64,000 bases of DNA from a bacterium. Lineage in GTDB: Bacteria > UBP4 > UBA4092 > JAOAEQ01. Position numbers and translations under genes: made by a program. Under the pieces are notes generated by a model. The model saw nothing but the letters and a program-made list of their open reading frames with translations, was not told where the DNA came from and ran no database searches. Of this stretch, positions 1 through 64,000 are shown one piece after another; the stretch's first letter is position 1, and each line of letters starts with the position of its first letter. The DNA lies in contig JAOAEQ010000004.1 of the NCBI GenBank assembly GCA_026416715.1, positions 74,956 through 138,955 of the forward strand, written 5' to 3'.

Positions 1-2
1 AT

Positions 3-482
3 CTCACCACGGCTAGCGAATATCTTGATATCGCGAAACCACAAATGGTTATCTCGATTCCGGAAGGGTCGTGGGGAGAAGGTGGATTCCATTATATCTG
101 GTTAAATGAATGGACTACGTGGACTTGGAAACATATCTATGATGCTGAAATCGAAATGCAGGATTTGTTAGAACTATATAGTCGAACGCAACGTCCAGCA
201 TTACAAGAAGTATTAAAACAAGCAGCTCGGGAATTGTTATTACTGCAAAGTTCAGACTGGCAGTTTTTAATTTCGACATGGTCAGCGCGAGATTATGCGG
301 AGATGCGGGTAAGTGAACATTATACCAATTTCGCTCGGTTGCGGGATTTAGCGATTCGAATTGGTGAAGGTGAAGAAATTGATGCTGGAGAATGGATATT
401 TTTGCAGGATTGTCAGAAGCAGAACCGGATATTCCCGGAAATAGACTTAAATTGGTTTAAAAACGTTGAATATCCCGCGTAG
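3..482 (+). CDS. GH57 alpha-glucan branching enzyme-type protein, C-terminal fragment
   Basis: The reading frame is open from the left edge of the window, so only the last ~159 residues are visible and the true start lies upstream. The segment beginning with TASEYL and then PEGSWGEGG, a Trp-rich stretch (WLNEWTTWTWKHIYDAE) and a helical tail matches the C-terminal (DUF1957-type) region of GH57 alpha-1,4-glucan branching enzymes/amylases. These cytosolic enzymes transfer glucan segments during glycogen-type polymer synthesis. The catalytic Glu and Asp lie outside the window, so activity cannot be judged. No terminator follows; the next gene starts 142 bases downstream. Confidence 0.75.
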   Translation, partial: LTTASEYLDIAKPQMVISIPEGSWGEGGFHYIWLNEWTTWTWKHIYDAEIEMQDLLELYSRTQRPALQEVLKQAARELLLLQSSDWQFLISTWSARDYAEMRVSEHYTNFARLRDLAIRIGEGEEIDAGEWIFLQDCQKQNRIFPEIDLNWFKNVEYPA

Positions 483-624
483 ATAAAAATAGTACGCTAA
501 AGGGTAGAAGGTTATCTATGACATTAAATATAGTTGTTGAGTCGGGTAAAGAAAAAAGACGGATTTGCGAGAAGCAGGTTTTTTTAGTATGATATATAGT
601 TCGATGAAGGAGTATAAATAGTAT

Positions 625-1083
625 ATGAAAATCGCGAATATCCTGCAAGAGAATCTCATCAATCTTAATATCCAAAGTAAAGAGAAATTAGACGCTATAA
701 AAGAATTAGTTGACCTGGTTGCGAGCGCAAAAGAAATAACTGATAAAGAAGAATTTCTTAAAACCATAATTGAACGAGAAGAATTGGAAACGACGGGTAT
801 TGGGGATGGCATCGCGATTCCCCATGGAAGAACGGATACGATTAAAGAGTTAGTGATAGCGTTCGGTCGGTCGGAAACTGGGGTAGACTTTAAATCGTTA
901 GATAACAATCCTGCGTATCTGTTGTTCCTCATTGCGTCACCGCAGAATGCGAGTGGTATCTATTTAAGAACGTTAGCGAAAATATCGCGTCTGCTTAAAA
1001 ACTACGATTTTCGTCGAGCGCTACGCGCGGCGAAAACTCCGAAAGAGATTATTGAATTATTTAATATTGCTGAACAAGAATAA
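625..1083 (+). CDS. PTS EIIA-type (PtsN/fructose family) phosphocarrier protein
   Basis: This 152-residue protein has the length and fold signature of a single PTS EIIA domain of the fructose/Ntr class. The phosphoryl-accepting histidine is H67 in the motif GIAIPHGR, which matches the family active site. An AAGGAG box lies 12 bases upstream of the ATG. No EIIB/EIIC genes sit nearby, so by analogy with PtsN it is more likely a regulatory phosphoprotein (metabolism, potassium or nitrogen signalling) than part of a sugar permease. It is followed after 3 bases by the zinc-ribbon gene, which suggests co-transcription. Confidence 0.88.
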   Translation: MKIANILQENLINLNIQSKEKLDAIKELVDLVASAKEITDKEEFLKTIIEREELETTGIGDGIAIPHGRTDTIKELVIAFGRSETGVDFKSLDNNPAYLLFLIASPQNASGIYLRTLAKISRLLKNYDFRRALRAAKTPKEIIELFNIAEQE

Positions 1084-1086
1084 ATA

Positions 1087-1596
1087 ATGGAGACACAAAC
1101 CGTTTCATCAAAATCAGGACCAGCTAAACCTTCAACCATAAAAACGTTACTTACTGCAATTATTCGGTTACAAAACCTCGATTTAGAAATTGAAATCTTT
1201 GATAAAGAACTTGCCTTAACTTCCGACGAAACGAGTAGAAAAGAACTCGATGAAGTTCGTCGATCTCATCTCAAAGAACGAGAACAAGTACAAAATGTTA
1301 TTCGGAATAATATTATTAACGATTTATCGTTACTATCCCGTATTGAACGGCTCCAGAAACGATATAACGGGTTTGCGGTGGTTCCAGTGGTAGAAAATGC
1401 TTGTTATGGATGTCGCGTGATTGTGTCTTCGCGATTGATTGTTGCGCTGCAAAAAGCAGAACGGCTAGTCTATTGTGAGAATTGCGGTCGTATCCTCTAC
1501 TTACTTGACCCGCAGAAAATGGTGATTAAAGAACAACCGAAACCGAAATCAAAACGCGGGCGGAAACCGAAATATAAAACCCAGACGCCGTTATAA
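1087..1596 (+). CDS. Coiled-coil protein with C4 zinc ribbon
   Basis: A 169-residue protein with a predicted helical, charged coiled-coil region (about residues 18-95). A C4 zinc ribbon follows, with CxxC pairs at C106/C109 and C130/C133. It ends in a basic tail containing an AT-hook-like KRGRKPK. The arrangement is that of the zf-RING_7/C4-type zinc-ribbon family (PF02591-like), whose members are nucleic-acid or RNA-polymerase associated or uncharacterised. The start codon is only 3 bases after the EIIA stop and no Shine-Dalgarno is seen, which fits translational coupling. The exact function is unknown. Confidence 0.75.
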   Translation: METQTVSSKSGPAKPSTIKTLLTAIIRLQNLDLEIEIFDKELALTSDETSRKELDEVRRSHLKEREQVQNVIRNNIINDLSLLSRIERLQKRYNGFAVVPVVENACYGCRVIVSSRLIVALQKAERLVYCENCGRILYLLDPQKMVIKEQPKPKSKRGRKPKYKTQTPL

Positions 1597-1712
1597 AACC
1601 AATCCAAACCGACTATACGCTAACATATCTTCGGTTTAACATCTAAAATTCATATCAAAGAGCAGGAAAAACGAGTGAGTAATATATAAACTGAGCATTG
1701 AATAATATTGAA

Positions 1713-1741
1713 TTGAATTTCTGTGTTTTTCCGTTTATTAG
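1713..1741 (+). promoter_or_regulatory. Candidate sigma70 promoter for cstA
   Basis: TTGAAT (1713-1718) and TATTAG (1736-1741) are separated by 17 bases. The ATG at 1757 lies 15 bases after the -10 box and has no Shine-Dalgarno, so the transcript would have a leader of only about 8-9 bases. This is a moderate match. Confidence 0.4.
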
Positions 1742-1756
1742 TTCTTAAGTATCCAT

Positions 1757-3499
1757 ATGAATATCGGCATCCCACTCCTTATCGCATTACCATTATTTTG
1801 GGTCGCCTACAAATTTTATGGAAATTATCTTGCCAACAAAGTACTTGGTCTTGACCCGAATCGAATAACTCCCGCACAACAACGTAACGATGGAAGAGAT
1901 TATGTTCCGAGTAAACTCAGCGTAGTATTTGCGCATCATTTCGCTTCAATCGCCGGTGCCGGTCCGATTATCGGTCCGACGGTAGCGTTAATTTTCGGCT
2001 ATATCCCGGTCTGGTTATGGATTGTATTCGGTGGGATATTTATTGGTGCGGTGCATGATTTCACAGCTATTTTCGTTAGTTTACGAGAAGGCGGAAAGTC
2101 AATGGCAGAAGTTGCACATAAAACTTTAGGGAAACCTGGATTTGTTCTTTTTATTTCGTTTACTATCGTGATGATATTATTAGTTACCGCAGCGTTTCTC
2201 GATTTGACTGCAAAAGCACTCGGTTCATTGGTACCGATATCATTATTGCGGTTGCCGGAATCGCAAACAATGCTCTATACCCTAACGCAGGATGGCGTGG
2301 TTAAAGCGAGAATTGGCGGAATTGCATCAACTTCAGTAATCATTATGACTATATTTGCACCGGTAGCTGGATTCTTCCTCTATAAAAAAGCGGCTCGTCC
2401 ATGGATAATGTCCATAATTGCAATAGTCGTTGGTGTAACTTCAATCATTATTGGTATGTATATTCCAGTAACCATGACTCCTCGATGGTGGCAGGTGATT
2501 ATTAGCGTTTATGTATTATTTGCCGCTGGAATACCGGTCTGGTTACTATTACAACCGCGCGATTTTATTAATGTCCATATTCTATATCTTGGCATCGTTA
2601 TCTTGTTCATAGCAATAGTTAGTGGAACAGCGCTTGGACTTCAATTCAATTTCCCGATGTTTAATATTGCAGAAGGAATCCAGAACCTCGGTTGGATTTG
2701 GCCGATGTTGTTTATCACTGTCGCTTGCGGAGCGATTTCGGGGTTTCACGCTCTAGTAGCTGGCGGAACAACCTGTAAACAGGTGAGCAATGAAACTGCC
2801 GCAAAACGAGTCGGATTTGCTGGAATGCTATTAGAATCGGTTCTAGCGATATGTGCGTTTACTGCAGTTGCTGCAGGGTTATCATTTATCGATTTCAAAC
2901 AGTTTGTTTTTCCAGGAGTTGCTGGTAAGGATAACCCGATTCTAGCATTTGCAGTTGGAATGGGAACATTGCTCCATGATGGATTAGGAATCCATACTGC
3001 GTATGGGACGATATTCGGTATCCTGATGTTAGAAGGGTTCATTATCACCACGCTAGATACAGCAGTGCGTTTGAACCGATATCTTTTCGAAGAACTTTGG
3101 GGACTACTGTTTCACCGACCGGTACCACTACTTCGTTCGTATTGGTTCAATGCAGGATTATCGGTAATTTTAATGTTTTTCCTTTGTTATACGAACCAAT
3201 TTAAAGTGCTCTGGCCGATTTTTGGTACCGCAAATCAACTATTAGCTGCGTTAACGCTAATTGCTGTTTCTTCGTGGTTGTTGCTGAATGGGAAAAAGAT
3301 TTGGGTAACCATACTACCCGCATGCTTTATGATGGCAACCACAACCATCTCGCTCATCATACTGCTCACTAAAAAATATATTCCAACCCAAAACTATATT
3401 TTGATCTCAGCAGATATATTACTTCTCGCTTTATCATTTGGAGTAGTAGCTCTCGCGTTACGTAAGATTAGAAAACTACCCGTAAAAATTAGTGAATAA
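1757..3499 (+). CDS. cstA: Carbon starvation protein A (CstA family transporter)
   Basis: A 580-residue polytopic inner-membrane protein with the CstA signatures: FAHHFASIAGAGPIIGP near residue 58, then a GAVHDF motif, SGFHALVAGGTT in the middle, and IFGTANQLLAAL near the C-terminus. CstA family members take up pyruvate and/or peptides during starvation in enterobacteria. The length is intermediate between the short and long CstA forms. There is no adjacent ybdD-like small gene or two-component system. The first residues form a transmembrane helix, which supports the ATG at 1757. Confidence 0.92.
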   Translation: MNIGIPLLIALPLFWVAYKFYGNYLANKVLGLDPNRITPAQQRNDGRDYVPSKLSVVFAHHFASIAGAGPIIGPTVALIFGYIPVWLWIVFGGIFIGAVHDFTAIFVSLREGGKSMAEVAHKTLGKPGFVLFISFTIVMILLVTAAFLDLTAKALGSLVPISLLRLPESQTMLYTLTQDGVVKARIGGIASTSVIIMTIFAPVAGFFLYKKAARPWIMSIIAIVVGVTSIIIGMYIPVTMTPRWWQVIISVYVLFAAGIPVWLLLQPRDFINVHILYLGIVILFIAIVSGTALGLQFNFPMFNIAEGIQNLGWIWPMLFITVACGAISGFHALVAGGTTCKQVSNETAAKRVGFAGMLLESVLAICAFTAVAAGLSFIDFKQFVFPGVAGKDNPILAFAVGMGTLLHDGLGIHTAYGTIFGILMLEGFIITTLDTAVRLNRYLFEELWGLLFHRPVPLLRSYWFNAGLSVILMFFLCYTNQFKVLWPIFGTANQLLAALTLIAVSSWLLLNGKKIWVTILPACFMMATTTISLIILLTKKYIPTQNYILISADILLLALSFGVVALALRKIRKLPVKISE

Positions 3500-3584
3500 G
3501 GATTCGAGTATCAGCAGATCCGGCAACTTAACGTACATCGGTTACAGAAGTAGGTTATCGATAAACCGTCACCCTTGCATACCG

Positions 3585-4373
3585 TTATTCGAAGCTGGTT
3601 TCAGTACGAATTGGCGGTTGCGTTCCAGTTTGATGTGGTGCACTAGGTTGGGTAACTTCTGGGATTGGAGGAACATACTTCCAATGTGCTGGGTCGGTCT
3701 TATCGAACATACCTTTTTCCACCACTGGCGGTTCTGGTTGTTCAACTTTAGGAAGGAGAAACGACCGTTCATCAAAAATAACATAGTCAGTTTTCCCATA
3801 AGGAACAGAGTTAATCCAGCGAGTCGCTTTTCGGTTACTACCCCAATAAACGACAACATACTTTTTGGGATATAACGGGTTCGGATGAATCATAATCACG
3901 CCAATCCCATCGTTCGTAAACCGATTCTTACCCGCAACTACTGCCGGTGGGTCGATCAGTATCGGTAACTGTTTATAAATCTGTCGAATGATACTGTTTG
4001 ATGAGGGGCTCCCGTAAAGAAGTAAATGATAACTGGTTATATCCGACCAGGTTACTTCGGTATCAGCTTTATACTGTTCGTCGCGGTCTCGGCCGAGTTT
4101 CCAGAACCGTATCACATCTTCTACTGTTCGTTTCAACAACCGGGTTTCCTGAATATCGTCGGACTGAGTTCCGTAAACATATAGAAATGGTGACTGGAAC
4201 GCATCGATTATTCCAGGGATAACCGGTCGTATCGGTTCGACTGGTACCGGTGCGGGTTGTGATAGAGTTGTAGATTTCGTTAGTGGTGTTGAATTAACCT
4301 TTTTAGGTGCAGCGATACTATAAGAAACGAACATTGTTGTTGCTATAATAATCGAAATCGTTTTTTTCCGCAT
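3585..4373 (-). CDS. Secreted proline-rich protein resembling a peptidase C-terminal domain
   Basis: 262 residues. It has a signal peptide (MRKK then a hydrophobic run to about residue 22), then a Thr/Pro-rich linker, a compact domain (about 55-205) and a Pro-rich tail. The motifs LLLYGSPSSNSII, MIHPNPLYPKKYVVV and TDYVIFDER are like the segment found at the C-terminus of some secreted prolyl-oligopeptidase or esterase-type proteins of environmental bacteria. Here that segment stands alone without any alpha/beta-hydrolase core or catalytic triad. It converges with cstA (85-base gap, no clear terminator). Function unknown. Confidence 0.65.
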   Translation of the reverse strand: MRKKTISIIIATTMFVSYSIAAPKKVNSTPLTKSTTLSQPAPVPVEPIRPVIPGIIDAFQSPFLYVYGTQSDDIQETRLLKRTVEDVIRFWKLGRDRDEQYKADTEVTWSDITSYHLLLYGSPSSNSIIRQIYKQLPILIDPPAVVAGKNRFTNDGIGVIMIHPNPLYPKKYVVVYWGSNRKATRWINSVPYGKTDYVIFDERSFLLPKVEQPEPPVVEKGMFDKTDPAHWKYVPPIPEVTQPSAPHQTGTQPPIRTETSFE

Positions 4374-4490
4374 AGATGTATTCCTTTATTATTGTTATCA
4401 ATAAACAGAATGTAATTGCAGATGGATATCATGCATAAACTATCTAAAGAATATTGTATCGTAAATGTTCTAAATTGAGCAATAATGATT

Positions 4491-4520
4491 TTGACTTGCG
4501 TGATTTCTGTATGTTACGAT
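4491..4520 (+). promoter_or_regulatory. Candidate sigma70 promoter for the Crp/Fnr regulator
   Basis: TTGACT (4491-4496) and TACGAT (4515-4520) are separated by 18 bases. The downstream ATG at 4574 would have a leader of about 47 bases without an obvious Shine-Dalgarno. Confidence 0.5.
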
Positions 4521-4573
4521 AGACCAGAAAATAGAAAAAATCCGAGTTCATTTATTGTTCGTTTAGTTTCAAC

Positions 4574-5278
4574 ATGACCATCATAGCATTGTTAAAAAAG
4601 AATCCGATATTCTCCGTAGTGCCAATAAACGAACTGCGGCAATTATCGCAGCTATTCCAACACCGGAAATTTAATCGTGGACAGATTATTTTTAACGAAG
4701 GCGACGTAGCGAAATGGCTATATCTCGTTTATGATGGAAAAGTTCGGATTCTCAAAAATTCTGCTCGTGGGAAAGAATTAATGCTTGAAGTGATTTCACC
4801 CGGAGAAATTTTCGGTGGAATTGGCGTGTTTGATGGAACCACGTATCCGGCAACTGCACAAGCTATGGAACCGACAGAAGTTTTACAACTAACTCGCTAC
4901 GATTTTTTTACATTGCTCGCGAGATATCCTGCACTTGCGCAACAGGCGCTTACCTACTTCGGCCAGCGGTTAAAAGATGCGCATGAGTTGATGCGGATTA
5001 TTGCAATCGAACGCGTGCAGACGCGAATAGCGGCTATCCTTTTAAAACTTATGGAACGGGAACTTCGAGAACGGCCAAAAATCCCGAATTTTAAAGATGG
5101 GATTAAATTAAATGTTATTCTTACTCGAGCAGATATTGCGGATATGGTTGGTACCACAGTAGAAACCGCAATACGGGTTATGAGTCGATTTACAAAATCC
5201 GGTTGGATTAAAACGACTCACGGGAGAATCTCTATTCTCAATCCTACAGCTCTCCAGCAGATTGTACAGCAGAGGTAG
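4574..5278 (+). CDS. Crp/Fnr family transcription regulator (cysteine-free)
   Basis: 234 residues: an N-terminal cyclic-nucleotide-binding-type beta-barrel (about 10-120, with KFNRGQIIFNEGD and GEIFGGIGVF), a long dimerisation helix, and a C-terminal winged helix-turn-helix (about 175-228, LTRADIADMVGTTVETAIRVM). There is no cysteine at all, so it cannot carry an FNR-type Fe-S cluster. Haem, cyclic nucleotide or another ligand must be the signal if it is a sensor. It lies directly upstream of a 4Fe-4S protein and a DUF1858 protein. That neighbourhood is typical of regulators of hybrid-cluster-protein and nitrosative-stress genes (HcpR/NnrR-like), so a redox or NO role is inferred from context. 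Confidence 0.88.
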   Translation: MTIIALLKKNPIFSVVPINELRQLSQLFQHRKFNRGQIIFNEGDVAKWLYLVYDGKVRILKNSARGKELMLEVISPGEIFGGIGVFDGTTYPATAQAMEPTEVLQLTRYDFFTLLARYPALAQQALTYFGQRLKDAHELMRIIAIERVQTRIAAILLKLMERELRERPKIPNFKDGIKLNVILTRADIADMVGTTVETAIRVMSRFTKSGWIKTTHGRISILNPTALQQIVQQR

Positions 5279-5349
5279 CTTTTCCAAATCTGCCAGATAT
5301 TTTTTGCGATATGATATCCATCATATCTTTCACCACACACTTTAGCCTA

Positions 5350-5372
5350 ATATTGATGAACAACATTAATAT
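5350..5372. promoter_or_regulatory. Near-palindrome upstream of the 4Fe-4S gene, candidate regulator operator
   Basis: Two 9-base arms, ATATTGATG (5350-5358) and CATTAATAT (5364-5372), are inverted repeats with 8 of 9 positions matching, around a 5-base spacer. The site is about 25 bases upstream of the start at 5397 and just downstream of the Crp/Fnr gene, so autogenous or local control by that protein is plausible. It does not match a consensus I can name. Confidence 0.4.
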
Positions 5373-5396
5373 ATTTTGCTTATGAAAGGGCTACCC

Positions 5397-6173
5397 ATGG
5401 CAAAAATAAACCGTAAAATTATTACCATTGATGAAGAAAAATGTGACGGCTGCGGATTATGCATACCGTCCTGCCCGGAAGGAGCTTTGCAGATTGTGAA
5501 TGGAAAAGCGAAATTGGTTAAAGAGAATTTCTGTGATGGATTAGGTGCTTGTTTAGGTGAATGCCCGCAGAATGCGCTCCGAATTGAAGAGCGGATTACC
5601 GAAGAATATGATGAAGAAGGGGTTATCGCTCATATAAAAGAACAATCGCCGGAATTATTGCAGAAACATATTGCGCATCTACAGGCGCATGCTACAGAAT
5701 TACCGCTAGCACATGCTCATCCAGCGGTTGGCGGATGTCCTTCCGCGCAAATCATTCAATGGAAGACTACGCCGAAACAATCCCTTGAAAAAGTGACAGT
5801 TAATTCCGAATTACGGCAATGGCCTATCCAGCTGCATTTAGTATCTCCCTCAGCACCATATTTCCAGCATGCGGATTTGATACTCGTTGCTGATTGTGTT
5901 CCGTTCGCCTATGCGAATTTCCATCAGGATTTTCTGAAACATAACGCTATTGCTATCGCTTGTCCAAAACTGGATAATGTTCAACCGTATGGAGAGAAAA
6001 TCGTTCAGATTATCCTCCACGGGAATATCAAAAGCTTAAAAGTTGTTCATATGGAAGTGCCCTGCTGTTTCGGGTTAGTGCGAATTGCAAATGAAGCTAT
6101 CCGCAAGAGTCAGCGAAATATCCCGTTTGAAACGATTACTATTAGTATCAAAGGTGAAATCAGGAAAGAATAA
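5397..6173 (+). CDS. 4Fe-4S dicluster ferredoxin-domain protein (hybrid-cluster-associated type)
   Basis: About 258 residues. The N-terminus carries two [4Fe-4S] motifs: CDGCGLCIPSCP, and a second in which CDGLGACLGECP supplies the ligands. The rest (about 90-258) holds further cysteines (GGCPS, ADCVP, ACPKLDN, VPCCFG) resembling the C-terminal domain of ferredoxin-like proteins encoded with hybrid cluster protein. The start at 5397 is preferred over upstream TTG/ATG codons because AAAGGG lies at good spacing and the family begins MAK-like. Likely cytosolic electron transfer in redox or nitrosative stress. No hcp gene is present in the window. Confidence 0.82.
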   Translation: MAKINRKIITIDEEKCDGCGLCIPSCPEGALQIVNGKAKLVKENFCDGLGACLGECPQNALRIEERITEEYDEEGVIAHIKEQSPELLQKHIAHLQAHATELPLAHAHPAVGGCPSAQIIQWKTTPKQSLEKVTVNSELRQWPIQLHLVSPSAPYFQHADLILVADCVPFAYANFHQDFLKHNAIAIACPKLDNVQPYGEKIVQIILHGNIKSLKVVHMEVPCCFGLVRIANEAIRKSQRNIPFETITISIKGEIRKE

Positions 6174-6229
6174 AATAGGGATTGATAGTTTACCCCGTAT
6201 TCTTATCATTGGAAGGAGGAGACCGAATT

Positions 6230-6451
6230 ATGCCAGACACCACGTTTAAAATAACCAAGAATACCGTTATCGGCGAAATATTGAAAGTGTGTCCGGAAGC
6301 GGAACGAGTGATAGCGAAATATTTTGGTACCGCTTGTTTCAGCTGCCCGGGGATGAAAATGGAATCAATTGAATTCGGGGCAATGATGCATAATCTTGAC
6401 CCAAATCTCATTGTTGCGGAAATTAATGCTATTCTAAAAAAACAGAAATAA
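6230..6451 (+). CDS. DUF1858 / hybrid-cluster-associated redox disulfide protein
   Basis: 73 residues starting at the ATG at 6230, which is preceded by a very strong GGAAGGAGGA. It is a single DUF1858 domain with C21 and a redox-type pair C36-F-S-C39 followed by PGMKMES. This small family commonly accompanies hybrid cluster protein genes and probably acts as a thiol-disulfide or metal carrier. It lies 56 bases after the 4Fe-4S gene, so the two are probably one transcript under the Crp/Fnr regulator. Confidence 0.85.
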   Translation: MPDTTFKITKNTVIGEILKVCPEAERVIAKYFGTACFSCPGMKMESIEFGAMMHNLDPNLIVAEINAILKKQK

Positions 6452-6510
6452 GCTACCCGCAAATTTTATCTTCAGAATTCAAATGCTCTTATAAAATTTT
6501 TATAGAAAAA

Positions 6511-6539
6511 TTGACATTATAGATTGTATGATATATAAT
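6511..6539 (+). promoter_or_regulatory. Full-consensus sigma70 promoter for hicBA
   Basis: TTGACA (6511-6516) and TATAAT (6534-6539) with a 17-base spacer form an exact consensus promoter. It lies 37 bases upstream of the hicB ATG at 6577. Strong constitutive promoters repressed by the antitoxin are usual for type II toxin-antitoxin loci. Confidence 0.75.
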
Positions 6540-6576
6540 AATTTTTAGGAGTTTAAATGAAGTAGAGGAGTTTTTC

Positions 6577-6768
6577 ATGGATACAAAAAAATATGTTTAT
6601 TGGCAAGATGAGGATATGTGGCTAGGATATTTAGAAGAGTATCCAGACTATATGACTCAAGGAGAGACACTAGAGGAACTTCAGGAAAATTTAAAGGATT
6701 TATATAAGGAATTAACAAGTGGGTTGATTCCGTGTGTTCGTAGAGTTGCGGAGCTAGAACTGGCATGA
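6577..6768 (+). CDS. hicB: HicB-type antitoxin
   Basis: 63 residues with the partial RNase-H-like fold of short HicB antitoxins: YVYWQDEDMWLGYLEEYPDYMTQGETLEELQENLKDL. The EYPDYMTQGETLEEL stretch is the family hallmark. There is no C-terminal helix-turn-helix or ribbon-helix-helix extension, so this is a short HicB that may not repress DNA by itself. An AGAGGAG box lies upstream of the ATG. The stop overlaps the hicA start (ATGA at 6765), and HicB precedes HicA, the less common gene order. Confidence 0.88.
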   Translation: MDTKKYVYWQDEDMWLGYLEEYPDYMTQGETLEELQENLKDLYKELTSGLIPCVRRVAELELA

Positions 6769-6947
6769 AACGAATCGATTTAATCCGGCAAATCGAAGCT
6801 ATGGGTTGCATTTTTATTCGACATGGAGGGAAACATGATTGGTATCAAAACCCTAGAACACGAGCTGCGCAACCGATCCCTAGACATAAAGATATCAATG
6901 ATAACCTAGCCAAACATATTATTAAGATGCTAAAAGATTCATCTTAG
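6765..6947 (+). CDS. hicA: HicA-type mRNA interferase toxin
   Basis: 60 residues with a dsRBD-like fold. The motif RHGGKHDWY contains the catalytic histidine (H24), and a PIPRHKDINDNLAKHII tail is characteristic of HicA. It cleaves mRNA independently of the ribosome and is neutralised by HicB. It overlaps hicB by 4 bases. The key residue is intact, so the toxin is probably functional. Confidence 0.9.
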   Translation: MKRIDLIRQIEAMGCIFIRHGGKHDWYQNPRTRAAQPIPRHKDINDNLAKHIIKMLKDSS

Positions 6948-6965
6948 TAAGAAGGAAGGTGTTAT

Positions 6966-7139
6966 ATGTATTACTTTATTTACCACGATAAAGTAACTCC
7001 TGCAGCGAAACTCCATAAAGAAACTTGCGGAGCCTGTAAAGGTGGTCGTGGCATGCATGGACATCAGAAACTTGACGAGAATGAGTGGTATGGTCCATTT
7101 AGCAACATTCAGCAAGCCATTAACTCAGCCCAAGTATGA
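6966..7139 (+). CDS. 57-residue Cys/His protein coupled to a DNA glycosylase-like gene
   Basis: The ATG at 6966 follows GAAGGAAGG at good spacing and encodes 57 residues ending at the TGA at 7137-7139. The ATG of the next gene overlaps that stop (ATGA). Visible features are an aromatic start (MYYFIYHD), H17, a C21-G-A-C24 pair followed by KGGRGMHGH, and a C-terminal WYGPFSNIQQAINSA. The pattern of aromatic strand, His, CxxC, GxGxH and WxGPF recalls a small uncharacterised family that I cannot name. It probably binds a metal. Confidence 0.7.
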   Translation: MYYFIYHDKVTPAAKLHKETCGACKGGRGMHGHQKLDENEWYGPFSNIQQAINSAQV

Positions 7140-7921
7140 GGTATTGGAAATTTGAACCACTTGTTATAAGTCCACAAATTAGCGTCATTAACTTATCAGA
7201 TAATTTAATAAATCAGATTACGCTTCGAATAATTGAATTTGGTCAGAGCCTTCCACGATTTAGCACTGGCTTACCTGAAGCTGATGAGCTCGTTTATTGT
7301 GACAATTTTGCGTTTCTCATCGCTTGTTGCCTTGATAGAGGAATGCCTTCCGAAATCATCTGGCGTATACCGTATTTTTTAAAACAAGCATGCGGACATC
7401 TAGATCCGGAACGATTCAGTAAAATGTCTATAGAAGAATTGAGTCAGGTAATATATCATCTACCAGTGCGACCGAGATATACTAATGATGCTCCATACAC
7501 AATCATCCAACTTGCAACTATAATCACCAATGAATTCGGTGGAAAAGCAGAAAATTTATGGATAGGCCATTCAGTTCGTGAAATTTATCGGACATTACGT
7601 CGGATTCGTGGAGTTGGAGAAGGAATAGCTAATATGACGATTAACCTTCTCCATCGATATTTGAATATTGAACTTACCGTAGATGATTTAAGAGACATTG
7701 ATGTAAAACCAGATGTTCATGTGGAACGGGTTTTTCAACGGACGGGATTATCCCCAGGCGCAGGCAGTTCCGTTTTTGCTGCTCGATTACATAGTCCAAA
7801 TTATCCGGCTGCTCTTGATCTAGGTGCTTGGACTATCGGTAAGAATTGGTGCCATGCGAAGGTGCCAAACCACGAGGGGTGTCCTATCATGGCTATATGT
7901 CCGAAAATACCGGTTGAATAA
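7136..7921 (+). CDS. HhH-GPD superfamily protein (endonuclease III-like), divergent
   Basis: 261 residues. A helix-hairpin-helix (RIRGVGEGIANM, about 156-167) is followed by KPDVHVERVF, which places D193 at the catalytic Asp of the EndoIII/MutY superfamily. The position of the EndoIII Schiff-base lysine is G163, so the protein would be a monofunctional glycosylase at most. The C-terminal cluster loop has C239-x6-H246-x2-C249-x5-C255. This is exactly the EndoIII 4Fe-4S spacing, with the second cysteine replaced by histidine. It overlaps the 57-residue gene by 4 bases, implying a coupled pair. A role in DNA repair, modified-base removal or defence is inferred. Confidence 0.75.
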   Translation: MRYWKFEPLVISPQISVINLSDNLINQITLRIIEFGQSLPRFSTGLPEADELVYCDNFAFLIACCLDRGMPSEIIWRIPYFLKQACGHLDPERFSKMSIEELSQVIYHLPVRPRYTNDAPYTIIQLATIITNEFGGKAENLWIGHSVREIYRTLRRIRGVGEGIANMTINLLHRYLNIELTVDDLRDIDVKPDVHVERVFQRTGLSPGAGSSVFAARLHSPNYPAALDLGAWTIGKNWCHAKVPNHEGCPIMAICPKIPVE

Positions 7922-7933
7922 AAAGGGTTTCGT

Positions 7934-8401
7934 ATGTCTTCTTGGAAGATGCCGCCGATAGCGAAAGTTTATGAAGCATTAAGTGCGGTTGCTGACCAGC
8001 GGGTTAATATCATCGGCGCGACTAATGCTCAAGTACTATCTTCGACTCGGGAAAAAGTTTATGATATCGAATGGTCAGCGGATATGCAATCGTTCAGCTC
8101 GAATGATAATGCTTCTTATTGGCAGGGATATATTGGATATCCGATTATAGCTGTTCTTTTGAAACTAGGGAAATTGACCTACGACAACAAAATCGTTGGC
8201 CTATTAGCTAATATCCCGTGGAAAGAGATTAACCTCAAGTTTAAGCGGGATTATGAGAAAGCAGTAGCTTATGTTCTCGAGCAAATAGAAGCGAAAGGTG
8301 GGAATCGAACAGAAATCATTTCAGAAGTTGAAAGAATATATAAGCAACTGAACGAACTGCATCTCCAACGGCTACAAAAGCACCGACTACCACCGAAGTA
8401 A
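7934..8401 (+). CDS. Conserved protein of unknown function
   Basis: 155 residues with no signal peptide or membrane segment. The N-terminus (KVYEALSAVADQRV), the central SSNDNASYWQGYIGYPIIAVLL and a following PWKEINLKFKRDYEKAV are motifs of a widespread but uncharacterised bacterial family that I recognise without a function. The C-terminus is a charged helix. It begins 12 bases after the HhH-GPD stop, so it is probably in the same operon. Confidence 0.6.
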   Translation: MSSWKMPPIAKVYEALSAVADQRVNIIGATNAQVLSSTREKVYDIEWSADMQSFSSNDNASYWQGYIGYPIIAVLLKLGKLTYDNKIVGLLANIPWKEINLKFKRDYEKAVAYVLEQIEAKGGNRTEIISEVERIYKQLNELHLQRLQKHRLPPK

Positions 8402-8511
8402 CACTGCTGGTTTACCGATATATCTATCAACTATCAAATTCCCGATGCTCAATATCAAATGAACCTATCTATTGCAAACTTTGTGTTTTTATATTGACCA
8501 ATCAATAAATA

Positions 8512-8862
8512 TTATTCTATAGCACCGGCATCTTGTAATACATTGCGAATATCCTGCCGATTCATTTGTATTGCGTATTGCAATGCAGTTAACCCCGCAT
8601 GGTTTTTAATGGTATATTTCGCGCCATGTTTTAAGAGAAGTTTAACAATTTCTAAATTCCCGAATCGAACCGCTTTCATTAGCGGGGTATATCCTAACGC
8701 ATCCGTTGCGTTTATATCAATTCCTTTATCAATCAAATATTCGATACGCGCAATATTCCCAACGCTAATACACCGATTCAATTCTTCTAACCCTAAATTT
8801 TCATGGCGACGATGTATTGGGTCTATATCATTCGTAAATAAAAATGAAGAATATGGAGCCAT
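8512..8862 (-). CDS. Small ankyrin-repeat protein
   Basis: 116 residues with about two and a half ankyrin repeats (about 30-115). The first is ELNRCISVGNIARIEYLID; the second and third include DALGYTPLMKAVRFGNLEIV and HAGLTALQYAIQMNRQDI. There is no signal peptide. Ankyrin repeats mediate protein-protein binding; the partner cannot be inferred. It converges on the upstream conserved gene with about 110 bases between. Confidence 0.82.
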   Translation of the reverse strand: MAPYSSFLFTNDIDPIHRRHENLGLEELNRCISVGNIARIEYLIDKGIDINATDALGYTPLMKAVRFGNLEIVKLLLKHGAKYTIKNHAGLTALQYAIQMNRQDIRNVLQDAGAIE

Positions 8863-8962
8863 TTTTTGTAATCTTGTTAAAAGGCAGTTGTACTATTTGA
8901 TATTTTATCAAAAACTAGACTTGCCTGCAATCTGATGATTCGTGCTGATGATTGGTGATAAT

Positions 8963-8992
8963 TTGACTGCATTATGAATCACTTGTTATAAT
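8963..8992 (+). promoter_or_regulatory. Candidate extended -10 sigma70 promoter
   Basis: TTGACT (8963-8968) and TATAAT (8987-8992) are 18 bases apart, with TG one base before the -10 box. It would drive the large secreted protein gene at 9156 with a leader of about 155 bases. The 293-base gap between 8863 and 9155 otherwise shows nothing recognisable. Confidence 0.55.
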
Positions 8993-9155
8993 ATAACTAC
9001 ATAGTCTCTCTTGAATCTAGCCGGTTTCATCAAAGGTAGATATTTTTCCTGATTGAACGATAAAAAGAACTATATACTTATCTCATCATAATCAGCGGAA
9101 TCTCGCTTGATTTTCGTTGGTTAGATAATATATTTATGCAACGGAGGATGTTCTG

Positions 9156-12137
9156 ATGATTAAACGAAGGTTAGGAGTTATTATATTAGGTGCATTATTT
9201 TGTTTGAGTATTTTTGCTATTGCGGATGAACTTCTCTTGCCTGGCGGTTTCTCCGGAACGGTATCGTATAGTGGGAGTAGTTCCGGCGCTATTTTTCTGG
9301 TGATATTCAACACGCCGTTTTATGGTGACCCGACTTCGTTTGTTTATTTACCTACGTTAGGGAAATATACGGTTAGTAATCTGATTCCAGGTACCTATTA
9401 TCTCGCAGCATTTATCGATTGTAACGGTAACCATGATTTAGATTTCGGTCATGAACCGCTGGGAGCGTATGGCGGATTTTATCAACCGACTCCAATTACG
9501 GTTACCAGTGGCGGTAATACCCCCAATATTAATGTTACTATCGAAAATCCACCGAGCGGCGATAAAACGCCACCAACATTGGTTTCAACGAATCCAGCAA
9601 TTGGTGCGGTGAATGTCGCTACGACCACGCGAACGTTTTCATTTACCTTCAGTGAAAAGATGTGGATTAACCATGATATGGAGTTCACCAATTTCACCGC
9701 GAATTTTTCGTATTCTTGGTCAACAGATGGGAAAACGATAACGTATACTTCAGACCGTAACTTACCCGCTAATACTATCCTATACTGGATTTTGCAGGGA
9801 TTTCAAGATTTAGCAGGGAACGTATTATTTCCGGTTAACGGTGCGTTTGCCACGGGGTCGAATTATAGTGTTGGTGCGGTTAAAGGAACGATAACCTACC
9901 TCGGTAGTAGCACCGGTCGGATTGGTATATTTCTTTCTAGAGATAAAATGTTCGACACCGTTGTTGGATTCGGAATGATAACTGCTCCGGGACAATATAC
10001 GGTATCAAACCTCGCGCCGGGAACCTATTATGCTGCGGCGGTTATGGATATTAATGGAAACGGGTTTCCTGATGTTGGTCACGAACCGATGGGTATGTAT
10101 GGCGGGAATATCTATTATCCGACTCCGATAAACGTGGCGGCTAACGCTACCACGAGCAATGTTAATATTACGTTACAGAACCCGCCGACTGGCGATTCGA
10201 CTCCACCATATTTAGTTGCATCGAATCCAGCGAACGGTGCGTATAATGTTTCGACAACACAACGAACACTATCGTTCACGTTCAGTGAACCAATGTGGAT
10301 AAGTTCTCTTATCGATTTGCAAGGGGGATATACCGACGGGATAACTTATTCGTGGAGTTCGGACGGAAGAACCATAACCTATACATATCAATATCCGCTA
10401 CCGTCATCTAATGTCGTCCGGTGGACATTAAATCCGAATTACGATGACGATGAGTGGCGGTTTATGGATTTAGCTGGTAATATACTTCCTATGACGAGCG
10501 GAAGTTATACGACACAACATATCGGGAATATTCCGGATATTCGACTCAATATCGCTCGGTCTGAACTGGACTTAATACAATTACACCGATATTTTCTGGG
10601 ACCGTGGGGGCTAGCCAATTGGACGTGGTCATCGTATACTACGTTTGCAAATATTACGATTGATAGTAATGCATTTGTCGATTATTTAACTCCGTTACAA
10701 TGGACTCCGGGATTAGATACAGTAACCTTTACCGCAGCGGGTTATGGCAGTGATAAATCGGTTTTAAAATATTCTAGCTATGTGTTTAACGGAAGATTAC
10801 CGACTGCATTGGTTGATAATGGAAGGAAAATCGCTAATTGTGACTTAAAGTTATCTGACTATTTCCTGAACCTCGGTGCACCTGTTGGTCCCGCGCAATA
10901 TTCCGTAGATACAGTTCGGTATAGTAATAGCGCTGATATCGGGAAATTAACTGTATCTTTTTCCGGAGATACTTTGAAAATCAGTGCTACCAGTGCTTTA
11001 AAAGGTTCTGCACAAGTTGTCGTTAAAGTGTATACTTCAACCGCAAATGATTGGGAAAAAGAACTGGTTAATGTCTATGAAATAGCTAATACATATAGTC
11101 GGTTTACTATTGCCAGTGATACCAGTAAATGGTTCTATGAAATTTATGGTGATGGAACTGGTACCGGTACATTATCTTGGCTTTCATCATTTGGCAGTCA
11201 AAGCGGGGTATTGAGGATAGAACAGATACCAGGACAGAAAGCGAAATTAACGCAAATTATTACCGTTCCCGAACCAGGATGGTATACCGCAGAAGCGAAA
11301 GTCGCAACTGATATTTCGAATCCGGCGAAACAGCAGAAAGCGTATCTCTATCTCCAAGAACTCAGTCAGAATACGGCAATCATTTCCTGCGCAAATCAGG
11401 TGATTGCACCTGGAGCTGGCGGGTTTGGTTCTGCCAATGTCTGGAAAACCATGAAAATATCGTATTATGCGACCGGAACGATACTTGGCGTTCAGGTGGT
11501 TGCGATAAATCCGTCGAATAGTGCGGTTACCGGTAGTATGTATATTGATGATATCTATATGTATCCAGCGCCACCGGAAGTATATCAATGTCGTGGCGTT
11601 AATACTATCGGAATATATAACCATAGTTTCTATGACGGATTGAATAATTGGCTGATTGAATCGTATGGCGATGCGACTGCGCCTGGTTCGTGGGATATTT
11701 ATAATAGCGGTTCAGCGAACCATTGGCAGCTCCTGCGTGGAATCCAAGCTAGCGGGCAGAAAGCGAAAATCAGCCAGAATATAGATTTATCGAATTTCCA
11801 AGGGATTGGGCAGAAAAATGCTGCGGTTTCAGTTTGGGTATATAGCGAAGCCGGGTCGCAATCGAATTCGCAGAAAGTATATCTCTATTTCTATAGTATG
11901 AATAGTTCTAGAACGAAAGTTATCGAAAGTGGAAACGCTATCCTACAACCTGGAAAATGGACTCCTGGCGAATGGCGTCAACTCCGGTTCGGATATACGC
12001 CAATAACCGGATATAATTCAATTCAGTTAGTCGGTATCAATCCGAGCGGGAAACCAACGCAAACGATGTATTTCGATGATGTTGAAGCATGGATTGACCA
12101 AGACCTTCCAGCATACTGGGACCATAGTTTATTCTAA
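9156..12137 (+). CDS. Large secreted multidomain protein with Big_5 and CBM-like domains
   Basis: 993 residues, with a GGAGG 8 bases before the ATG and a signal peptide (about 1-23). Two copies of an ~100-residue module (VSYSGSSSG... and ITYLGSSTG..., each with KYTVSNLxPGTYY-like and GHEPxGxYGG motifs) alternate with two Ig-like Big_5 domains. The Big_5 domains show TPPTLVSTNPAIGAVNV and TPPYLVASNPANGAYNV, then FSFTFSEKM/FTFSEPM. A middle region of unknown fold (about 455-650) follows, then two jelly-roll CBM-like domains (about 655-810 and 825-990) with GQKAK and YIDDI/YFDDV motifs. No catalytic domain is evident, so it is a binding, adhesion or surface protein. A terminator follows. Confidence 0.72.
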   Translation: MIKRRLGVIILGALFCLSIFAIADELLLPGGFSGTVSYSGSSSGAIFLVIFNTPFYGDPTSFVYLPTLGKYTVSNLIPGTYYLAAFIDCNGNHDLDFGHEPLGAYGGFYQPTPITVTSGGNTPNINVTIENPPSGDKTPPTLVSTNPAIGAVNVATTTRTFSFTFSEKMWINHDMEFTNFTANFSYSWSTDGKTITYTSDRNLPANTILYWILQGFQDLAGNVLFPVNGAFATGSNYSVGAVKGTITYLGSSTGRIGIFLSRDKMFDTVVGFGMITAPGQYTVSNLAPGTYYAAAVMDINGNGFPDVGHEPMGMYGGNIYYPTPINVAANATTSNVNITLQNPPTGDSTPPYLVASNPANGAYNVSTTQRTLSFTFSEPMWISSLIDLQGGYTDGITYSWSSDGRTITYTYQYPLPSSNVVRWTLNPNYDDDEWRFMDLAGNILPMTSGSYTTQHIGNIPDIRLNIARSELDLIQLHRYFLGPWGLANWTWSSYTTFANITIDSNAFVDYLTPLQWTPGLDTVTFTAAGYGSDKSVLKYSSYVFNGRLPTALVDNGRKIANCDLKLSDYFLNLGAPVGPAQYSVDTVRYSNSADIGKLTVSFSGDTLKISATSALKGSAQVVVKVYTSTANDWEKELVNVYEIANTYSRFTIASDTSKWFYEIYGDGTGTGTLSWLSSFGSQSGVLRIEQIPGQKAKLTQIITVPEPGWYTAEAKVATDISNPAKQQKAYLYLQELSQNTAIISCANQVIAPGAGGFGSANVWKTMKISYYATGTILGVQVVAINPSNSAVTGSMYIDDIYMYPAPPEVYQCRGVNTIGIYNHSFYDGLNNWLIESYGDATAPGSWDIYNSGSANHWQLLRGIQASGQKAKISQNIDLSNFQGIGQKNAAVSVWVYSEAGSQSNSQKVYLYFYSMNSSRTKVIESGNAILQPGKWTPGEWRQLRFGYTPITGYNSIQLVGINPSGKPTQTMYFDDVEAWIDQDLPAYWDHSLF

Positions 12138-12513
12138 AACTAAACACCAAGTATTAAATATTAGGTAACCAAATAAAAAGAGCAAGTTGAAAAACAGCCA
12201 ACTTGCTCTTTTTTATTTTTTTTATGTAGAAACCCATTTTAACCAATTTTACCCTTTACCAATTTTGCTGTGTCTATATGGAGAGAGAATAACTAATGTA
12301 AATTAGGGTTTCCTTTTCACTCTGTCAGTCGAGATAAAGAATCTAGCTATCCTGGTGATTTTGTGTTCGTTGGACTTCAAATTATAAATTTCTTCACTAG
12401 CAGTTCCTATCTTTCTATTGTACAATATCAATTTAAAATAAAACAATCATCTGCTGAAACCCTAGAGTATACAAAGTTTATTTAATCATTTAATTATTTA
12501 ACAAGGAGCGATT
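12138..12513. other. 376-base intergenic region: terminator then AT-rich spacer
   Basis: Apart from the terminator at 12177-12220 this stretch holds no ORF of substance and no structured RNA I can recognise. The final 60 bases are AT-rich and lead to AAGGAG just before the glycosidase ATG at 12514. Confidence 0.6.
12177..12220 (+). terminator. Rho-independent terminator
   Basis: A 13-base-pair stem (12177-12189 with 12199-12211, core AGAGCAAGTTG) with a 9-base loop, followed by a run of T. It lies 40 bases after the stop of the large secreted protein. The flanking A-tract also makes it possibly bidirectional. Confidence 0.9.
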
Positions 12514-15042
12514 ATGAAACGAATCAACACCATAGTTTTTTTATGTTCCTTTATGTTAATGTTCTGTTTCTCGCTATCTCTTGCGGAGCTGAAAAATCCA
12601 CCGCCGGGATTCGATTCGCCATTCGGGCTCGGTGGTGCGAGTTATTTCCATATGCGGCATTCTGCGGATAAATGGGAGTTTGGTTCCAAACATCATCAGC
12701 TATTCAATTTAACTGGCGCAAAATGGGCTCGGCAAGATTTCTGGTGGAGTAGTATCGAAACCAGTCAAGGTCGGTTCGATTGGGAGTTTCCAGACCAAGT
12801 CGTTGCACAGTATCGGAAATATGGAATAAACCTATTTCCGATAATCTGCTATGGTTCTGCTTGGCAACATAGCGAAGCGCCGATAACTGAATCGGAACGG
12901 AAACTTGCTGCCCGATATACCTATTTGCTGGTCAGCCGATATCGGAATACGGTTCATGCTTGGGAAATTTGGAATGAACCGAACATTCTCCCGTTCTGGA
13001 GCCCGAAACCGAACCCTGCGGATTATGCTGCGTTGCTGAAAGAATGTTATATTGCAGCGAAAAACGCTGACCCGAACTGTATCGTTGTCGCTGGCGCGTT
13101 AGCTGGCGTTGATGAATCGTTTCTGCGTGGGATGTATCAACACGGAGCGAAAGGATATTTCGATGCGCTTTCGTATCATACTTACGGCCAAAATCCACCG
13201 GAACGGTATATCCAGAACGAAATTAACCTGATTCGGAAAATTATGGCAGAATTCGGTGATGATAAGCCAATTTGGATGACGGAAACCGGATATTATACCG
13301 GTCCAGCAGGGATTTCGGAAGAACAGCAGGCGAAATGGATTGTTCGCAGTCATTTATGCTGGTTAAGTGCTGGTGTAGATAAAATTTTCGAATTAACTAT
13401 GCTCGATTGGACTGATGACCCGAACACGCCTGACGGTACGTCATTCCGTGGAATTGCGCATCGGTCGTTTGACCCCAAACCTGCATTTTATGCGTATCGA
13501 ACGATGACCGAAATGCTTGACGGAAAGCAGTTTTATGGTAATCTAAAATTATCGCCGGAAGTTTATGGAGCTCTTTTTACTGCGAAAGGATATCCCTATA
13601 CCAAACTCCCGCATGCTACGCTCGTTCTTTGGACTGATGATAACAAGGAGAAAACGGTTACCTTTGATCCCGGCGCAAATACGGTTCTCGTTCACAACCT
13701 GCATGGCGACCGCAAATTGCTTAAAGTTGATGAGAACAACCAGATTCAGATTAAAGTGACCGATGCCCCGATTTATCTCGAAGGTATCGGCGAAAAAATT
13801 CTTTTGCAATCGCAATTCGTTCAACTTAATGAATCCTACCGACAGCTCGCTTATTTATCCGAGAACACGATTAAACTGCGGTTCTATAATCCATTAAGCA
13901 CAGCGTTACGTGGTGAAGTGCTCGTCTATATCAATAAACCGAAATTAGACTTAACGCACAAATCGTTATCTCTCGAATTAGCACCGAATGAAAAGAAAGA
14001 AATATCTATTGCGCTTTCCAAATCTGATTGTTCGATATTAGGAGAAACAGAGTTGGTAATTAAGTATTCAAGTCCGGATATCGGCAATATAACGGTTTTT
14101 GAGCAAGTTGAAATTGTTAATCCGATTAAACTGAAATTTCTGCCTGTTCAACGTTCTATTCCGCCGAAATTTGACATTCAGCTCGAGAATTATTCCGGTA
14201 AGGAAGTTGAAGGAACGTTGCAGGTTACACTCGTTCAACCGTTTGACCATCAATGGTCGTTACCGGTTAAACTCGCTACGCAAACTACAGCGATATATTC
14301 TTTTAGCTACGACCCGGACATGATAGAATCGTTTACGCCGTATCAACTATCCGTAACATTCATCGGGTCAGGGTATTCTGCGACCGCAGATAAAACCTAT
14401 ACATTCATTTTAGTTCCAAAAGCAACGAAAACAATAACGATCGACGGCGAATTATCGGATTGGACTGAACCGACTATCACGCCGCAGAATTTGAAAGTAG
14501 AATTCTTTAACCAGAATGCGTATACCGGTTCGGGAGATATTACCGCAACAGCGTATCTCGCTTGGGCTCCAGGTAAATTATATCTCGCAATAGATGTTAC
14601 TGATGATAAAATTATCCTTGCGACTCCGCCAACGGTTTGGGATCAGGATTCGTTACAAATCGCTATTGACGGCTTAAACGATGCCGAGCCGAAAACAGGG
14701 TTCGATAATAACGATTTCGAGTTTGAAATTGCTTTGACGAAAGACGGGAAAAATTATCTCGCTGCGGGACATTATCCTGCGGGGCGAATCGAATCAGTTG
14801 TTCCGGAGAAAGTTCAGGTAGCCATCAAGCAAAAAGCTGATGGGAAAGGATTAATTTACGAACTGATGATTCCAGAAGAAGTGGTTCTTCCGTTAACATT
14901 CGAATCGGGTAGAATTTTCGGATTCAATTTTATTCTAAATGATAATGATACCGGACTCCGCAAAGGATGGCTAGAACTAGCGCCGGGTATTGGCTGGGGA
15001 AAAGAACCCGCAAAATATTATGATGTTATTCTAATGGAATGA
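12514..15042 (+). CDS. Secreted clan GH-A glycoside hydrolase with C-terminal CBM9-like domain
   Basis: 842 residues, with AAGGAG before the ATG and a signal peptide (1-24). The TIM-barrel (about 35-340) has the acid/base Glu in WEIWNEPN (E155) and the nucleophile Glu in IWMTETGYY (E257), with SYHTYG between, as in clan GH-A and especially GH39-like enzymes. Beta-rich domains follow (about 345-640). The last ~190 residues (ITIDGELSDW, then AYLAWAPGKLYLAIDVTDD) match a DOMON/CBM9-like carbohydrate-binding module. It probably hydrolyses plant-type polysaccharide such as xylan outside the cytoplasm; the substrate is uncertain. Confidence 0.82.
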   Translation: MKRINTIVFLCSFMLMFCFSLSLAELKNPPPGFDSPFGLGGASYFHMRHSADKWEFGSKHHQLFNLTGAKWARQDFWWSSIETSQGRFDWEFPDQVVAQYRKYGINLFPIICYGSAWQHSEAPITESERKLAARYTYLLVSRYRNTVHAWEIWNEPNILPFWSPKPNPADYAALLKECYIAAKNADPNCIVVAGALAGVDESFLRGMYQHGAKGYFDALSYHTYGQNPPERYIQNEINLIRKIMAEFGDDKPIWMTETGYYTGPAGISEEQQAKWIVRSHLCWLSAGVDKIFELTMLDWTDDPNTPDGTSFRGIAHRSFDPKPAFYAYRTMTEMLDGKQFYGNLKLSPEVYGALFTAKGYPYTKLPHATLVLWTDDNKEKTVTFDPGANTVLVHNLHGDRKLLKVDENNQIQIKVTDAPIYLEGIGEKILLQSQFVQLNESYRQLAYLSENTIKLRFYNPLSTALRGEVLVYINKPKLDLTHKSLSLELAPNEKKEISIALSKSDCSILGETELVIKYSSPDIGNITVFEQVEIVNPIKLKFLPVQRSIPPKFDIQLENYSGKEVEGTLQVTLVQPFDHQWSLPVKLATQTTAIYSFSYDPDMIESFTPYQLSVTFIGSGYSATADKTYTFILVPKATKTITIDGELSDWTEPTITPQNLKVEFFNQNAYTGSGDITATAYLAWAPGKLYLAIDVTDDKIILATPPTVWDQDSLQIAIDGLNDAEPKTGFDNNDFEFEIALTKDGKNYLAAGHYPAGRIESVVPEKVQVAIKQKADGKGLIYELMIPEEVVLPLTFESGRIFGFNFILNDNDTGLRKGWLELAPGIGWGKEPAKYYDVILME

Positions 15043-15051
15043 CTAACTGAA

Positions 15052-15075
15052 GAACGAAAGAACGAAAGAACGAAA
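15052..15075. repeat. Three tandem octamers (GAACGAAA) downstream of the S23-type gene
   Basis: Three perfect head-to-tail copies of the octamer GAACGAAA. A similar array in inverted orientation lies at 15521-15544, so the four-helix-bundle gene is bracketed by inverted tandem octamers. Confidence 0.85.
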
Positions 15076-15115
15076 ATACAAATAACATAAAAGCAATAAT
15101 CTGAAAAATTTCTAA

Positions 15116-15514
15116 TTACTGTAAAAAATCGTAAACTATAGATTTTTTATTACTTCTAACTTTGGCGGAGAAAGCTTTTAGTTGTCGGATAAGATTTTCT
15201 GCTTGTAAAAGATAGACTTTATGTTCTTCTATATCAATATATCTATCATCTAAAGCACAATCTAAACAACCACAAACCTCATTTACCGAAGTTAATGCAT
15301 TATTTAAAAAACGACTAAAATCAGTATCTGAATATCGTTCTGAACCTTCAGCAATATTTAATACAATCGAATCTAACGCTCGCCAAAGTTGTGATGTTAA
15401 ATTATATTGTTCTTGTTTTGGAAACTTTTTTCGACTAAGCTCTTTTAATTGTTTACGAAATTCTCGTGCATCTTTATATACCGGAAATTCTCGAAAGCGA
15501 AAAACCGTATTCAT
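15116..15514 (-). CDS. Four-helix-bundle protein (23S rRNA intervening-sequence / S23 family)
   Basis: 132 residues, the usual length of the S23 (TIGR02436) family. Hallmarks are FPVYKDAREFRKQL near the N-terminus, QLWRALDSIVLNIAEGSER in the centre, and FLNNALTSVNEVCGCLD. The family was first seen in insertions within 23S rRNA and forms pentameric four-helix bundles; relatives include the Avd accessory protein of diversity-generating retroelements. No reverse transcriptase or rRNA is present here. The flanking inverted octamer arrays suggest a mobile or recombinogenic cassette inserted between two secreted-protein genes. Confidence 0.88.
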   Translation of the reverse strand: MNTVFRFREFPVYKDAREFRKQLKELSRKKFPKQEQYNLTSQLWRALDSIVLNIAEGSERYSDTDFSRFLNNALTSVNEVCGCLDCALDDRYIDIEEHKVYLLQAENLIRQLKAFSAKVRSNKKSIVYDFLQ

Positions 15515-15520
15515 TTTTTG

Positions 15521-15544
15521 TTCTTCCGTTCTTCCGTTCTTTCG
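15521..15544. repeat. Three tandem octamers upstream of the S23-type gene
   Basis: Two copies of TTCTTCCG and one of TTCTTTCG. The reverse complement corresponds to the array at 15052-15075 with an A/G change. It lies directly before the start codon at 15514, so it also forms the 5' leader of that gene. Confidence 0.8.
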
Positions 15545-15553
15545 TTAAATGTT

Positions 15554-17041
15554 TTACCAAAGCGTTTGCTTAATTTCCATCTTATACGAGAACTGGCCGT
15601 AGTATAGATTCACATCATCATACTCAACTTCACCGCGCTGGAAATCAACAGTATCTGATCGCACCGCGTTTTTCGGCGGATAAAGCGGAACACCGTGGTC
15701 TTTGTTTGCCACCAGCCGATATGGATCCATGTTCCCGAAATAGAAATCATGGAGTTCCCGTTTCTGGTCATCAGTTAAACCGACGGCATACCGCGTGAAA
15801 TGGATCGCCCGATGTGGGTCAACTGGCACCCAGCCATACGGGTCGAGATAGATTTCTGTCCAATCATGCATCCCCGACCCTTCCCGGGTAGGATACATCG
15901 TCCAAGCGGTCTGCCATCGCGCAGGAATCCCGTTCATTCGGCAGAGCGTAATGAATAGCAGCGCTTCTTCCCCGCAATCGCCATAGCGTCGTTTGAACGT
16001 CGTCTCGCTGATATTGCGAATCGTGGAATATTCATGCGCATAACTATATAGGATATTAGTCCCAATCCAATCATAAATTTTCTTCGCTTTCCAATAAGGA
16101 TTAGTTTCATTTCCGACAATCTCTTGTGAAATATTCCGGAATTCGGGAATAAACATCACATGCGGCGGCTGTTCTTCAAGAAATTTATCTACAGCCGGAT
16201 TCCCGCGCTGATATGGGACAACTTTATTCGGGTCAATTCGGGTATAAACCGAGTATACTTTAAATCTATATTCGAGCTCGAATACCGTCGGTTTATCTTT
16301 TTCCGCTACCCGCTCGAAATAAACTGCACGCATATCTTGGTCAGGTTCACCAATCCATTTCGGCGCCGGATTCGACCGGATAAACCGCAGGTCTTGCTGT
16401 TGCGGTCGAGCTACCGGATACGGCATCCAGCAGCGAACGGTTTTCCCTGCTGGGACTTCATTCGATTTAACGGTTATCGTCATTTTAACTCTATATTTTT
16501 TTGGGTAGATATATCGGTCATACGGCGATTTCTCCGCCGCTTTCCGAATTTTTAAATACTCTTTCCAGACGGATTTATCGTAGGTATCACTTTTCGGCGC
16601 TATTTCTCGCGCCGCAATTTCCGGATATCGCCAAATCAGGTTGCTTACACTCGATCCGAGGTAATATTTTTCCCCATCTATAATTTTTACATCGAATTTC
16701 CCTTCTGCTTCCCAATTCGCTAATTCATCTTCAGAGAAATTCGCAATCCGCAATTGTAATCTTCTCAACAACTCTTCTCGGGTTAACGAATAATCTTTTT
16801 TAATCCGGTCGAGTCGTTCGATTTCCCAGAGAAGTTCTTTTTTCTCGATTGCGGATAAAGTTCCTTTTGCGATTTCATCTTGCACTAATTGTTTCGCGAT
16901 AGCAAATTCGCCTTTTTCTTCTAAAGCAGCAATTTGCGATTTCAATTCTAACCCCTCCCCGAAACATATAAAATTTGTTATGCTTAAAATAAGTATTAGC
17001 CATAATGAACCTAAAACAAATAATGGTAGTCTTCTTCTCAT
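15554..17041 (-). CDS. Exported transglutaminase-like protein
   Basis: 495 residues with an N-terminal signal or anchor segment (about 5-28), a helical region (about 30-115), a beta-rich domain (about 180-265) and a transglutaminase-like core (about 310-420). The catalytic triad is visible: C356 in RRYGDCGEE, H392 in GMHDWTE and D408 in VPVDPH. Bacterial members act as cysteine proteases, amidases or cross-linkers. The position between secreted glycan-active genes suggests an extracytoplasmic role. The gene ends close to the octamer array of the S23-type gene. Confidence 0.85.
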   Translation of the reverse strand: MRRRLPLFVLGSLWLILILSITNFICFGEGLELKSQIAALEEKGEFAIAKQLVQDEIAKGTLSAIEKKELLWEIERLDRIKKDYSLTREELLRRLQLRIANFSEDELANWEAEGKFDVKIIDGEKYYLGSSVSNLIWRYPEIAAREIAPKSDTYDKSVWKEYLKIRKAAEKSPYDRYIYPKKYRVKMTITVKSNEVPAGKTVRCWMPYPVARPQQQDLRFIRSNPAPKWIGEPDQDMRAVYFERVAEKDKPTVFELEYRFKVYSVYTRIDPNKVVPYQRGNPAVDKFLEEQPPHVMFIPEFRNISQEIVGNETNPYWKAKKIYDWIGTNILYSYAHEYSTIRNISETTFKRRYGDCGEEALLFITLCRMNGIPARWQTAWTMYPTREGSGMHDWTEIYLDPYGWVPVDPHRAIHFTRYAVGLTDDQKRELHDFYFGNMDPYRLVANKDHGVPLYPPKNAVRSDTVDFQRGEVEYDDVNLYYGQFSYKMEIKQTLW

Positions 17042-17148
17042 AATCGAATTCCTTTCTTAAAGTTTATTTAAGAAAAATTATATCATTTATATCAATTATT
17101 TTGCTAGATAGGGACAATTTGCTTGATAAGGATAAAGAAGTAGTAACG

Positions 17149-17189
17149 GAGAGGAACCAGTGTGCCTTTAACCCACACTGGTTCCTCTC
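17149..17189. repeat. Perfect 16-bp inverted repeat in a divergent intergenic region
   Basis: Arms 17149-17164 and 17174-17189 (GAGAGGAACCAGTGTG and its exact complement) surround a 9-base loop. There is no T-tract on either side, and the site is upstream of both divergent genes, so it is not an ordinary terminator. Confidence 0.8.
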
Positions 17190-17242
17190 AAGGTTCTCTT
17201 CAGAGATAATACCTAGTTTCGCTAATAATAAGGAATTTTAGA

Positions 17243-17248
17243 TATAAT
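17243..17248 (+). promoter_or_regulatory. Consensus -10 box (TATAAT), probable leaderless start
   Basis: TATAAT lies 13 bases before the ATG at 17262 and there is no Shine-Dalgarno. The -35 region is weak. Transcription would begin about 7 bases before the start codon. Confidence 0.45.
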
Positions 17249-17261
17249 AGATATATATACG

Positions 17262-20003
17262 ATGAAGTCAAGTAAAATAGTGCTGATTTTTTTAATTATT
17301 GCGCATTGTCACCTTTTATCGCAATCCCTGTTAGCGACTGATATTACCACCCAAGATGGGTTAACCTTACAGTTTTCAAATAGTGATGGGAGCTTTGCAG
17401 CGATTACCATTGATGGACGTTCGCTTCCGTTATTTGGCAATACAACCGGCGGACTGTCGATTATCGAAGGACACTCGGTAACCTCAACTACCAACCTATT
17501 CACGCATAGTTTCGAAACCAATCTCCCGCTATGGTCGAATGCGCAGAATGATAACTGGACGACCGGAACGCTCTATTATAGTTGGATAACCAGTGGTGGA
17601 CTTGGCAATTCCCAATATCTCAAACTCGGGAATGGAACTACTCCCGGCGCAGGGATTGCGTTCAACCAGCTTTTGCCAGTCAGTTCAGGGAAATATCAAA
17701 TAAGTTGGTATGGGAAATCTGCGGATACGACTAGCAAATATATATTCTGCATTCGGCTTTTTGATGCGAATTCAACTGATATAACGCAAACCACGACCCC
17801 GCCGACCGGCTGGGGTTATAGCGGAACGTCGAAAGCGCATTTCGTTTGCGGGATGAGCAATACTCTTCCGGATACCTGGGAACAGTTTCGGTACGAATAT
17901 CTTATGCCGGAAGGAGTGAAATATATCACGATTTCGCTCCGCTACTGGAACGGCGGAGATTATTATGTCAATATCGATAACCTTGAAATCTGGAAAACCA
18001 GCGGGATTGAATGGGAGAATGAACTGCCGATATATTCGCAATTAACTGGAACTGGACAACCGAACCAGTTTGGTTTCAAGCTTAATCCACCGGGTAAAAA
18101 TTTATCGATAACCTTAACTTATACGCAACTCTCGGAATGTATCCGAGTTGATGGCGAACTGCAGGATACTTCCAGTCCGTTAACCACTCGATTTTTTAAG
18201 GTATATTACACTTTGCCGATTGATGCGACCGGTTGGAACTGGTTCGATGATATTTACCGCCAGCGGAATATCGATACTTCCAAAACTGCTTACGAAAACA
18301 CGGTTACGATACAAAATCGAAAAGTGGCGATATATCCATTCACCGCACTCACAGATGCAACTAGTGGAATCTCTCTTGCCGTTCCGATGACTGAACCACG
18401 TATCCAGAATACCAGTTACTGCCGACCAATTGGTTTACGAATTCAATTCGATTTGGCAATATCTCCTGCAACTCTACTCCTCGGCGCTGGGAAAGCGACG
18501 TTCCATTTCATTCTCTATAAACTCGATACGCCGAACTGGGGATTTCGTTCCGCAGCGAAAAAATATTATGCGCTCTATCCGGAATATTTTATGAAACGAA
18601 CCGGAGATGAAGGTTGCTGGGAATATCCGATAGCACCAACAGTCGTTCAGAATCCGCTAGATTTCGGATTTAAATTCTATGAAACTAATCCGCAGAGTTC
18701 AACGGTTATCGATACCTGCAATCAGCTCGGAATCGAAATCTATCATTATCACGAGCCATGGGGCGCGTGGATGGGCTGGGGATATGTTACTACCAAACCG
18801 AGTTATGACGAACGTACTGCTCGGTTATATGCCTGGGCAGCAGATACCGGCTCCAGCTTAAAATGGAATAACGCACCACGATGGTATACCGCACAAGCGA
18901 TAATCAATTCCGGATATCTTGATGATTCTAGCAGATTTCAAATCGATGCGAGCAGCTATTTCTGGCATCAATGGAGCGGGTCGAGTTCCTGGAACCAGTT
19001 CTGGCCAACGAATCCGGATATGAATCTCCCTCAGCCGAATATGGGAACAGCATATAAAACGTATTCTGTAGATTATCGTGCTGCGGACGCAACTGGCGGA
19101 ATGTATGTCGATTCGATTTTAGTCGGGAGTAGTATGGGTGGAGTAAGCGATTATCGGTATAGTCATTTTTCGACGGTGACACTCCCGCTAACGTTCTCGG
19201 ATACGCAAGGGAAACCGATTATCGCCAGCGAACTCCAGCAGTATGCTTATCTCGATTGGCTAGGAAATTATCTTCATGCGCAAGGGAAAAAGGTTATGGG
19301 GAATATCTTTCCGACTGCATATCGGTTCTACGCGCATCTATTGGATATCCTTGGGTCGGAAGTATGGAATGTTACTGAGCCGGAATCGGATATTGCGATT
19401 CGAAGAACCTTATGTTATCAGAAAGTTAATACCAACCTACTCCAATTCTGGGAAACGAGATTTTTAACCAAAGATGAAATTGAAACCTATCTGAAACATC
19501 AATTGTTCTATGGCTCATATCCGGGGATAAGTTCCGCTGGCGGTGGTCTGACGTATGGCGCACCAGTCCGCTATTTCCTGCATCCGGAACTCTATGAACG
19601 CGACCGAGAACTGTTTATTAAATATATCCCGATAATTAAAACATTAAATCGCGCCGGATGGGAACCGATACCGTTTGCGACGAGTTCCGTTGATTCAGTC
19701 CGCATTGAACGGTTCGGCAATTGGTCAACGTATAATATTTATTATACCGCAAAAAATGCGACCGCAAGCGTTCAAACGACAACGGTTACCATAACCTATC
19801 CGGATTTAGGGATTCAGGATAGCGAATTGCCGAACCTGCACCTCGTTGCGTTATTCGATAATACGTTCATTCCTTTACAATATAATATCATTGAAAAAAC
19901 CGTTCAATTCCAATGCATCCTTAACCCGAATGAAGTGCATGCGTATCGATTAACCTATACCACTACAACCGTCCCAACTCAACTCTGGCAAGCCGTCAAA
20001 TAG
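17262..20003 (+). CDS. Large secreted glycosidase-like protein
   Basis: 913 residues with a signal peptide (about 1-25). An early beta domain (TTQDGLTLQFSNSDGSFAAI) is followed by a jelly-roll CBM-like domain (about 75-245, ending YYVNIDNLEIW). A further beta-sandwich and a probable (beta/alpha)8 region (about 440-800) then contain YHYHEPWGAWMGWGY, GGMYVDSIL and PIIASELQQYAYLDWL. The plan resembles DUF6259-like or GH-D/GH36-like extracellular proteins, but I cannot assign a CAZy family or a catalytic pair; D or E in the MYVDS and IIASE segments are candidates. Probably acts on polysaccharide. Confidence 0.6.
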   Translation: MKSSKIVLIFLIIAHCHLLSQSLLATDITTQDGLTLQFSNSDGSFAAITIDGRSLPLFGNTTGGLSIIEGHSVTSTTNLFTHSFETNLPLWSNAQNDNWTTGTLYYSWITSGGLGNSQYLKLGNGTTPGAGIAFNQLLPVSSGKYQISWYGKSADTTSKYIFCIRLFDANSTDITQTTTPPTGWGYSGTSKAHFVCGMSNTLPDTWEQFRYEYLMPEGVKYITISLRYWNGGDYYVNIDNLEIWKTSGIEWENELPIYSQLTGTGQPNQFGFKLNPPGKNLSITLTYTQLSECIRVDGELQDTSSPLTTRFFKVYYTLPIDATGWNWFDDIYRQRNIDTSKTAYENTVTIQNRKVAIYPFTALTDATSGISLAVPMTEPRIQNTSYCRPIGLRIQFDLAISPATLLLGAGKATFHFILYKLDTPNWGFRSAAKKYYALYPEYFMKRTGDEGCWEYPIAPTVVQNPLDFGFKFYETNPQSSTVIDTCNQLGIEIYHYHEPWGAWMGWGYVTTKPSYDERTARLYAWAADTGSSLKWNNAPRWYTAQAIINSGYLDDSSRFQIDASSYFWHQWSGSSSWNQFWPTNPDMNLPQPNMGTAYKTYSVDYRAADATGGMYVDSILVGSSMGGVSDYRYSHFSTVTLPLTFSDTQGKPIIASELQQYAYLDWLGNYLHAQGKKVMGNIFPTAYRFYAHLLDILGSEVWNVTEPESDIAIRRTLCYQKVNTNLLQFWETRFLTKDEIETYLKHQLFYGSYPGISSAGGGLTYGAPVRYFLHPELYERDRELFIKYIPIIKTLNRAGWEPIPFATSSVDSVRIERFGNWSTYNIYYTAKNATASVQTTTVTITYPDLGIQDSELPNLHLVALFDNTFIPLQYNIIEKTVQFQCILNPNEVHAYRLTYTTTTVPTQLWQAVK

Positions 20004-20471
20004 AAATGGTTAGTAATAGCCATCTATCTTGCAGTAGTTGATTCTATTCAACCTTGAATAAGACTTTCATCAGTATATGCGATCAAGGTATTAACACATG
20101 GAGCCCTATCGTTTCACCGACTACGCTATTTCGTTTCACGTTGGGTTCTCCATCAGGTGTTAGCTCCGATTGTTCAAAGGAAGGTATCAGGATAAGCTAT
20201 AACACTAAAAACTACAAAGCAAAAAAATGAATGAAAAATACGTTCGAGAAGCATATAGAGTCCTTCCGACTCCAAGTACAAGTATATACACGAAGAGGGT
20301 ATGTCAAAAGAAATTGTTTGAAACCTGAATTTTCCTGGTGCAATATTTCCCTGCTTAACCGATGGTGATATTTGTTGCCGCTTCTCCTTGCTCTCTAAAA
20401 GAAAAAAATCAGTTTATCTATCGGATAAACTGATTTTTAGATTCGACTACAATATTAAGATATTAACCGAA
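20004..20471. other. 468-base intergenic region with an imperfect inverted repeat and a terminator
   Basis: No convincing gene lies here. At about 20094-20164 an AACAC...TGGAG segment and a CTCCA...GTGTT segment form an imperfect inverted repeat around a core that contains CGTTTCAC twice. This could be a small structured or MITE-like element. The right end carries the terminator of the rplT operon. Confidence 0.5.
20404..20438 (-). terminator. Rho-independent terminator of the infC-rpmI-rplT operon
   Basis: A 15-base-pair stem (20404-20418 with 20424-20438, core ATCAGTTTATC) and a 5-base loop, with a run of A on the plus strand giving a T-tract for minus-strand transcripts. It lies 34 bases after the rplT stop. 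The T-run on the other side makes it potentially bidirectional. Confidence 0.9.
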
Positions 20472-20822
20472 TTATGCTTTTTTCGCTAATTCAACCAGTT
20501 TCGTGAATGTTGCTGGGTCAGAAATAGCAATTTCTGAGAGCATTTTCCGGTCTAATCCAACCTTCGCTTTTTTAAGTCCAGCCATGAAATCACGATAGGT
20601 TATCCCATTGGAGCGAGCAGCTGCGTTAATTCGAACAATCCATAATGACCGAAAATCGCGTTTTCTCGCTTTTCGATCTCGAAACGCATATTGACCAGCC
20701 CGCATTACCGCTTCTTTTGCTGACCGATACAATTTGCTTTTCGCGCCACGGTATCCTTTCGCTAATTTGAGGACTTTTTTCATTCTGCGGTGACTAACAT
20801 ACCCGCTTTTAACTCGAGCCAT
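20472..20822 (-). CDS. rplT: 50S ribosomal protein L20
   Basis: 116 residues from the ATG at 20822 ([20 protein letters not shown]), preceded by AAAGGAG; an in-frame ATG further upstream is not used. It is highly basic, with the L20 motif [20 protein letters not shown] and [14 protein letters not shown]. It binds 23S rRNA early in 50S assembly and is an autogenous repressor in several bacteria. Last gene of the thrS-infC-rpmI-rplT cluster and followed by a strong terminator. Confidence 0.97.
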
Positions 20823-20964
20823 ATAAGTTATCGTTCTCCTTTCAACATAAAACCTGGTTAAATGGCTTAATAAGTTAACCAAGCTAAATTACCAAATTTT
20901 TTACAATTTGTTTTAACCTAATAACCAGTTAACTCTTCACCATTTACCATACATCATAAATAAA

Positions 20965-21159
20965 CTATACTGATATCAAGGTACGAATTGTTTTCGCTTC
21001 CCCTTTAAAAACATACCCTGGTTTCCGTAACGCTCGTTTCTGCCGTTTCGATTTCGCAGCCAGTAGATGACGTAGATACGCTCGTTTCCGTTTAATTTTA
21101 CCGGTTGCGGTAAGTTTAAACCGTTTTTTCGCTCCACGATGTGATTTAAGTTTTGGCAT
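20965..21159 (-). CDS. rpmI: 50S ribosomal protein L35
   Basis: 64 residues from the ATG at 21159 ([17 protein letters not shown]), the standard L35 N-terminus and length; the in-frame ATG further upstream would add a non-conserved tail. Very basic, ending TIRTLISV. It lies between infC and rplT, with an unusually long 227-base spacer to infC that contains a potential RNA structure, and 142 bases before rplT. Confidence 0.96.
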
Positions 21160-21290
21160 AATAGAAATGCAGGATAACGTTAAAGTAGGGTCTTGATTTA
21201 TCAATCCCGTTGTAAGTGTTTTGAACATTGAACCCTACGTTACGCCTGCGGTTTAACTCCTTCCTAAACGAAATAAATAATGGAGATAAT

Positions 21291-21364
21291 GCAGAAATCT
21301 ATCCCTTATAATCCTAGCGCTATGTTAGGGGGAATAACGCTGATTTAAGAGGGATTATTTCTGC
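21291..21364 (-). ncRNA. Structured leader between infC and rpmI, possible L20 operator
   Basis: Nested complementary segments: GCAGAAAT (21291-21298) with ATTTCTGC (21357-21364), and ATCCCT (21301-21306) with AGGGAT (21350-21355). An inner CCTA/TAGG and an alternative AGCG/CGCT pairing are also possible. The region is on the untranslated stretch before rpmI. In E. coli L20 represses rpmI-rplT by binding structure in this same interval; equivalence is inferred from position only. Confidence 0.45.
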
Positions 21365-21386
21365 TACCCTCTGAAAATAGAACATG

Positions 21387-22133
21387 CTATTGAACCGAAT
21401 TCAAATTTGTTTCCTGATGAGTTGATATCGCTGGGTCAACCGCTTGATTCGAATTCGATTCCGGTATTAACGGTTTCAGAGGTTCGACTACACTCGGTAC
21501 CGGATTGTTTCCAACAGGAGCAGGGGTATCAACCGCAACTTTTTTCCTTGCATCGGTAGAAGAACTGACTGGCGATTCAGTCTTTTTCAGTTGTTTTTTA
21601 ATCAGTGGGTTGATAGTAAAAATTGCGGTTAATTCTTTCCCTTCCATTCGTGGCGTTTGCTCTGGTATCGCTAGGTCTTTAATATCTTCGATAAACCGTG
21701 TCATAACTTTCTGACCGATTTCTTGATGGGTTATCTGTCGTCCATGATATACAATCGCTACCCGTACCTTATCTCCTTCGGTTATAAACTCTCGTGCATG
21801 CCGTAGTTTAAACTGATAATCATGCTCACTAATGTTCGGTCCCATTTTAATTTCTTTAACTTTAATTGTTTTCTGTTTCTTTCTCGCTTCTTTTTCCCGT
21901 TTCGCTTTTTCGAATTTATACTTGCCGTAGTCCATAATACGACATACCGGCGGAACCGCTTGCGAAGATACTTCAACCAAATCGAGCCCTACTTCCCGTG
22001 CTTTATTTAACGCTTCCTGGAGCGGAAGAATCCCGAGTTGTACCCCGTCAGGACCAATCACCCGCACCTCTTTTGCGCGAATATACGTATTAATTCTTAC
22101 TCTCGGTTGTTGCGGTTTATATGGTCTAAATAT
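21387..22133 (-). CDS. infC: Translation initiation factor IF-3 with non-canonical AUA start
   Basis: The conserved IF-3 N-terminus (RINTYIRAKEVRVIGPDG) continues in frame upstream of the first canonical codon (GTG at 22067), and no ATG, GTG or TTG exists between there and the in-frame stop at 22148. The codon ATA at 22133 has GAGGTGA exactly 7 bases upstream, so it is the probable start, giving 248 residues. infC is autoregulated through rare start codons (AUU in E. coli). Both IF-3 domains are complete (C-domain near KEIKMGPNISEHDYQFK). A Ser/Pro-rich tail of about 70 residues extends past the usual end. Confidence 0.92.
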   Translation of the reverse strand: MFRPYKPQQPRVRINTYIRAKEVRVIGPDGVQLGILPLQEALNKAREVGLDLVEVSSQAVPPVCRIMDYGKYKFEKAKREKEARKKQKTIKVKEIKMGPNISEHDYQFKLRHAREFITEGDKVRVAIVYHGRQITHQEIGQKVMTRFIEDIKDLAIPEQTPRMEGKELTAIFTINPLIKKQLKKTESPVSSSTDARKKVAVDTPAPVGNNPVPSVVEPLKPLIPESNSNQAVDPAISTHQETNLNSVQ

Positions 22134-22231
22134 TGTTACGTCACCTCACTTATTAAAATCCAAAATTCAATATTCAAATGGCAAAATAACATCCAGATTT
22201 TAACCTATTATTTTACTGTGATTTGTATCGA

Positions 22232-23956
22232 TTATTCAATATTCAATTCCGGTTTAAGTAACGCTAAAAATTCGGGGATAGTCATTGCGCCGAAATCTTT
22301 TCCATCACGTCGTCGCACCGCAACGGTCTGACTGGTTTGCTCGCGTTCACCGAGAACCAGCATATACGGGATTTTTTCAAGTTGCGCATCACGGATTTTA
22401 TGTCCGAGTTTCTCGTTGCGTTCATCTACTTCAACTCGTAAATCCTGCTGCTTTAAGATTTCGTGCACTTGTTTCGCATACTCCATCAAACTATCTTTTA
22501 TTGGCAGGATTTTGATTTGTACCGGAGCTAACCAAGTAGGAAACGCACCGGCATAATGTTCGATCAGCACACCTAAAAACCGTTCTAGAGACCCGAGTAA
22601 TGCGCGATGAATCATATACGGCCGATGCGGTTTACCATCTTCTCCAATATATTCAAGGTCGAATCGGGTAGATAGGTTAAAATCAAATTGGATAGTTGAA
22701 CATTGCCAGGGTCGGCCGAGACTATCTTTAATTTTAACATCTATTTTGGGTCCGTAAAATACACCGCCACCTTCATCAATCTGATAAGGTAATCCGGTCT
22801 GGTCAATAGCATTTTTTAACGATGCCATCGCTTTTTCCCAATCTTCCGCTGAACCAACCGCTTTCTCCGGTTTAGTCGCTAGATAGATATCAAATTCATG
22901 GAACCCGAAGGTACGTAATATAAACAACACGAAATTAAGCGTTCGGGCAATCTCTGATTCCATCTGGTCAGGACGGCAGAAAATATGGGCATCATCTTGG
23001 GTAAACCCACGAACCCGTAAAAGTCCATGCAGGACACCAGAACGTTCATAGCGATATACCGTTCCTAATTCTGCCCAGCGTAACGGTAACTCGCGATAGC
23101 TGCGAGTTTGCGATTTATAGACTAGAATATGAAACGGACAATTCATCGGTTTGAGAAAATAATTCTGTCCTTCGATATCCAGCGGAGAATACATGTTCTC
23201 CTGATAAAAATCAAGATGGCCGGAAGTCTGCCATAACAGAGAACGGCCGATATGCGGCGTGTATAATAATTCATATCCGTTCTTATAATGTTGTTTCCGC
23301 CAGAAAGTTTCGATAATATTCCGTATCCGCCCACCTTTCGGATGATAACAAACCAACCCAGCACCGGATTCTTCATGGATACTAAATAAATCTAATTCTT
23401 TTCCTAACTTGCGATGATCACGCCGTTTTGCTTCTTCAAGTTTAGCAACATACGCGTCTAATTCTTCTTGCGTATAAAATGCGGTACCATAAATCCGTTG
23501 TAACATTGGATTGTGTTCGTCTCCACGCCAGTATGCTCCAGCAACGGATAACAGTTTAAATGCTTTCACTTCTCCGGTACTTGCCAGGTGTGGTCCCCGA
23601 CATAAATCAACAAATGAACCATGACGATAGAGCGTAACCGTATTATCAGGGATATCATTCAGTAATTCAACTTTATAACGTTCTCCCTGACTAAGAAACT
23701 GCTGTTTTGCGGTTTCTTTATCAATTTCAATCCGCTCAAATGGAACGTTCGATTTGATGATTTCTCGCATTCGTTCTTCTATTTTCGCTAAATCCGATTC
23801 TTTGAACGTTGTTGGACTATCGAAATCATAATAGAATCCATCAGCAATCGCTGGTCCGATAGCCAGTTTGGTTCCCGGAAATAGTTCAGTAACCGCTTGT
23901 GCCATAATATGCGATGTGCTATGTCGTAACGTTTCTAAACTTATTTGGTCTGCCAT
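22232..23956 (-). CDS. thrS: Threonyl-tRNA synthetase lacking the TGS domain
   Basis: 574 residues. The protein begins directly at the N2 editing domain (RHSTSHIMAQAV; HxxxH present, and CRGPHL supplies the other editing ligands). The class II core follows with zinc ligands Cys in MNCPFHI, His in TQDDAHIF and His in MIHRALLGS, and then the anticodon-binding domain. The usual ~60-residue TGS (N1) domain is missing. The 190 bases upstream are AT-rich with stops and cannot encode it. Charges tRNA-Thr with Thr; editing of Ser-tRNA-Thr is probably retained. First gene of the thrS-infC-rpmI-rplT cluster. Confidence 0.96.
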   Translation of the reverse strand: MADQISLETLRHSTSHIMAQAVTELFPGTKLAIGPAIADGFYYDFDSPTTFKESDLAKIEERMREIIKSNVPFERIEIDKETAKQQFLSQGERYKVELLNDIPDNTVTLYRHGSFVDLCRGPHLASTGEVKAFKLLSVAGAYWRGDEHNPMLQRIYGTAFYTQEELDAYVAKLEEAKRRDHRKLGKELDLFSIHEESGAGLVCYHPKGGRIRNIIETFWRKQHYKNGYELLYTPHIGRSLLWQTSGHLDFYQENMYSPLDIEGQNYFLKPMNCPFHILVYKSQTRSYRELPLRWAELGTVYRYERSGVLHGLLRVRGFTQDDAHIFCRPDQMESEIARTLNFVLFILRTFGFHEFDIYLATKPEKAVGSAEDWEKAMASLKNAIDQTGLPYQIDEGGGVFYGPKIDVKIKDSLGRPWQCSTIQFDFNLSTRFDLEYIGEDGKPHRPYMIHRALLGSLERFLGVLIEHYAGAFPTWLAPVQIKILPIKDSLMEYAKQVHEILKQQDLRVEVDERNEKLGHKIRDAQLEKIPYMLVLGEREQTSQTVAVRRRDGKDFGAMTIPEFLALLKPELNIE

Positions 23957-24145
23957 AGGTTGATAATCTATAGTCTATAGTATAAAATCTAAAAATAGTG
24001 TAATATTATCTACTAAAATACTGAATTTTACAAGATTAAATCAGTGAAGCGATACAGAATCGGGTTTAAGGAAAACAAAAATGATACCGCAATCTGCTGA
24101 TACTATTCTCTCCCCTGAATGTATTGAATTATTTACCTATTTATT

Positions 24146-25969
24146 ATGAGAACCATTCAATATCATAAATATTTGATTATTCTAGGGTTAACCGTTATCT
24201 CGGTAATAATTAACGGATATCAGTTCAAATATGCTGACCAGGATATTTATTTCGCTTATCTACCCCTATATACCGATACGCAAGCATATCCACCATCGGA
24301 TTTAATGATGCTGGGAAAACAGACTGGCGGGAATTATTATACGTACCTGTGGTATTTACTTTTGCCATTAATTCATCTATTTGGATTAGAATGGACTTGT
24401 TTTATCGTTCATGGTATTAATATATACCTTATTTTTCTAGCGATATATTTTCTTGCGATAAGAATTGGGATAGAAAGAAATATTCAAACCCAGGTTTGGG
24501 GTTTATCGATTCCGCTGCTACTCGTTTTGATTCTCTTACTAACCAAAAAATTCGTTGCTGGGGTTTTAATGGTAACTATCGAACCCTATTTACATCCACG
24601 AAATATCGCGCTTGTTTTTCTGCTTTTTGCTATTGAACGTTCTCTAGCGGATAAATGGTTCAGTGCATTTACTCTGGCAGGGATAGCCGCGAATATCCAT
24701 CTGTTATCTGCGTTCCTTATATTCTTCTGCTTAATAGTTAGTATGATTTATAACGTGCAAAAAATACCAGCAGGTAACTATGATGCACAAAATAAAGGAG
24801 TCAAGAAAAGATGGATAAAACAAATAGTCGCCATAGCTGGTTTTGTTTTATGTTCATCGCCAATTTGGCTATGGATTCTTTTAACCGTTTCTTGGTCGAG
24901 TTCGCAGCGTATTTCCACTACGCAATGGCTGCAAATACTGCAGTATCGCACACGTTATTTATTCCCGCAATTCTGGGATCGCGATAGTTGGCTAGCTTTT
25001 CTCTCAATCATCGCAATGTTTTCAATAGGATATTATCAATGGTATCAGGCCAAGAATTCTCGAGTACATAGTAATGTGAAAAATTTACTAGGGTTCATTG
25101 TGGGGATATTGCTCTTAATTCTTATTGGTATCGTATTCAGTGAATATATCCCGTTCCCGTTGATTATCGGATTGCAATTAATTCGGAGTATCCAATTTTT
25201 TATTTTTATCGCAATTATTCTGATAGTCCCCTATATTTTAGAACTGTGGAAGCAAAGTCGAATGGGAAAATTATGGGCGTTCGCAATCGGAATAGGAATA
25301 TTTTTATTTGAGCCGAAAACAATACTACTTTTTCTCTTGAGTTCAATTATCTATCTGCAAACATTGAGATGGATACCACAAAAAAGTAAATGGATTTTTG
25401 GATTTTTTCTGATACTTATGATTAGCGTTTCAATTCCATTTATCTGGAAACGAGTCACTGCAAAACTCCCGCAATGGTTCGCATATTTTCAAGGTCATCA
25501 TTCATTACGCCAGACTTTTTTGCATTATATCGAAGTACCCGGTATGACTACTATAACCGCATGGGAAGATGTGCAACGCTGGGCAAAAGAGCATAGTGAT
25601 AAACATAGTCTCTGGATAACCCCGATTTATTTATCTGGATTCCGAGTTGATTCGCAACGAAGTACGCTCGTTGAATGGAAAGATGGTGCGCTCAGTGTAT
25701 TTAATGCGGGATATGCACAGGAGTGGTATCAACGGCTGCAAGCGTTTGGGATTACTGTTCAAACTCCAGTAGCATTACAGCCAATATTGTATCGAAATCT
25801 TGCCGAATCGCAATTTAGTACTATCGCCGAAAAATATAACGCGCAGTTTGTCGTGGTTGAAAAACCACAAAAGCTTTCTTTCCCGTTAGTATATACGAAT
25901 ACGCAATTTAATGTATATCAGGTGTCTGAACGGGTGCGGGCGACTCCTCGAGTCGCCCGAGAGAACTAG
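24146..25969 (+). CDS. Polytopic membrane protein, GT-C/DUF6798-like
   Basis: 607 residues with roughly ten to twelve hydrophobic segments in the first ~440 residues and a soluble C-terminal part (about 450-600) containing TAWEDVQRWAKEHS, SLWITPIYLSGFRVDSQRS and WYQRLQAFG. The architecture of an N-terminal multi-spanning domain with YADQDIYFAYLP and HLHPRNIAL-like loops, plus an extracytoplasmic tail, resembles GT-C-fold or DUF6798 membrane proteins. A lipid-linked sugar transferase is possible but unproven. No Shine-Dalgarno is seen. The last codons include a GC-rich hairpin. Confidence 0.6.
   Translation: MRTIQYHKYLIILGLTVISVIINGYQFKYADQDIYFAYLPLYTDTQAYPPSDLMMLGKQTGGNYYTYLWYLLLPLIHLFGLEWTCFIVHGINIYLIFLAIYFLAIRIGIERNIQTQVWGLSIPLLLVLILLLTKKFVAGVLMVTIEPYLHPRNIALVFLLFAIERSLADKWFSAFTLAGIAANIHLLSAFLIFFCLIVSMIYNVQKIPAGNYDAQNKGVKKRWIKQIVAIAGFVLCSSPIWLWILLTVSWSSSQRISTTQWLQILQYRTRYLFPQFWDRDSWLAFLSIIAMFSIGYYQWYQAKNSRVHSNVKNLLGFIVGILLLILIGIVFSEYIPFPLIIGLQLIRSIQFFIFIAIILIVPYILELWKQSRMGKLWAFAIGIGIFLFEPKTILLFLLSSIIYLQTLRWIPQKSKWIFGFFLILMISVSIPFIWKRVTAKLPQWFAYFQGHHSLRQTFLHYIEVPGMTTITAWEDVQRWAKEHSDKHSLWITPIYLSGFRVDSQRSTLVEWKDGALSVFNAGYAQEWYQRLQAFGITVQTPVALQPILYRNLAESQFSTIAEKYNAQFVVVEKPQKLSFPLVYTNTQFNVYQVSERVRATPRVAREN
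25937..25959. repeat. GC-rich perfect hairpin inside the 3' end of a CDS
   Basis: Ten-base arms CGGGCGACTC (25937-25946) and its complement (25950-25959) around CTC. It is far more GC-rich than its surroundings, encodes the last residues of the membrane protein and is not followed by T residues. Confidence 0.7.
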
Positions 25970-25975
25970 GGTAGG

Positions 25976-26167
25976 TTATCCTTTGGCAATGAGTTTTAAT
26001 ATACCGAATACGATAGCATAGAGCAGCAACGTATTTGTGAACCGTAAGAATGCATCCGGTGTTATTCCGAGCAACCATGGTGCACCGCGATTAACCCCGT
26101 ATCCGAGCGCCCGGCTGAATATCCCGAGAAACAGCATAATAAAAGATAGAATTATACAAAACCACAT
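25976..26167 (-). CDS. Small membrane protein
   Basis: 63 residues from the ATG at 26167, preceded by GGAGAAGG; a GTG at 26185 is the alternative. Two hydrophobic segments (FCIILSFIMLFLGIF and LLLYAIVFGILKLIA) flank a loop with RALGYGVNRGAPWL. I do not recognise the family. The gene converges on the preceding membrane-protein gene with a gap of only 6 bases and no terminator other than the nearby hairpin. Confidence 0.55.
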   Translation of the reverse strand: MWFCIILSFIMLFLGIFSRALGYGVNRGAPWLLGITPDAFLRFTNTLLLYAIVFGILKLIAKG

Positions 26168-26286
26168 ACTAAGAACCTTCTCCACCTCACTTTCGTAAAT
26201 GAATAAGGTATTCTTTTATAAAATATAATACCATAAATTAGCAGGTAGAACTCATTCTCTAAACGGTCGACCGAATTGGGTTGTAA

Positions 26287-26315
26287 TTGACAGATTCAGA
26301 ATTATGGAGTAGACT
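26287..26315 (+). promoter_or_regulatory. Candidate sigma70 promoter for the prepilin
   Basis: TTGACA (26287-26292) and TAGACT (26310-26315), spacer 17 bases. The leader to the prepilin ATG at 26399 would be about 77 bases and ends in a strong CCGGAGGAG. Confidence 0.6.
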
Positions 26316-26398
26316 TTCTTTATACAGAATCGATAGTTTTATCTTTATACCAACAAAAAGATTATGTTGAGAATCTTATCTAACCGGAGGAGCGTATA

Positions 26399-26965
26399 AT
26401 GAAAGAAAAAGGATTTACGTTGATTGAGCTGTTGATTGTTGTTGCGATTATTGCGATTCTAGCAGCAATTGCGATTCCGAATTTTCTCGCTGCGCAGACC
26501 AGAAGTAAAGTCGCACGAGTTCAAGAAGAGATGCGAACATTAGCAACTGCGCTGGAAAGTTATTATGTTGATAATAATTACTATCCTTTAGACAGTCGGA
26601 ATGAAGGACCGGATGATGGCGATATTGATTTTACCTTCTGGAATTTCGACCCGCAAATAGGGTTAAATGTAACCGATGGAACTATCTGGTGCTTAACGAC
26701 TCCCCTAGCATATATAACCAAATATCCAGCTGATTTATTTTATAAAACCGGTCGAGATAAATATTTCCAATATGCGGCAAATCGGTCGAACTGGATTATC
26801 GCCAGTTGCGGGCCGGATAATGATAGTGAAGACCGAGGCGATGTAAAAGAACGAAATATCATTCCGGATAATGAGAATTTCTACGTTTGGGCGATTGATA
26901 CTGTCAGATATGACCCGACGAATGGAACGATTAGTAATGGGGATATCATTCGAATAAAAGGGTAA
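26399..26965 (+). CDS. Type II secretion/type IV pseudopilin, GspG-like
   Basis: 188 residues beginning MKEKGFTLIELLIVVAII. The prepilin peptidase site is G5|F6, with Glu at +5 and a ~20-residue hydrophobic helix. The globular part (YYVDNNYYPLD, YITKYPADLF, RSNWIIASCGPDND) is of the GspG-like class common in PVC-group and related environmental bacteria, which often carry many stand-alone copies. No secretion machinery is adjacent. A strong Shine-Dalgarno precedes the ATG. It could be a surface fibre subunit or a pseudopilin of a remote apparatus. Confidence 0.88.
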   Translation: MKEKGFTLIELLIVVAIIAILAAIAIPNFLAAQTRSKVARVQEEMRTLATALESYYVDNNYYPLDSRNEGPDDGDIDFTFWNFDPQIGLNVTDGTIWCLTTPLAYITKYPADLFYKTGRDKYFQYAANRSNWIIASCGPDNDSEDRGDVKERNIIPDNENFYVWAIDTVRYDPTNGTISNGDIIRIKG

Positions 26966-27015
26966 TCGAGCGTTGTCTGAACTCAGTTGTCAACTAACAC
27001 CGAATCACTGAATAT

Positions 27016-28053
27016 ATGGCGCATAGGAAAATATCCCGTCGTAAATTTATTAAACAGAGCTCAATCATCGGTTTCGGCAGTATTATTATTCCAAAATTTA
27101 CTCCGTTAATCTCCGCAATACCGAAAGCATTGGCACCAAGTAAAGTTGTCGTGGTAACCCATCCGGAAGCAACAAGCGGAAGTGTTATTAACCAATCAGT
27201 TGTTCAAATGATGACTGATACTGGTATCCGTGAACTAACTGGGATTGCGCAGTTAGGTCAAGCATGGCAATCGTTATTCCCGGGATTAACTGCAAGTAGT
27301 GTGATTGCTATCAAAGTGAATTGTATCAACAATCTATTATCGACCCATCCCCAGGTAATTAATACGGTTATCAATGGGTTAGCGCAAATGCTAAACGGCT
27401 CGTTTAATATCAATAATATCATTATCTATGACCGTACCAATAGTGAACTTACCGCAGCGGGATATACCTTAAATACGGGTAGTTCTGGAGTCCGCTGTTT
27501 TGGAACCAATCATTCCGGTGTCGGGTATGACACGAGTTTTAGTATTCCTGTAGGATCAACAACGAGAAACTTAACAAAAATAGTTACCCAGTATGCTAAT
27601 TATTTGATTAATGCGGCGGTACTCAAAGACCACAGTCAAGGTGGAGTTACGTTAAGTTTAAAAAATCATTATGGTTCTGTTAACAATCCTGGGACATTAG
27701 CGCACGGTTCGCCACCAAACGGTTGTAATCCCGATGTAGCCGATATTAGTAATTCAACTACTATTAGAACGAAAACAAAACTGATTATAATTGATGCATT
27801 GTTCGGAAAGCACACCTGGGGTCCCGGCGGTTCACCAAATATTACGTTTAACGGGTTGATTTTTAGTACTGACCCGGTTGCCGCAGATTGTGTCGGTCGG
27901 GATATATTAAATACCTATAAAACCACGCCAGTTGATGCGAATTATATCCATACCGCAGCCAGTTACGGTTTAGGAAATGATATAGATATCAATCGGGTCA
28001 ATATCAATCTGGTTCCTACTGAAGTTTCTCGCTGGGAAGCTTACGCAGAATAA
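27016..28053 (+). CDS. Tat-exported DUF362 protein
   Basis: 345 residues with a twin-arginine signal (SRRKFIKQSSIIGFG) at the N-terminus. The DUF362 core shows KVVVVTHPEA, VIAIKVNCINN, IIYDRTNSEL, LKDHSQGGVTLSLKNHYGSV and FSTDPVAADCVGRDIL. DUF362 proteins are uncharacterised, often membrane-proximal and linked to Fe-S or redox chemistry; this copy has no ferredoxin motif of its own. The next gene is a ferredoxin-fused aldo/keto reductase, a recurrent partner, so a joint redox function outside or at the membrane is inferred. Confidence 0.82.
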   Translation: MAHRKISRRKFIKQSSIIGFGSIIIPKFTPLISAIPKALAPSKVVVVTHPEATSGSVINQSVVQMMTDTGIRELTGIAQLGQAWQSLFPGLTASSVIAIKVNCINNLLSTHPQVINTVINGLAQMLNGSFNINNIIIYDRTNSELTAAGYTLNTGSSGVRCFGTNHSGVGYDTSFSIPVGSTTRNLTKIVTQYANYLINAAVLKDHSQGGVTLSLKNHYGSVNNPGTLAHGSPPNGCNPDVADISNSTTIRTKTKLIIIDALFGKHTWGPGGSPNITFNGLIFSTDPVAADCVGRDILNTYKTTPVDANYIHTAASYGLGNDIDINRVNINLVPTEVSRWEAYAE

Positions 28054-28119
28054 ATAAGTAAATCACCATACTTCACAATTCAAATCCGAGAATAACTAAG
28101 AATACTAAAAGGTTAATGG

Positions 28120-29211
28120 ATGAAAAAGAAAAATAATACAAAGAACGTTGCTCTTCCCATTCGCCCTTTAGGAAAAACAGGATTACACGTTACCGTTCTC
28201 GGGTTCGGCGGAATCCCAATTCAGCAGGTAGATACTTCGGATGCAGTTAAAGTCGTTCGCCGTGCCTATGAATTAGGGATAAATTATTTCGATACCGCTC
28301 GAGCGTATGCGGATAGTGAAACCAAAATCGGAATCGCATTGCAAGGAATACGAGCACAATGTATTCTAGCTACAAAAAGTACAGCGAAATCGAAATCGGA
28401 AATGGAAGAAAGTATCGCTCTGAGCTTAAAAGAACTGCAAACCGATTATCTTGATATTTATCAATGTCATAATATCCAGAATGTTGAAATGCTCAATACA
28501 ATATTAGCGTCGGACGGTGCTATTACCGCGCTATTATCCGCAAAAAAGAAAGGAATAGTCCGACATATTGGATTATCCAGTCATTCTGTTCCAGTTATCA
28601 TTGAAGCGATAAAACACGCTGCTGTATTCGAAACTATTTTAGTGCCGTATAATTATATTGAAACCGATGTGGTTGATGAATTGTTACCGTTAGCTAATAA
28701 AAAAGGGATTGCGGTTATTGCAATGAAACCGTTCGGGGGCAGCGCGTTTGCGGATAATCCGAAAATGGCATTATCATACGTTCTCGAGCAACCAGTATCA
28801 GTCGCATTAGTTGGTATGCAGACGGTTGAAGAAGTTGAAGAAAACGTGCGGTTATGTAGAGATATCAAGAAGTTAACCGCATCGGAACAGAAGCGAATCG
28901 CGCAACTTAAACAGGAACTCGATAAAAACTTTTGCCGCCGTTGTGGATATTGCCAGCCGTGTAGTGTCGGAATAGAAATCTCGTATGTTTTAGGTGCAAA
29001 ATATATTTATAAACGGTATGGTTGGAAGAATTATATTAATGGAAATGATAAGTCGAAATTAGCAAAAGTAGCAGAATGTATTCACTGTCGGTTATGCGTT
29101 GACCGATGTCCCTACCATCTGCCGATACCGGACTTATTACCCAATCGTGTCGCTGAACTGCATGCGATTTATTCCCGTTCGGTTCTTCAAGAAGAGCGTT
29201 TAACCAGATAA
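28120..29211 (+). CDS. Aldo/keto reductase with C-terminal ferredoxin domain
   Basis: 363 residues. The AKR barrel (about 12-265) has LGKTGLHVTVLGFGG, the Asp/Tyr region FDTARAYADSE and the motif DYLDIYQCHN. The C-terminus carries two Cys-rich segments: CRRCGYCQPC, and CIHCRLCVDRCPYHLP, the latter a ferredoxin-type CxxCxxCxxxCP set. This is the COG1453 type of predicted oxidoreductase, which couples an NAD(P)-dependent barrel to Fe-S clusters. It starts 66 bases after the DUF362 gene, likely co-transcribed. Substrate unknown. Confidence 0.88.
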   Translation: MKKKNNTKNVALPIRPLGKTGLHVTVLGFGGIPIQQVDTSDAVKVVRRAYELGINYFDTARAYADSETKIGIALQGIRAQCILATKSTAKSKSEMEESIALSLKELQTDYLDIYQCHNIQNVEMLNTILASDGAITALLSAKKKGIVRHIGLSSHSVPVIIEAIKHAAVFETILVPYNYIETDVVDELLPLANKKGIAVIAMKPFGGSAFADNPKMALSYVLEQPVSVALVGMQTVEEVEENVRLCRDIKKLTASEQKRIAQLKQELDKNFCRRCGYCQPCSVGIEISYVLGAKYIYKRYGWKNYINGNDKSKLAKVAECIHCRLCVDRCPYHLPIPDLLPNRVAELHAIYSRSVLQEERLTR

Positions 29212-29346
29212 GGTGTTAGTTCTCCATGGTTTATCCTAAAATTTCCCTGATGTATCGGGATAGACAGATTTATTTTCTCATTCACCTAGGGATTAGATAA
29301 ACATTGAGCTGCATCATCCGGTTACTACCTGAGAGAATGCGGATTG

Positions 29347-32300
29347 TTAATCTGGTTTCACCACTCCGGTTATCTGGACTACGGTAATCGGCTTCTCTTT
29401 TCCTTTAACCGTAATCGGTCCTATTGGATAGCCGGTAAACTTTTTATCTACCAGACTAAAACATTCTTCCGTAACCAGAATCTGTCCTCCGTCAGCGATT
29501 TCCTGCAAGCGAAATGCTATATTCACATTATCGCCGACTGCGGTATATTCGAGTCGTCTCTGTGAGCCAACATTGCCAACAATCGCTTCGCCATAGTTTA
29601 TCCCAATTCCAATCTTAATTTCCGGTAATCCTAAACCACGGCGGCTCTGATTGAATAGATCCATTTGTTCTTGCATCGCTAATGCCGCAAGAATCGCTCG
29701 TTCTAAACTATCTTCTGCAGGAATCGGTGCACCGAATAACGCCATGATACAATCCCCGATAAATTTATCGAGAGTTCCTTCGTATTTGAATATGATGTCA
29801 ATGAGATGGGTAAAACATTCGTTCAGCATCGCAACTACTTCTTCTGGATTTCCTTTTTCTGCTAATGCAGTAAATCCACGAATATCTGCGTAGAGGATGG
29901 TTATCGGTCTACGTTCACCTTTGAGTGGGACACCTTCCGGATGAGATAGGATTTTTTCTGCAACTCGTTCACTAACGTATTTCGAAAACGTATCGCGAAC
30001 TCGTTGCCGGTCTTTCAGAAGCCGAACCATCTGGTTAAATGAACGACCGAGTTCGCCCATTTCATCTTTTTGGCGAATATCAACCTGATACTCTAAATTA
30101 CCCGCGCCAACTTCTTGAGTTCCCCGGATAAGTTTTATCAGCGGATGCATCGTCATCACCGTTAATCCGAACCCGATAAAGCTTGCGATGAGCAGCATTA
30201 GGATCGTGAATGACATCAAATTATCATCAAACTCTTTAATTTGCTGGTCAACGAATGTTCGTGGAATAGCAATCGCAAATAATCCCGGATTCGCTGACTG
30301 GACAAATGTTTGCAGCGTTGTTGAAAATGTATATATCGGAAAACGGAGATATCCGACGGTATACACCATATCGCCGATATGCTGCCGGGAAACAGTGAAC
30401 GATTCAACCTCAGTTAGTTCCGCTTCAGCCAATTCGGTTTCGCTGATTTTTAATGATTCAGCTTTCATTCGCGGTAACGTTGAAATGATATTATTCTCCC
30501 AAACGAAAGCTGTTTCCGTGCCGCTATTAAGTTTTAAAAGATGCAATAAACCTTGGCTCACTGGCAGTCCGATAACCGTGGTTTTTTCCAGATTGTTTTG
30601 GGTATAGGTATATTGGTCAAAAAGCATAGGAGTTTGTGATTCCGGGTCAACGAACAATGTTCCGGAAACATTAGGTTTCCCAAAGTTGAGTAACGCAATA
30701 TCACCGGCACTGTGTATGCGGTTATTGTTACTCGTTATTTGTTGTGCCCAGTGCAATTGCGGATATTTCTGCTGATAGTTTTGCAGAATCGCTTGTCGTG
30801 CTGTATCATCTTTAGCGGATGCCATTGATATTGCTAATTGATGAAGTTCATATTTCAATTGGGTGACTATTTTCAAAGTTCGTAACAAGCCATCGGAGAC
30901 ATGCCGGCTGATTTGTTCTTCCAGTGCATCGCGGGTACTAAACCCAGCGAACCGGAAAATTACTATGGGTAATAAGGTCGCCAGCGCTAACGCAAACACG
31001 AACTTTTTCGTTAATTTAAGTCCGCGATGGACTACCAAGGAAACGATTATTAGAGTTACGAATAGGAGAATAGCCGACGTGCTGATTTGGGTATACCGGT
31101 CAATTTTCGTTATGACTTCTATCGGATACGGTAATAGGGCGCAAAGTAAACTATCTGAAATAGTAAACGGAATAGCGTATCCGCAAATTTTATAGGGGGC
31201 TTCTCCAATATGCTGGTAAAAGAAGTATTTCCCACGGTCGAGAAAAGATAAGTTTAGTTCTCGGTCAGTGAATCGAGGTAGTTCGTGATTATTGAATGGC
31301 TCTGTAATCGTGGCATCGACCGTTATCCATTCGTTAATAGCTTTCGGATCAGTGGTTCGGGTAAGAAGAGCGAATTCCGGTCGAATCTCGTTCGGAAAAT
31401 GAGTTTGGATTTCTTTTTTCAACCATTGGGCGGTAATTGGAAAAAAGAGAACAAGATAATGGAGATTTTGTGCAGATTCGAGTAAACCACCAGTAGTTAA
31501 TTGGAGATACGTAACCATTTGAAGTCCTTGCGCAGGAATAACTATTGAATCTGTTTGCAGCTGGATTCGTTTACTATCCAGCATTTGCGTAAAAACCTTT
31601 TTCCAAGCAGAAGAAGCAATGTTCCCAGCTTTGTTGTCGGTTGACGCAGATGGATATACGCAAATAATCTTTTGGGAGTCAGGAGCATCCTTGGTTACGA
31701 GATATGCTTGAGTACCGGGTGGAAGTTGCAAGTGATAGCGATTTAAAACCGTCTGCCACTCTGTAGGGTGAATAATTTGAGGTGGTCGTCTGGCTATCGC
31801 CTTGAGAACAGCTTGTTGATTTTCCATAATAAATTTGCATTTCTGCATGGACAGTTCAATACTCTGTTTGGCAAAAGAATCAATCGTTTCAATTTTCTGT
31901 TTAATTTGAGTGCGTGCATACCATTTTAGGATCGGAATTGATACCAGAAGAATGATTAACATAACTGAAAAAATCCATTGCCGTTTCCGAAAGGAGGATG
32001 AGGTAGGAAAATCTTTCGGTTCCCCGGATTGTTCTAAATGACCCCAGTTAACCAATACGAACCCTAGCGAAAGTACTGGAAGTGCAGGAATTGCGAGTTC
32101 GCTGAAGATAACGATAAGAAACACTACAATGAACGCTAGGGTAAGTATCAAGAAATTGTTGGTTCGGTTAAACTTAAATTTAACCGTAGCGAATAAAAAT
32201 AACGCACTGAAAATACAATCACTTACCCCGAAAAAACCGGGGATTTCTGCTGTTCCTAACAGCGGAAATCGAATTAAAAAATAGTTTATCTCTCCGGTAG

Positions 32301-32745
32301 TGATAAACGATTTCGTTGGGCCAATCACTCCACTCCAGAGATCTAATGCTGACCCGAGAACCGCTATAGGAACCAAATATGATTTCTGATTTAATGAACG
32401 AATTAATAAACTGCTTGTAGTTATGCTGAACAAAATGAGACCGAGGTCAATAGTTACCGCACGGATAACCTCCGCACCGCGAAAATGATTTCCAAAATAA
32501 ACGAAGCCTGCGGCTACAATGGTTATGAGTAATAACCATATCGGTTTTAGTATGAATCGAGTTAGCGAGTAGAAAATAAGTAAAATTGTTACCGCACATA
32601 CTCCTGCGGAAATGAGATAGCCCCATTTCGGGTGTATCGCTGGGACACTCGGTGCGAGATAGGAAAACAAAAAGTAGATAAGAAACCACAGCGCTACGGT
32701 TAATGCCGGATAGATGAACGATGATTTCTCCTGTACAGAGTTCAT
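29347..32745 (-). CDS. Very large membrane-bound class III adenylate cyclase with HAMP domain
   Basis: 1132 residues. The N-terminal ~235 residues form six or more transmembrane helices, followed by an anchored extracytoplasmic sensor (about 280-565), further helices (about 575-630), a second extracytoplasmic sensor region (about 635-840), a transmembrane helix, and HAMP (VGAGNLEYQVDIRQKDEMGEL). The cyclase domain (about 935-1125) carries metal-binding Asp in YADIRGFT and FIGDCIMALFG, adenine-specifying Lys in LDKFIGD and Asp in AVGDNVN, and the transition-state Asn/Arg in NVNIAFRLQ. All key residues are intact, so cAMP synthesis in response to an external signal is expected. Confidence 0.9.
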   Translation of the reverse strand: MNSVQEKSSFIYPALTVALWFLIYFLFSYLAPSVPAIHPKWGYLISAGVCAVTILLIFYSLTRFILKPIWLLLITIVAAGFVYFGNHFRGAEVIRAVTIDLGLILFSITTSSLLIRSLNQKSYLVPIAVLGSALDLWSGVIGPTKSFITTGEINYFLIRFPLLGTAEIPGFFGVSDCIFSALFLFATVKFKFNRTNNFLILTLAFIVVFLIVIFSELAIPALPVLSLGFVLVNWGHLEQSGEPKDFPTSSSFRKRQWIFSVMLIILLVSIPILKWYARTQIKQKIETIDSFAKQSIELSMQKCKFIMENQQAVLKAIARRPPQIIHPTEWQTVLNRYHLQLPPGTQAYLVTKDAPDSQKIICVYPSASTDNKAGNIASSAWKKVFTQMLDSKRIQLQTDSIVIPAQGLQMVTYLQLTTGGLLESAQNLHYLVLFFPITAQWLKKEIQTHFPNEIRPEFALLTRTTDPKAINEWITVDATITEPFNNHELPRFTDRELNLSFLDRGKYFFYQHIGEAPYKICGYAIPFTISDSLLCALLPYPIEVITKIDRYTQISTSAILLFVTLIIVSLVVHRGLKLTKKFVFALALATLLPIVIFRFAGFSTRDALEEQISRHVSDGLLRTLKIVTQLKYELHQLAISMASAKDDTARQAILQNYQQKYPQLHWAQQITSNNNRIHSAGDIALLNFGKPNVSGTLFVDPESQTPMLFDQYTYTQNNLEKTTVIGLPVSQGLLHLLKLNSGTETAFVWENNIISTLPRMKAESLKISETELAEAELTEVESFTVSRQHIGDMVYTVGYLRFPIYTFSTTLQTFVQSANPGLFAIAIPRTFVDQQIKEFDDNLMSFTILMLLIASFIGFGLTVMTMHPLIKLIRGTQEVGAGNLEYQVDIRQKDEMGELGRSFNQMVRLLKDRQRVRDTFSKYVSERVAEKILSHPEGVPLKGERRPITILYADIRGFTALAEKGNPEEVVAMLNECFTHLIDIIFKYEGTLDKFIGDCIMALFGAPIPAEDSLERAILAALAMQEQMDLFNQSRRGLGLPEIKIGIGINYGEAIVGNVGSQRRLEYTAVGDNVNIAFRLQEIADGGQILVTEECFSLVDKKFTGYPIGPITVKGKEKPITVVQITGVVKPD

Positions 32746-32839
32746 ATTACGCTATAATGTATACTATAATAAAACAATACAACGTTATTTCTTAAGTAGG
32801 TAGCTGAATTTTATCTCGGTACTATACCTGGTAACAACA

Positions 32840-34927
32840 ATGTCGAAAAAACTAACGATTATTATAATAAGTTTCTATCTATTATTACCGAAATTGGTTT
32901 TTTCTGAAAGTGCAACCGTTCAACAAGTAGCTGTTTCCCGTGTCGGATACACTATTCATTTCAATTCGCTCCGAACCGTTGACGATGCGAAGAAAAGTAT
33001 TGCAATGGCAGAATTCGCCGGGGCAGGAATCGTGAATATCGTTCCGCCAGCGCATATCTGGTCGCAACCGACCAGCGTACAAGTTTTGGATACATTATTC
33101 GCTGAATGTAAAGCGAGAAATATCCGAATTATTTTAACTCGGATCGATGCCAATACGCCGGACGGTAAAAACTATTTATATCAGCAGATATTGACTCCGG
33201 TAGATAAAACGGGTAGGGTATTTTCGATTGTTGCGAATCCAGAATATGAAGAATGGTTACAGCAGGAAACAGCATATTATGCGAACCGATACGGTCGAGA
33301 ACCGAATTTAGCGGGATTCTGTATTGGCGGGTTTGCGGGATTTCTCGATTCAATCCGCGCAGGAGTTTTAGTCTGGAACGATAAAACTAAACGGTATGAA
33401 ATCGGGCAGTATACCGAGGTGATGAAAAGGTATTGGCAACAATGGCTACTGAACACGTTCGAAACCATGGAACGAATTAATGAAGAATATCAAACGCAAA
33501 TCGCTACTCCGGACGAGATTCCGTTACCGCAAAATCCTATGGATAAACGATTCGGATTACCGCATCGTGCCTATTTCGATTTCATCAGTGCGCTCAATTC
33601 CTGGTGGTGGAAACAATATAACTATAATCGGAACATCTGGCAGCAATCAAGTAAAACGCCGTTCATCTTACAATTGAACGGGTTATTAGTTGATACATTG
33701 ATTAAAGGACATCCAGAATATGCGGCGTTCAATCTTCCCGCTTGGCTGAGTAATGCGGATGCGCTCGGAATATCGCTCTATACTGATACGAAATTAGCTG
33801 ATACCGGATTCGGGTCACTCTATGCGATGACTAACATCATTCATTGGGCGAAAGAATTAGGTAAACCGATATATATTTTAGAAAGTGGAGTTGATAAGAA
33901 TAACGCTGGATTTGATTTATTCCAGCTTCGATATATAACCTACTGCGGATTACCGTTGAATCCGAAATCGATTCTCTACGAACATTTCCGAGAGCAAAAG
34001 GCTGGGCAGTCGGTTCGACCGGGAGTACTTTATCAATGGAATTGGAATCTTAATCTTCCGAACAGTACGTCTATTACTCGCACTTTCTCGAATGCAAACC
34101 GTATTTTATCTGAGGGGAAAGCCGAACCGAGATTACCGTATGTCTATGTTATTACTTATCCCAAACTCCTCCGCGATGATATCCTAGCGAAAAAATTTTA
34201 TTCGATGCTCTATATGATAGCAACGTTTGTTCCGATTCGTTTGGTTGATATTAAGGATATAACGTTTATTCCAGCGAACCAAATTGTTCTCATTGCACCG
34301 AGTTGGAAGTCAGAGTTACCTGAAATATATCAGAGGAATATCATTCAACTGGCAAAACGTCGTTCGTGGCTTCTAATGACTGACGAATATACCTATCCCC
34401 AAATCCAGCGATTGTTGGGTAAAGAAATTCCTGGCGCAACTCTTGATTTAGCGGGATATATGAAATCAGTTGACCTGGATATTGCCGCCCGTGGGTTTGG
34501 CAAAGCATTAGGTAATTTTTATATCGCCCAGAAAAAAAATGCGCCGAATGGAATTCTCGCTACTGCTGGATTAGCTTATATACCACTATCTGATGGAATA
34601 AAAATATTCTGTACCCAACCGGTTGAGGTTCTTCCGCTAGACGCTGGAATTTGGGGACTCGGTGAAAAAGAAAAAATCAAACCGGAACTGCAGGTGACGA
34701 TATATCGGCGGGATGGGCAACCTACTCCGGTTAAAATATCATTGCCGGTTATCCCGCAAGCGACACTTAAAACTGTCCGCTGGTCAGTAGTGGAGTTAGC
34801 CGGCTCGCAGAAAACCACTGTACCAGCGAAAACAGTCAAGAATACCATTGAATTTACTGCACGAAACGGAATTGAATATCTGATTACTCAAACTCGACAA
34901 ACTCGACCGACAGCAGGAAAAAAATAG
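32840..34927 (+). CDS. Secreted GH42-like glycosidase-fold protein
   Basis: 695 residues with a signal peptide (about 1-22). A TIM-barrel-like region (about 35-420) contains LDTLFAECKARNIRIILTRID, LQQETAYYANRYGREPNLAGF and KPIYILESGVDKNN, where E in ILESG sits like a barrel nucleophile. A following alpha/beta segment (VYVITYPKLLRD, LIAPSWKSELPE) resembles the glutamine-amidotransferase-like trimerisation domain of GH42 beta-galactosidases. The acid/base Glu is not clear (E in GREPN is a candidate), so activity is unproven. No Shine-Dalgarno before the ATG. Confidence 0.6.
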   Translation: MSKKLTIIIISFYLLLPKLVFSESATVQQVAVSRVGYTIHFNSLRTVDDAKKSIAMAEFAGAGIVNIVPPAHIWSQPTSVQVLDTLFAECKARNIRIILTRIDANTPDGKNYLYQQILTPVDKTGRVFSIVANPEYEEWLQQETAYYANRYGREPNLAGFCIGGFAGFLDSIRAGVLVWNDKTKRYEIGQYTEVMKRYWQQWLLNTFETMERINEEYQTQIATPDEIPLPQNPMDKRFGLPHRAYFDFISALNSWWWKQYNYNRNIWQQSSKTPFILQLNGLLVDTLIKGHPEYAAFNLPAWLSNADALGISLYTDTKLADTGFGSLYAMTNIIHWAKELGKPIYILESGVDKNNAGFDLFQLRYITYCGLPLNPKSILYEHFREQKAGQSVRPGVLYQWNWNLNLPNSTSITRTFSNANRILSEGKAEPRLPYVYVITYPKLLRDDILAKKFYSMLYMIATFVPIRLVDIKDITFIPANQIVLIAPSWKSELPEIYQRNIIQLAKRRSWLLMTDEYTYPQIQRLLGKEIPGATLDLAGYMKSVDLDIAARGFGKALGNFYIAQKKNAPNGILATAGLAYIPLSDGIKIFCTQPVEVLPLDAGIWGLGEKEKIKPELQVTIYRRDGQPTPVKISLPVIPQATLKTVRWSVVELAGSQKTTVPAKTVKNTIEFTARNGIEYLITQTRQTRPTAGKK

Positions 34928-35005
34928 AAGTACGACGCTAGAAAAGCAAACTGTCTGGTAAATCTAAAACTTTGTTATCTTAATTAAAGGAGAGTTTAGA
35001 GAAAT

Positions 35006-35800
35006 ATGCCTCGGGTACGACAGATAGTTTTAGGAATTAGTTTACTTGCCGTTAGTTTCAGTATCGGGTATGCCGGACATGAACGACCGTTAGAAACTGA
35101 GAGTGCGGAAATAACGTCGTATGGCAAAATTGAGGTTCGAGCTGGCATAGGTTATCTCAAAAATATCACGTTATTATTTCAACCGGAAGATAAAAAATGG
35201 GAAGTGATAAAACTGCCGGCGATAGGCGTTTCCGCTGGGTTAGGGGAACGAGTAGAAGTTCAAACCGATTTCGATTTGTTGTATCAGGATGATGGAACCG
35301 ATAGCGGGTTTGATGTCGGCGATGTGCGGTTATGGACGAAAATAAAGTTGGTATCCGAAACCGATACGCGACCGGCAGTCGCCGTTAAGTTTGGTACCAA
35401 ACTACCGAATGCGGATAACTCGCGAAATTTCGGAACGGATGAATCGGATAATTTCATTCTTCTGATTTTAAGTAAGAATATTCTGGGCATAGAGTCTCGG
35501 CTAAATGTTGGGATGGGGATTCTGGGCAATCCGCATGAGTTATCGAAACAGGATGATGTATTGATGTATGGTATCGGGGCGGTTAAACCGATTTCCGCTA
35601 ATATGAACGCCGTTGCCGAAATAACCGGAATTGCAAATTCGCATGATGGAAATGACCGAACGTCATTGCGTGCCGGAGTTCAGCTACCGTGGCACTGGAT
35701 AACCTGGGATATCGCCGCTTCTATCGGATTAAATGACCGCAGTGAAGATTGGAGTTTAACCGCTGGTGGAACGTTTGAACTTAATGCGTTTGGAAAATAA
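35006..35800 (+). CDS. Predicted outer-membrane beta-barrel protein
   Basis: 264 residues with a signal peptide (about 1-22) and AAAGGAGAG upstream. The mature part is made of alternating amphipathic strands (KIEVRAGIGYLKNITLLF, ERVEVQTDFDLLY, RPAVAVKFGTKLPN, SRLNVGMGILGNP, WDIAASIGLNDRSEDWSLTAGGTF). It ends in strand-like LTAGGTFELNAFGK, typical of the putative outer-membrane barrel/transporter family annotated as MetA-pathway phenol degradation-like (PF13557). Its presence argues for a diderm envelope. Likely co-transcribed with the SGNH hydrolase 26 bases downstream. Confidence 0.65.
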   Translation: MPRVRQIVLGISLLAVSFSIGYAGHERPLETESAEITSYGKIEVRAGIGYLKNITLLFQPEDKKWEVIKLPAIGVSAGLGERVEVQTDFDLLYQDDGTDSGFDVGDVRLWTKIKLVSETDTRPAVAVKFGTKLPNADNSRNFGTDESDNFILLILSKNILGIESRLNVGMGILGNPHELSKQDDVLMYGIGAVKPISANMNAVAEITGIANSHDGNDRTSLRAGVQLPWHWITWDIAASIGLNDRSEDWSLTAGGTFELNAFGK

Positions 35801-35826
35801 TTATAGTTAATAGGGGGAATCGCTCT

Positions 35827-36576
35827 ATGCATAATGTGTATAAACTCAATAAACTGATTGGTATTGTGGTGTTCGGATTATTTATTCTGTTAACGTCCAG
35901 TGTCTTCTCGCAAGATAAACCGGATAGAACCGCCATTATTGCAAGACTCTACCAGCATTATTGGGATAGAATTAAATCGTTTGAAGCTGAGAATCAAACA
36001 TTTAAAAAAGTAGTTTTACTCGGTGATTCGATTACTGAAGGGTTTAAGATTGAACAATATTTTCCTGGTCGCCCGTTTATTAACCGAGGGATAGTCGCTG
36101 ATGGTATCGGAGTTAATACCACCGGTATCCTGCATCGGCTCGATAATTCAGTGTTCGACTGCAATCCGTCGCATGTTTTTATCCTCATCGGGATAAACGA
36201 CCTCGCTGCGGGGAGAAGTCAGGATACTATTCTACGGGTATATCGCGAAGTATTAACCCGAATTCAAAGTCGGTTACCGAAAGTTAAAGTATATATAATT
36301 TCCGTTCTACCCTGTCGCGGGAAATACGCGCATCTGAATCAAATGGTACTAGATTTCAATGCGAAACTGAAATCGTTGGCTGATGAATTTCAGTATCACT
36401 ATCTGGATTTACATGCGTTACTCAAAGATGAAAATGGTGAACTGCGGGAAGAGTTTACCGCTGATGGACTCCATCTCAAACCGCCTGCCTATGAAATCTG
36501 GAAACAAGAGATTGACCGGTTGCTAACCAACCTGAATCCGCAAACAACTGATACGGTTGTTCCTTCAAAACCATAG
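35827..36576 (+). CDS. Exported SGNH/GDSL hydrolase
   Basis: 249 residues with a signal peptide (about 1-29). SGNH blocks are complete: block I LLGDSITEG (S68), block II FINRGI (Gly region), block III IGINDLAAG (Asn) and block V DGLHLKP (D213, H216). Members are esterases, lipases or carbohydrate deacetylases; the sequence resembles PAF-acetylhydrolase-type and acetylxylan-esterase-like enzymes. In a window rich in secreted glycosidases, removal of acetyl groups from polysaccharide is plausible. Confidence 0.87.
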   Translation: MHNVYKLNKLIGIVVFGLFILLTSSVFSQDKPDRTAIIARLYQHYWDRIKSFEAENQTFKKVVLLGDSITEGFKIEQYFPGRPFINRGIVADGIGVNTTGILHRLDNSVFDCNPSHVFILIGINDLAAGRSQDTILRVYREVLTRIQSRLPKVKVYIISVLPCRGKYAHLNQMVLDFNAKLKSLADEFQYHYLDLHALLKDENGELREEFTADGLHLKPPAYEIWKQEIDRLLTNLNPQTTDTVVPSKP

Positions 36577-36626
36577 TGCGCCTAATCCCCACATTATGTT
36601 AACAATGAAGTATGGGAATTCGTTTC

Positions 36627-36655
36627 TTGCAATTTCTTATAAAAATCAGTATAAT
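36627..36655 (+). promoter_or_regulatory. Sigma70 promoter giving a leaderless MshEN mRNA
   Basis: TTGCAA (36627-36632) and TATAAT (36650-36655) with a 17-base spacer. The ATG at 36668 is 12 bases beyond the -10 box and lacks a Shine-Dalgarno, so transcription should begin about 6 bases before the start codon. Confidence 0.65.
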
Positions 36656-36667
36656 GATACTATAATT

Positions 36668-37129
36668 ATGACTGAATATAGTGCTTCGAAAAGAATTGGA
36701 GAGCTCCTCATCGAACAAAAACTGATTACGCCGGCTATTTTGGAACAAGCACTTTCCCAGCAGCGGCAAGAATTAGTTCCGTTAGGGAAAATATTTATCC
36801 AGCTTGGTTGCGTTTCTGAAGACCAGTTAAACTCGGTTCTTGCTAGTCAGTTTGGATTAGTCTATCTTAACCCACGGTCATTTGTTTTACAGGATACATC
36901 GCTCCTTAATTTCATTCCGGAATCGCTCGCGCGACGTTTTGTTTGTTTTCCTCTCGAAAAGAAACATGGGACGCTGTTGGTGGTTATGGCTGATCCGTGG
37001 AATACCGATGCGATTAATGAGCTTACGAAAGTCACCCAATTAACTATCCAACCGAAATTTAGTCGCCACGAATGGATTGAGCAAATCATTGATAAATATT
37101 ATAATAGTCAGTGGCAGAAGAATAATTAA
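36668..37129 (+). CDS. Stand-alone MshEN (GspE N-terminal) domain protein
   Basis: 153 residues from the ATG at 36668; a longer in-frame start overlapping the SGNH gene is rejected because the promoter lies inside it. The whole protein is a T2SSE_N/MshEN domain. Two 24-residue motifs (R9-Q32 and P38-Q61) are separated by five residues, each of the form LGxx...L..ALxxQ/LxxQ, the arrangement described for c-di-GMP-binding MshEN domains. Arg9 of the first motif is kept. No ATPase domain follows, unlike GspE/PilB. It is a close paralogue of the N-terminus of the next gene. A c-di-GMP sensor role is inferred. Confidence 0.82.
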   Translation: MTEYSASKRIGELLIEQKLITPAILEQALSQQRQELVPLGKIFIQLGCVSEDQLNSVLASQFGLVYLNPRSFVLQDTSLLNFIPESLARRFVCFPLEKKHGTLLVVMADPWNTDAINELTKVTQLTIQPKFSRHEWIEQIIDKYYNSQWQKNN

Positions 37130-37233
37130 TCGCAAAATATCTAGCCTAATCTCATTATAACCATAACCGAAACAAATTTGCAAAATAAACCATAGCAAAT
37201 TTTACAGAGGAACTTTATAGCGTTATTCCATGC

Positions 37234-37239
37234 GATAAT
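37234..37239 (+). promoter_or_regulatory. Extended -10 box for the MshEN-DnaA gene
   Basis: TG, one base, then GATAAT (37234-37239), only 9 bases before the ATG at 37249. The -35 region is weak, as usual for extended -10 promoters. It implies an almost leaderless transcript. Confidence 0.4.
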
Positions 37240-37248
37240 ATTCGAATT

Positions 37249-38772
37249 ATGGCAAAACAACTCGGTGAACTTCTTATTGAACAGCGGTTGATAACGAAAA
37301 GTATGCTTGAACAGGCGTTGGAGTTACAACAGCAGCGCCGGTTACCATTAGGGAAAATCCTATTGCAACTGGGATATGTTACCGAGGAAGATTTGAATAC
37401 TATCCTCGCGAAACAATTCGGGAGTATCTATATCAATCCGCGTGGATTCGTTGTAAAAGATATTAACCTGTTAACCTTGATTCCAGAACCTATCGCGCGA
37501 CAATATATCTGTTTCCCATTAGAAAAAAATGAAGAGCAGTTAACTGTAGCGATGTCTGACCCTTGGGATACCGACGCTATCCAGAAATTAACCGAATTAA
37601 CGAAATTGACTATTCGTCCGATATTTAGTCGTCGGGAATGGATTGAACAGATTATCGATAAATATTATCCGACAGTGAAATCTAACGACCGTTCATTATC
37701 ATCCGATACAATTACGGGGATTTTTCCCATAACCGCAGTCCCTGAACCTAATGGCACTCAATCTAAACCTGTAGAATCTCAACCAATTTCCTCAAAAACT
37801 GATACAGTGATGGATATATCCACACCGCAGACTCCAGTTCAGCCATCAGCGGCAGTTGTTCCGGATAAACGTTCATTGGATACCGAGCAAGCTCTGGATA
37901 AAGCGCAACTAGAATCGCTATCCCAGCAACCCAATGTTCCGCTGGGATTAACTCCATCTACTTCGACAGAATCGCACGTATCACCACAACCGCAACCGCA
38001 TCTATCTTCTCCAGAACCGACGCAGATTCAGCCATCGCTATTAACGAAACCGATACCCGAGTTTACTTTTGATAGTTTTGTCGTTGGGACTGGGAATCAA
38101 CTCGCTTGGGCAGCAGCGAAAAATGTCGCTGAATCACCAGGTACAACCTATAATCCACTCTTCATTTATGGCGGGGTCGGACTCGGCAAAACGCATCTGA
38201 TGAACGCAATCGGCAATTTAATTCTGCAAAAAAATCCTCATAGTTTATTGGTATATATCCCCTGCACTCGTTTTATTGAAGAGATGATTACTGCGATTGC
38301 ATCAGGAACAATCACTCCGTTCCGCCAGAAATACTGGCATCTGCAAGTTTTGCTCATTGACGATGTTCAGTTTCTCGCTGGTCAGGAACGAACCCAAGTC
38401 GAATTATTCCAGATGTTTGAAGAATTGCATCATCGTCGAGCACAAATTGTTCTCACCAGCGACCGTCTTCCGAAAGATATCCCGCAACTCGAAGAACGAC
38501 TTCGCTCCCGATTCGAAGGCGGATTGATTGTCGATGTCCAGATGCCGGATTTAGAAACGCGCATAGCGATTCTCCGCCGAAAAGCGATGCAACGGAATTT
38601 GCAGCTTCCGGATGATATCGCCAATGTCATTGCAACGTTCATCTCGACAAATGTTCGCGAACTGGAAGGGGTGTTGAATAAAATTAACGCAATTTCATCG
38701 CTCGGTGGCCGACCGATAACGATGCAGGTTGTTCAAAATATTTTAAGCGAAATGATTAAACAAGGTAGGTGA
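37249..38772 (+). CDS. MshEN-DnaA(domain III) fusion ATPase
   Basis: 507 residues. Residues 1-140 are an MshEN domain with two 24-residue c-di-GMP-type motifs (4-27 and 33-56) five residues apart; the first starts Gln instead of Arg. Residues 141-268 are a Pro/Ser/Gln-rich linker. From 271 (FTFDSFVVGTGNQLA) there is a complete DnaA AAA+ domain III: Walker A GGVGLGKT (308-315), Walker B LLIDD (368-372), box VII RLRSRF with arginine finger R421, and sensor II R470 in NVRELEG. The protein stops at the end of the lid, so DnaA domain IV (DNA binding) and domain I are absent. A replication-control (Hda-like) or other nucleotide-switch role is inferred. Confidence 0.9.
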   Translation: MAKQLGELLIEQRLITKSMLEQALELQQQRRLPLGKILLQLGYVTEEDLNTILAKQFGSIYINPRGFVVKDINLLTLIPEPIARQYICFPLEKNEEQLTVAMSDPWDTDAIQKLTELTKLTIRPIFSRREWIEQIIDKYYPTVKSNDRSLSSDTITGIFPITAVPEPNGTQSKPVESQPISSKTDTVMDISTPQTPVQPSAAVVPDKRSLDTEQALDKAQLESLSQQPNVPLGLTPSTSTESHVSPQPQPHLSSPEPTQIQPSLLTKPIPEFTFDSFVVGTGNQLAWAAAKNVAESPGTTYNPLFIYGGVGLGKTHLMNAIGNLILQKNPHSLLVYIPCTRFIEEMITAIASGTITPFRQKYWHLQVLLIDDVQFLAGQERTQVELFQMFEELHHRRAQIVLTSDRLPKDIPQLEERLRSRFEGGLIVDVQMPDLETRIAILRRKAMQRNLQLPDDIANVIATFISTNVRELEGVLNKINAISSLGGRPITMQVVQNILSEMIKQGR

Positions 38773-38795
38773 TGAGAAAAGAAATGATGTAGAAC

Positions 38796-38990
38796 TTATT
38801 TATCTTTATTTTCTGGATTCTGTTTTTTTACGAGATGCGGATGGCATTCATAAAAATATTGGCAATGGTCACAGCAATAATCCGGTTCACCTTTTTCGCC
38901 ACGCAGCCATTTGGTGATACAACTGCTATAGAACTGGCATCGCATACAGCAGAATAATAAATTATGTGGATTATGTTCTCCGGTGGCCAT
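38796..38990 (-). CDS. Small protein with duplicated CCxxCQ(F/Y)(Y/F)xxC metal-binding motif
   Basis: 64 residues. Two copies of the same cysteine pattern (FCCMRCQFYSSC and YCCDHCQYFYEC) are separated by about 15 residues, and the tail is basic. This spacing suggests binding of two zinc ions or an Fe-S/copper site. The promoter at 39002-39031 places the transcription start about 5 bases from the ATG. It converges on the MshEN-DnaA gene with 23 bases between. I do not recognise a named family. Confidence 0.7.
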   Translation of the reverse strand: MATGEHNPHNLLFCCMRCQFYSSCITKWLRGEKGEPDYCCDHCQYFYECHPHLVKKQNPENKDK

Positions 38991-39001
38991 ACTGTGCTAA
39001 T

Positions 39002-39031
39002 ATCATACCTTATATATCAGCATTTTGTCAA
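39002..39031 (-). promoter_or_regulatory. Sigma70 promoter giving a leaderless mRNA for the Cys-rich protein
   Basis: On the minus strand TTGACA (39031-39026) and TATGAT (39007-39002) are 18 bases apart. The ATG at 38990 follows after 11 bases with no Shine-Dalgarno. Confidence 0.65.
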
Positions 39032-39136
39032 AATCGGTCTCCTAATTTTTGCGTGATTTACCGTATGTAGTATTAGGAAGTTGCATTATAACTCCTGCAT
39101 TTATAATAGTTTATGTTATTTTATGAACGAGTTATA

Positions 39137-39183
39137 CTGGACTTGAGTGGGAATTGCTTTGAGCAATTCCCACTCAAATCCAG
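39137..39183. repeat. Long hairpin upstream of the cyclophilin-like gene
   Basis: A perfect 15-bp stem (TTGAGTGGGAATTGC, 39143-39157, with 39163-39177) is extended by five more pairs after one mismatch. The loop is TTTGA. A further GTTATAC/GTATAAC pair (39131-39137 with 39193-39199) could lengthen it. There is no T-tract. It lies between divergent genes, in the leader of the gene at 39231. Confidence 0.8.
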
Positions 39184-39230
39184 TGATTAACCGTATAACT
39201 CCATATTTTTCAAAGGGAGATATATTCGTT

Positions 39231-39608
39231 ATGCAACGTAAAAAAATTAAAATTACAGCAGAGCCGGTTTCGATGCTCGCGGAGCTCAATGAGACGAAAA
39301 CTGCTGAACTGGTTTGGAATGCTTTACCGATAACAGCATCAGCCAATACTTGGGGTGAAGAAATATATTTTAGAATCCCAGTCAAAACAACTGATGAAAA
39401 ACCGCAAGAAACAGTTCAATTAGGGGATATCGGATATTGGGTTCCGGGGAATGCGTTCTGTATCTTTTTTGGCAAAACGCCATCGAGTCGTGGCGATGAA
39501 ATCCGACCGTATAGTCCAGTGACGGTTATTGGAAAATTGCTTGGTGACCCAAAAGAGTTTCTGAAAGTGAAAGATGGAACGAACATAATAATTGAAAAAG
39601 CAGAATAA
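39231..39608 (+). CDS. Cyclophilin-like fold protein (TM1367 type)
   Basis: 125 residues from the ATG at 39231, preceded by AAAGGGAG. Family motifs include TAELVWNALPITASANTWGEEIYF, then GDIGYWVPGNAFCIFFGKTPSS and PVTVIGKLLGDP, as in the small cyclophilin-like proteins (PF04126/TM1367 type). These share the cyclophilin barrel but lack the classical PPIase active-site residues; function is unknown. A candidate promoter (TTGCAT at 39081, TATAAT at 39102) would place the long hairpin in the mRNA leader. Confidence 0.82.
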   Translation: MQRKKIKITAEPVSMLAELNETKTAELVWNALPITASANTWGEEIYFRIPVKTTDEKPQETVQLGDIGYWVPGNAFCIFFGKTPSSRGDEIRPYSPVTVIGKLLGDPKEFLKVKDGTNIIIEKAE

Positions 39609-39729
39609 TCAACCGAGAATTACCGCTACCATTTGCTGCTAACCTATTTTTTATTTCAACTCGAGCACAGGATTGTATTGGTCTTTAACGCGCTACGCAG
39701 TGGAACGCTGGATTGATCAGCGTCGAGGA

Positions 39730-40749
39730 TTAGAATTGTTGTAAGAAGCGCAGGTCGTTTCCAAACAGGAGTCGAATATCGTTTATTCCGTATTTAAGCA
39801 TCGTTATCCGGTCTATCCCGAATCCGAACGCAAACCCAGTATATTTTTCCGAATCATAGTTGACCGCTCGAAACACTTCCGGATGCACCATACCGGCGCC
39901 TGCGATTTCTAACCAACCGGATTGCTTGCAGGTTCTGCATCCGCTGCCTTTACAAATCGAACAACTCATTGCAACTTCAACGCTCGGCTCGGTGAACGGG
40001 AAAAAATCCGGACGGAAACGGACTTTCGTATCTTTTCCGAATAACTGCTGCAGAAATAAGGTAATTGTTCCTTTCAAATCGGCAAAGGTGATATGTTCAT
40101 CAACGCATAATCCTTCAACTTGATTGAACATCGTATAATGCGATGCATCAATAGCATCCCGACGATAACAGCGACCAGGAGCTATCATTCGAATAGGTGG
40201 CTGCTGTTTTTCCATCGTCCGGATTTGAACGGGAGAAGTATGGGTGCGCAGAATTATCCCGTCGGATATATAGAACGAATCATGGGCATCTCGTGCCGGA
40301 TGATGTGCTGGAAAATTTAACGCTTCAAAATTATAGTATTCTAGTTCTATATCCGGTCCAATTTCGATGCTAAATCCCATGCTGATAAATATATCTTCAA
40401 TTTCATAGAGCGTTTTCGTTAGTGGATGTAGGTTCCCGATACGCGGTTTCCGACCGGGTATGGTTATATCCAATGCTTCTTTTAGCGTACTCAGTTCCGC
40501 TGCGCGTCGCGCTAATTCCTGTTTTCGTGCATTCAATAATGCGGTGAGTTCATTTTTCAGTTCATTCGCTTTCTTCCCGATAATCGGCCGTTCTTCCGGC
40601 GGATAACTGCCTAGACGATCTAAGATTGCTTTCAATTCGCCTTTTTTCCCGAGATATTTGACCCGAAGTTGTTCCAACTCTTCATGTGATTCCGCACTAT
40701 TGATTTGTGCGATTGCGTTAGATTTAAGTTCTTCTATGTTATTAGACAT
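39730..40749 (-). CDS. pheS: Phenylalanyl-tRNA synthetase alpha subunit
   Basis: 339 residues: an N-terminal coiled coil (about 1-90), then the class II catalytic domain with HPARDAHDSFY (motif 2 region), GRCYRRDAIDASHYTMF and the C-terminal GFGFGIDRITMLKYG. Charges tRNA-Phe as an alpha2beta2 enzyme. The beta-subunit gene pheT, usually immediately downstream, is not here: the next gene leftwards is on the other strand. It follows folC after 82 bases, so it probably belongs to the trp-accD-folC transcript. Confidence 0.96.
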   Translation of the reverse strand: MSNNIEELKSNAIAQINSAESHEELEQLRVKYLGKKGELKAILDRLGSYPPEERPIIGKKANELKNELTALLNARKQELARRAAELSTLKEALDITIPGRKPRIGNLHPLTKTLYEIEDIFISMGFSIEIGPDIELEYYNFEALNFPAHHPARDAHDSFYISDGIILRTHTSPVQIRTMEKQQPPIRMIAPGRCYRRDAIDASHYTMFNQVEGLCVDEHITFADLKGTITLFLQQLFGKDTKVRFRPDFFPFTEPSVEVAMSCSICKGSGCRTCKQSGWLEIAGAGMVHPEVFRAVNYDSEKYTGFAFGFGIDRITMLKYGINDIRLLFGNDLRFLQQF

Positions 40750-40831
40750 AATACAATTTTTACCCCAACCTTGCTACGACACTTATTACAATATTTAACT
40801 GGTTGTGTCTTAGTACCTTGGTGGTATATTG

Positions 40832-42145
40832 CTATTTCATTAGCTGTTCTCTCGCTTCACCGACGACATACAATGAACCGGTGATACAAATTAAATCATT
40901 TCTATCAGCTAATTGTAACGCATATTGTATCGCATCAGGGATATGCTTGACAATAGTTATCCGTGGCGGATTCGATTTCAGCGCAAATGTATCCGTTGCA
41001 TTAATCTGGGTTGATAAGGTTTCCGGCGGAATCGCGCGATGCGTTTTTGCCGCCGTGAGGATAACTTCTTTTGCTAACGGACAGAGTAGTTCCAGCATTT
41101 TCCGACTCTCTTTATCATTGGCAATCCCGATGATTAGATAGAGATTCTCATAGTTGAATTCATCGAGTAACGCTGAGGTTAATGATTCAATACCAGCAAC
41201 ATTATGCGCTCCGTCGAGAACGATCATCGGTTCTTGTCTCACCACTTCTAATCTCCCTGGCCAAACCGTTTTTTTCAATCCTTCCGCTATCGCAGAACGA
41301 CAGTCGCAACCGTAAGCAGATTCCATAGCTTCAATTCCTGCAACGGCTAACGTTGCATTGACCAACTGATGTTTACCACGCAATGGAATTTCAAGATGCG
41401 GATAAACATTATTAACCGTGGCAATGGTAAATCGGCGGGTATCGAACTCATTCAAGTCCTCTTGATACGCGATATCCTTCGGATAGACGATTAACTCCGC
41501 AGTACGTTCTGCGCAGACCCGCTGGATTTCGGTTAACGCTTCTCCAGCAGCACCGGTGATAACTATCGCATGCGGTTTGATTATCCCCGCTTTTTCATAA
41601 GCGATTTTGGCTAAAGTATCGCCGAGATATTGCATATGGTCGAACGTGATATTCGTTATCACCGCTACTTTCGCAGAAACAACATTCGTTGCATCAAGCC
41701 GGCCGCCCATCCCAACTTCGAGAACCAGATACTCTACGTTATTCTGGGCGAAATAATCGAGCGCTATCGCTGTGGTAACCTCAAAAAAGGTTGGGTGCAA
41801 TCCCTGATTGTCATCCGCAACTTGTTTTGCGATTGGCTGAATTTTTTCGACGAATCGAACTAACTCGGATTCGGTTATCTGCTTGCCATTAATCTGCATC
41901 CGTTCTTCAAATTTCACTAAATGCGGTGAGGTATAGAGACCAACCTTATATCCGGCACTGGTTAGAATACTTGCACAATATGCAGCTACTGACCCTTTTC
42001 CATTGGTTCCAGCGATATGAATCGCCCGCAAGGTTTCCTGCGGATTCCCGAGTAATTCCATCATCCGCTGGATATTATGCAGTCCGAATTTAATTCCAAA
42101 CTGCTCAAGTGAATATAGATACGATATCGCTTCTTGGTAGTTCAT
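40832..42145 (-). CDS. folC: Bifunctional folylpolyglutamate / dihydrofolate synthase
   Basis: 437 residues from the ATG at 42145 (MNYQEAISYLYSLEQFGIKFGL); in-frame codons further upstream would add a non-conserved tail encoded by a repeat-like segment. Mur-ligase fold with ATP loop GTNGKGSVAAYCASIL, then TSPHLVKFEERM, and AVITNITFDHMQYLG with ligand His and Asp. Adds glutamate to (dihydro)pteroate/folate. It follows accD, the frequent accD-folC arrangement. No Shine-Dalgarno is evident. Confidence 0.94.
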   Translation of the reverse strand: MNYQEAISYLYSLEQFGIKFGLHNIQRMMELLGNPQETLRAIHIAGTNGKGSVAAYCASILTSAGYKVGLYTSPHLVKFEERMQINGKQITESELVRFVEKIQPIAKQVADDNQGLHPTFFEVTTAIALDYFAQNNVEYLVLEVGMGGRLDATNVVSAKVAVITNITFDHMQYLGDTLAKIAYEKAGIIKPHAIVITGAAGEALTEIQRVCAERTAELIVYPKDIAYQEDLNEFDTRRFTIATVNNVYPHLEIPLRGKHQLVNATLAVAGIEAMESAYGCDCRSAIAEGLKKTVWPGRLEVVRQEPMIVLDGAHNVAGIESLTSALLDEFNYENLYLIIGIANDKESRKMLELLCPLAKEVILTAAKTHRAIPPETLSTQINATDTFALKSNPPRITIVKHIPDAIQYALQLADRNDLICITGSLYVVGEAREQLMK

Positions 42146-42251
42146 AGTTGGACTGCGGAAAACTCGTTCCCACTTGGTTTTAGAACGCTTGCTGCAACAT
42201 AGCCTCTGGCAAGCTTGGGTAAGAAAAGATGGCGCAAACAAGGTTGCGCAT

Positions 42252-43136
42252 TTAACAGTTTGAGCGAAATGGATTCCTGGATTGGTTATTCGTTAACAGG
42301 GTAATAACCTGCGCGATCGTATTTTTTAATTCCCGGCGATCAACGATAATATCAATAAATCCGTGTTCTAATAAAAATTCTGACCGCTGGAATCCTGGCG
42401 GTAACTGCTGACGGATAGTCTGCTCGATAACCCGCGGTCCAGCAAATCCGATTAACGCTTTCGGTTCGGCAATCACCACATCGCCCAGTGATGCGTATGA
42501 TGCCATGACTCCCGCAGTTGTCGGATTCGTTAACACCGAAATATACGGAATTCGCGCTTGCGCTAATTTCGATAATGCGGCGCTGGTTTTCGCCATCTGC
42601 ATTAAGGATAATATCCCTTCCTGCATTCGCGCTCCGCCAGTAGTTGAAATAATCACGACCGGCATGTTCGTGGCTAACCCACGTTCAATCGTTCGCGTGA
42701 CCTTTTCGCCAACCACTGACCCCATACTGCCGCCGATAAACCCGAATTCCATTATCCCGATTGCAACAGGAATACCATTGATTTTTCCTTCGCCGCAGAT
42801 TATCGCTTCGTTGATACCAAGTTTTTTCACCGATTCTGCTATCCGAGCTGGATACCTCTTCGAATCCGTGAATTCAAGCGGGTCGGCAGATTGAATCTGC
42901 GCATCGAATTCAACGAAACTTCCGGTATCGAGCGTATATGCTATCCGTTCTTTTGCCGAAATCCGAAAATGATACCCGCATTTCGGGCATACTTTTAGAT
43001 TCGCTTCCAACTGTTTATTATCGAGAATCGCGGAACATTCCTCGCATTTCGTCCATAAACCGTCTGGAATTTGAACCCGCTTCTTTTCTTTCGGAACAGA
43101 TAACGTGGTATATTCCGGTTTTTTAAACCAAGCCAT
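42252..43136 (-). CDS. accD: Acetyl-CoA carboxylase carboxyltransferase subunit beta
   Basis: 294 residues from the ATG at 43136 (MAWFKKPEY); an ATG two codons earlier is equally possible. An N-terminal C4 zinc finger (CEECSAIL and CPKCGYHF) precedes a crotonase-fold carboxyltransferase with TTGGARMQEGILSLMQMAKT, NPTTAGVMASYASLGDV and GFAGPRVIEQT. Works with AccA to make malonyl-CoA for fatty acid synthesis. Located between trpA and folC on the same strand; a dispersed short repeat occupies the trpA side of the gap. Confidence 0.97.
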   Translation of the reverse strand: MAWFKKPEYTTLSVPKEKKRVQIPDGLWTKCEECSAILDNKQLEANLKVCPKCGYHFRISAKERIAYTLDTGSFVEFDAQIQSADPLEFTDSKRYPARIAESVKKLGINEAIICGEGKINGIPVAIGIMEFGFIGGSMGSVVGEKVTRTIERGLATNMPVVIISTTGGARMQEGILSLMQMAKTSAALSKLAQARIPYISVLTNPTTAGVMASYASLGDVVIAEPKALIGFAGPRVIEQTIRQQLPPGFQRSEFLLEHGFIDIIVDRRELKNTIAQVITLLTNNQSRNPFRSNC

Positions 43137-43195
43137 ATACATTACATCCCAATATCAAAATCCAAATGTCAAATGGAAATTTTCCCTATTGAACC

Positions 43196-43996
43196 TTAAC
43201 CTTTAGTACCTTGAGCTAACCGTTTAACAAATTTTGCTACTTGATGAACTAAATCTTGCTTCCCGATATTCTGCTCGATGAGATTAACAATCGCACTGCC
43301 GACGATAACGCCATCCGCACCCCAGTTGACTATCTGCCGAACCTGCGCCGGATTTGAAATCCCGAATCCGACCGCAACCGGTTTATCCGTCAACCGTTTA
43401 ATCTTTCTAATTGATGCAGCAATATCAGTTGCAACCTGTTTCCTTACGCCGGTTACCCCAGTTAGAGATACATAGTATACAAAACCGCTACTACTTTTTG
43501 CAACTAATTTTATTCGAGCAGGAGTACTAGTCGGCGCTAATAGGAAAATCGTATCTAACCCAGTTTTCCGTGATGCTTGGATAAGTTCGTTCGCTTCTTC
43601 AGGCGGTAAATCCGGAACGATAACGCCATCGAGTCCGGCGTTAACTCCATCCTGTGCGAACTTTTCTATCCCATATTGCAGGATTGGATTATAATATGAC
43701 ATAAATACCAGTGGAATTTGCGTTTGGTTTCGCAACTCTTTAACCAGAGCAATAACATTTCTAAGTTGCGTTCCTCTAGCTAGCGCTCGTTGTGATGCTT
43801 TCTGAATCGTTGGTCCGTCAGCTATCGGGTCAGAAAATGGAATCCCTAACTCGATGATATCCGCTCCGGATTCTGCTAATGCTAACACCAGTTTTTCAGT
43901 TGTTCCCAAATCCGGGTCACCAGCGGTAATATACGCGATTAACGCTGCCCGATTCTCTTGTTTGGTTATTTCAAATTTATGTTGAATTCTTGACAT
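43196..43996 (-). CDS. trpA: Tryptophan synthase alpha chain
   Basis: 266 residues from the ATG at 43996 (MSRIQHKF); the upstream in-frame codon lies inside trpB. Catalytic Glu in DIIELGIPFSDP and Asp in GVIVPDLPPEE are present, with VYYVSLTGVTG and VGFGISNPAQV loops. It cleaves indole-3-glycerol phosphate to indole, which is channelled to TrpB. The trpB stop lies 6 bases upstream of the trpA ATG; tight coupling is expected. Confidence 0.97.
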   Translation of the reverse strand: MSRIQHKFEITKQENRAALIAYITAGDPDLGTTEKLVLALAESGADIIELGIPFSDPIADGPTIQKASQRALARGTQLRNVIALVKELRNQTQIPLVFMSYYNPILQYGIEKFAQDGVNAGLDGVIVPDLPPEEANELIQASRKTGLDTIFLLAPTSTPARIKLVAKSSSGFVYYVSLTGVTGVRKQVATDIAASIRKIKRLTDKPVAVGFGISNPAQVRQIVNWGADGVIVGSAIVNLIEQNIGKQDLVHQVAKFVKRLAQGTKG

Positions 43997-44001
43997 AATC
44001 G

Positions 44002-45198
44002 CTATTTTCCGCAATGTTTACTTACCTGCTGCACATCTTTATCTCCCCGACCGGAAAGGTTGATAACGATAATCTGGTTCTTTTTCAGTTTCGGCGCAAG
44101 TTTGCAGGTATATGCGACTGCATGGGCGCTTTCTAACGCCGGGATAATGCCTTCCAGTTCCGCTAAAAGCTGGAACGCTGCCAGCGCTTCTTTATCAGTT
44201 ATCGCAACATATTCTGCACGACCGCTCTTTTTATAGAAGCTATGCTCAGGCCCAACTCCGGGGTAATCGAGTCCAGCGGAAATCGAATGCGTTGGCAGAA
44301 TCTGTCCATTGTTATCCTGCAGAACATAACTTTTACTGCCATGCAGAACGCCGATTGACCCCGCACATAACGATGCCGCATGTTTTCCGGTTTTCATCCC
44401 TAACCCAGCAGCTTCAACGCCGATAAATTTAACCGATGTATCCCAATAAAACGGATAAAATAATCCGATCGCATTACTGCCACCACCGACGCAAGCTACG
44501 AGATAATCCGGTAATCTACCTTCTTTCTGTTGAATCTGCCGTTTCGTTTCTTTGCCGATAACTGATTGGAAATCGCGAACCATCATCGGGAACGGATGCA
44601 CTCCACTTACCGAACCGAAGATATAGTTGGTATCTCGAACATTAGTTATCCAATCGCGAAACGCTTCATTAATTGCATCTTTTAACGTTCTACTCCCTGA
44701 TTTGACTGGGATAACTCGCGCTCCTAGCAATTCCATTCGGAAAACGTTCAATGCTTGCCGATGGCAATCTTCTTCTCCCATATAGATATCGCAGGTCAGG
44801 TTGAATAACGCGGCAACCGTTGCGGTTGCTACCCCATGCTGACCAGCGCCGGTTTCTGCAATCACTCGCGGTTTCCCCATTCGTTTGGTTAATAATGCCT
44901 GACCGATAGTATTATTTATTTTATGCGCGCCGGTATGACATAAATCTTCCCGTTTCAGATATATTTTCGCACCACCGAGATATTTCGTTAACCGTTCAGC
45001 GAAATAGAGTGGAGTTGGCCGCCCAGCATATTCTTGCAGATAATAATTCAATTCTTTCGTAAACGCCGGGTCGGTTTTCGCTTTCCGATAAGCATACTCG
45101 AGTTCGTCGAGACACGGCATTAACGTTTCCGGCGCAAATTTCCCGCCGAAAATATCGAAATGACCACTTCGATTAGGTAACATTTTTCGTATAGACAT
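44002..45198 (-). CDS. trpB: Tryptophan synthase beta chain
   Basis: 398 residues from the ATG at 45198; a TTG six codons upstream is an alternative. The PLP-binding Lys sits in [15 protein letters not shown], the catalytic Glu in AETGAGQHG, and the phosphate loop is [10 protein letters not shown]. It is of the trpB1 type that pairs with TrpA, and condenses indole with serine. Part of the trp operon, between trpF and trpA. Confidence 0.97.
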
Positions 45199-45252
45199 AT
45201 TGTTCAATTTTGACAATATAGCATTTTGCCTTGGAATTTATAGCTGTTCTGA

Positions 45253-45870
45253 CTAACCAAACTTCCGCACTGCTTCAATAAATCGTCTCATCTTCTCAAA
45301 GTCTTTCTTGCCAGGAGATGATTCGACACCGGTACTCACATCAACCGCATACGGATTTACCGCTTGAATTGCTTCTGCAACATTTTCCGGGGTTAATCCC
45401 CCAGCGAGAATAACCCGCCCATACGGTAGTGCGATTTTCGCTAACTCCCAATCGAACGTTTCCCCCGTGCCGCCCCGTTTCCCTTTAACTCGGGAATCGA
45501 GCAGATATGCTGAAACTATCCCTTTATACCCAGGCAACATTGATAAATCATCCGGATTTTTAACCCGAAACGATTTTATAACCTTTCTGCCGAACTGACT
45601 ACAATATTCGGGGAGTTCATCGCCATGGAACTGGAGAACATTCAGTCGGCAGACGCTAGCGATATGTTTAACTACTTCTGCAGACTCGTTAACGAAAACG
45701 CCTACCGTGGTAATAAACGGCGGTAACTGTTTAATTATTTCCGTTGCGATTTCCGCATCAATCCGCCGAGGGCTTTTTGAAAAGATGAAACCGAGCGCAT
45801 CTGCGCCAAGTTCAACCGCTTTTTCCGCATCCGCTAAGTTGGTTATACCGCAAATTTTGATTTTTATCAT
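45253..45870 (-). CDS. trpF: Phosphoribosylanthranilate isomerase
   Basis: 205 residues. The TIM barrel opens KIKICGITNLADAE with the catalytic Cys, has ALGFIFSKSPRRI, and closes with VDVSTGVESSPGKKD containing the catalytic Asp and phosphate site. Converts phosphoribosylanthranilate to CdRP. Stand-alone, not fused to trpC. It lies 129 bases downstream of trpC and 54 bases upstream of trpB. Confidence 0.96.
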   Translation of the reverse strand: MIKIKICGITNLADAEKAVELGADALGFIFSKSPRRIDAEIATEIIKQLPPFITTVGVFVNESAEVVKHIASVCRLNVLQFHGDELPEYCSQFGRKVIKSFRVKNPDDLSMLPGYKGIVSAYLLDSRVKGKRGGTGETFDWELAKIALPYGRVILAGGLTPENVAEAIQAVNPYAVDVSTGVESSPGKKDFEKMRRFIEAVRKFG

Positions 45871-45999
45871 AATATAAATACCTTACCTGTTAATCCCAAG
45901 TTTGTCAAATCTAATTAACTTGACTCGGTATAGTGAAATGAGCGTTGACCTGTTCAAATTCCATATCTCTGTCCTTCCTGTTCGGGATACATAAACAGG

Positions 46000-46788
46000 T
46001 TATAAACCGTATAACTCTTTTATTTTCAATGCGATATCGTGGTTCCGCATGAACGTTTCTCCGATGAGCAGGGCATCAACTCCGAGCGATTGCATTCTCA
46101 GAACATCATCTCGGGTTTTTATCCCACTTTCAGCAACGATAATACATTCTTTTGGGATATCGGAGATTAACCGTTCGGTTGTGGCAAGGTCAACTGTGAA
46201 GGATTTCAGGTCTCGGTTATTTATCCCAATTATTTCCGGTTCGATTTTTAGCGCCCGGTCGAGTTCCCGCTGGTTATGAACTTCAACGAGCGTATATAGT
46301 CCGACTTCTTTCTGAGCAAGTTCGTTAAATTCCTGAAGTTGGGTATTATCTAATGCGGCAACAATGAGCAGAATCGCATCTGCGCCAGCAATCGCTGATT
46401 CATATATTTGATATGCATCAATAATAAAATCTTTCCGCAATAACGGTAGGGAAACTCGAGACCTAACCTGCGCTAGATATTCCAATCTTCCAGAGAAAAA
46501 CTTTTCATCGGTTAGAACCGAAATTGCATTCGCTCCGGTTCGTTCATATATTTCAGCGATTTGACTCGGATTGAACTCCGGTCGGATTACCCCAGCGCTA
46601 GGGGAAGCTTTTTTAATTTCCGCAATCAGTTTGATTTTTTCTCCCGGTTTCCGAGAGATAGCGGCAGCGAAATCTCGCGGGATAACTTTCTGCGCAGCTA
46701 GACTGCGTTTAAGTTCGTGCAGGGAAACCTGCTGTTTCCGGTTAGCTACTTCCTGTTTCTTATAAAAAATAATTTCGTCTAAAATCAT
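46000..46788 (-). CDS. trpC: Indole-3-glycerol phosphate synthase
   Basis: 262 residues. TIM barrel with LIAEIKKASPSAGVI (catalytic Lys), SVLTDEKFFSGRLEYL, LLRKDFIIDAYQIYES, IIGINNRDLKSFTVDL and IVAESGI, all diagnostic. Makes indole-3-glycerol phosphate from CdRP. Starts 66 bases downstream of trpD in the same direction. Confidence 0.97.
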   Translation of the reverse strand: MILDEIIFYKKQEVANRKQQVSLHELKRSLAAQKVIPRDFAAAISRKPGEKIKLIAEIKKASPSAGVIRPEFNPSQIAEIYERTGANAISVLTDEKFFSGRLEYLAQVRSRVSLPLLRKDFIIDAYQIYESAIAGADAILLIVAALDNTQLQEFNELAQKEVGLYTLVEVHNQRELDRALKIEPEIIGINNRDLKSFTVDLATTERLISDIPKECIIVAESGIKTRDDVLRMQSLGVDALLIGETFMRNHDIALKIKELYGL

Positions 46789-46854
46789 AATAGTTGCCGA
46801 ATGAATTAGTTGCTAGCGAATGAACCGAATCAAAACTCCTTGAAAACGTGCAGG

Positions 46855-47865
46855 TTATGCATTGGTGAGTTTCTTCAATTGTTCAAGTTTATCAAAAGCG
46901 GCACCGGAATCAATGGATTGCGCAGCTTTAGCGACGCCTTCCGCGAGGGTATTGGCTAAATCGGAAACGAGAATCGCTGCGCCAGCGTTCATGAGAACGA
47001 TATCACGTCGCGGACCAGGTTTGCCTTTAAGAACCTCAAGTATTATTTGTGCGTTTTCTTCCGGGGTGCCGCCTTTGATACTGGATAACGGCGCCGGATT
47101 GAATCCGAAATCTTTCGGGTCAACATAATAATCCATTAGTTTCCCTTGTTTCAGTTCAACGATTTTCGTATCTCCGGTAATGGTTATTTCATCGAGTTTA
47201 TCCGACCCATGCACAACGAGCGCATGGTTCGATCCCAGTTCTTTCAGAACCGCTGCTAGCGTATCCGTTAACTCTGCGGAATATACCCCAAGCACCTGCG
47301 CGGTTGCCCCAGCTGGATTGGTTAACGGACCGAGAATATTAAATATGGTTCGAATTCCGATTTGCTGCCGGGGTCCAATCGCATATTTCATCGCACTATG
47401 ATATAACGGCGCAAACAGAAACCCTATCCCCAGTTCATTCACGCATCGTTCGGTTACTGTGATATCAACATCAATTTTCACACCGAGCGCTTTCAAAACA
47501 TCCGCACTTCCGCAAGAACTTGATACCGACCGATTCCCATGTTTCGCAACAATACATCCTGCTCCTGCCGCAACGAACGCTGCACAGGTTGAGATGTTAA
47601 ACGTTCCGCTGCGGTCACCGCCGGTTCCGCAGGTATCAACTACCGGCTGGCGAGTAGTCTGGATTTTCGTCGCTTTTTCCCGCATCACCAGCGCACAGCC
47701 AGTGATTTCTTCTACCGTTTCCCCTTTCATCCGTAGCGCAGTGATAAACGACCCGATTTGCGCTTCCGTCGCTTCTCCGGACATAATCTCGTTCATCACG
47801 GTTACCGCTTCTTCACGGGTTAAATCCTGTTTTTCGACTAATTTAGATATCGCTTCCTTAATCAT
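46855..47865 (-). CDS. trpD: Anthranilate phosphoribosyltransferase
   Basis: 336 residues from the ATG at 47865 (MIKEAISKL), with GAGG about 10 bases upstream; the in-frame start seven codons earlier is not needed. PRPP-binding motif VDTCGTGGDRSGTFNIST, KHGNRSVSSSCGSADVL, and NILGPLTNPAGA are intact. Transfers phosphoribose to anthranilate. It is separated from trpG by the HEPN remnant and MNT gene, which is unusual for a trp operon. Confidence 0.97.
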   Translation of the reverse strand: MIKEAISKLVEKQDLTREEAVTVMNEIMSGEATEAQIGSFITALRMKGETVEEITGCALVMREKATKIQTTRQPVVDTCGTGGDRSGTFNISTCAAFVAAGAGCIVAKHGNRSVSSSCGSADVLKALGVKIDVDITVTERCVNELGIGFLFAPLYHSAMKYAIGPRQQIGIRTIFNILGPLTNPAGATAQVLGVYSAELTDTLAAVLKELGSNHALVVHGSDKLDEITITGDTKIVELKQGKLMDYYVDPKDFGFNPAPLSSIKGGTPEENAQIILEVLKGKPGPRRDIVLMNAGAAILVSDLANTLAEGVAKAAQSIDSGAAFDKLEQLKKLTNA

Positions 47866-48055
47866 AAATTGAAAACCTCGATTCACGAAACGGATAAATA
47901 CCTATTTACCTCTGATAATCACAATTATAGTAGAATGATTAATGTATGATAATTATACAATATCTAGTGTTTTTTTGCAGGTGTTCTGTATGAATCCGTG
48001 GCTAGAAGTTTAAGAAGTTACCCAAAAGAAGAAATGCAATAATCGTGGATGCAAA

Positions 48056-48373
48056 TTATCCGATAACCAATTCGCCGGATTTCGCAAAATTAACAATCAT
48101 TGATTTTTCATTATTCCATTCTGTAGGAGTCATTGCAACCGCTTCAATCGGCTCAAAAATTTCATAAATAGCATCTGATAATATTTCAATCCGTTCCCAA
48201 TAGTTTTTATCAGCAAAATCTTCGGAGATAACTACCAAATCAATATCGCTACCTTCTCGAGCAGTTCCAGTTACATAAGAACCGAATAATATTAACCGAT
48301 CCACCTTAATCCCTTTCAACTCAATTACTTTACGAAACCGAGCAATAATTTCTAAAACTTGGTTTTTATCCAT
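48056..48373 (-). CDS. MNT-type minimal nucleotidyltransferase
   Basis: 105 residues with the pol-beta nucleotidyltransferase signature GS-x10-DID (LFGSYVTGTAREGSDIDLVV) intact. In HEPN-MNT toxin-antitoxin modules this protein neutralises the HEPN RNase by AMPylation. It overlaps the upstream HEPN-like frame by 22 bases, the usual arrangement. It lies inside the trp operon between trpG and trpD, so it must be co-transcribed with trp genes or have its own promoter. Confidence 0.85.
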   Translation of the reverse strand: MDKNQVLEIIARFRKVIELKGIKVDRLILFGSYVTGTAREGSDIDLVVISEDFADKNYWERIEILSDAIYEIFEPIEAVAMTPTEWNNEKSMIVNFAKSGELVIG

Positions 48374-48666
48374 GCTATCGCTTCCTCGCTGTTCGAAACA
48401 ATTTCGCTGGTTATCACTTCCGTATATTCTTTCTGTAATATATCTATATCTTCCGGATACCGAGTTATTAGATTTGCTTCATTCAATTTAACAAAAAAAC
48501 GTGCCAGTTTTTCCGGTGGTTTTATTCCGATTTTGTTCACTAAATATATCAGGTTATGCACTTTCGGTGGAGTTTGTTTTAATCTCTCTAGAGTTTTACG
48601 AAATTGTTTAAAATCGGTTTTCCGACTTTCGTTAAGACCGATTCCGGATGGAATTGGACGCCCCAA
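48352..48666 (-). pseudogene. HEPN-domain protein, 5'-truncated, partner of MNT
   Basis: The frame from about 48579 down to 48352 encodes the C-terminal part of a HEPN domain: PPKVHNLIYLVNKIGI, FVKLNEANLITRYPED and SEEAIAWIKTKF. The N-terminal half, including the usual QxAEKALK-type helix, is missing. The first ~29 codons of the open frame instead overlap the end of trpG in another frame. The break is right at the trpG stop (48588). The region that would carry the RxxxxH-type RNase motif is not seen. It is probably a remnant of a HEPN-MNT cassette cut by deletion, or a shortened protein. Confidence 0.6.
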
Positions 48667-49151
48667 ATCGGGTATTGTTTATGCCGGAGTCCCATAATTT
48701 CGTTCTGGTCAGTCCAAGCGATGATTTCAAGCACCGGCGGTAATGTTTCTCGTTCAACGATGAGCGAATGATATCGCGTTGCTTCAAATGGATTTTCTAT
48801 ATTCTGGAATATCGTTTGTTCATTATGGTAAATCAAACAGGTTTTCCCATGCATTAATCGGTCAGCGCGTTTCACCACCCCACCGTAAACATAGCCGATA
48901 CATTGATGACCAAGACATACACCAAGCGTCGGAATATTCGGGCTAATCTCCCGCAGAATATCATTCGAAATCGCCGCTTCTTTCGGCGTTTTCGGACCAG
49001 GTGAAATGACAATTTTCGACGGGTTCAGTTTCCGAATGGTATCCAAATCTATCTTATCGTTGCGATAGACTTTAATATCCTGACCCAGTTCGCCAAGGTA
49101 TTGAACGAGATTATACGTGAAAGAATCGTAGTTATCGATTACTAATATCAT
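48588..49151 (-). CDS. trpG: Anthranilate synthase component II (glutamine amidotransferase)
   Basis: 187 residues, a normal length. Triad: Cys79 in GVCLGHQCIGY, with His and Glu in GVQFHPESVLT; the oxyanion loop is SPGPKTPKEA. Supplies ammonia to TrpE; such subunits often serve PabB too. It lies 48 bases downstream of trpE. Its last codons overlap the open frame of the truncated HEPN gene. Confidence 0.96.
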   Translation of the reverse strand: MILVIDNYDSFTYNLVQYLGELGQDIKVYRNDKIDLDTIRKLNPSKIVISPGPKTPKEAAISNDILREISPNIPTLGVCLGHQCIGYVYGGVVKRADRLMHGKTCLIYHNEQTIFQNIENPFEATRYHSLIVERETLPPVLEIIAWTDQNEIMGLRHKQYPIWGVQFHPESVLTKVGKPILNNFVKL

Positions 49152-49199
49152 ATTAAATTTAAAATTTACAATGCTAATTTTGCATTTTGAAATGAGTCT

Positions 49200-50675
49200 T
49201 TATTCAAGTCCTTCTTCTGCCAGTTCAATTGCGCGCAGCATCGCTTTCGCTTTATTCATCGTTTCCTGAAATTCATTCGCAGGAACCGAATCCGCAACTA
49301 ATCCCGCCCCTACCGAAATATAAGCGGTATCGTCTTTAATCAGAATCGTTCGAATGGTTATGCAGGTATCAAGGTTACCACTGAAACTGAAATACCCGAC
49401 CGCACCCGCATATATTCCTCTCCTTGTCGGTTCAAGTTCGTCGATAATCTCCATCGCGCGAATTTTCGGCGCGCCCGTAACGGTTCCCGCTGGGAAACAA
49501 GCACGTAACGCATCGAATTCATCGAGTCCATCGTTTAATTCGCCACGAACATTGCTCACGATATGCATAACATGCGAATATTTCTCGATCGTCATTAAAT
49601 CCGTTACTTCAACGGTACCATATTTACTCACGCGACCGACATCATTTCGACCTAAATCAACCAGCATAATATGTTCCGCCCGTTCTTTCGGGTCAGCTAA
49701 CAAATCTTCAATCAAATCATCATCTTCTTTCTCAGATTTGCCACGACGCCGCGTTCCTGCAATTGGTCTTACTTCAACCACGCGATTTTCTACGCGAACC
49801 ATAACTTCCGGCGATGACCCCGCTAATTTCAAATCACCAAATTGCAGATAATACATATACGGAGACGGATTAACCGACCGTAACGCACGATAGATATCAA
49901 ACGGGTCAGCGGAAATGTTCGTCTGTAACCGTTGGGCAAGAACAACTTGGAAAATATCGCCCGCTCGAATATATTCCAGCGCGCGTTCAACAGCGGATTC
50001 AAATTCCGATTGCGTAAAATTCGAGCTGAATTCATGCATCGGATGTTTATCAATTCTCGGTTTACTCGGTTCGACCGGTTCGCGCAGAATTTCAATCAAC
50101 TGCTGGATCTGGTCAACTGCAGAGAAATATGCGGTATCAATATCGCTATTCTCAATATGCGCATTAGAAACCACCTTGATTTTATGCTGGACATGGTCGA
50201 AGATTAGAATCGCGTCGGTGAACATAAAATACGCATCCGGTACCGCTAGGTCGTCAGGATTCTTATCCGGAAGCACTTCCATAAATCGCACCATATCATA
50301 ACTCAAATACCCGACCGCACCGCCGTAAAACCGTGGTAGATTCGGGTCGGGAACGCTTGTATATTTGCGTAAGAGTTGTTTGAGCGAATCCAACGGGTCA
50401 TTCACCGTTTTCTTTTCAATGAAACCACCGCGAATAATTTGGATTTCGTTCCCTTTACTCTTGAAAATCAGAGAAGGATTTACGCCGAGAAACGAATATC
50501 GAGCGATTTTTTCGCCTCCTTCAACGCTCTCTAATAAAAACGCATACTCTTGATGCATGAGTTTCCGGAATGCGGAAACCGGCGTCTCGATATCCGCTAA
50601 GATTTCTTTATAAACTGGGATAAGATTGCCTTGTTTCGCTTTTTCACGAAACTCAGCTAACGATGGATATATCAT
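49200..50675 (-). CDS. trpE: Anthranilate synthase component I
   Basis: 491 residues. The N-terminal domain has the tryptophan-binding LLESVEGGEKIARYSFLG segment. The chorismate-binding domain has GDIFQVVLAQR, PIAGTRRRG, HIMLVDLGRNDVGRVS, ACFPAGTVTGAPKIRAME and RRGIYAGAVGYFSF. Converts chorismate to anthranilate with TrpG. Feedback inhibition by Trp is likely since the LLES-type motif is kept. Preceded by hisI with an inverted-repeat-bearing gap of 92 bases. Confidence 0.97.
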   Translation of the reverse strand: MIYPSLAEFREKAKQGNLIPVYKEILADIETPVSAFRKLMHQEYAFLLESVEGGEKIARYSFLGVNPSLIFKSKGNEIQIIRGGFIEKKTVNDPLDSLKQLLRKYTSVPDPNLPRFYGGAVGYLSYDMVRFMEVLPDKNPDDLAVPDAYFMFTDAILIFDHVQHKIKVVSNAHIENSDIDTAYFSAVDQIQQLIEILREPVEPSKPRIDKHPMHEFSSNFTQSEFESAVERALEYIRAGDIFQVVLAQRLQTNISADPFDIYRALRSVNPSPYMYYLQFGDLKLAGSSPEVMVRVENRVVEVRPIAGTRRRGKSEKEDDDLIEDLLADPKERAEHIMLVDLGRNDVGRVSKYGTVEVTDLMTIEKYSHVMHIVSNVRGELNDGLDEFDALRACFPAGTVTGAPKIRAMEIIDELEPTRRGIYAGAVGYFSFSGNLDTCITIRTILIKDDTAYISVGAGLVADSVPANEFQETMNKAKAMLRAIELAEEGLE

Positions 50676-50682
50676 AACAATT

Positions 50683-50767
50683 AACCACAGAGACCGCAGA
50701 GAAAAACTGAATAAATATATCTTTTACATTCTATTTTTCTCTGTTGTTCTCAGTATCCTCTGTGGTT
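50683..50767. repeat. CACAGAG-type inverted repeat between hisI and trpE
   Basis: AACCACAGAG (50683-50692) pairs with CTCTGTGGTT (50758-50767), and CAGAGAAAAA (50697-50706) with TTTTTCTCTG (50734-50743), giving a two-part hairpin that fills the whole hisI-trpE gap and abuts the hisI stop. The same CACAGAG core recurs at 52013-52065 and 56170-56190. Confidence 0.75.
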
Positions 50768-51151
50768 CTATTTTTTATATACTTTCTTCTCATCAAACAC
50801 TTTTTCGCCGCATTCAACGCAGGTATCTTTCTCTACTTTCCGGAAAAAACAGGAACGATATCCGGTATGACATGCACCACCGATTTGTTCGACTTTAATC
50901 AAAACCGCATCGCCATCGCAATCGATATATACCTCTTTCACTTTCTGAATATGCCCAGAAGTTTCTCCTTTCCGCCATAGTTTCTGCCGTGACCGGCTGT
51001 AAAAACAAGTCTTACCATCCGTTAAAGTTTCAACTAGCGCTTCTTGATTCATATATGCAACCATTAAAACTTCATTATTATTCGCATCTTGAATGATAAC
51101 GCACACCAACCCTTTTTCATCAAACTTGATTTGATTAAGTATTTCTTTCAT
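50768..51151 (-). CDS. hisI: Phosphoribosyl-AMP cyclohydrolase
   Basis: 127 residues from the ATG at 51151 ([15 protein letters not shown]); an upstream in-frame codon adds a non-conserved tail. Metal-binding motif [15 protein letters not shown] and zinc ligands in [13 protein letters not shown] are present, with [16 protein letters not shown]. There is no HisE domain, so this is the monofunctional cyclohydrolase of step 3 of histidine synthesis. It lies between hisF and trpE. Confidence 0.96.
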
Positions 51152-51243
51152 ATAGTATGTAGTCAAGAGAAATTGGTTTGAATTAACCGGAATCAAAATA
51201 TTCTTGGTAACTCTTCACTCTCTTAGTCTTGACCTTATCGGAA

Positions 51244-52008
51244 TTATAATCGTATCGGGACACCTTTCTGTTTAAGATATTCTTTCGCTTCGCGAATCGT
51301 ATAAGTCCGATAATGGAAAATTGATGCCGCTAAAACCGCATCCGCTTTCCCAATGGTTAACCCTTCATAGAGATGGTCTAACGTTCCGACCCCACCGGAA
51401 GCGATGATGGGGATATTCGTTGCTTCAGCAATCGCTGCGGTTAACTCTAAATCATAGCCATCTTGCGTACCATCTCGATCCATACTAGTTAATAAGATTT
51501 CGCCAGCACCATATTTTTCAACCTGTTGTGCCCATTCGATAGCATCGAGTCCAGTCGGTGTTCTCCCTCCATGGATATATACTTCCCAGGAAAGAGGGCT
51601 GGTCTTCTTTCGTTTCGCATCGATTGCTACGACAATACATTGCGCTCCGAATCGGTCAGATGCAGCTTTAACAAACTCCGGATTTTCGACTGCTGCAGTG
51701 TTGATTGAAACCTTATCCGCTCCGGCTTTAAGTAGGTTTCGAATATCATCTATAGTTCGAATTCCACCGCCGACGGTTACCGGCATAAACGCGACTTCTG
51801 CTGTCCGATAGACCACATCGAGCATAATATTCCGCTTCTCATACGATGCGGTGATATCCAGGAACACCAATTCATCCGCACCTTCTTCATCATAGATATG
51901 CGCGACTTCTACCGGGTCACCGGCATCACGGAGATTCAGGAAATTGACTCCTTTAACCACCCGGCCATCTTTAACATCTAAACAGGGAATAATCCGTTTC
52001 GCTAACAT
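51244..52008 (-). CDS. hisF: Imidazole glycerol phosphate synthase, cyclase subunit
   Basis: 254 residues. The (beta/alpha)8 barrel starts [20 protein letters not shown] with catalytic Asp11, and the second catalytic Asp lies in [10 protein letters not shown]. Also [29 protein letters not shown] and [13 protein letters not shown]. Works with HisH, which is not in the window. First visible gene of the his-trp supercluster. Confidence 0.97.
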
Positions 52009-52012
52009 ATAT

Positions 52013-52065
52013 AACCACAGAGTACACAGATTCTATAATATAGATTACAGCGATTCAATCTGTGT
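52013..52065. repeat. CACAGAG-family repeat upstream of hisF
   Basis: AACCACAG begins at 52013. ACACAGATT (52024-52032) is the inverted partner of AATCTGTGT (52057-52065), with 24 bases between. It belongs to the same short-repeat family as 50683-50767. Confidence 0.65.
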
Positions 52066-52129
52066 AGATTAAATATTGTTTATTTTAGCATAATTTAGTT
52101 ACTTCTGGTTAATCAACCGTTTATCAAGC

Positions 52130-52158
52130 TTGACAAGAGTGGGAAAGAGTTATATATT
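52130..52158 (+). promoter_or_regulatory. Sigma70 promoter for the Memo-AMMECR1 gene
   Basis: TTGACA (52130-52135) and TATATT (52153-52158) with a 17-base spacer. A GAGGAG Shine-Dalgarno precedes the ATG at 52207. Confidence 0.7.
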
Positions 52159-52206
52159 TAACCATAACAATATCAGGGATATTAAATTCATTGAGGAGTT
52201 AAACGT

Positions 52207-53763
52207 ATGCAACAAAATCAAAATCGGATGTATATACTCATTTTATTCGTTTTAATCAGTTCGAGTTTTCTTATTGCCAAAGAAACAGAAGTGTACTGGA
52301 CGAGTTCTGCTGGACGGTGGTTCCCAGCCAATGAAAAAGAATTAACTACGATGGTAAATGGATTCTTGAGCAAAGCAACAACCGCATCGTTACCTGGCGA
52401 AATAGTTGCGTTAATTTCACCCCATGCAGGATATCCCTATTCCGGTCCAATTGCCGCCTATGCTTATAAACAGATCGAAGGAAAACAGTATGATACGGTT
52501 ATCCTGCTCGGATTAGCGCATCGGTATCCGTTAACCAATGCGGCGATTTATGACCGAGGAGTTTGGCAGAGTCCGCTCGGGAAACTTGAGATTGATACCG
52601 AGTTAGCGAAAAGTATAGAAAAAGCAAATCAAACTTTAATAAAATTTAATCCAGACGCTTTCCAAGGAGAACATTCGGTTGAAAATCAGCTACCATTTCT
52701 CCAGGGGACGTTGAAGAACTTCAGAATCGTCCCGATTCTGGTTAACCGATCGGAACTCGCTGAACCGTTAGCAAAAGCTATTTTCACCGCTATCAACCAA
52801 CAGAAATCGAAAAAGATTCTTATTGTTGCGAGTACCGATTTATCCCATCTCCAATATCCGAAACTGGATGAAGCGAAAAAAACCGATGATATCGCTCTAA
52901 CGGCAATGCAGAAGCTTAATCCGAATGGATTGAACGGTATCCCTTGCGGGGAAGCGGGAGTTATGACTGCAATTATAATTGCGAAATCGCTTGGTGCGAA
53001 ACAAGGGATAGTATTAAAATACGGGAACTCGTATGAAATTACTAACGATTTATCCTGGGTAGTTGGCTATGGTGCAGTAGCGATCATCAAATCCAAAATT
53101 CAAAATCCGAAATCAAAAATAGAACAACAATCTGCAATCTGCAATCCGCAATCTGCAATATTAGATTTGTTACTCACCGCAACGAAGCAGACGACTGAAC
53201 TTAAAAAATGGGAACCTCAACTAGATGACCGTGCGCAAAAAGAACTGCTTAAACTTGCACGGAATACGCTTGAAACTTATATCCGCCATAGCAGAACCCT
53301 AGAATATAAACCGATGTATGAAGTGTTAACCGAAAATTGGGGAGCGTTTGTTACCTTGATGAAAGATGGGCAGTTACGCGGGTGTATCGGTCATTTCGGT
53401 CGAGATATGCCGTTGTATCAAGTGGTTAAAGAAATGACGATTGCTGCGGCAACGCAAGACCCGCGATTTTATCTGGTTAAAGTAGATGAATTAGCGAATA
53501 TTAAAATCAAAATATCGGTTCTCTCGGATTTAAAGCCGATTTCTGATGTGAACGAGATTATCGTTGGCAAACATGGGGTATATATCCGTTCCGGATACCG
53601 TAGCGGAACCTATCTTCCGGAAGTTGCGGTTGAACAGGGTTGGACACGCACCCAGATGCTCGAACATCTCTGCGAGCATAAAGCCGGACTACCGAAAGAT
53701 GCATGGAAAGATAAAAACACGCAGATATATATCTATACATCACAAGTTTTCGGAGAGAAATAA
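52207..53763 (+). CDS. Exported AmmeMemoRadiSam B-A fusion (Memo + AMMECR1)
   Basis: 518 residues with a signal peptide (about 8-24). Memo domain (about 28-290): H73 in SPHAGYPYSG, H105 in LGLAHRYP and H156 in GEHSVENQLPFL are the metal-site histidines, with STDLSHL and a Cys in PCGEAGVM. The AMMECR1 domain (about 330-518) has LRGCIGHFG and LPEVAVEQGWTRTQMLEHLC. The linker at about 294-318 is encoded by a dispersed DNA repeat. Memo/AMMECR1 proteins occur with a radical SAM protein (not in this window); the biochemical role is unresolved. Export across the membrane is notable. Confidence 0.9.
   Translation: MQQNQNRMYILILFVLISSSFLIAKETEVYWTSSAGRWFPANEKELTTMVNGFLSKATTASLPGEIVALISPHAGYPYSGPIAAYAYKQIEGKQYDTVILLGLAHRYPLTNAAIYDRGVWQSPLGKLEIDTELAKSIEKANQTLIKFNPDAFQGEHSVENQLPFLQGTLKNFRIVPILVNRSELAEPLAKAIFTAINQQKSKKILIVASTDLSHLQYPKLDEAKKTDDIALTAMQKLNPNGLNGIPCGEAGVMTAIIIAKSLGAKQGIVLKYGNSYEITNDLSWVVGYGAVAIIKSKIQNPKSKIEQQSAICNPQSAILDLLLTATKQTTELKKWEPQLDDRAQKELLKLARNTLETYIRHSRTLEYKPMYEVLTENWGAFVTLMKDGQLRGCIGHFGRDMPLYQVVKEMTIAAATQDPRFYLVKVDELANIKIKISVLSDLKPISDVNEIIVGKHGVYIRSGYRSGTYLPEVAVEQGWTRTQMLEHLCEHKAGLPKDAWKDKNTQIYIYTSQVFGEK
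53088..53160. repeat. Short tandem-like repeat inserted in a coding linker
   Basis: An AT-rich run of near-repeats of AAATCCAAAATTC/AAATCCG type, then of AATCTGC(A)ATCCGC type, all in frame. It encodes KSKIQNPKSKIEQQS and AICNPQSAI. Related AAATCCAAA-type runs lie at 22155-22190, 43150-43185 and 53780-53880. Confidence 0.75.
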
Positions 53764-53830
53764 TAAATCTGAATTTTTCAAAGTTCAAAATCCAAATAAA
53801 TCGTTACATCCTTAAATTATTCAATGATTG

Positions 53831-53880
53831 CTATTGATTCAAGGATTTATTTGATATTTGGGTTTTGTCATTTGGATTTG
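53831..53880. repeat. AAATCCAAA-type repeat forming the 3' end of the epimerase gene
   Basis: On the minus strand this reads as a run of CAAATCCAAATGACAAAACC-like sequence and encodes the low-complexity tail of the epimerase. It joins similar sequence in the 67-base gap to its left (53764-53830). Confidence 0.65.
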
Positions 53881-54826
53881 CTTTTTTTATCGATTCTATC
53901 TGGTTGGTTAAACCTTGTTTCAGGTCGAAAGAAGGTTGAAAACCAAGTTCGATGTTTGCTTTTGTCGTATCCGCGAGCGTATCGCGAACATCACCTTTCT
54001 GTTTCTCCTGATATACCCGTTTGCTTTTCATTCCAATAAGTTCATCGAGTAAATCTAACAAATCATTTAATGTAACCCGATGTCCGCCGCCGAGATTATA
54101 CGCTTGCCCTGGCCGACCTTTTTCCATCGCTAGAATGTTCCCGTGAATAATATCGGCGATATAGGTGAAATCCCGGGTTTGGTTCCCGTCATCATAGATG
54201 ATCACCGGTTCTTGTTTTAGCATAGCGGTGATAAATTTATGGAACGCCATATCCGGCCGCTGCCGTGGTCCGTAAACAGTAAAATACCGTAATGATACCG
54301 TTGGAATCCCAAAGTTTTTCCAATAGAGATAACAGAGATGTTCCGCCGCAAGTTTAGTTACGCCATAGGGTGAAATCGGCTGGAGGCGGTTATCTTCTTT
54401 CATCGGGAGAATATCCGTATCGCCATAGATTGAAGATGAAGAAGCATAAATCAACCGTTTTAGATTCGATGGTTGATAGGTTTTAATCGCTTCTAATAAC
54501 CGTTGGGTAGCGAGAATATTATTTTCGGTATAACTAGCGAAGGTTGTGCCCCAACTCGCACGAACGCCTGCTTGCGCCGCTTGATGGAATATATAATCTA
54601 CATCGAGTAGAGGCTGAAAATCTTCAGCTCTAACCGAAACCAAATTCGCTTCAATAAACGTAAACTGTTTTTGATTCAGCAGGTTTGCGAGGTTCCGTTC
54701 TTTAATTGCTCGTGGATAATAGTCGGTGAAACAATCAATTCCTACCACCTGGTACCCGAGTTCAACCAATTTCTCCGCAAGATGCGACCCGATAAATCCA
54801 GCTACACCGGTAATCAAGCATTTCAT
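53831..54826 (-). CDS. NAD-dependent nucleotide-sugar epimerase/dehydratase
   Basis: 331 residues from the ATG at 54826 (MKCLITGVAGFIGSHLAEKL, Rossmann GxxGxxG); a GTG six codons upstream is the alternative. Short-chain dehydrogenase catalytic S/Y/K: YASSSSIYG, then SPYGVTKLA (YxxxK). DDGNQTRDFTYIADI and YNLGGGHRVTLNDLL suggest a UDP-glucuronate/UDP-glucose 4-epimerase-type extended SDR. The last ~18 residues (NPNDKTQISNKSLNQ) are encoded by a copy of the AAATCCAAA-type repeat. Supplies sugars for cell-surface glycans. Confidence 0.9.
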   Translation of the reverse strand: MKCLITGVAGFIGSHLAEKLVELGYQVVGIDCFTDYYPRAIKERNLANLLNQKQFTFIEANLVSVRAEDFQPLLDVDYIFHQAAQAGVRASWGTTFASYTENNILATQRLLEAIKTYQPSNLKRLIYASSSSIYGDTDILPMKEDNRLQPISPYGVTKLAAEHLCYLYWKNFGIPTVSLRYFTVYGPRQRPDMAFHKFITAMLKQEPVIIYDDGNQTRDFTYIADIIHGNILAMEKGRPGQAYNLGGGHRVTLNDLLDLLDELIGMKSKRVYQEKQKGDVRDTLADTTKANIELGFQPSFDLKQGLTNQIESIKKANPNDKTQISNKSLNQ

Positions 54827-54911
54827 ATTATATAATATTGCCACGAATATCTCGAATGATAACGAAAATTCAGTATCGCTTTATTTCGCGGTCATTTATT
54901 CAATTCACGGT

Positions 54912-56222
54912 CTATGATTTTTGCATTATCGCATTGATTTTTTTCGCGGCGTTGGTCACCGTTTCTTTCGGCGACTGTTTTTTCGCCCAGAGTTTATCGA
55001 ATTCATCTTTCAGGATTCGAGATACTTCAAATCCGGAAACATACGGTGAAACCTGTTCCGTTCTCGCGATTTTCATCCCATCGAGATAAATCTGGTTCTT
55101 ATCTTCTTTCGGGAACTCGGGATTGAATAGGAATTCCGGCAGTTGCGCAACTGATATCCGGCTGGGAATCCCGTCGCCGGTTCGGGTAACGATAAGCTGG
55201 TCTTCTTTTTCCGCTAGAAATTTAACGAATCGGAACGATTCTTCCGGATGTTTAGCATTATACGGTATAACAAAACTTTTACTAAACGCATAATTCGCTG
55301 GATATTTCCCTTGCGGTAACGGCGCAATTGACCAATCTAACTCTTTCCGCTGACGATAACTCACCGTCATATATCTGCCACTAACCAACATCGCAACTTT
55401 TTCCGCAGCGAATAGGTTCATCGCACCGCCCCAATTCCCTAACGTTGCCATCTGGTTCTCTTCCGCTAACGTGGGCATCACCCGATGTTTGTACTGTAAA
55501 TCATATAAGAACTGGATACCAGCTAAGCATTCCGGAGAATCGAGCGTACATCTTTTCCCATCATCAGAATACATCTTACCACCGAATTGCCAGATTATCG
55601 GCTGGACTTCTTTCCAATAATAGACTCCGTAATGGATAACTCGACCTGTTTTCGGGTCGCGTTTCGTCAGTTTTTTTGCAGCGTCGAGCATATCATCTAA
55701 CGTCCAATGTTCGGTCGGATAGGATACTCCAGCTTCGTCAAACAATCGTTTATTATAATACAATACGAGATTCGTCATATTATCCGGTAGGCCATAGATT
55801 TTCCCGTCGTCGTAATAGATATACGGTTTCAGTTGCGGCCAGAAATCGGTCATATCAACGTTGTATTTCTGGATATACGGGGTTAAATCGAGTAACGCTT
55901 TTTTCTCGCAAAGAATCCGAAAGAAATTGATGGAATACGTGGTAAATACGTCCGGCGGTTCACCGCCAGCAATCTGGGTTAACGCTTTCTGTTCCAGCGC
56001 AACATCGCCGCCTGGATAATCTGGTTTAATCTTAATATCCGGATTCGATTTTTCAAACGCAGCTATCTGCTCTTTCCGAATCGGATTACCGTCTACCATC
56101 CAGCGCAGATAAACAACTTTCTGTCCGGATACCGTTGTCGGCTGCTGCGCGCTACAACTTAATAATATACTTAATCCACAGAGTACACTGATTAACCTTA
56201 AAGATACAATATACTTGTTCAT
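54912..56222 (-). CDS. ABC-type sugar-binding lipoprotein
   Basis: 436 residues from the ATG at 56222, which has AGGAG 6 bases upstream; a TTG two codons earlier is an alternative. The lipobox LLSC gives a diacylated Cys at about residue 22. The solute-binding family 1 fold shows AFEKSNPDIKIKPDYPGGD, GEPPDVFTTYSINFF, YGLPDNMTNLVLYYNKRLFDEAG and YAFSKSFVIPYNAKHPEESFRFVKFLAEKED. Captures sugars or oligosaccharides for an ABC importer, but no permease or ATPase gene is adjacent. It follows msrAB after 20 bases. Part of its signal peptide is encoded by a CACAGAG-type repeat. Confidence 0.9.
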   Translation of the reverse strand: MNKYIVSLRLISVLCGLSILLSCSAQQPTTVSGQKVVYLRWMVDGNPIRKEQIAAFEKSNPDIKIKPDYPGGDVALEQKALTQIAGGEPPDVFTTYSINFFRILCEKKALLDLTPYIQKYNVDMTDFWPQLKPYIYYDDGKIYGLPDNMTNLVLYYNKRLFDEAGVSYPTEHWTLDDMLDAAKKLTKRDPKTGRVIHYGVYYWKEVQPIIWQFGGKMYSDDGKRCTLDSPECLAGIQFLYDLQYKHRVMPTLAEENQMATLGNWGGAMNLFAAEKVAMLVSGRYMTVSYRQRKELDWSIAPLPQGKYPANYAFSKSFVIPYNAKHPEESFRFVKFLAEKEDQLIVTRTGDGIPSRISVAQLPEFLFNPEFPKEDKNQIYLDGMKIARTEQVSPYVSGFEVSRILKDEFDKLWAKKQSPKETVTNAAKKINAIMQKS

Positions 56223-56242
56223 ATCCAACTCCTATCAAGCGC

Positions 56243-57352
56243 CTATTTTTTCTTGTCGAATAATTGTTTATATTCGCTATATCCTTCTTTATCCAAATCT
56301 TCTTTCGGGATAAAACGTACCGCAGCGGAATTGATACAATATCGCAGTCCGGTTGGTTGCGGTCCGTCATGAAACACATGACCGAGATGGGAGTCACCAG
56401 ATTTACTCCGAACCTCAATTCGTTCCATCATGAAACTATAATCCGGTTTTTCAACAATATTGTTCTCATCTAACGGTTTACTGAAACTTGGCCAGCCACA
56501 ACCGGAATCGAATTTATCCAACGAACTAAATAGTGGTTCCCCGGTAACAATATCAACGTATATCCCGTCCCGATGTTCGTTCCAATATTCATTCTGGAAC
56601 GCAGGTTCAGTCGCATTCTCTTGCGTAACCTTATACTGCAAGGGAGTAAGTCTCTTTTTCAATTCTTCTGGTGACGGTTTATGATATGTCCGTTTGGGAT
56701 TCGTTGATGGGAGTAAACTTGTCGTTGCATCCGCCCATATCTTGTTTAAATATTCATCGCGACCGGAATGAGCGCGATACGTTTTATATCGTACCGGACA
56801 TTTCTTATAAAAATCCTGATGATATTCTTCTGCCGGATAGAATGTTGTTGCTGGAATTATTGCGGTAACGATTGGTTTTGGATACCGACCGGATTGGTTC
56901 AACTGCTGTTTCGATTGTTCTGCGAGTTTCTTCTGCTCCTCGGTATGATAGAAGATTGCGGTTCGATATTGCGGACCTCGGTCAACAAACTGACCGTTCG
57001 GATCAGTCGGGTCAATCTGCTGCCAGAAAATATCTAATAACTGCTGATATGAAACTTTTTTCGGGTCAAAGGTTATCTGCACCGCTTCATAATGTCCGGT
57101 AGTACCAGTACAAACTTCTGCATAGGTCGGATTCTTTTTGGTTCCGCCGGTATATCCTGAAACTACGGTAATCACACCATCGACCTGTTTGAACGCCGGT
57201 TCGATACACCAGAAACATCCGCCTGCAAACGTCGCATATTCGACTTGATTATTGTTACCTATCGCCATAGTATTCACCTCATAATTCTGATAGGATATTA
57301 TAATAAAAAAGACGAAAAGTATAAACCCACTAAATTTAATTCTTGATTTCAT
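56243..57352 (-). CDS. msrAB: Exported peptide methionine sulfoxide reductase MsrA-MsrB fusion
   Basis: 369 residues with an N-terminal membrane/signal segment (about 8-22). MsrA domain (about 38-190): catalytic Cys in [11 protein letters not shown], and [19 protein letters not shown]. MsrB domain (about 225-355): [20 protein letters not shown] and the catalytic Cys in [11 protein letters not shown]. The two CxxC zinc motifs of many MsrBs are absent, so it is the zinc-free form. It repairs S- and R-methionine sulfoxide in exported proteins. The neighbour downstream is the sugar-binding lipoprotein, possibly a repair client. Confidence 0.95.
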
Positions 57353-57362
57353 ATCCGTATTC

Positions 57363-58178
57363 CTATCCTAACGCCACATCCAGCAGCATCATGGTAGCGA
57401 ATCCGAGCATCGCTCCGATCGTAGCGATATGCGTATTCCGTTGCATTTGCGATTCCGGAATAATCTCTTCAACGACGACATAAATCATTGCGCCAGCAGC
57501 GAATGATAATGCATAGGGAAGCAGCGGTTTTATCATCAATACCGCAGTCGCCCCAATTACCCCAGCTACCGGTTCAACGAATCCGGATAATTGACCATAC
57601 CAGAAACTTTTCAATCGGGTTAATCCTTCCCGACGTAACGGAACTGAGACTGCGGTTCCTTCCGGAAAATTCTGCAGTCCGATCCCGATTGTTAACGCTA
57701 TCGCTGCTCCGAGCGATGCTGAGGGTAGCCCAGCTGAAACTGCTCCGAACGCTACTCCAACCGCTAATCCTTCCGGAATATTATGGAGCGTTATTGCCAG
57801 AACCAACAAGATACTTCGCTGCCAGTCGGTTTTGATTCCTTCTGCCTGTTCGAGCGGAAATTCAATATGCAAATGCGGTAAAATTTTATCTACTAACCAG
57901 AGAAACGCACCGCCGAGCAGGAATCCGACGATCGCCGGCATCCAGCCGGGAACCCGCATCTGTTCCGCCATTTCGATAGCTGGCGCTAATAGCGACCAGA
58001 AACTCGCAGCAATCATAACACCAGCAGCGAACCCGAGCATACTATCTAGTATTTTCCGATTCAATGTTTTGAATAAGAATACGGAACTAGCACCGAACGC
58101 GGTGACTGACCAAGTGAATAGCGTTCCGAGTAACGTTTGCAGAACCGGATGTAAACTTTTAAACCAATCAAGAACCAT
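57363..58178 (-). CDS. ZIP family divalent metal transporter
   Basis: 271 residues from the ATG at 58178 ([14 protein letters not shown]); in-frame codons upstream are within a repeat. Eight transmembrane segments. The family-specific metal-binding helices are [20 protein letters not shown] (TM4) and [17 protein letters not shown] (TM5), and [13 protein letters not shown] (TM7) is present. Similar to the GufA/ZupT branch; probable uptake of zinc or other divalent cations. It is followed after 10 bases by msrAB, so possibly one operon (ZIP-msrAB-lipoprotein). Confidence 0.93.
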
Positions 58179-58189
58179 AAATAAATGTG

Positions 58190-58290
58190 GATTGCGAAAG
58201 CTTGCTTTCGCTTTGCATTTACCCAAGCTAGCTTAGCTAAAATCACTTGGGAATTCTTCAACAACATAGCCTGGCGAAATCTATCTAGCC
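58190..58290. repeat. Dispersed repeat upstream of the ZIP gene
   Basis: The segment 58191-58223 (ATTGCGAAAGCTTGCTTTCG and following) closely matches 59190-59221 (ACTGCGTAAGCTTGCTAGCG and following). Further right, CACTTGG and CAACATAGCCT motifs also occur at about 42165-42215, beside folC. These look like fragments of one intergenic repeat family. Confidence 0.6.
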
Positions 58291-58337
58291 GCGGCTATAT
58301 AAGTTTATTTCACTATCTGCTTACTTCGTTAATCAAT

Positions 58338-59030
58338 TTATTTTTTCCGAAATTGCGGAGTTAATATATCTTGAATCTGTTCAAACGGAAGTTCTACTTC
58401 CGGAATTCCTACAATTCGGGGTCCGACCTGATACTGCTGGAAAATGAAGATGATACTTTTATCGGTTAGCATAAACGTTTGATAATTTTTCGATATCGGC
58501 GCCGTGCCGGTATTAATCCAGTCCGATTGCGATGGTTGTAGTTTTTGCGCTAGTATCGGGCGGACAAATGCTGATATTCGAACTAAATAGTCAGTTTTGG
58601 AATTAAATATATCTGATAATGCTAATTCCTTGCCGGTTTTAAAATCATAGGTTTTCGTTACTACGAGCGTAGTTCCATGCGCGCCGCCAGTAAAGGTATA
58701 GATATCGAATCGAATACTTTTAATTCGTTCTGAGTAGTGCGTGATACGATAGGTTATCCAGAGTTCGTTCTTCCACGCGGGTGAAATCCGTTTCGGACTG
58801 ATTTGATGTTTAAAATCAGCGATAGTATTTCGGATTAGTTTCTCTATTTTTCGGTTTATGATGTTATTCGTTACGCACGGATAGGTAATATTAATGAGAT
58901 ATGTATCAGTTTTTTGGTGAATATTCTTATCCGATCGTATACATTCCGGATATGACGGTATAGCTATACTACTCCTGCTCAAGCTAGATATAAGAATGAG
59001 GATTAACGAGGTTATTTTTATTTTTACCAT
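58338..59030 (-). CDS. Secreted DUF3298/DUF4163-type protein
   Basis: 230 residues with a signal peptide (about 1-23). A DUF4163-like N-terminal part (INITYPCVTNNIINRKIEKLIRN) is followed by DUF3298 hallmarks: FTGGAHGTTLVVTKTYDFKTGKELALSDIF, then YQVGPRIVGIPEVELPFEQI. This is the extracytoplasmic domain also found in RsiV anti-sigma factors, where it binds lysozyme. Here there is no cytoplasmic or transmembrane part, so the protein is simply exported. Function unknown. Confidence 0.85.
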   Translation of the reverse strand: MVKIKITSLILILISSLSRSSIAIPSYPECIRSDKNIHQKTDTYLINITYPCVTNNIINRKIEKLIRNTIADFKHQISPKRISPAWKNELWITYRITHYSERIKSIRFDIYTFTGGAHGTTLVVTKTYDFKTGKELALSDIFNSKTDYLVRISAFVRPILAQKLQPSQSDWINTGTAPISKNYQTFMLTDKSIIFIFQQYQVGPRIVGIPEVELPFEQIQDILTPQFRKK

Positions 59031-59348
59031 AATCTTTACTGACGAAATTTTATATGAGTAACCGCTGCATCAATCGATGTAATTCCGGATTAACGACCGC
59101 TAAAACTTGGCATATCGAATGAGATTTTTAGAAATATTATAACAAAATTAGGTGAAAGGAAAATAAACTTGGAGAACGAGATTATGTTGACTGCGTAAGC
59201 TTGCTAGCGCTTTGCTTTTCCAAAGGTTACTTTGAAGTAGTATACATACGAAATCCGGGGAAGCAATCTTGTCTTTAAAAAAAAAGCGGGAGCAAGCTCC
59301 CGCAGTTTATCCTATTTAAATCTAAATAATGTAAAACAATCAATTGTT
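59031..59348. other. 318-base intergenic region with repeat copy and terminator
   Basis: No gene is seen. The region carries the second copy of the AAGCTTGCT-type repeat (59190-59221) and the peroxiredoxin terminator (59277-59303). Confidence 0.6.
59277..59303 (-). terminator. Rho-independent terminator of the peroxiredoxin gene
   Basis: GCGGGAGC (59286-59293) and GCTCCCGC (59296-59303) form an 8-bp GC-rich stem with a tight loop. A run of A at 59277-59285 gives a T-tract in minus-strand transcripts. It lies 45 bases after the peroxiredoxin stop. Confidence 0.92.
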
Positions 59349-60020
59349 TTATAGCTTCTTATGGCAGAGCCACCAATCTAGACATTCGAACTCGCCGGAT
59401 TTCGCTTTCTCCAGCCGTTCTTTCGCAGTTTTAACATCTTTCGGAGGCGGAATGATAACATGGTTATCGCCAACAACTTCACTTTTCGGCCAGTTCGCGG
59501 GCATAGCGACTTTATTCTTATCCGCAATCTGCATCGCTTCAACCGCACGGAGTATCTCATCCATATTTCGACCGAGTTCTTGCGGGTAATAGAAGATGAT
59601 TCGGATGATTCCGTTTGCATCAACGATGAATACCGCTCGCACGGTATTAGTTCCTTTACCTGGATGAATCAGACCGAGCGTTTCCGCTACCGCACCGGTA
59701 TCCGCAATGATCGGAAATTGGATTTCGATATTTAGTTTCTCTTTAATCCATTCTTCCCATTTCATATGCGCGAATACCTGGTCAACACTCAATCCAATCA
59801 ATTCGCAGTTTAACGCCTTAAACTTATCATACCGTTTCTGGAAAGCGACGAATTCAGTTGTACATACCGGCGTGAAATCAGCTGGATGGCTGAATAAAAC
59901 GAACCATTTCCCAGCATAATCATTCGGCAACATTTTTTCACCGTGGGTCGTTTGAACTTTCATTTCCGGGAATTTATCCCCTAGCAACGGCATACTTTTT
60001 TTTACTCCAGTGGGTTCCAT
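59349..60020 (-). CDS. Peroxiredoxin, Prx6 (archaeal-type) subfamily
   Basis: 223 residues from the ATG at 60020, with AAGGAGG upstream. The peroxidatic Cys is C53 in [10 protein letters not shown]. The long C-terminal arm and the closing ECLDWWLC (C213, C219) are typical of the archaeal and thermophile Prx6 subfamily, which forms decamers. Additional Cys at residue 72. It reduces hydrogen peroxide and organic hydroperoxides in the cytosol. Monocistronic with its own terminator. Confidence 0.95.
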
Positions 60021-60182
60021 AGATAACCCTCCTTAATGTGTTTAGATTTTTTTAGGGTGAATTGAGTTTTCAACCCTAATTATCAGATTAGACGCGTTTG
60101 AATAACAATAGATTCAATGTATACGAGAGTAAAATAGCATGGAATAATTAAATTAGGCAATATGCAATTTCATATTTACCAG

Positions 60183-60212
60183 TTGTCAAGAGAGGGTAAT
60201 ACCGTGTAAACT
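60183..60212 (+). promoter_or_regulatory. Candidate sigma70 promoter for hisC-aroF-tyrA
   Basis: TTGTCA (60183-60188) and TAAACT (60207-60212) are 18 bases apart and lie 63 bases before the ATG at 60276. Confidence 0.4.
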
Positions 60213-60275
60213 ATTACAATGAATCATAGTTGCCGTATAGCACTAAACTAAATATTCATTCTACGAGGTATGATT

Positions 60276-61352
60276 ATGATACCAAAAGTCAGGAACACTG
60301 TGCTAGGGATGGAACCATACAATCCAGGGAAACCGATTGAAGAGGTAAAACGGGAACTGGGATTAACGGATGTAATTAAACTCGCCTCGAATGAGAATCC
60401 ACTTGGTCCATCACCGCTTGCAAAACAAGCGATAATCAATGCCGTGGATGAAGCGAACTTATATCCTGATGGGAGCGGATTCGCGTTACGGAAAAAACTT
60501 GCGGAAAAATTTGCTGTTTCGATGGATGAAATTATTCTCGGGAGCGGGTCAGATGAAATCATCTCGATGCTCGCGCAAACGTTCATTTCGCCCGGCGATG
60601 AAGCGGTGACTTCCGCGTTTTCGTTTGTTCGGTATGAACAAGCGGTACAGTTAATGGATGGCGTGATGAAATTTGCACCGATGCGTGAGTATACCTACGA
60701 TTTACCTGCAATAGCGAAATTAATAACTTCGAAAACGAAGTTAGTGTTTATAGCGAATCCGAATAATCCGACCGGAACGATGGTGGATAAAACCGCAGTA
60801 GCTGAATTTATGGAGAATGTCCCGCCGGAAGTGTTAGTGGTGTTCGATGAAGCATATTATGAATATGCGCTTAGTCCGGAGTATCCGCAGACGTTCGATT
60901 ATTTTCGGCAAGGGAAGAATGTGATTATTTTACGAACGTTTTCGAAAATCTATGGATTAGCGGGATTTCGAGTCGGGTATGGTTTTGGGAAGCCGGAATT
61001 ATTAAATATGTTGCATAAAGTTCGACCACCGTTCAATGTTAATCGAATGGCACAAATTGCAGCGTTAGCGAGTTTAGATGATGATGACCATGTGACTCGC
61101 AGCCGGGAAACGAATCAGCGCGGGAAAGAATATCTCTATGCCGAATGCGCTCGACTCGGGCTGGAATATGTTCCAACGGCAGCGAATTTCATTTTGATAA
61201 AGTGTAAAACTGACGCAAACAGAGTATTTGAAACCTTATTACGGCAGGGAGTAATCGTTCGGCAGATCGGCGCCGAGTATATTCGCGTGACTATCGGGAC
61301 GATGCCGCAAAATGAACGGTTTATTCGCGCATTACAGAAAGTTTTAGCATAG
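60276..61352 (+). CDS. hisC: Histidinol-phosphate / aromatic aminotransferase
   Basis: 358 residues from the ATG at 60276, which has GAGG 7 bases upstream; the ATG two codons earlier is too close. Fold-type I PLP enzyme: IKLASNENPLGPSP, FIANPNNPTGT, VVFDEAYYEY and FSKIYGLAGFRVGYG with the Schiff-base Lys. Being followed by DAHP synthase and prephenate dehydrogenase, it may transaminate hydroxyphenylpyruvate/phenylpyruvate as well as histidinol phosphate, as HisC does in Bacillus. His genes elsewhere in the window suggest the enzyme also serves histidine synthesis. Confidence 0.93.
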   Translation: MIPKVRNTVLGMEPYNPGKPIEEVKRELGLTDVIKLASNENPLGPSPLAKQAIINAVDEANLYPDGSGFALRKKLAEKFAVSMDEIILGSGSDEIISMLAQTFISPGDEAVTSAFSFVRYEQAVQLMDGVMKFAPMREYTYDLPAIAKLITSKTKLVFIANPNNPTGTMVDKTAVAEFMENVPPEVLVVFDEAYYEYALSPEYPQTFDYFRQGKNVIILRTFSKIYGLAGFRVGYGFGKPELLNMLHKVRPPFNVNRMAQIAALASLDDDDHVTRSRETNQRGKEYLYAECARLGLEYVPTAANFILIKCKTDANRVFETLLRQGVIVRQIGAEYIRVTIGTMPQNERFIRALQKVLA

Positions 61353-61416
61353 AAATTGGTTATTCAGTTCGAAAATTGAATTTCAATAATTCGGAGAGAG
61401 GTAAAAGAGAAAAACT

Positions 61417-62430
61417 ATGATACTGGTTTTACGGCCGGATGCTACTCCGGAACAAATTGAACATATTTTAACCCGAATACGTGAACTCGGGTTAACTCCA
61501 CATATCTCTAGAGGAGTTAAACGGACTATAATCGGAGCAATCGGCGATGAAGAAATCTTGCGAGAACAACCGTTAGAAGCTATCCCAGGAGTTGAAAAAG
61601 TTCTGCCGATATTAAAACCGTATAAACTCGCGAGTCGTGAATTTAAATCAGAAAATTCAGTTATTGAAATCGATGGGATTACGATTGGCGGGAAACGTAT
61701 CACCATTATCGCTGGACCATGTTCGGTAGAAACAGAAGAGGTACTGTTAGCGACTGCGCTTGCAGTTAAATCGGCTGGGGCAACGATGCTCCGTGGTGGC
61801 GCATTTAAACCGCGTACTTCACCGTATAGTTTTCAAGGGTTAGGTGAAGCGGGATTGAAAATGCTCGCTAAAGTGAAACAGGAAACCGGCTTGGGTATCG
61901 TTACCGAAGTGATGGATACCCGCGATGTAGAATTGGTAGCGCAATATGCGGATATCATTCAAATCGGCGCACGCAATATGCAGAATTTTAATCTGTTGAA
62001 AGAGGTTGGGATGCTGCAAAAACCGGTGTTACTGAAACGGGGTATGATGTCAACCTATGAAGAGACATTAATGTCAGCGGAATATATTATGTCGAAAGGG
62101 AACTATAATGTTATCCTCTGTGAACGGGGAATTCGAACGTTTGAAAAAATGACCCGGAATACCCTAGATTTAAATGCGGTCGTTGCGTTTAAACAGCAGA
62201 GTCATCTGCCGGTCATCGTTGACCCGAGTCATGGAACAGGGCACTGGCGGTGGGTAGCGCCGTTATCCCGAGCAGCGATTGCAGCTGGCGCTGACGGGTT
62301 AATGATTGAAGTTCATCCGGAACCGGAAAAAGCTTGGTCAGATGGTTCCCAATCATTATTACCGGAGAAATTTGCGACGTTAATGCACGAATTGCAACAA
62401 ATCGCGCAAATTATTGGACGAGAATTATAA
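61417..62430 (+). CDS. aroF: 3-deoxy-7-phosphoheptulonate synthase (AroF, type Ibeta)
   Basis: 337 residues. An N-terminal ferredoxin-like regulatory domain (about 1-70, MILVLRPDATPEQIEHIL, VKRTIIGAIGDEE) precedes the KDO8PS-like barrel: IIAGPCSVETEE, MLRGGAFKPRTSPYSFQG, ILCERGIRTFEKMTRNTLDL, VDPSHGTGHWRWVAPLSRAA. This is the Thermotoga/Bacillus-type DAHP synthase, with feedback control through the extra domain. First step of the shikimate pathway. Starts 64 bases after hisC. Confidence 0.96.
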   Translation: MILVLRPDATPEQIEHILTRIRELGLTPHISRGVKRTIIGAIGDEEILREQPLEAIPGVEKVLPILKPYKLASREFKSENSVIEIDGITIGGKRITIIAGPCSVETEEVLLATALAVKSAGATMLRGGAFKPRTSPYSFQGLGEAGLKMLAKVKQETGLGIVTEVMDTRDVELVAQYADIIQIGARNMQNFNLLKEVGMLQKPVLLKRGMMSTYEETLMSAEYIMSKGNYNVILCERGIRTFEKMTRNTLDLNAVVAFKQQSHLPVIVDPSHGTGHWRWVAPLSRAAIAAGADGLMIEVHPEPEKAWSDGSQSLLPEKFATLMHELQQIAQIIGREL

Positions 62431-62462
62431 TCAGCATATTCAAATTTCGGGTTTGATTTTCT

Positions 62463-63341
62463 ATGAAATATCTGTTTAATAAAGTCGCTATTGTTGGGGT
62501 CGGGTTATTAGGTGGTTCGCTCGGGTTAGCTTTGAAAAAGCGTCGGTTGGTTCGGTCGGTAGTTGGGTTAGGCAGAAATCAGCAGCGATTAGACCGTGCC
62601 GTTCGGAAACAAGCGATCGATGCATATTATCTTGAACCGGAATGGCAATCCGCAGTGAACGATACGGAATTAGTCGTTATTTGCACGCCGGTTGGTGATA
62701 TTGTGCGGATTGCGAAACAACTCTGTCGCTGGTTACCCGCGGGTAGTATTATTACTGATGTCGGTAGTACCAAACAGTCTATCGTTCAGCAGATGGATAG
62801 TTTTCTCAAACGAGAACGATTTCCAGTATATTTTGTTGGGAGTCATCCGATGGCGGGGTCAGATCAAACCGGTGTTGAAGCTGCACAAGCTGATTTATTC
62901 AACCGAGCGGTATGTATTATCACCCCGACAAAATATACCGCAGAACCGGCGATACAAAAAGTATCTCAGTTATGGAAATCGGTTGGTGGAAATATCATTT
63001 TTTTAGCGCCGTCACGGCATGACCGATATGTTGCGGCGATAAGTCATCTTCCCCATCTGGTAGCAGCGAGTTTAGTTAATTCTATTGAGCAGGTGAATAG
63101 AAAAGATACAACGGTACTTCAGCTCGCTGCCGGTGGGTATAAAGATACTACCCGAATAGCGAGTAGTAGTCCGGAACTCTGGCGGGATATTTGCTTAGAA
63201 AACAAAACCAGTATTGTATCGGTATTAAAACTATTTGAAAAAGAATTAACTAGAATGAAACGAGCAATAGAAACCGCTGATTCCCGAGAAATATATCACT
63301 GTTTTATACAAGCAAAGAAAGCTCGGGATAAAATTAAATAA
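62463..63341 (+). CDS. tyrA: Prephenate dehydrogenase
   Basis: 292 residues. Rossmann motif VAIVGVGLLGGSLGLALKK, then VVICTPVGDIVRI, TDVGSTKQSIV, FVGSHPMAGSDQTGVEAA (catalytic His region) and HDRYVAAISHLPHLVAASLV. There is no chorismate mutase or ACT domain, so feedback control by Tyr must be elsewhere or weak. It makes 4-hydroxyphenylpyruvate, which the adjacent HisC could transaminate. Starts 32 bases after aroF. Confidence 0.95.
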   Translation: MKYLFNKVAIVGVGLLGGSLGLALKKRRLVRSVVGLGRNQQRLDRAVRKQAIDAYYLEPEWQSAVNDTELVVICTPVGDIVRIAKQLCRWLPAGSIITDVGSTKQSIVQQMDSFLKRERFPVYFVGSHPMAGSDQTGVEAAQADLFNRAVCIITPTKYTAEPAIQKVSQLWKSVGGNIIFLAPSRHDRYVAAISHLPHLVAASLVNSIEQVNRKDTTVLQLAAGGYKDTTRIASSSPELWRDICLENKTSIVSVLKLFEKELTRMKRAIETADSREIYHCFIQAKKARDKIK

Positions 63342-63410
63342 TAGATAACCTTATCTATATTAATTATTTCCCACTCCGAACCTTAAATCAGGTATTGAAA
63401 GGATGAAATT

Positions 63411-64000
63411 ATGCGATTCGATAAACTCACGGTTAAATCTCAAGAAGCAATTCAACAAGCGCAAGGGATCGCTGAACAACATCAGCATCAGCAGATTGAT
63501 GTAGAACATTTACTTCTCGCGTTACTCAATCAACCTGATGGTGTGGTTATCCCGATACTGCAGAAGCTTGGTGTGAATGTTCCCCTGATGAAAAGTCGAG
63601 TTGAAGAAGCGTTAACCAAAATCCCGCAAGTATATGGGACGACGATAGGCCAAATTTATCTTACCCCGCGATTAGCGAAAGTATTCGAGTCTGCCTGGCA
63701 GGAAGCACAACGGTTGAAAGATGAATATGTTAGTACCGAACATTTATTACTGGCGATTGCGGATGAAAAAGACGCGACAGCTAGTTCGGAAATATTCCGC
63801 AATCTCGGAATTACGAAAGACCGAATTTATACTGCGATGCAAGAGATTCGGGGTGCGCAACGGGTTACTGACCAGAATCCGGAAGATAAATATCAGGCGT
63901 TAGCGCGATATAGTCGCGATTTGACTGAATTAGCTCGGAAAAATAAACTTGACCCGGTTATTGGTCGTGATGAAGAGATACGGCGGGTTATCCAAGTTCT
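63411..64000 (+). CDS. clpB: ATP-dependent chaperone ClpB, N-terminal part (runs off the window)
   Basis: The ATG at 63411 follows GAAAGGATG and the frame is open to the right edge (196 codons). MRFDKLTVKSQEAIQQAQGIAE and the two Clp-N repeats (HQQIDVEHLLLALLN and DEYVSTEHLLLAI), then YSRDLTELARKNKLDPVIGRDEEIRR at the entry to AAA+ module 1, identify ClpB rather than ClpA/ClpC. It disaggregates proteins with DnaK. No CIRCE or sigma32-type element is evident in the 69-base upstream gap. Confidence 0.94.
   Translation, partial: MRFDKLTVKSQEAIQQAQGIAEQHQHQQIDVEHLLLALLNQPDGVVIPILQKLGVNVPLMKSRVEEALTKIPQVYGTTIGQIYLTPRLAKVFESAWQEAQRLKDEYVSTEHLLLAIADEKDATASSEIFRNLGITKDRIYTAMQEIRGAQRVTDQNPEDKYQALARYSRDLTELARKNKLDPVIGRDEEIRRVIQV

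Follow-up and report, generated by a model that had tools for sequence, protein, structure and literature searches.

A DnaA-type ATPase domain joined to an MshEN domain, with relatives in type IV pilus operons

DnaA is the chromosomal replication initiator, and its relatives without domain IV, of which Hda is one example, have to our knowledge been described solely in the regulation of replication. The DNA analyzed here, a stretch of 64,000 nucleotides (the window) from a bacterium of a little-known phylum, contains a gene in which a spare copy of DnaA's ATP-driven core is joined to the sensor domain of type IV pilus motors. An earlier note on this gene had offered two readings: a replication regulator under second-messenger control, or a new ATPase that has been put to work in some other motor or switch.

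Architecture of the fusion protein

The open reading frame begins with ATG and agrees exactly in coordinates, frame and length with that reported in the earlier note. The features of this gene and of the one directly upstream are as follows.

36668–37129, + strand: MshEN-only protein of 153 aa, directly upstream of the fusion gene; its motif I starts with Arg and its motif II with Pro
37249–38772, + strand: fusion protein of 507 aa, MshEN, linker and DnaA domain III (Pfam, NCBIfam, AlphaFold2)
37249–37683, + strand: MshEN domain, residues 1–145 (Pfam MshEN, NCBIfam NF053729; pLDDT mostly above 90; match to 5htl)
37258–37329, + strand: 24-residue c-di-GMP-type motif I, residues 4–27, with Gln at the Arg position and Arg at the Gly position
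37345–37416, + strand: 24-residue c-di-GMP-type motif II, residues 33–56, with Pro at the Arg position
37684–38052, + strand: Pro/Ser/Gln-rich disordered linker, residues 146–268 (pLDDT below 50 at 147–251)
38053–38772, + strand: DnaA domain III (residues 269–507), made up of the AAA+ core and the lid, ending with the protein and without domain IV (Pfam, NCBIfam, AlphaFold2, Foldseek)
38170–38196, + strand: Walker A GGVGLGKTH, residues 308–316, with K314 and T315
38350–38364, + strand: Walker B LLIDD, residues 368–372, with D371 and D372
38497–38523, + strand: box VII RLRSRFEGG with the Arg finger R421; Gly424 stands in place of the usual DnaA Trp
38650–38664, + strand: sensor II NVREL with R470

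Comparison with Pfam revealed that both domains exceed their cut-offs (MshEN, 58.1 bits against 23.1; Bac_DnaA, 199.9 bits against 23), and residues 4–56 matched the NCBIfam model of the MshE-type c-di-GMP motif at 57.5 bits against a cut-off of 38. Walker A, Walker B, R421 and R470 were all located where the claim of an intact DnaA domain III had placed them. The reported lack of domain IV was borne out as well, since Bac_DnaA_C of Pfam had no match in the protein and the alignment to the NCBIfam DnaA model TIGR00362 stopped at model position 341 of 437, with a score (336.4 bits) just under the equivalog cut-off of 343.9. The T2SSE ATPase domain of Pfam likewise had no match in the protein. 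The AlphaFold2 model, built with 43 sequences, showed two confident domains at residues 1–145 and 270–505 (mostly pLDDT above 93), joined by residues 147–251, which are predicted to be disordered; the Pro/Ser/Gln linker, previously given as ~130 residues, is present with a length of about 120. Foldseek matched the model to domain III of B. subtilis DnaA (8bv3; TM 0.95 by target, rmsd 1.4) and, ranked lower, to the MshE–c-di-GMP structure 5htl. Because Pfam, NCBIfam, AlphaFold2 and Foldseek concur, the earlier description of the protein, including R421 and R470, was right.

The protein shares its fold and all AAA+ motifs with DnaA, but lacks domains I, II and IV. It shares an N-terminal MshEN domain with two 24-residue motifs with the PilB/MshE/GspE motors, whereas its ATPase is a DnaA-type AAA+ domain and theirs is T2SSE. 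MshEN has been described as an input joined to variable outputs, namely REC, HD-GYP, CheA, CheX, cyclase and Ser/Thr kinase (PMC5013675), and an NCBIfam model of the glycosyltransferase NfrB shows a further such combination; DnaA-type AAA+ is absent from the outputs named in that paper.

Conservation of the fusion in three phyla

A database scan for close relatives returned canonical DnaA genes only, and the fusion first seemed phylum-specific because domain-level rows hid other fusions. The open reading frames behind the other matches, together with a profile of five fusions, ruled out this restriction and added two more phyla. Among 386 genomes, with the best 4 candidates per genome scored, the profile gave seven full-length matches (588–734 bits), and the next best match (376 bits) covered the DnaA part only; since only these candidates were scored, a very divergent fusion could be missed. 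The seven fusions belong to three phyla: both sampled genomes of the window's phylum (G000, the window genome, and G001, of the same class and another family), all three genomes of a second phylum (G025, G310 and G172), and two of three genomes of a third (G149 and G287).

The G001 orthologue (519 aa) is conserved end to end, with 47% identity over residues 2–502 (419 bits), which rules out an assembly chimera at this locus; homologues with the same fusion, whose absence from related genomes the earlier note had named as a ground for rejection, exist in G001 and in two further phyla. The linker sequence is not conserved among the fusions, few genomes carry them and the assemblies are MAGs, as would be expected of a fortuitous or decaying fusion without function, or of a chimera; nevertheless, both domains are kept end to end in three phyla and the catalytic residues in 7/7 proteins, making such an origin highly improbable. 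No description of the MshEN–DnaA-III architecture was found in the open literature searched, with subscription journals and preprints outside the search. The earlier statement that no protein of this architecture has been described therefore stood, although the architecture is not unique to the window genome, and these proteins form a small, apparently undescribed family of AAA+ ATPases.

The MshEN half and the c-di-GMP question

In the MshEN consensus, a motif of the form RLGxx(L/V/I)(L/V/I)xxG... occurs twice. The two 24-residue motifs described in the earlier note are present in the window protein, five residues apart, and both keep the Leu-Gly pair and Gln24; the leading Arg, at the guanine-stacking position, is replaced in both, by Gln in motif I and by Pro in motif II, and Gly at position 10 of motif I is replaced by Arg. 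Because both guanine-stacking Arg residues are lost, binding of c-di-GMP by the window protein appears doubtful from its sequence. Of the claim of a c-di-GMP-type MshEN domain, the assignment to MshEN thus stands, whereas the ligand is uncertain. Published work disagrees on the damage caused by loss of Arg: variants of MshE Arg9, Asp12 and Gln32 changed affinity no more than fivefold (PMC5013675), whereas Ser at the motif II Arg of PilF GSPII-A abolished binding (PMC12002112).

The first motif Arg is kept in the MshEN-only neighbor and in the G001 fusion, both motif Arg residues are kept only in the main G149 and G287 fusions, and the G025 fusion lacks both Gln24 residues. No other MshEN is as closely related to that of the fusion as the domain of the MshEN-only neighbor (60% identity), which accordingly looks like a local duplication. 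The window genome contains eight strong GGDEF matches, so c-di-GMP signalling is likely present there. G000 and G001 also share short MshEN proteins (L126:1477-2187 and L127:1435-2166) whose C-termini carry hydrophobic segments that probably span the membrane.

The DnaA half and a possible role in replication

The K and T of Walker A, the DD of Walker B, the D of sensor I, the Arg finger and the R of sensor II are invariant in all seven fusions. Domain III of the window protein is 51–57% identical to that of DnaA (51% to the window genome's own DnaA). In B. subtilis, the DNA-contacting residues of domain III are Asn187, Ile190, Ile193, Arg202, Glu228 and Lys222 (PMC10721633), and Ile190 and Lys222 are also given as such in PMC6669920. 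Asn187, a base contact, was kept in 165 of 172 canonical DnaAs of the sample and in none of the seven fusions; in the window protein it is replaced by Glu, and Lys222, a phosphate contact, by Gln. The ISM positions Ile190, Ile193, Arg202 and Glu228 are retained there, that is, four of the six ssDNA-capture residues. Trp267 of box VII (SRFEWG) is Gly in 7/7 fusions, whereas 138 of the 172 canonical DnaAs have Trp at this position and 21 have Met, and His231 is retained in only two. The Arg finger and most of the filament residues are kept. Invariant ATPase residues on the one hand and lost contact residues on the other indicate that the ATPase was preserved while part of the DNA-handling chemistry drifted.

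A normal dnaA, for which a search had been proposed, is present in the window genome at L135:4526-5992, full-length and with domain IV, and the fusion gene is a second gene that is not near it. One further weak Bac_DnaA match in this genome, in a frame of 250 aa, is read from its sequence as a probable IstB/DnaC-like ATPase.

As a replication regulator, the DnaA-III half would enter DnaA-ATP filaments and either block initiation or, like Hda, stimulate hydrolysis, with c-di-GMP gating through MshEN. The closeness of the domain to bona fide DnaA, the retained Arg finger and filament residues, the lack of any Hda found in the window genome and its GGDEF proteins are consistent with this role. 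Hda also has a DnaA-like AAA+ core without domain IV. The fusion differs from Hda, however, in carrying MshEN, in scoring below the cut-off of the Hda model (115 against 194.8 bits), in its lower Foldseek similarity (TM by target 0.65–0.78) and in having no sliding-clamp-binding motif conserved among the seven proteins in a regex search. Loss of Asn187 and replacement of Trp267 in every fusion, the rarity of His231 and the replacement of both MshEN Arg residues in the window protein also speak against such a regulator, and so does gene context (see below). With a full dnaA elsewhere in the genome, the first reading of the earlier note received no contextual support; a replication role is less likely, and we consider this form of it unlikely.

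Gene context of the fusions

In all three genomes of the second phylum, the fusion gene opens an operon and is directly followed on the same strand by pilB, pilT, a gene for a PilS-like kinase, pilR and pilC. Pfam identifies the corresponding products in the G310 operon (L309) as T2SSE with MshEN, T2SSE, 6TM_PilS/HisKA, Sigma54_activat/Response_reg and T2SSF. The presence of pilT, pilS and pilR in an operon marks type IV pili. G149 and G287 each have several MshEN-AAA genes clustered directly after a prepilin-like gene and a prepilin peptidase gene, and the products of these clusters include MshEN–DnaA-III proteins of up to 1999 aa; the G149 cluster is followed by a TonB-like gene, pilB, pilT and pilC, and the fusion gene of G287 is cut off by the end of its contig. 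The chance of immediate T2SSE adjacency in two independent phyla was about 1e-4, a rough estimate that assumes 20 T2SSE genes among 4500 and considers neighbors alone.

The location of relatives inside pilus gene clusters of two other phyla suggests that a replication engine was reused for pilus control, and separates the fusion further from DnaA and from a replication regulator. G310 and G172 also contain a short DnaA beside GspE and GspK/PilM-like genes (L311:6686-7741, with domains III and IV only, and L312:5479-6345), in addition to the full dnaA and the fusion.

The context in the window's own phylum is weaker. In G001, a pilB-pilC-dprA-topA-hslV locus ends 1.4 kb before the fusion, which is separated from the ATPase domain of pilB by about 9 kb, a distance that counts against a pilus role. 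This position is compatible with another explanation, in which the protein, despite having no domain IV, would use its initiator-specific motif to polymerize on DNA that is single-stranded or melted, and would regulate either transcription or the uptake of DNA by the pilus machine. Type IV pili can import DNA, the G001 fusion follows pilB, pilC and dprA, and the window protein retains the equivalents of Ile190, Ile193, Arg202 and Glu228; conversely, the Glu and Gln at the Asn187 and Lys222 positions and the lack of a double-strand DNA-binding domain argue against it, and we regard such a DNA-binding regulator as improbable.

The window genome has 18 T2SSE-family matches (17 above the cut-off and one weak), with many GspE/PilB paralogues and one pilB-pilT-pilB-pilC locus. 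None of the 18 is on the 146-kb contig of the fusion, and the link to pili in this genome is therefore by homology only. A type IV pilin-like gene with a prepilin-type N-terminus is located about 10 kb upstream of the fusion (window 26399-26965), without pilus ATPase genes nearby. The same switch might instead serve a type II secretion-like GspE machine in the window genome, in keeping with its GspE/PilB paralogues and with a T2SSG-like pseudopilin gene after the ordinary dnaA in both genomes of the phylum (L135:3978-4448 and L134:2588-3034). The phyla with clear context, however, have pilT, pilS and pilR in the operon, and a GspE machine is quite unlikely to be the target. Of the two readings in the earlier note, that of an ATPase co-opted for another motor or switch fits best, because MshEN–DnaA-III genes occur in type IV pilus operons of two other phyla, although T2SSE is absent from the window contig.

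Origin of the fusion and other DnaA modules without domain IV

In a tree of 76 rows, the genomes' own canonical DnaAs grouped among other DnaAs, whereas the fusions, the tandem DnaA-III proteins and the TPR-DnaA-III proteins fell outside the canonical group with moderate support (85/89). This position leaves a recent duplication of the genome's own dnaA unsupported as the source. The G000 and G001 fusions formed one clade (100/96), and a tree holding all fusions together was not rejected (AU p = 0.216), so a single origin is neither rejected nor established; the MshEN tree was weak and compatible with one or several fusion origins.

Several further arrangements of DnaA-III without domain IV were observed. 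Most genomes of a 40-genome phylum, that of G013, carry DnaA-III C-terminal to long TPR arrays, in very long proteins often encoded beside nadC (L316:6728-11983, L313:5919-10004, L314:6195-10277 and L172:5958-11984); a CHC2-type zinc finger may also be present, to judge by a weak Pfam match in L316. Tandem DnaA-III proteins are encoded in G062, G106 and G242 (L315:10646-12598, L213:5033-7093 and L212:3927-6017); the G242 gene (L213) adjoins CheW, CheC, TPR and DUF4388 genes, and that of G062 (L315) is near CheB and DUF4388/TPR genes. REC-DnaA-III proteins with a further C-terminal region (L196:826-2682, L197:1006-2853, L194:883-2865 and L191:823-2931) occur in several copies in the phylum of G287 and G386. 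Another family (L175:3293-5152, L176:3409-5250, L181:2935-4782 and L183:3236-5383) combines an N-terminal domain of ~90 residues, DnaA-III with a canonical box VII, a Pro-rich linker and a C-terminal domain that matches no Pfam family, and forms a distinct clade within canonical DnaA.

We tentatively entertain a broader conjecture, which is possible yet falls short of an even chance. Surface-motility signalling in bacteria may have taken over DnaA domain III as a general output module driven by ATP, probably through a paralogue that arose early and has since become widespread. The MshEN-DnaA-III proteins of pilus operons, the tandem proteins of loci with chemotaxis genes, and the REC- and TPR-DnaA-III proteins would then be one unrecognized family, and its MshEN members would assemble on pilus motors and switch them. 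The TPR-type genes are not in pilus loci, which counts against a pilus role, and a general pilus role for all DnaA-III modules is therefore not established.

Discussion

On balance we lean, by a modest degree, toward a co-opted switch of the DnaA type that depends on ATP and whose target would be a PilB/GspE-type motor; this target, the assembly and the direction of regulation are what we infer. Upon ATP binding, the DnaA-type domains would assemble via the conserved Arg finger, as the intact Arg finger and sensor II suggest, and this assembly would gather several MshEN domains on flexible linkers. The gathered domains could then act on the motor: they might dock on the motor itself or on its platform, or change places with the MshEN domain that the motor already has. 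The assembly of a pilus or T2SS-type structure would thereby be switched or positioned, until ATP hydrolysis resets the DnaA-III assembly. In some members of the family, the MshEN half may be modulated by a cyclic dinucleotide; in the window genome, the input with an intact Arg may have shifted to the neighboring MshEN-only protein.

As a conserved product of type IV pilus operons, an AAA+ protein of the DnaA type would add a component of a new kind to the pilus and show the initiator ATPase in a novel use, and would extend the known outputs of the MshEN sensor domain. It raises the question of why a pilus motor would need a DnaA-like ATPase. For genes annotated as "DnaA" that lack domain IV, a role in replication should not be assumed.
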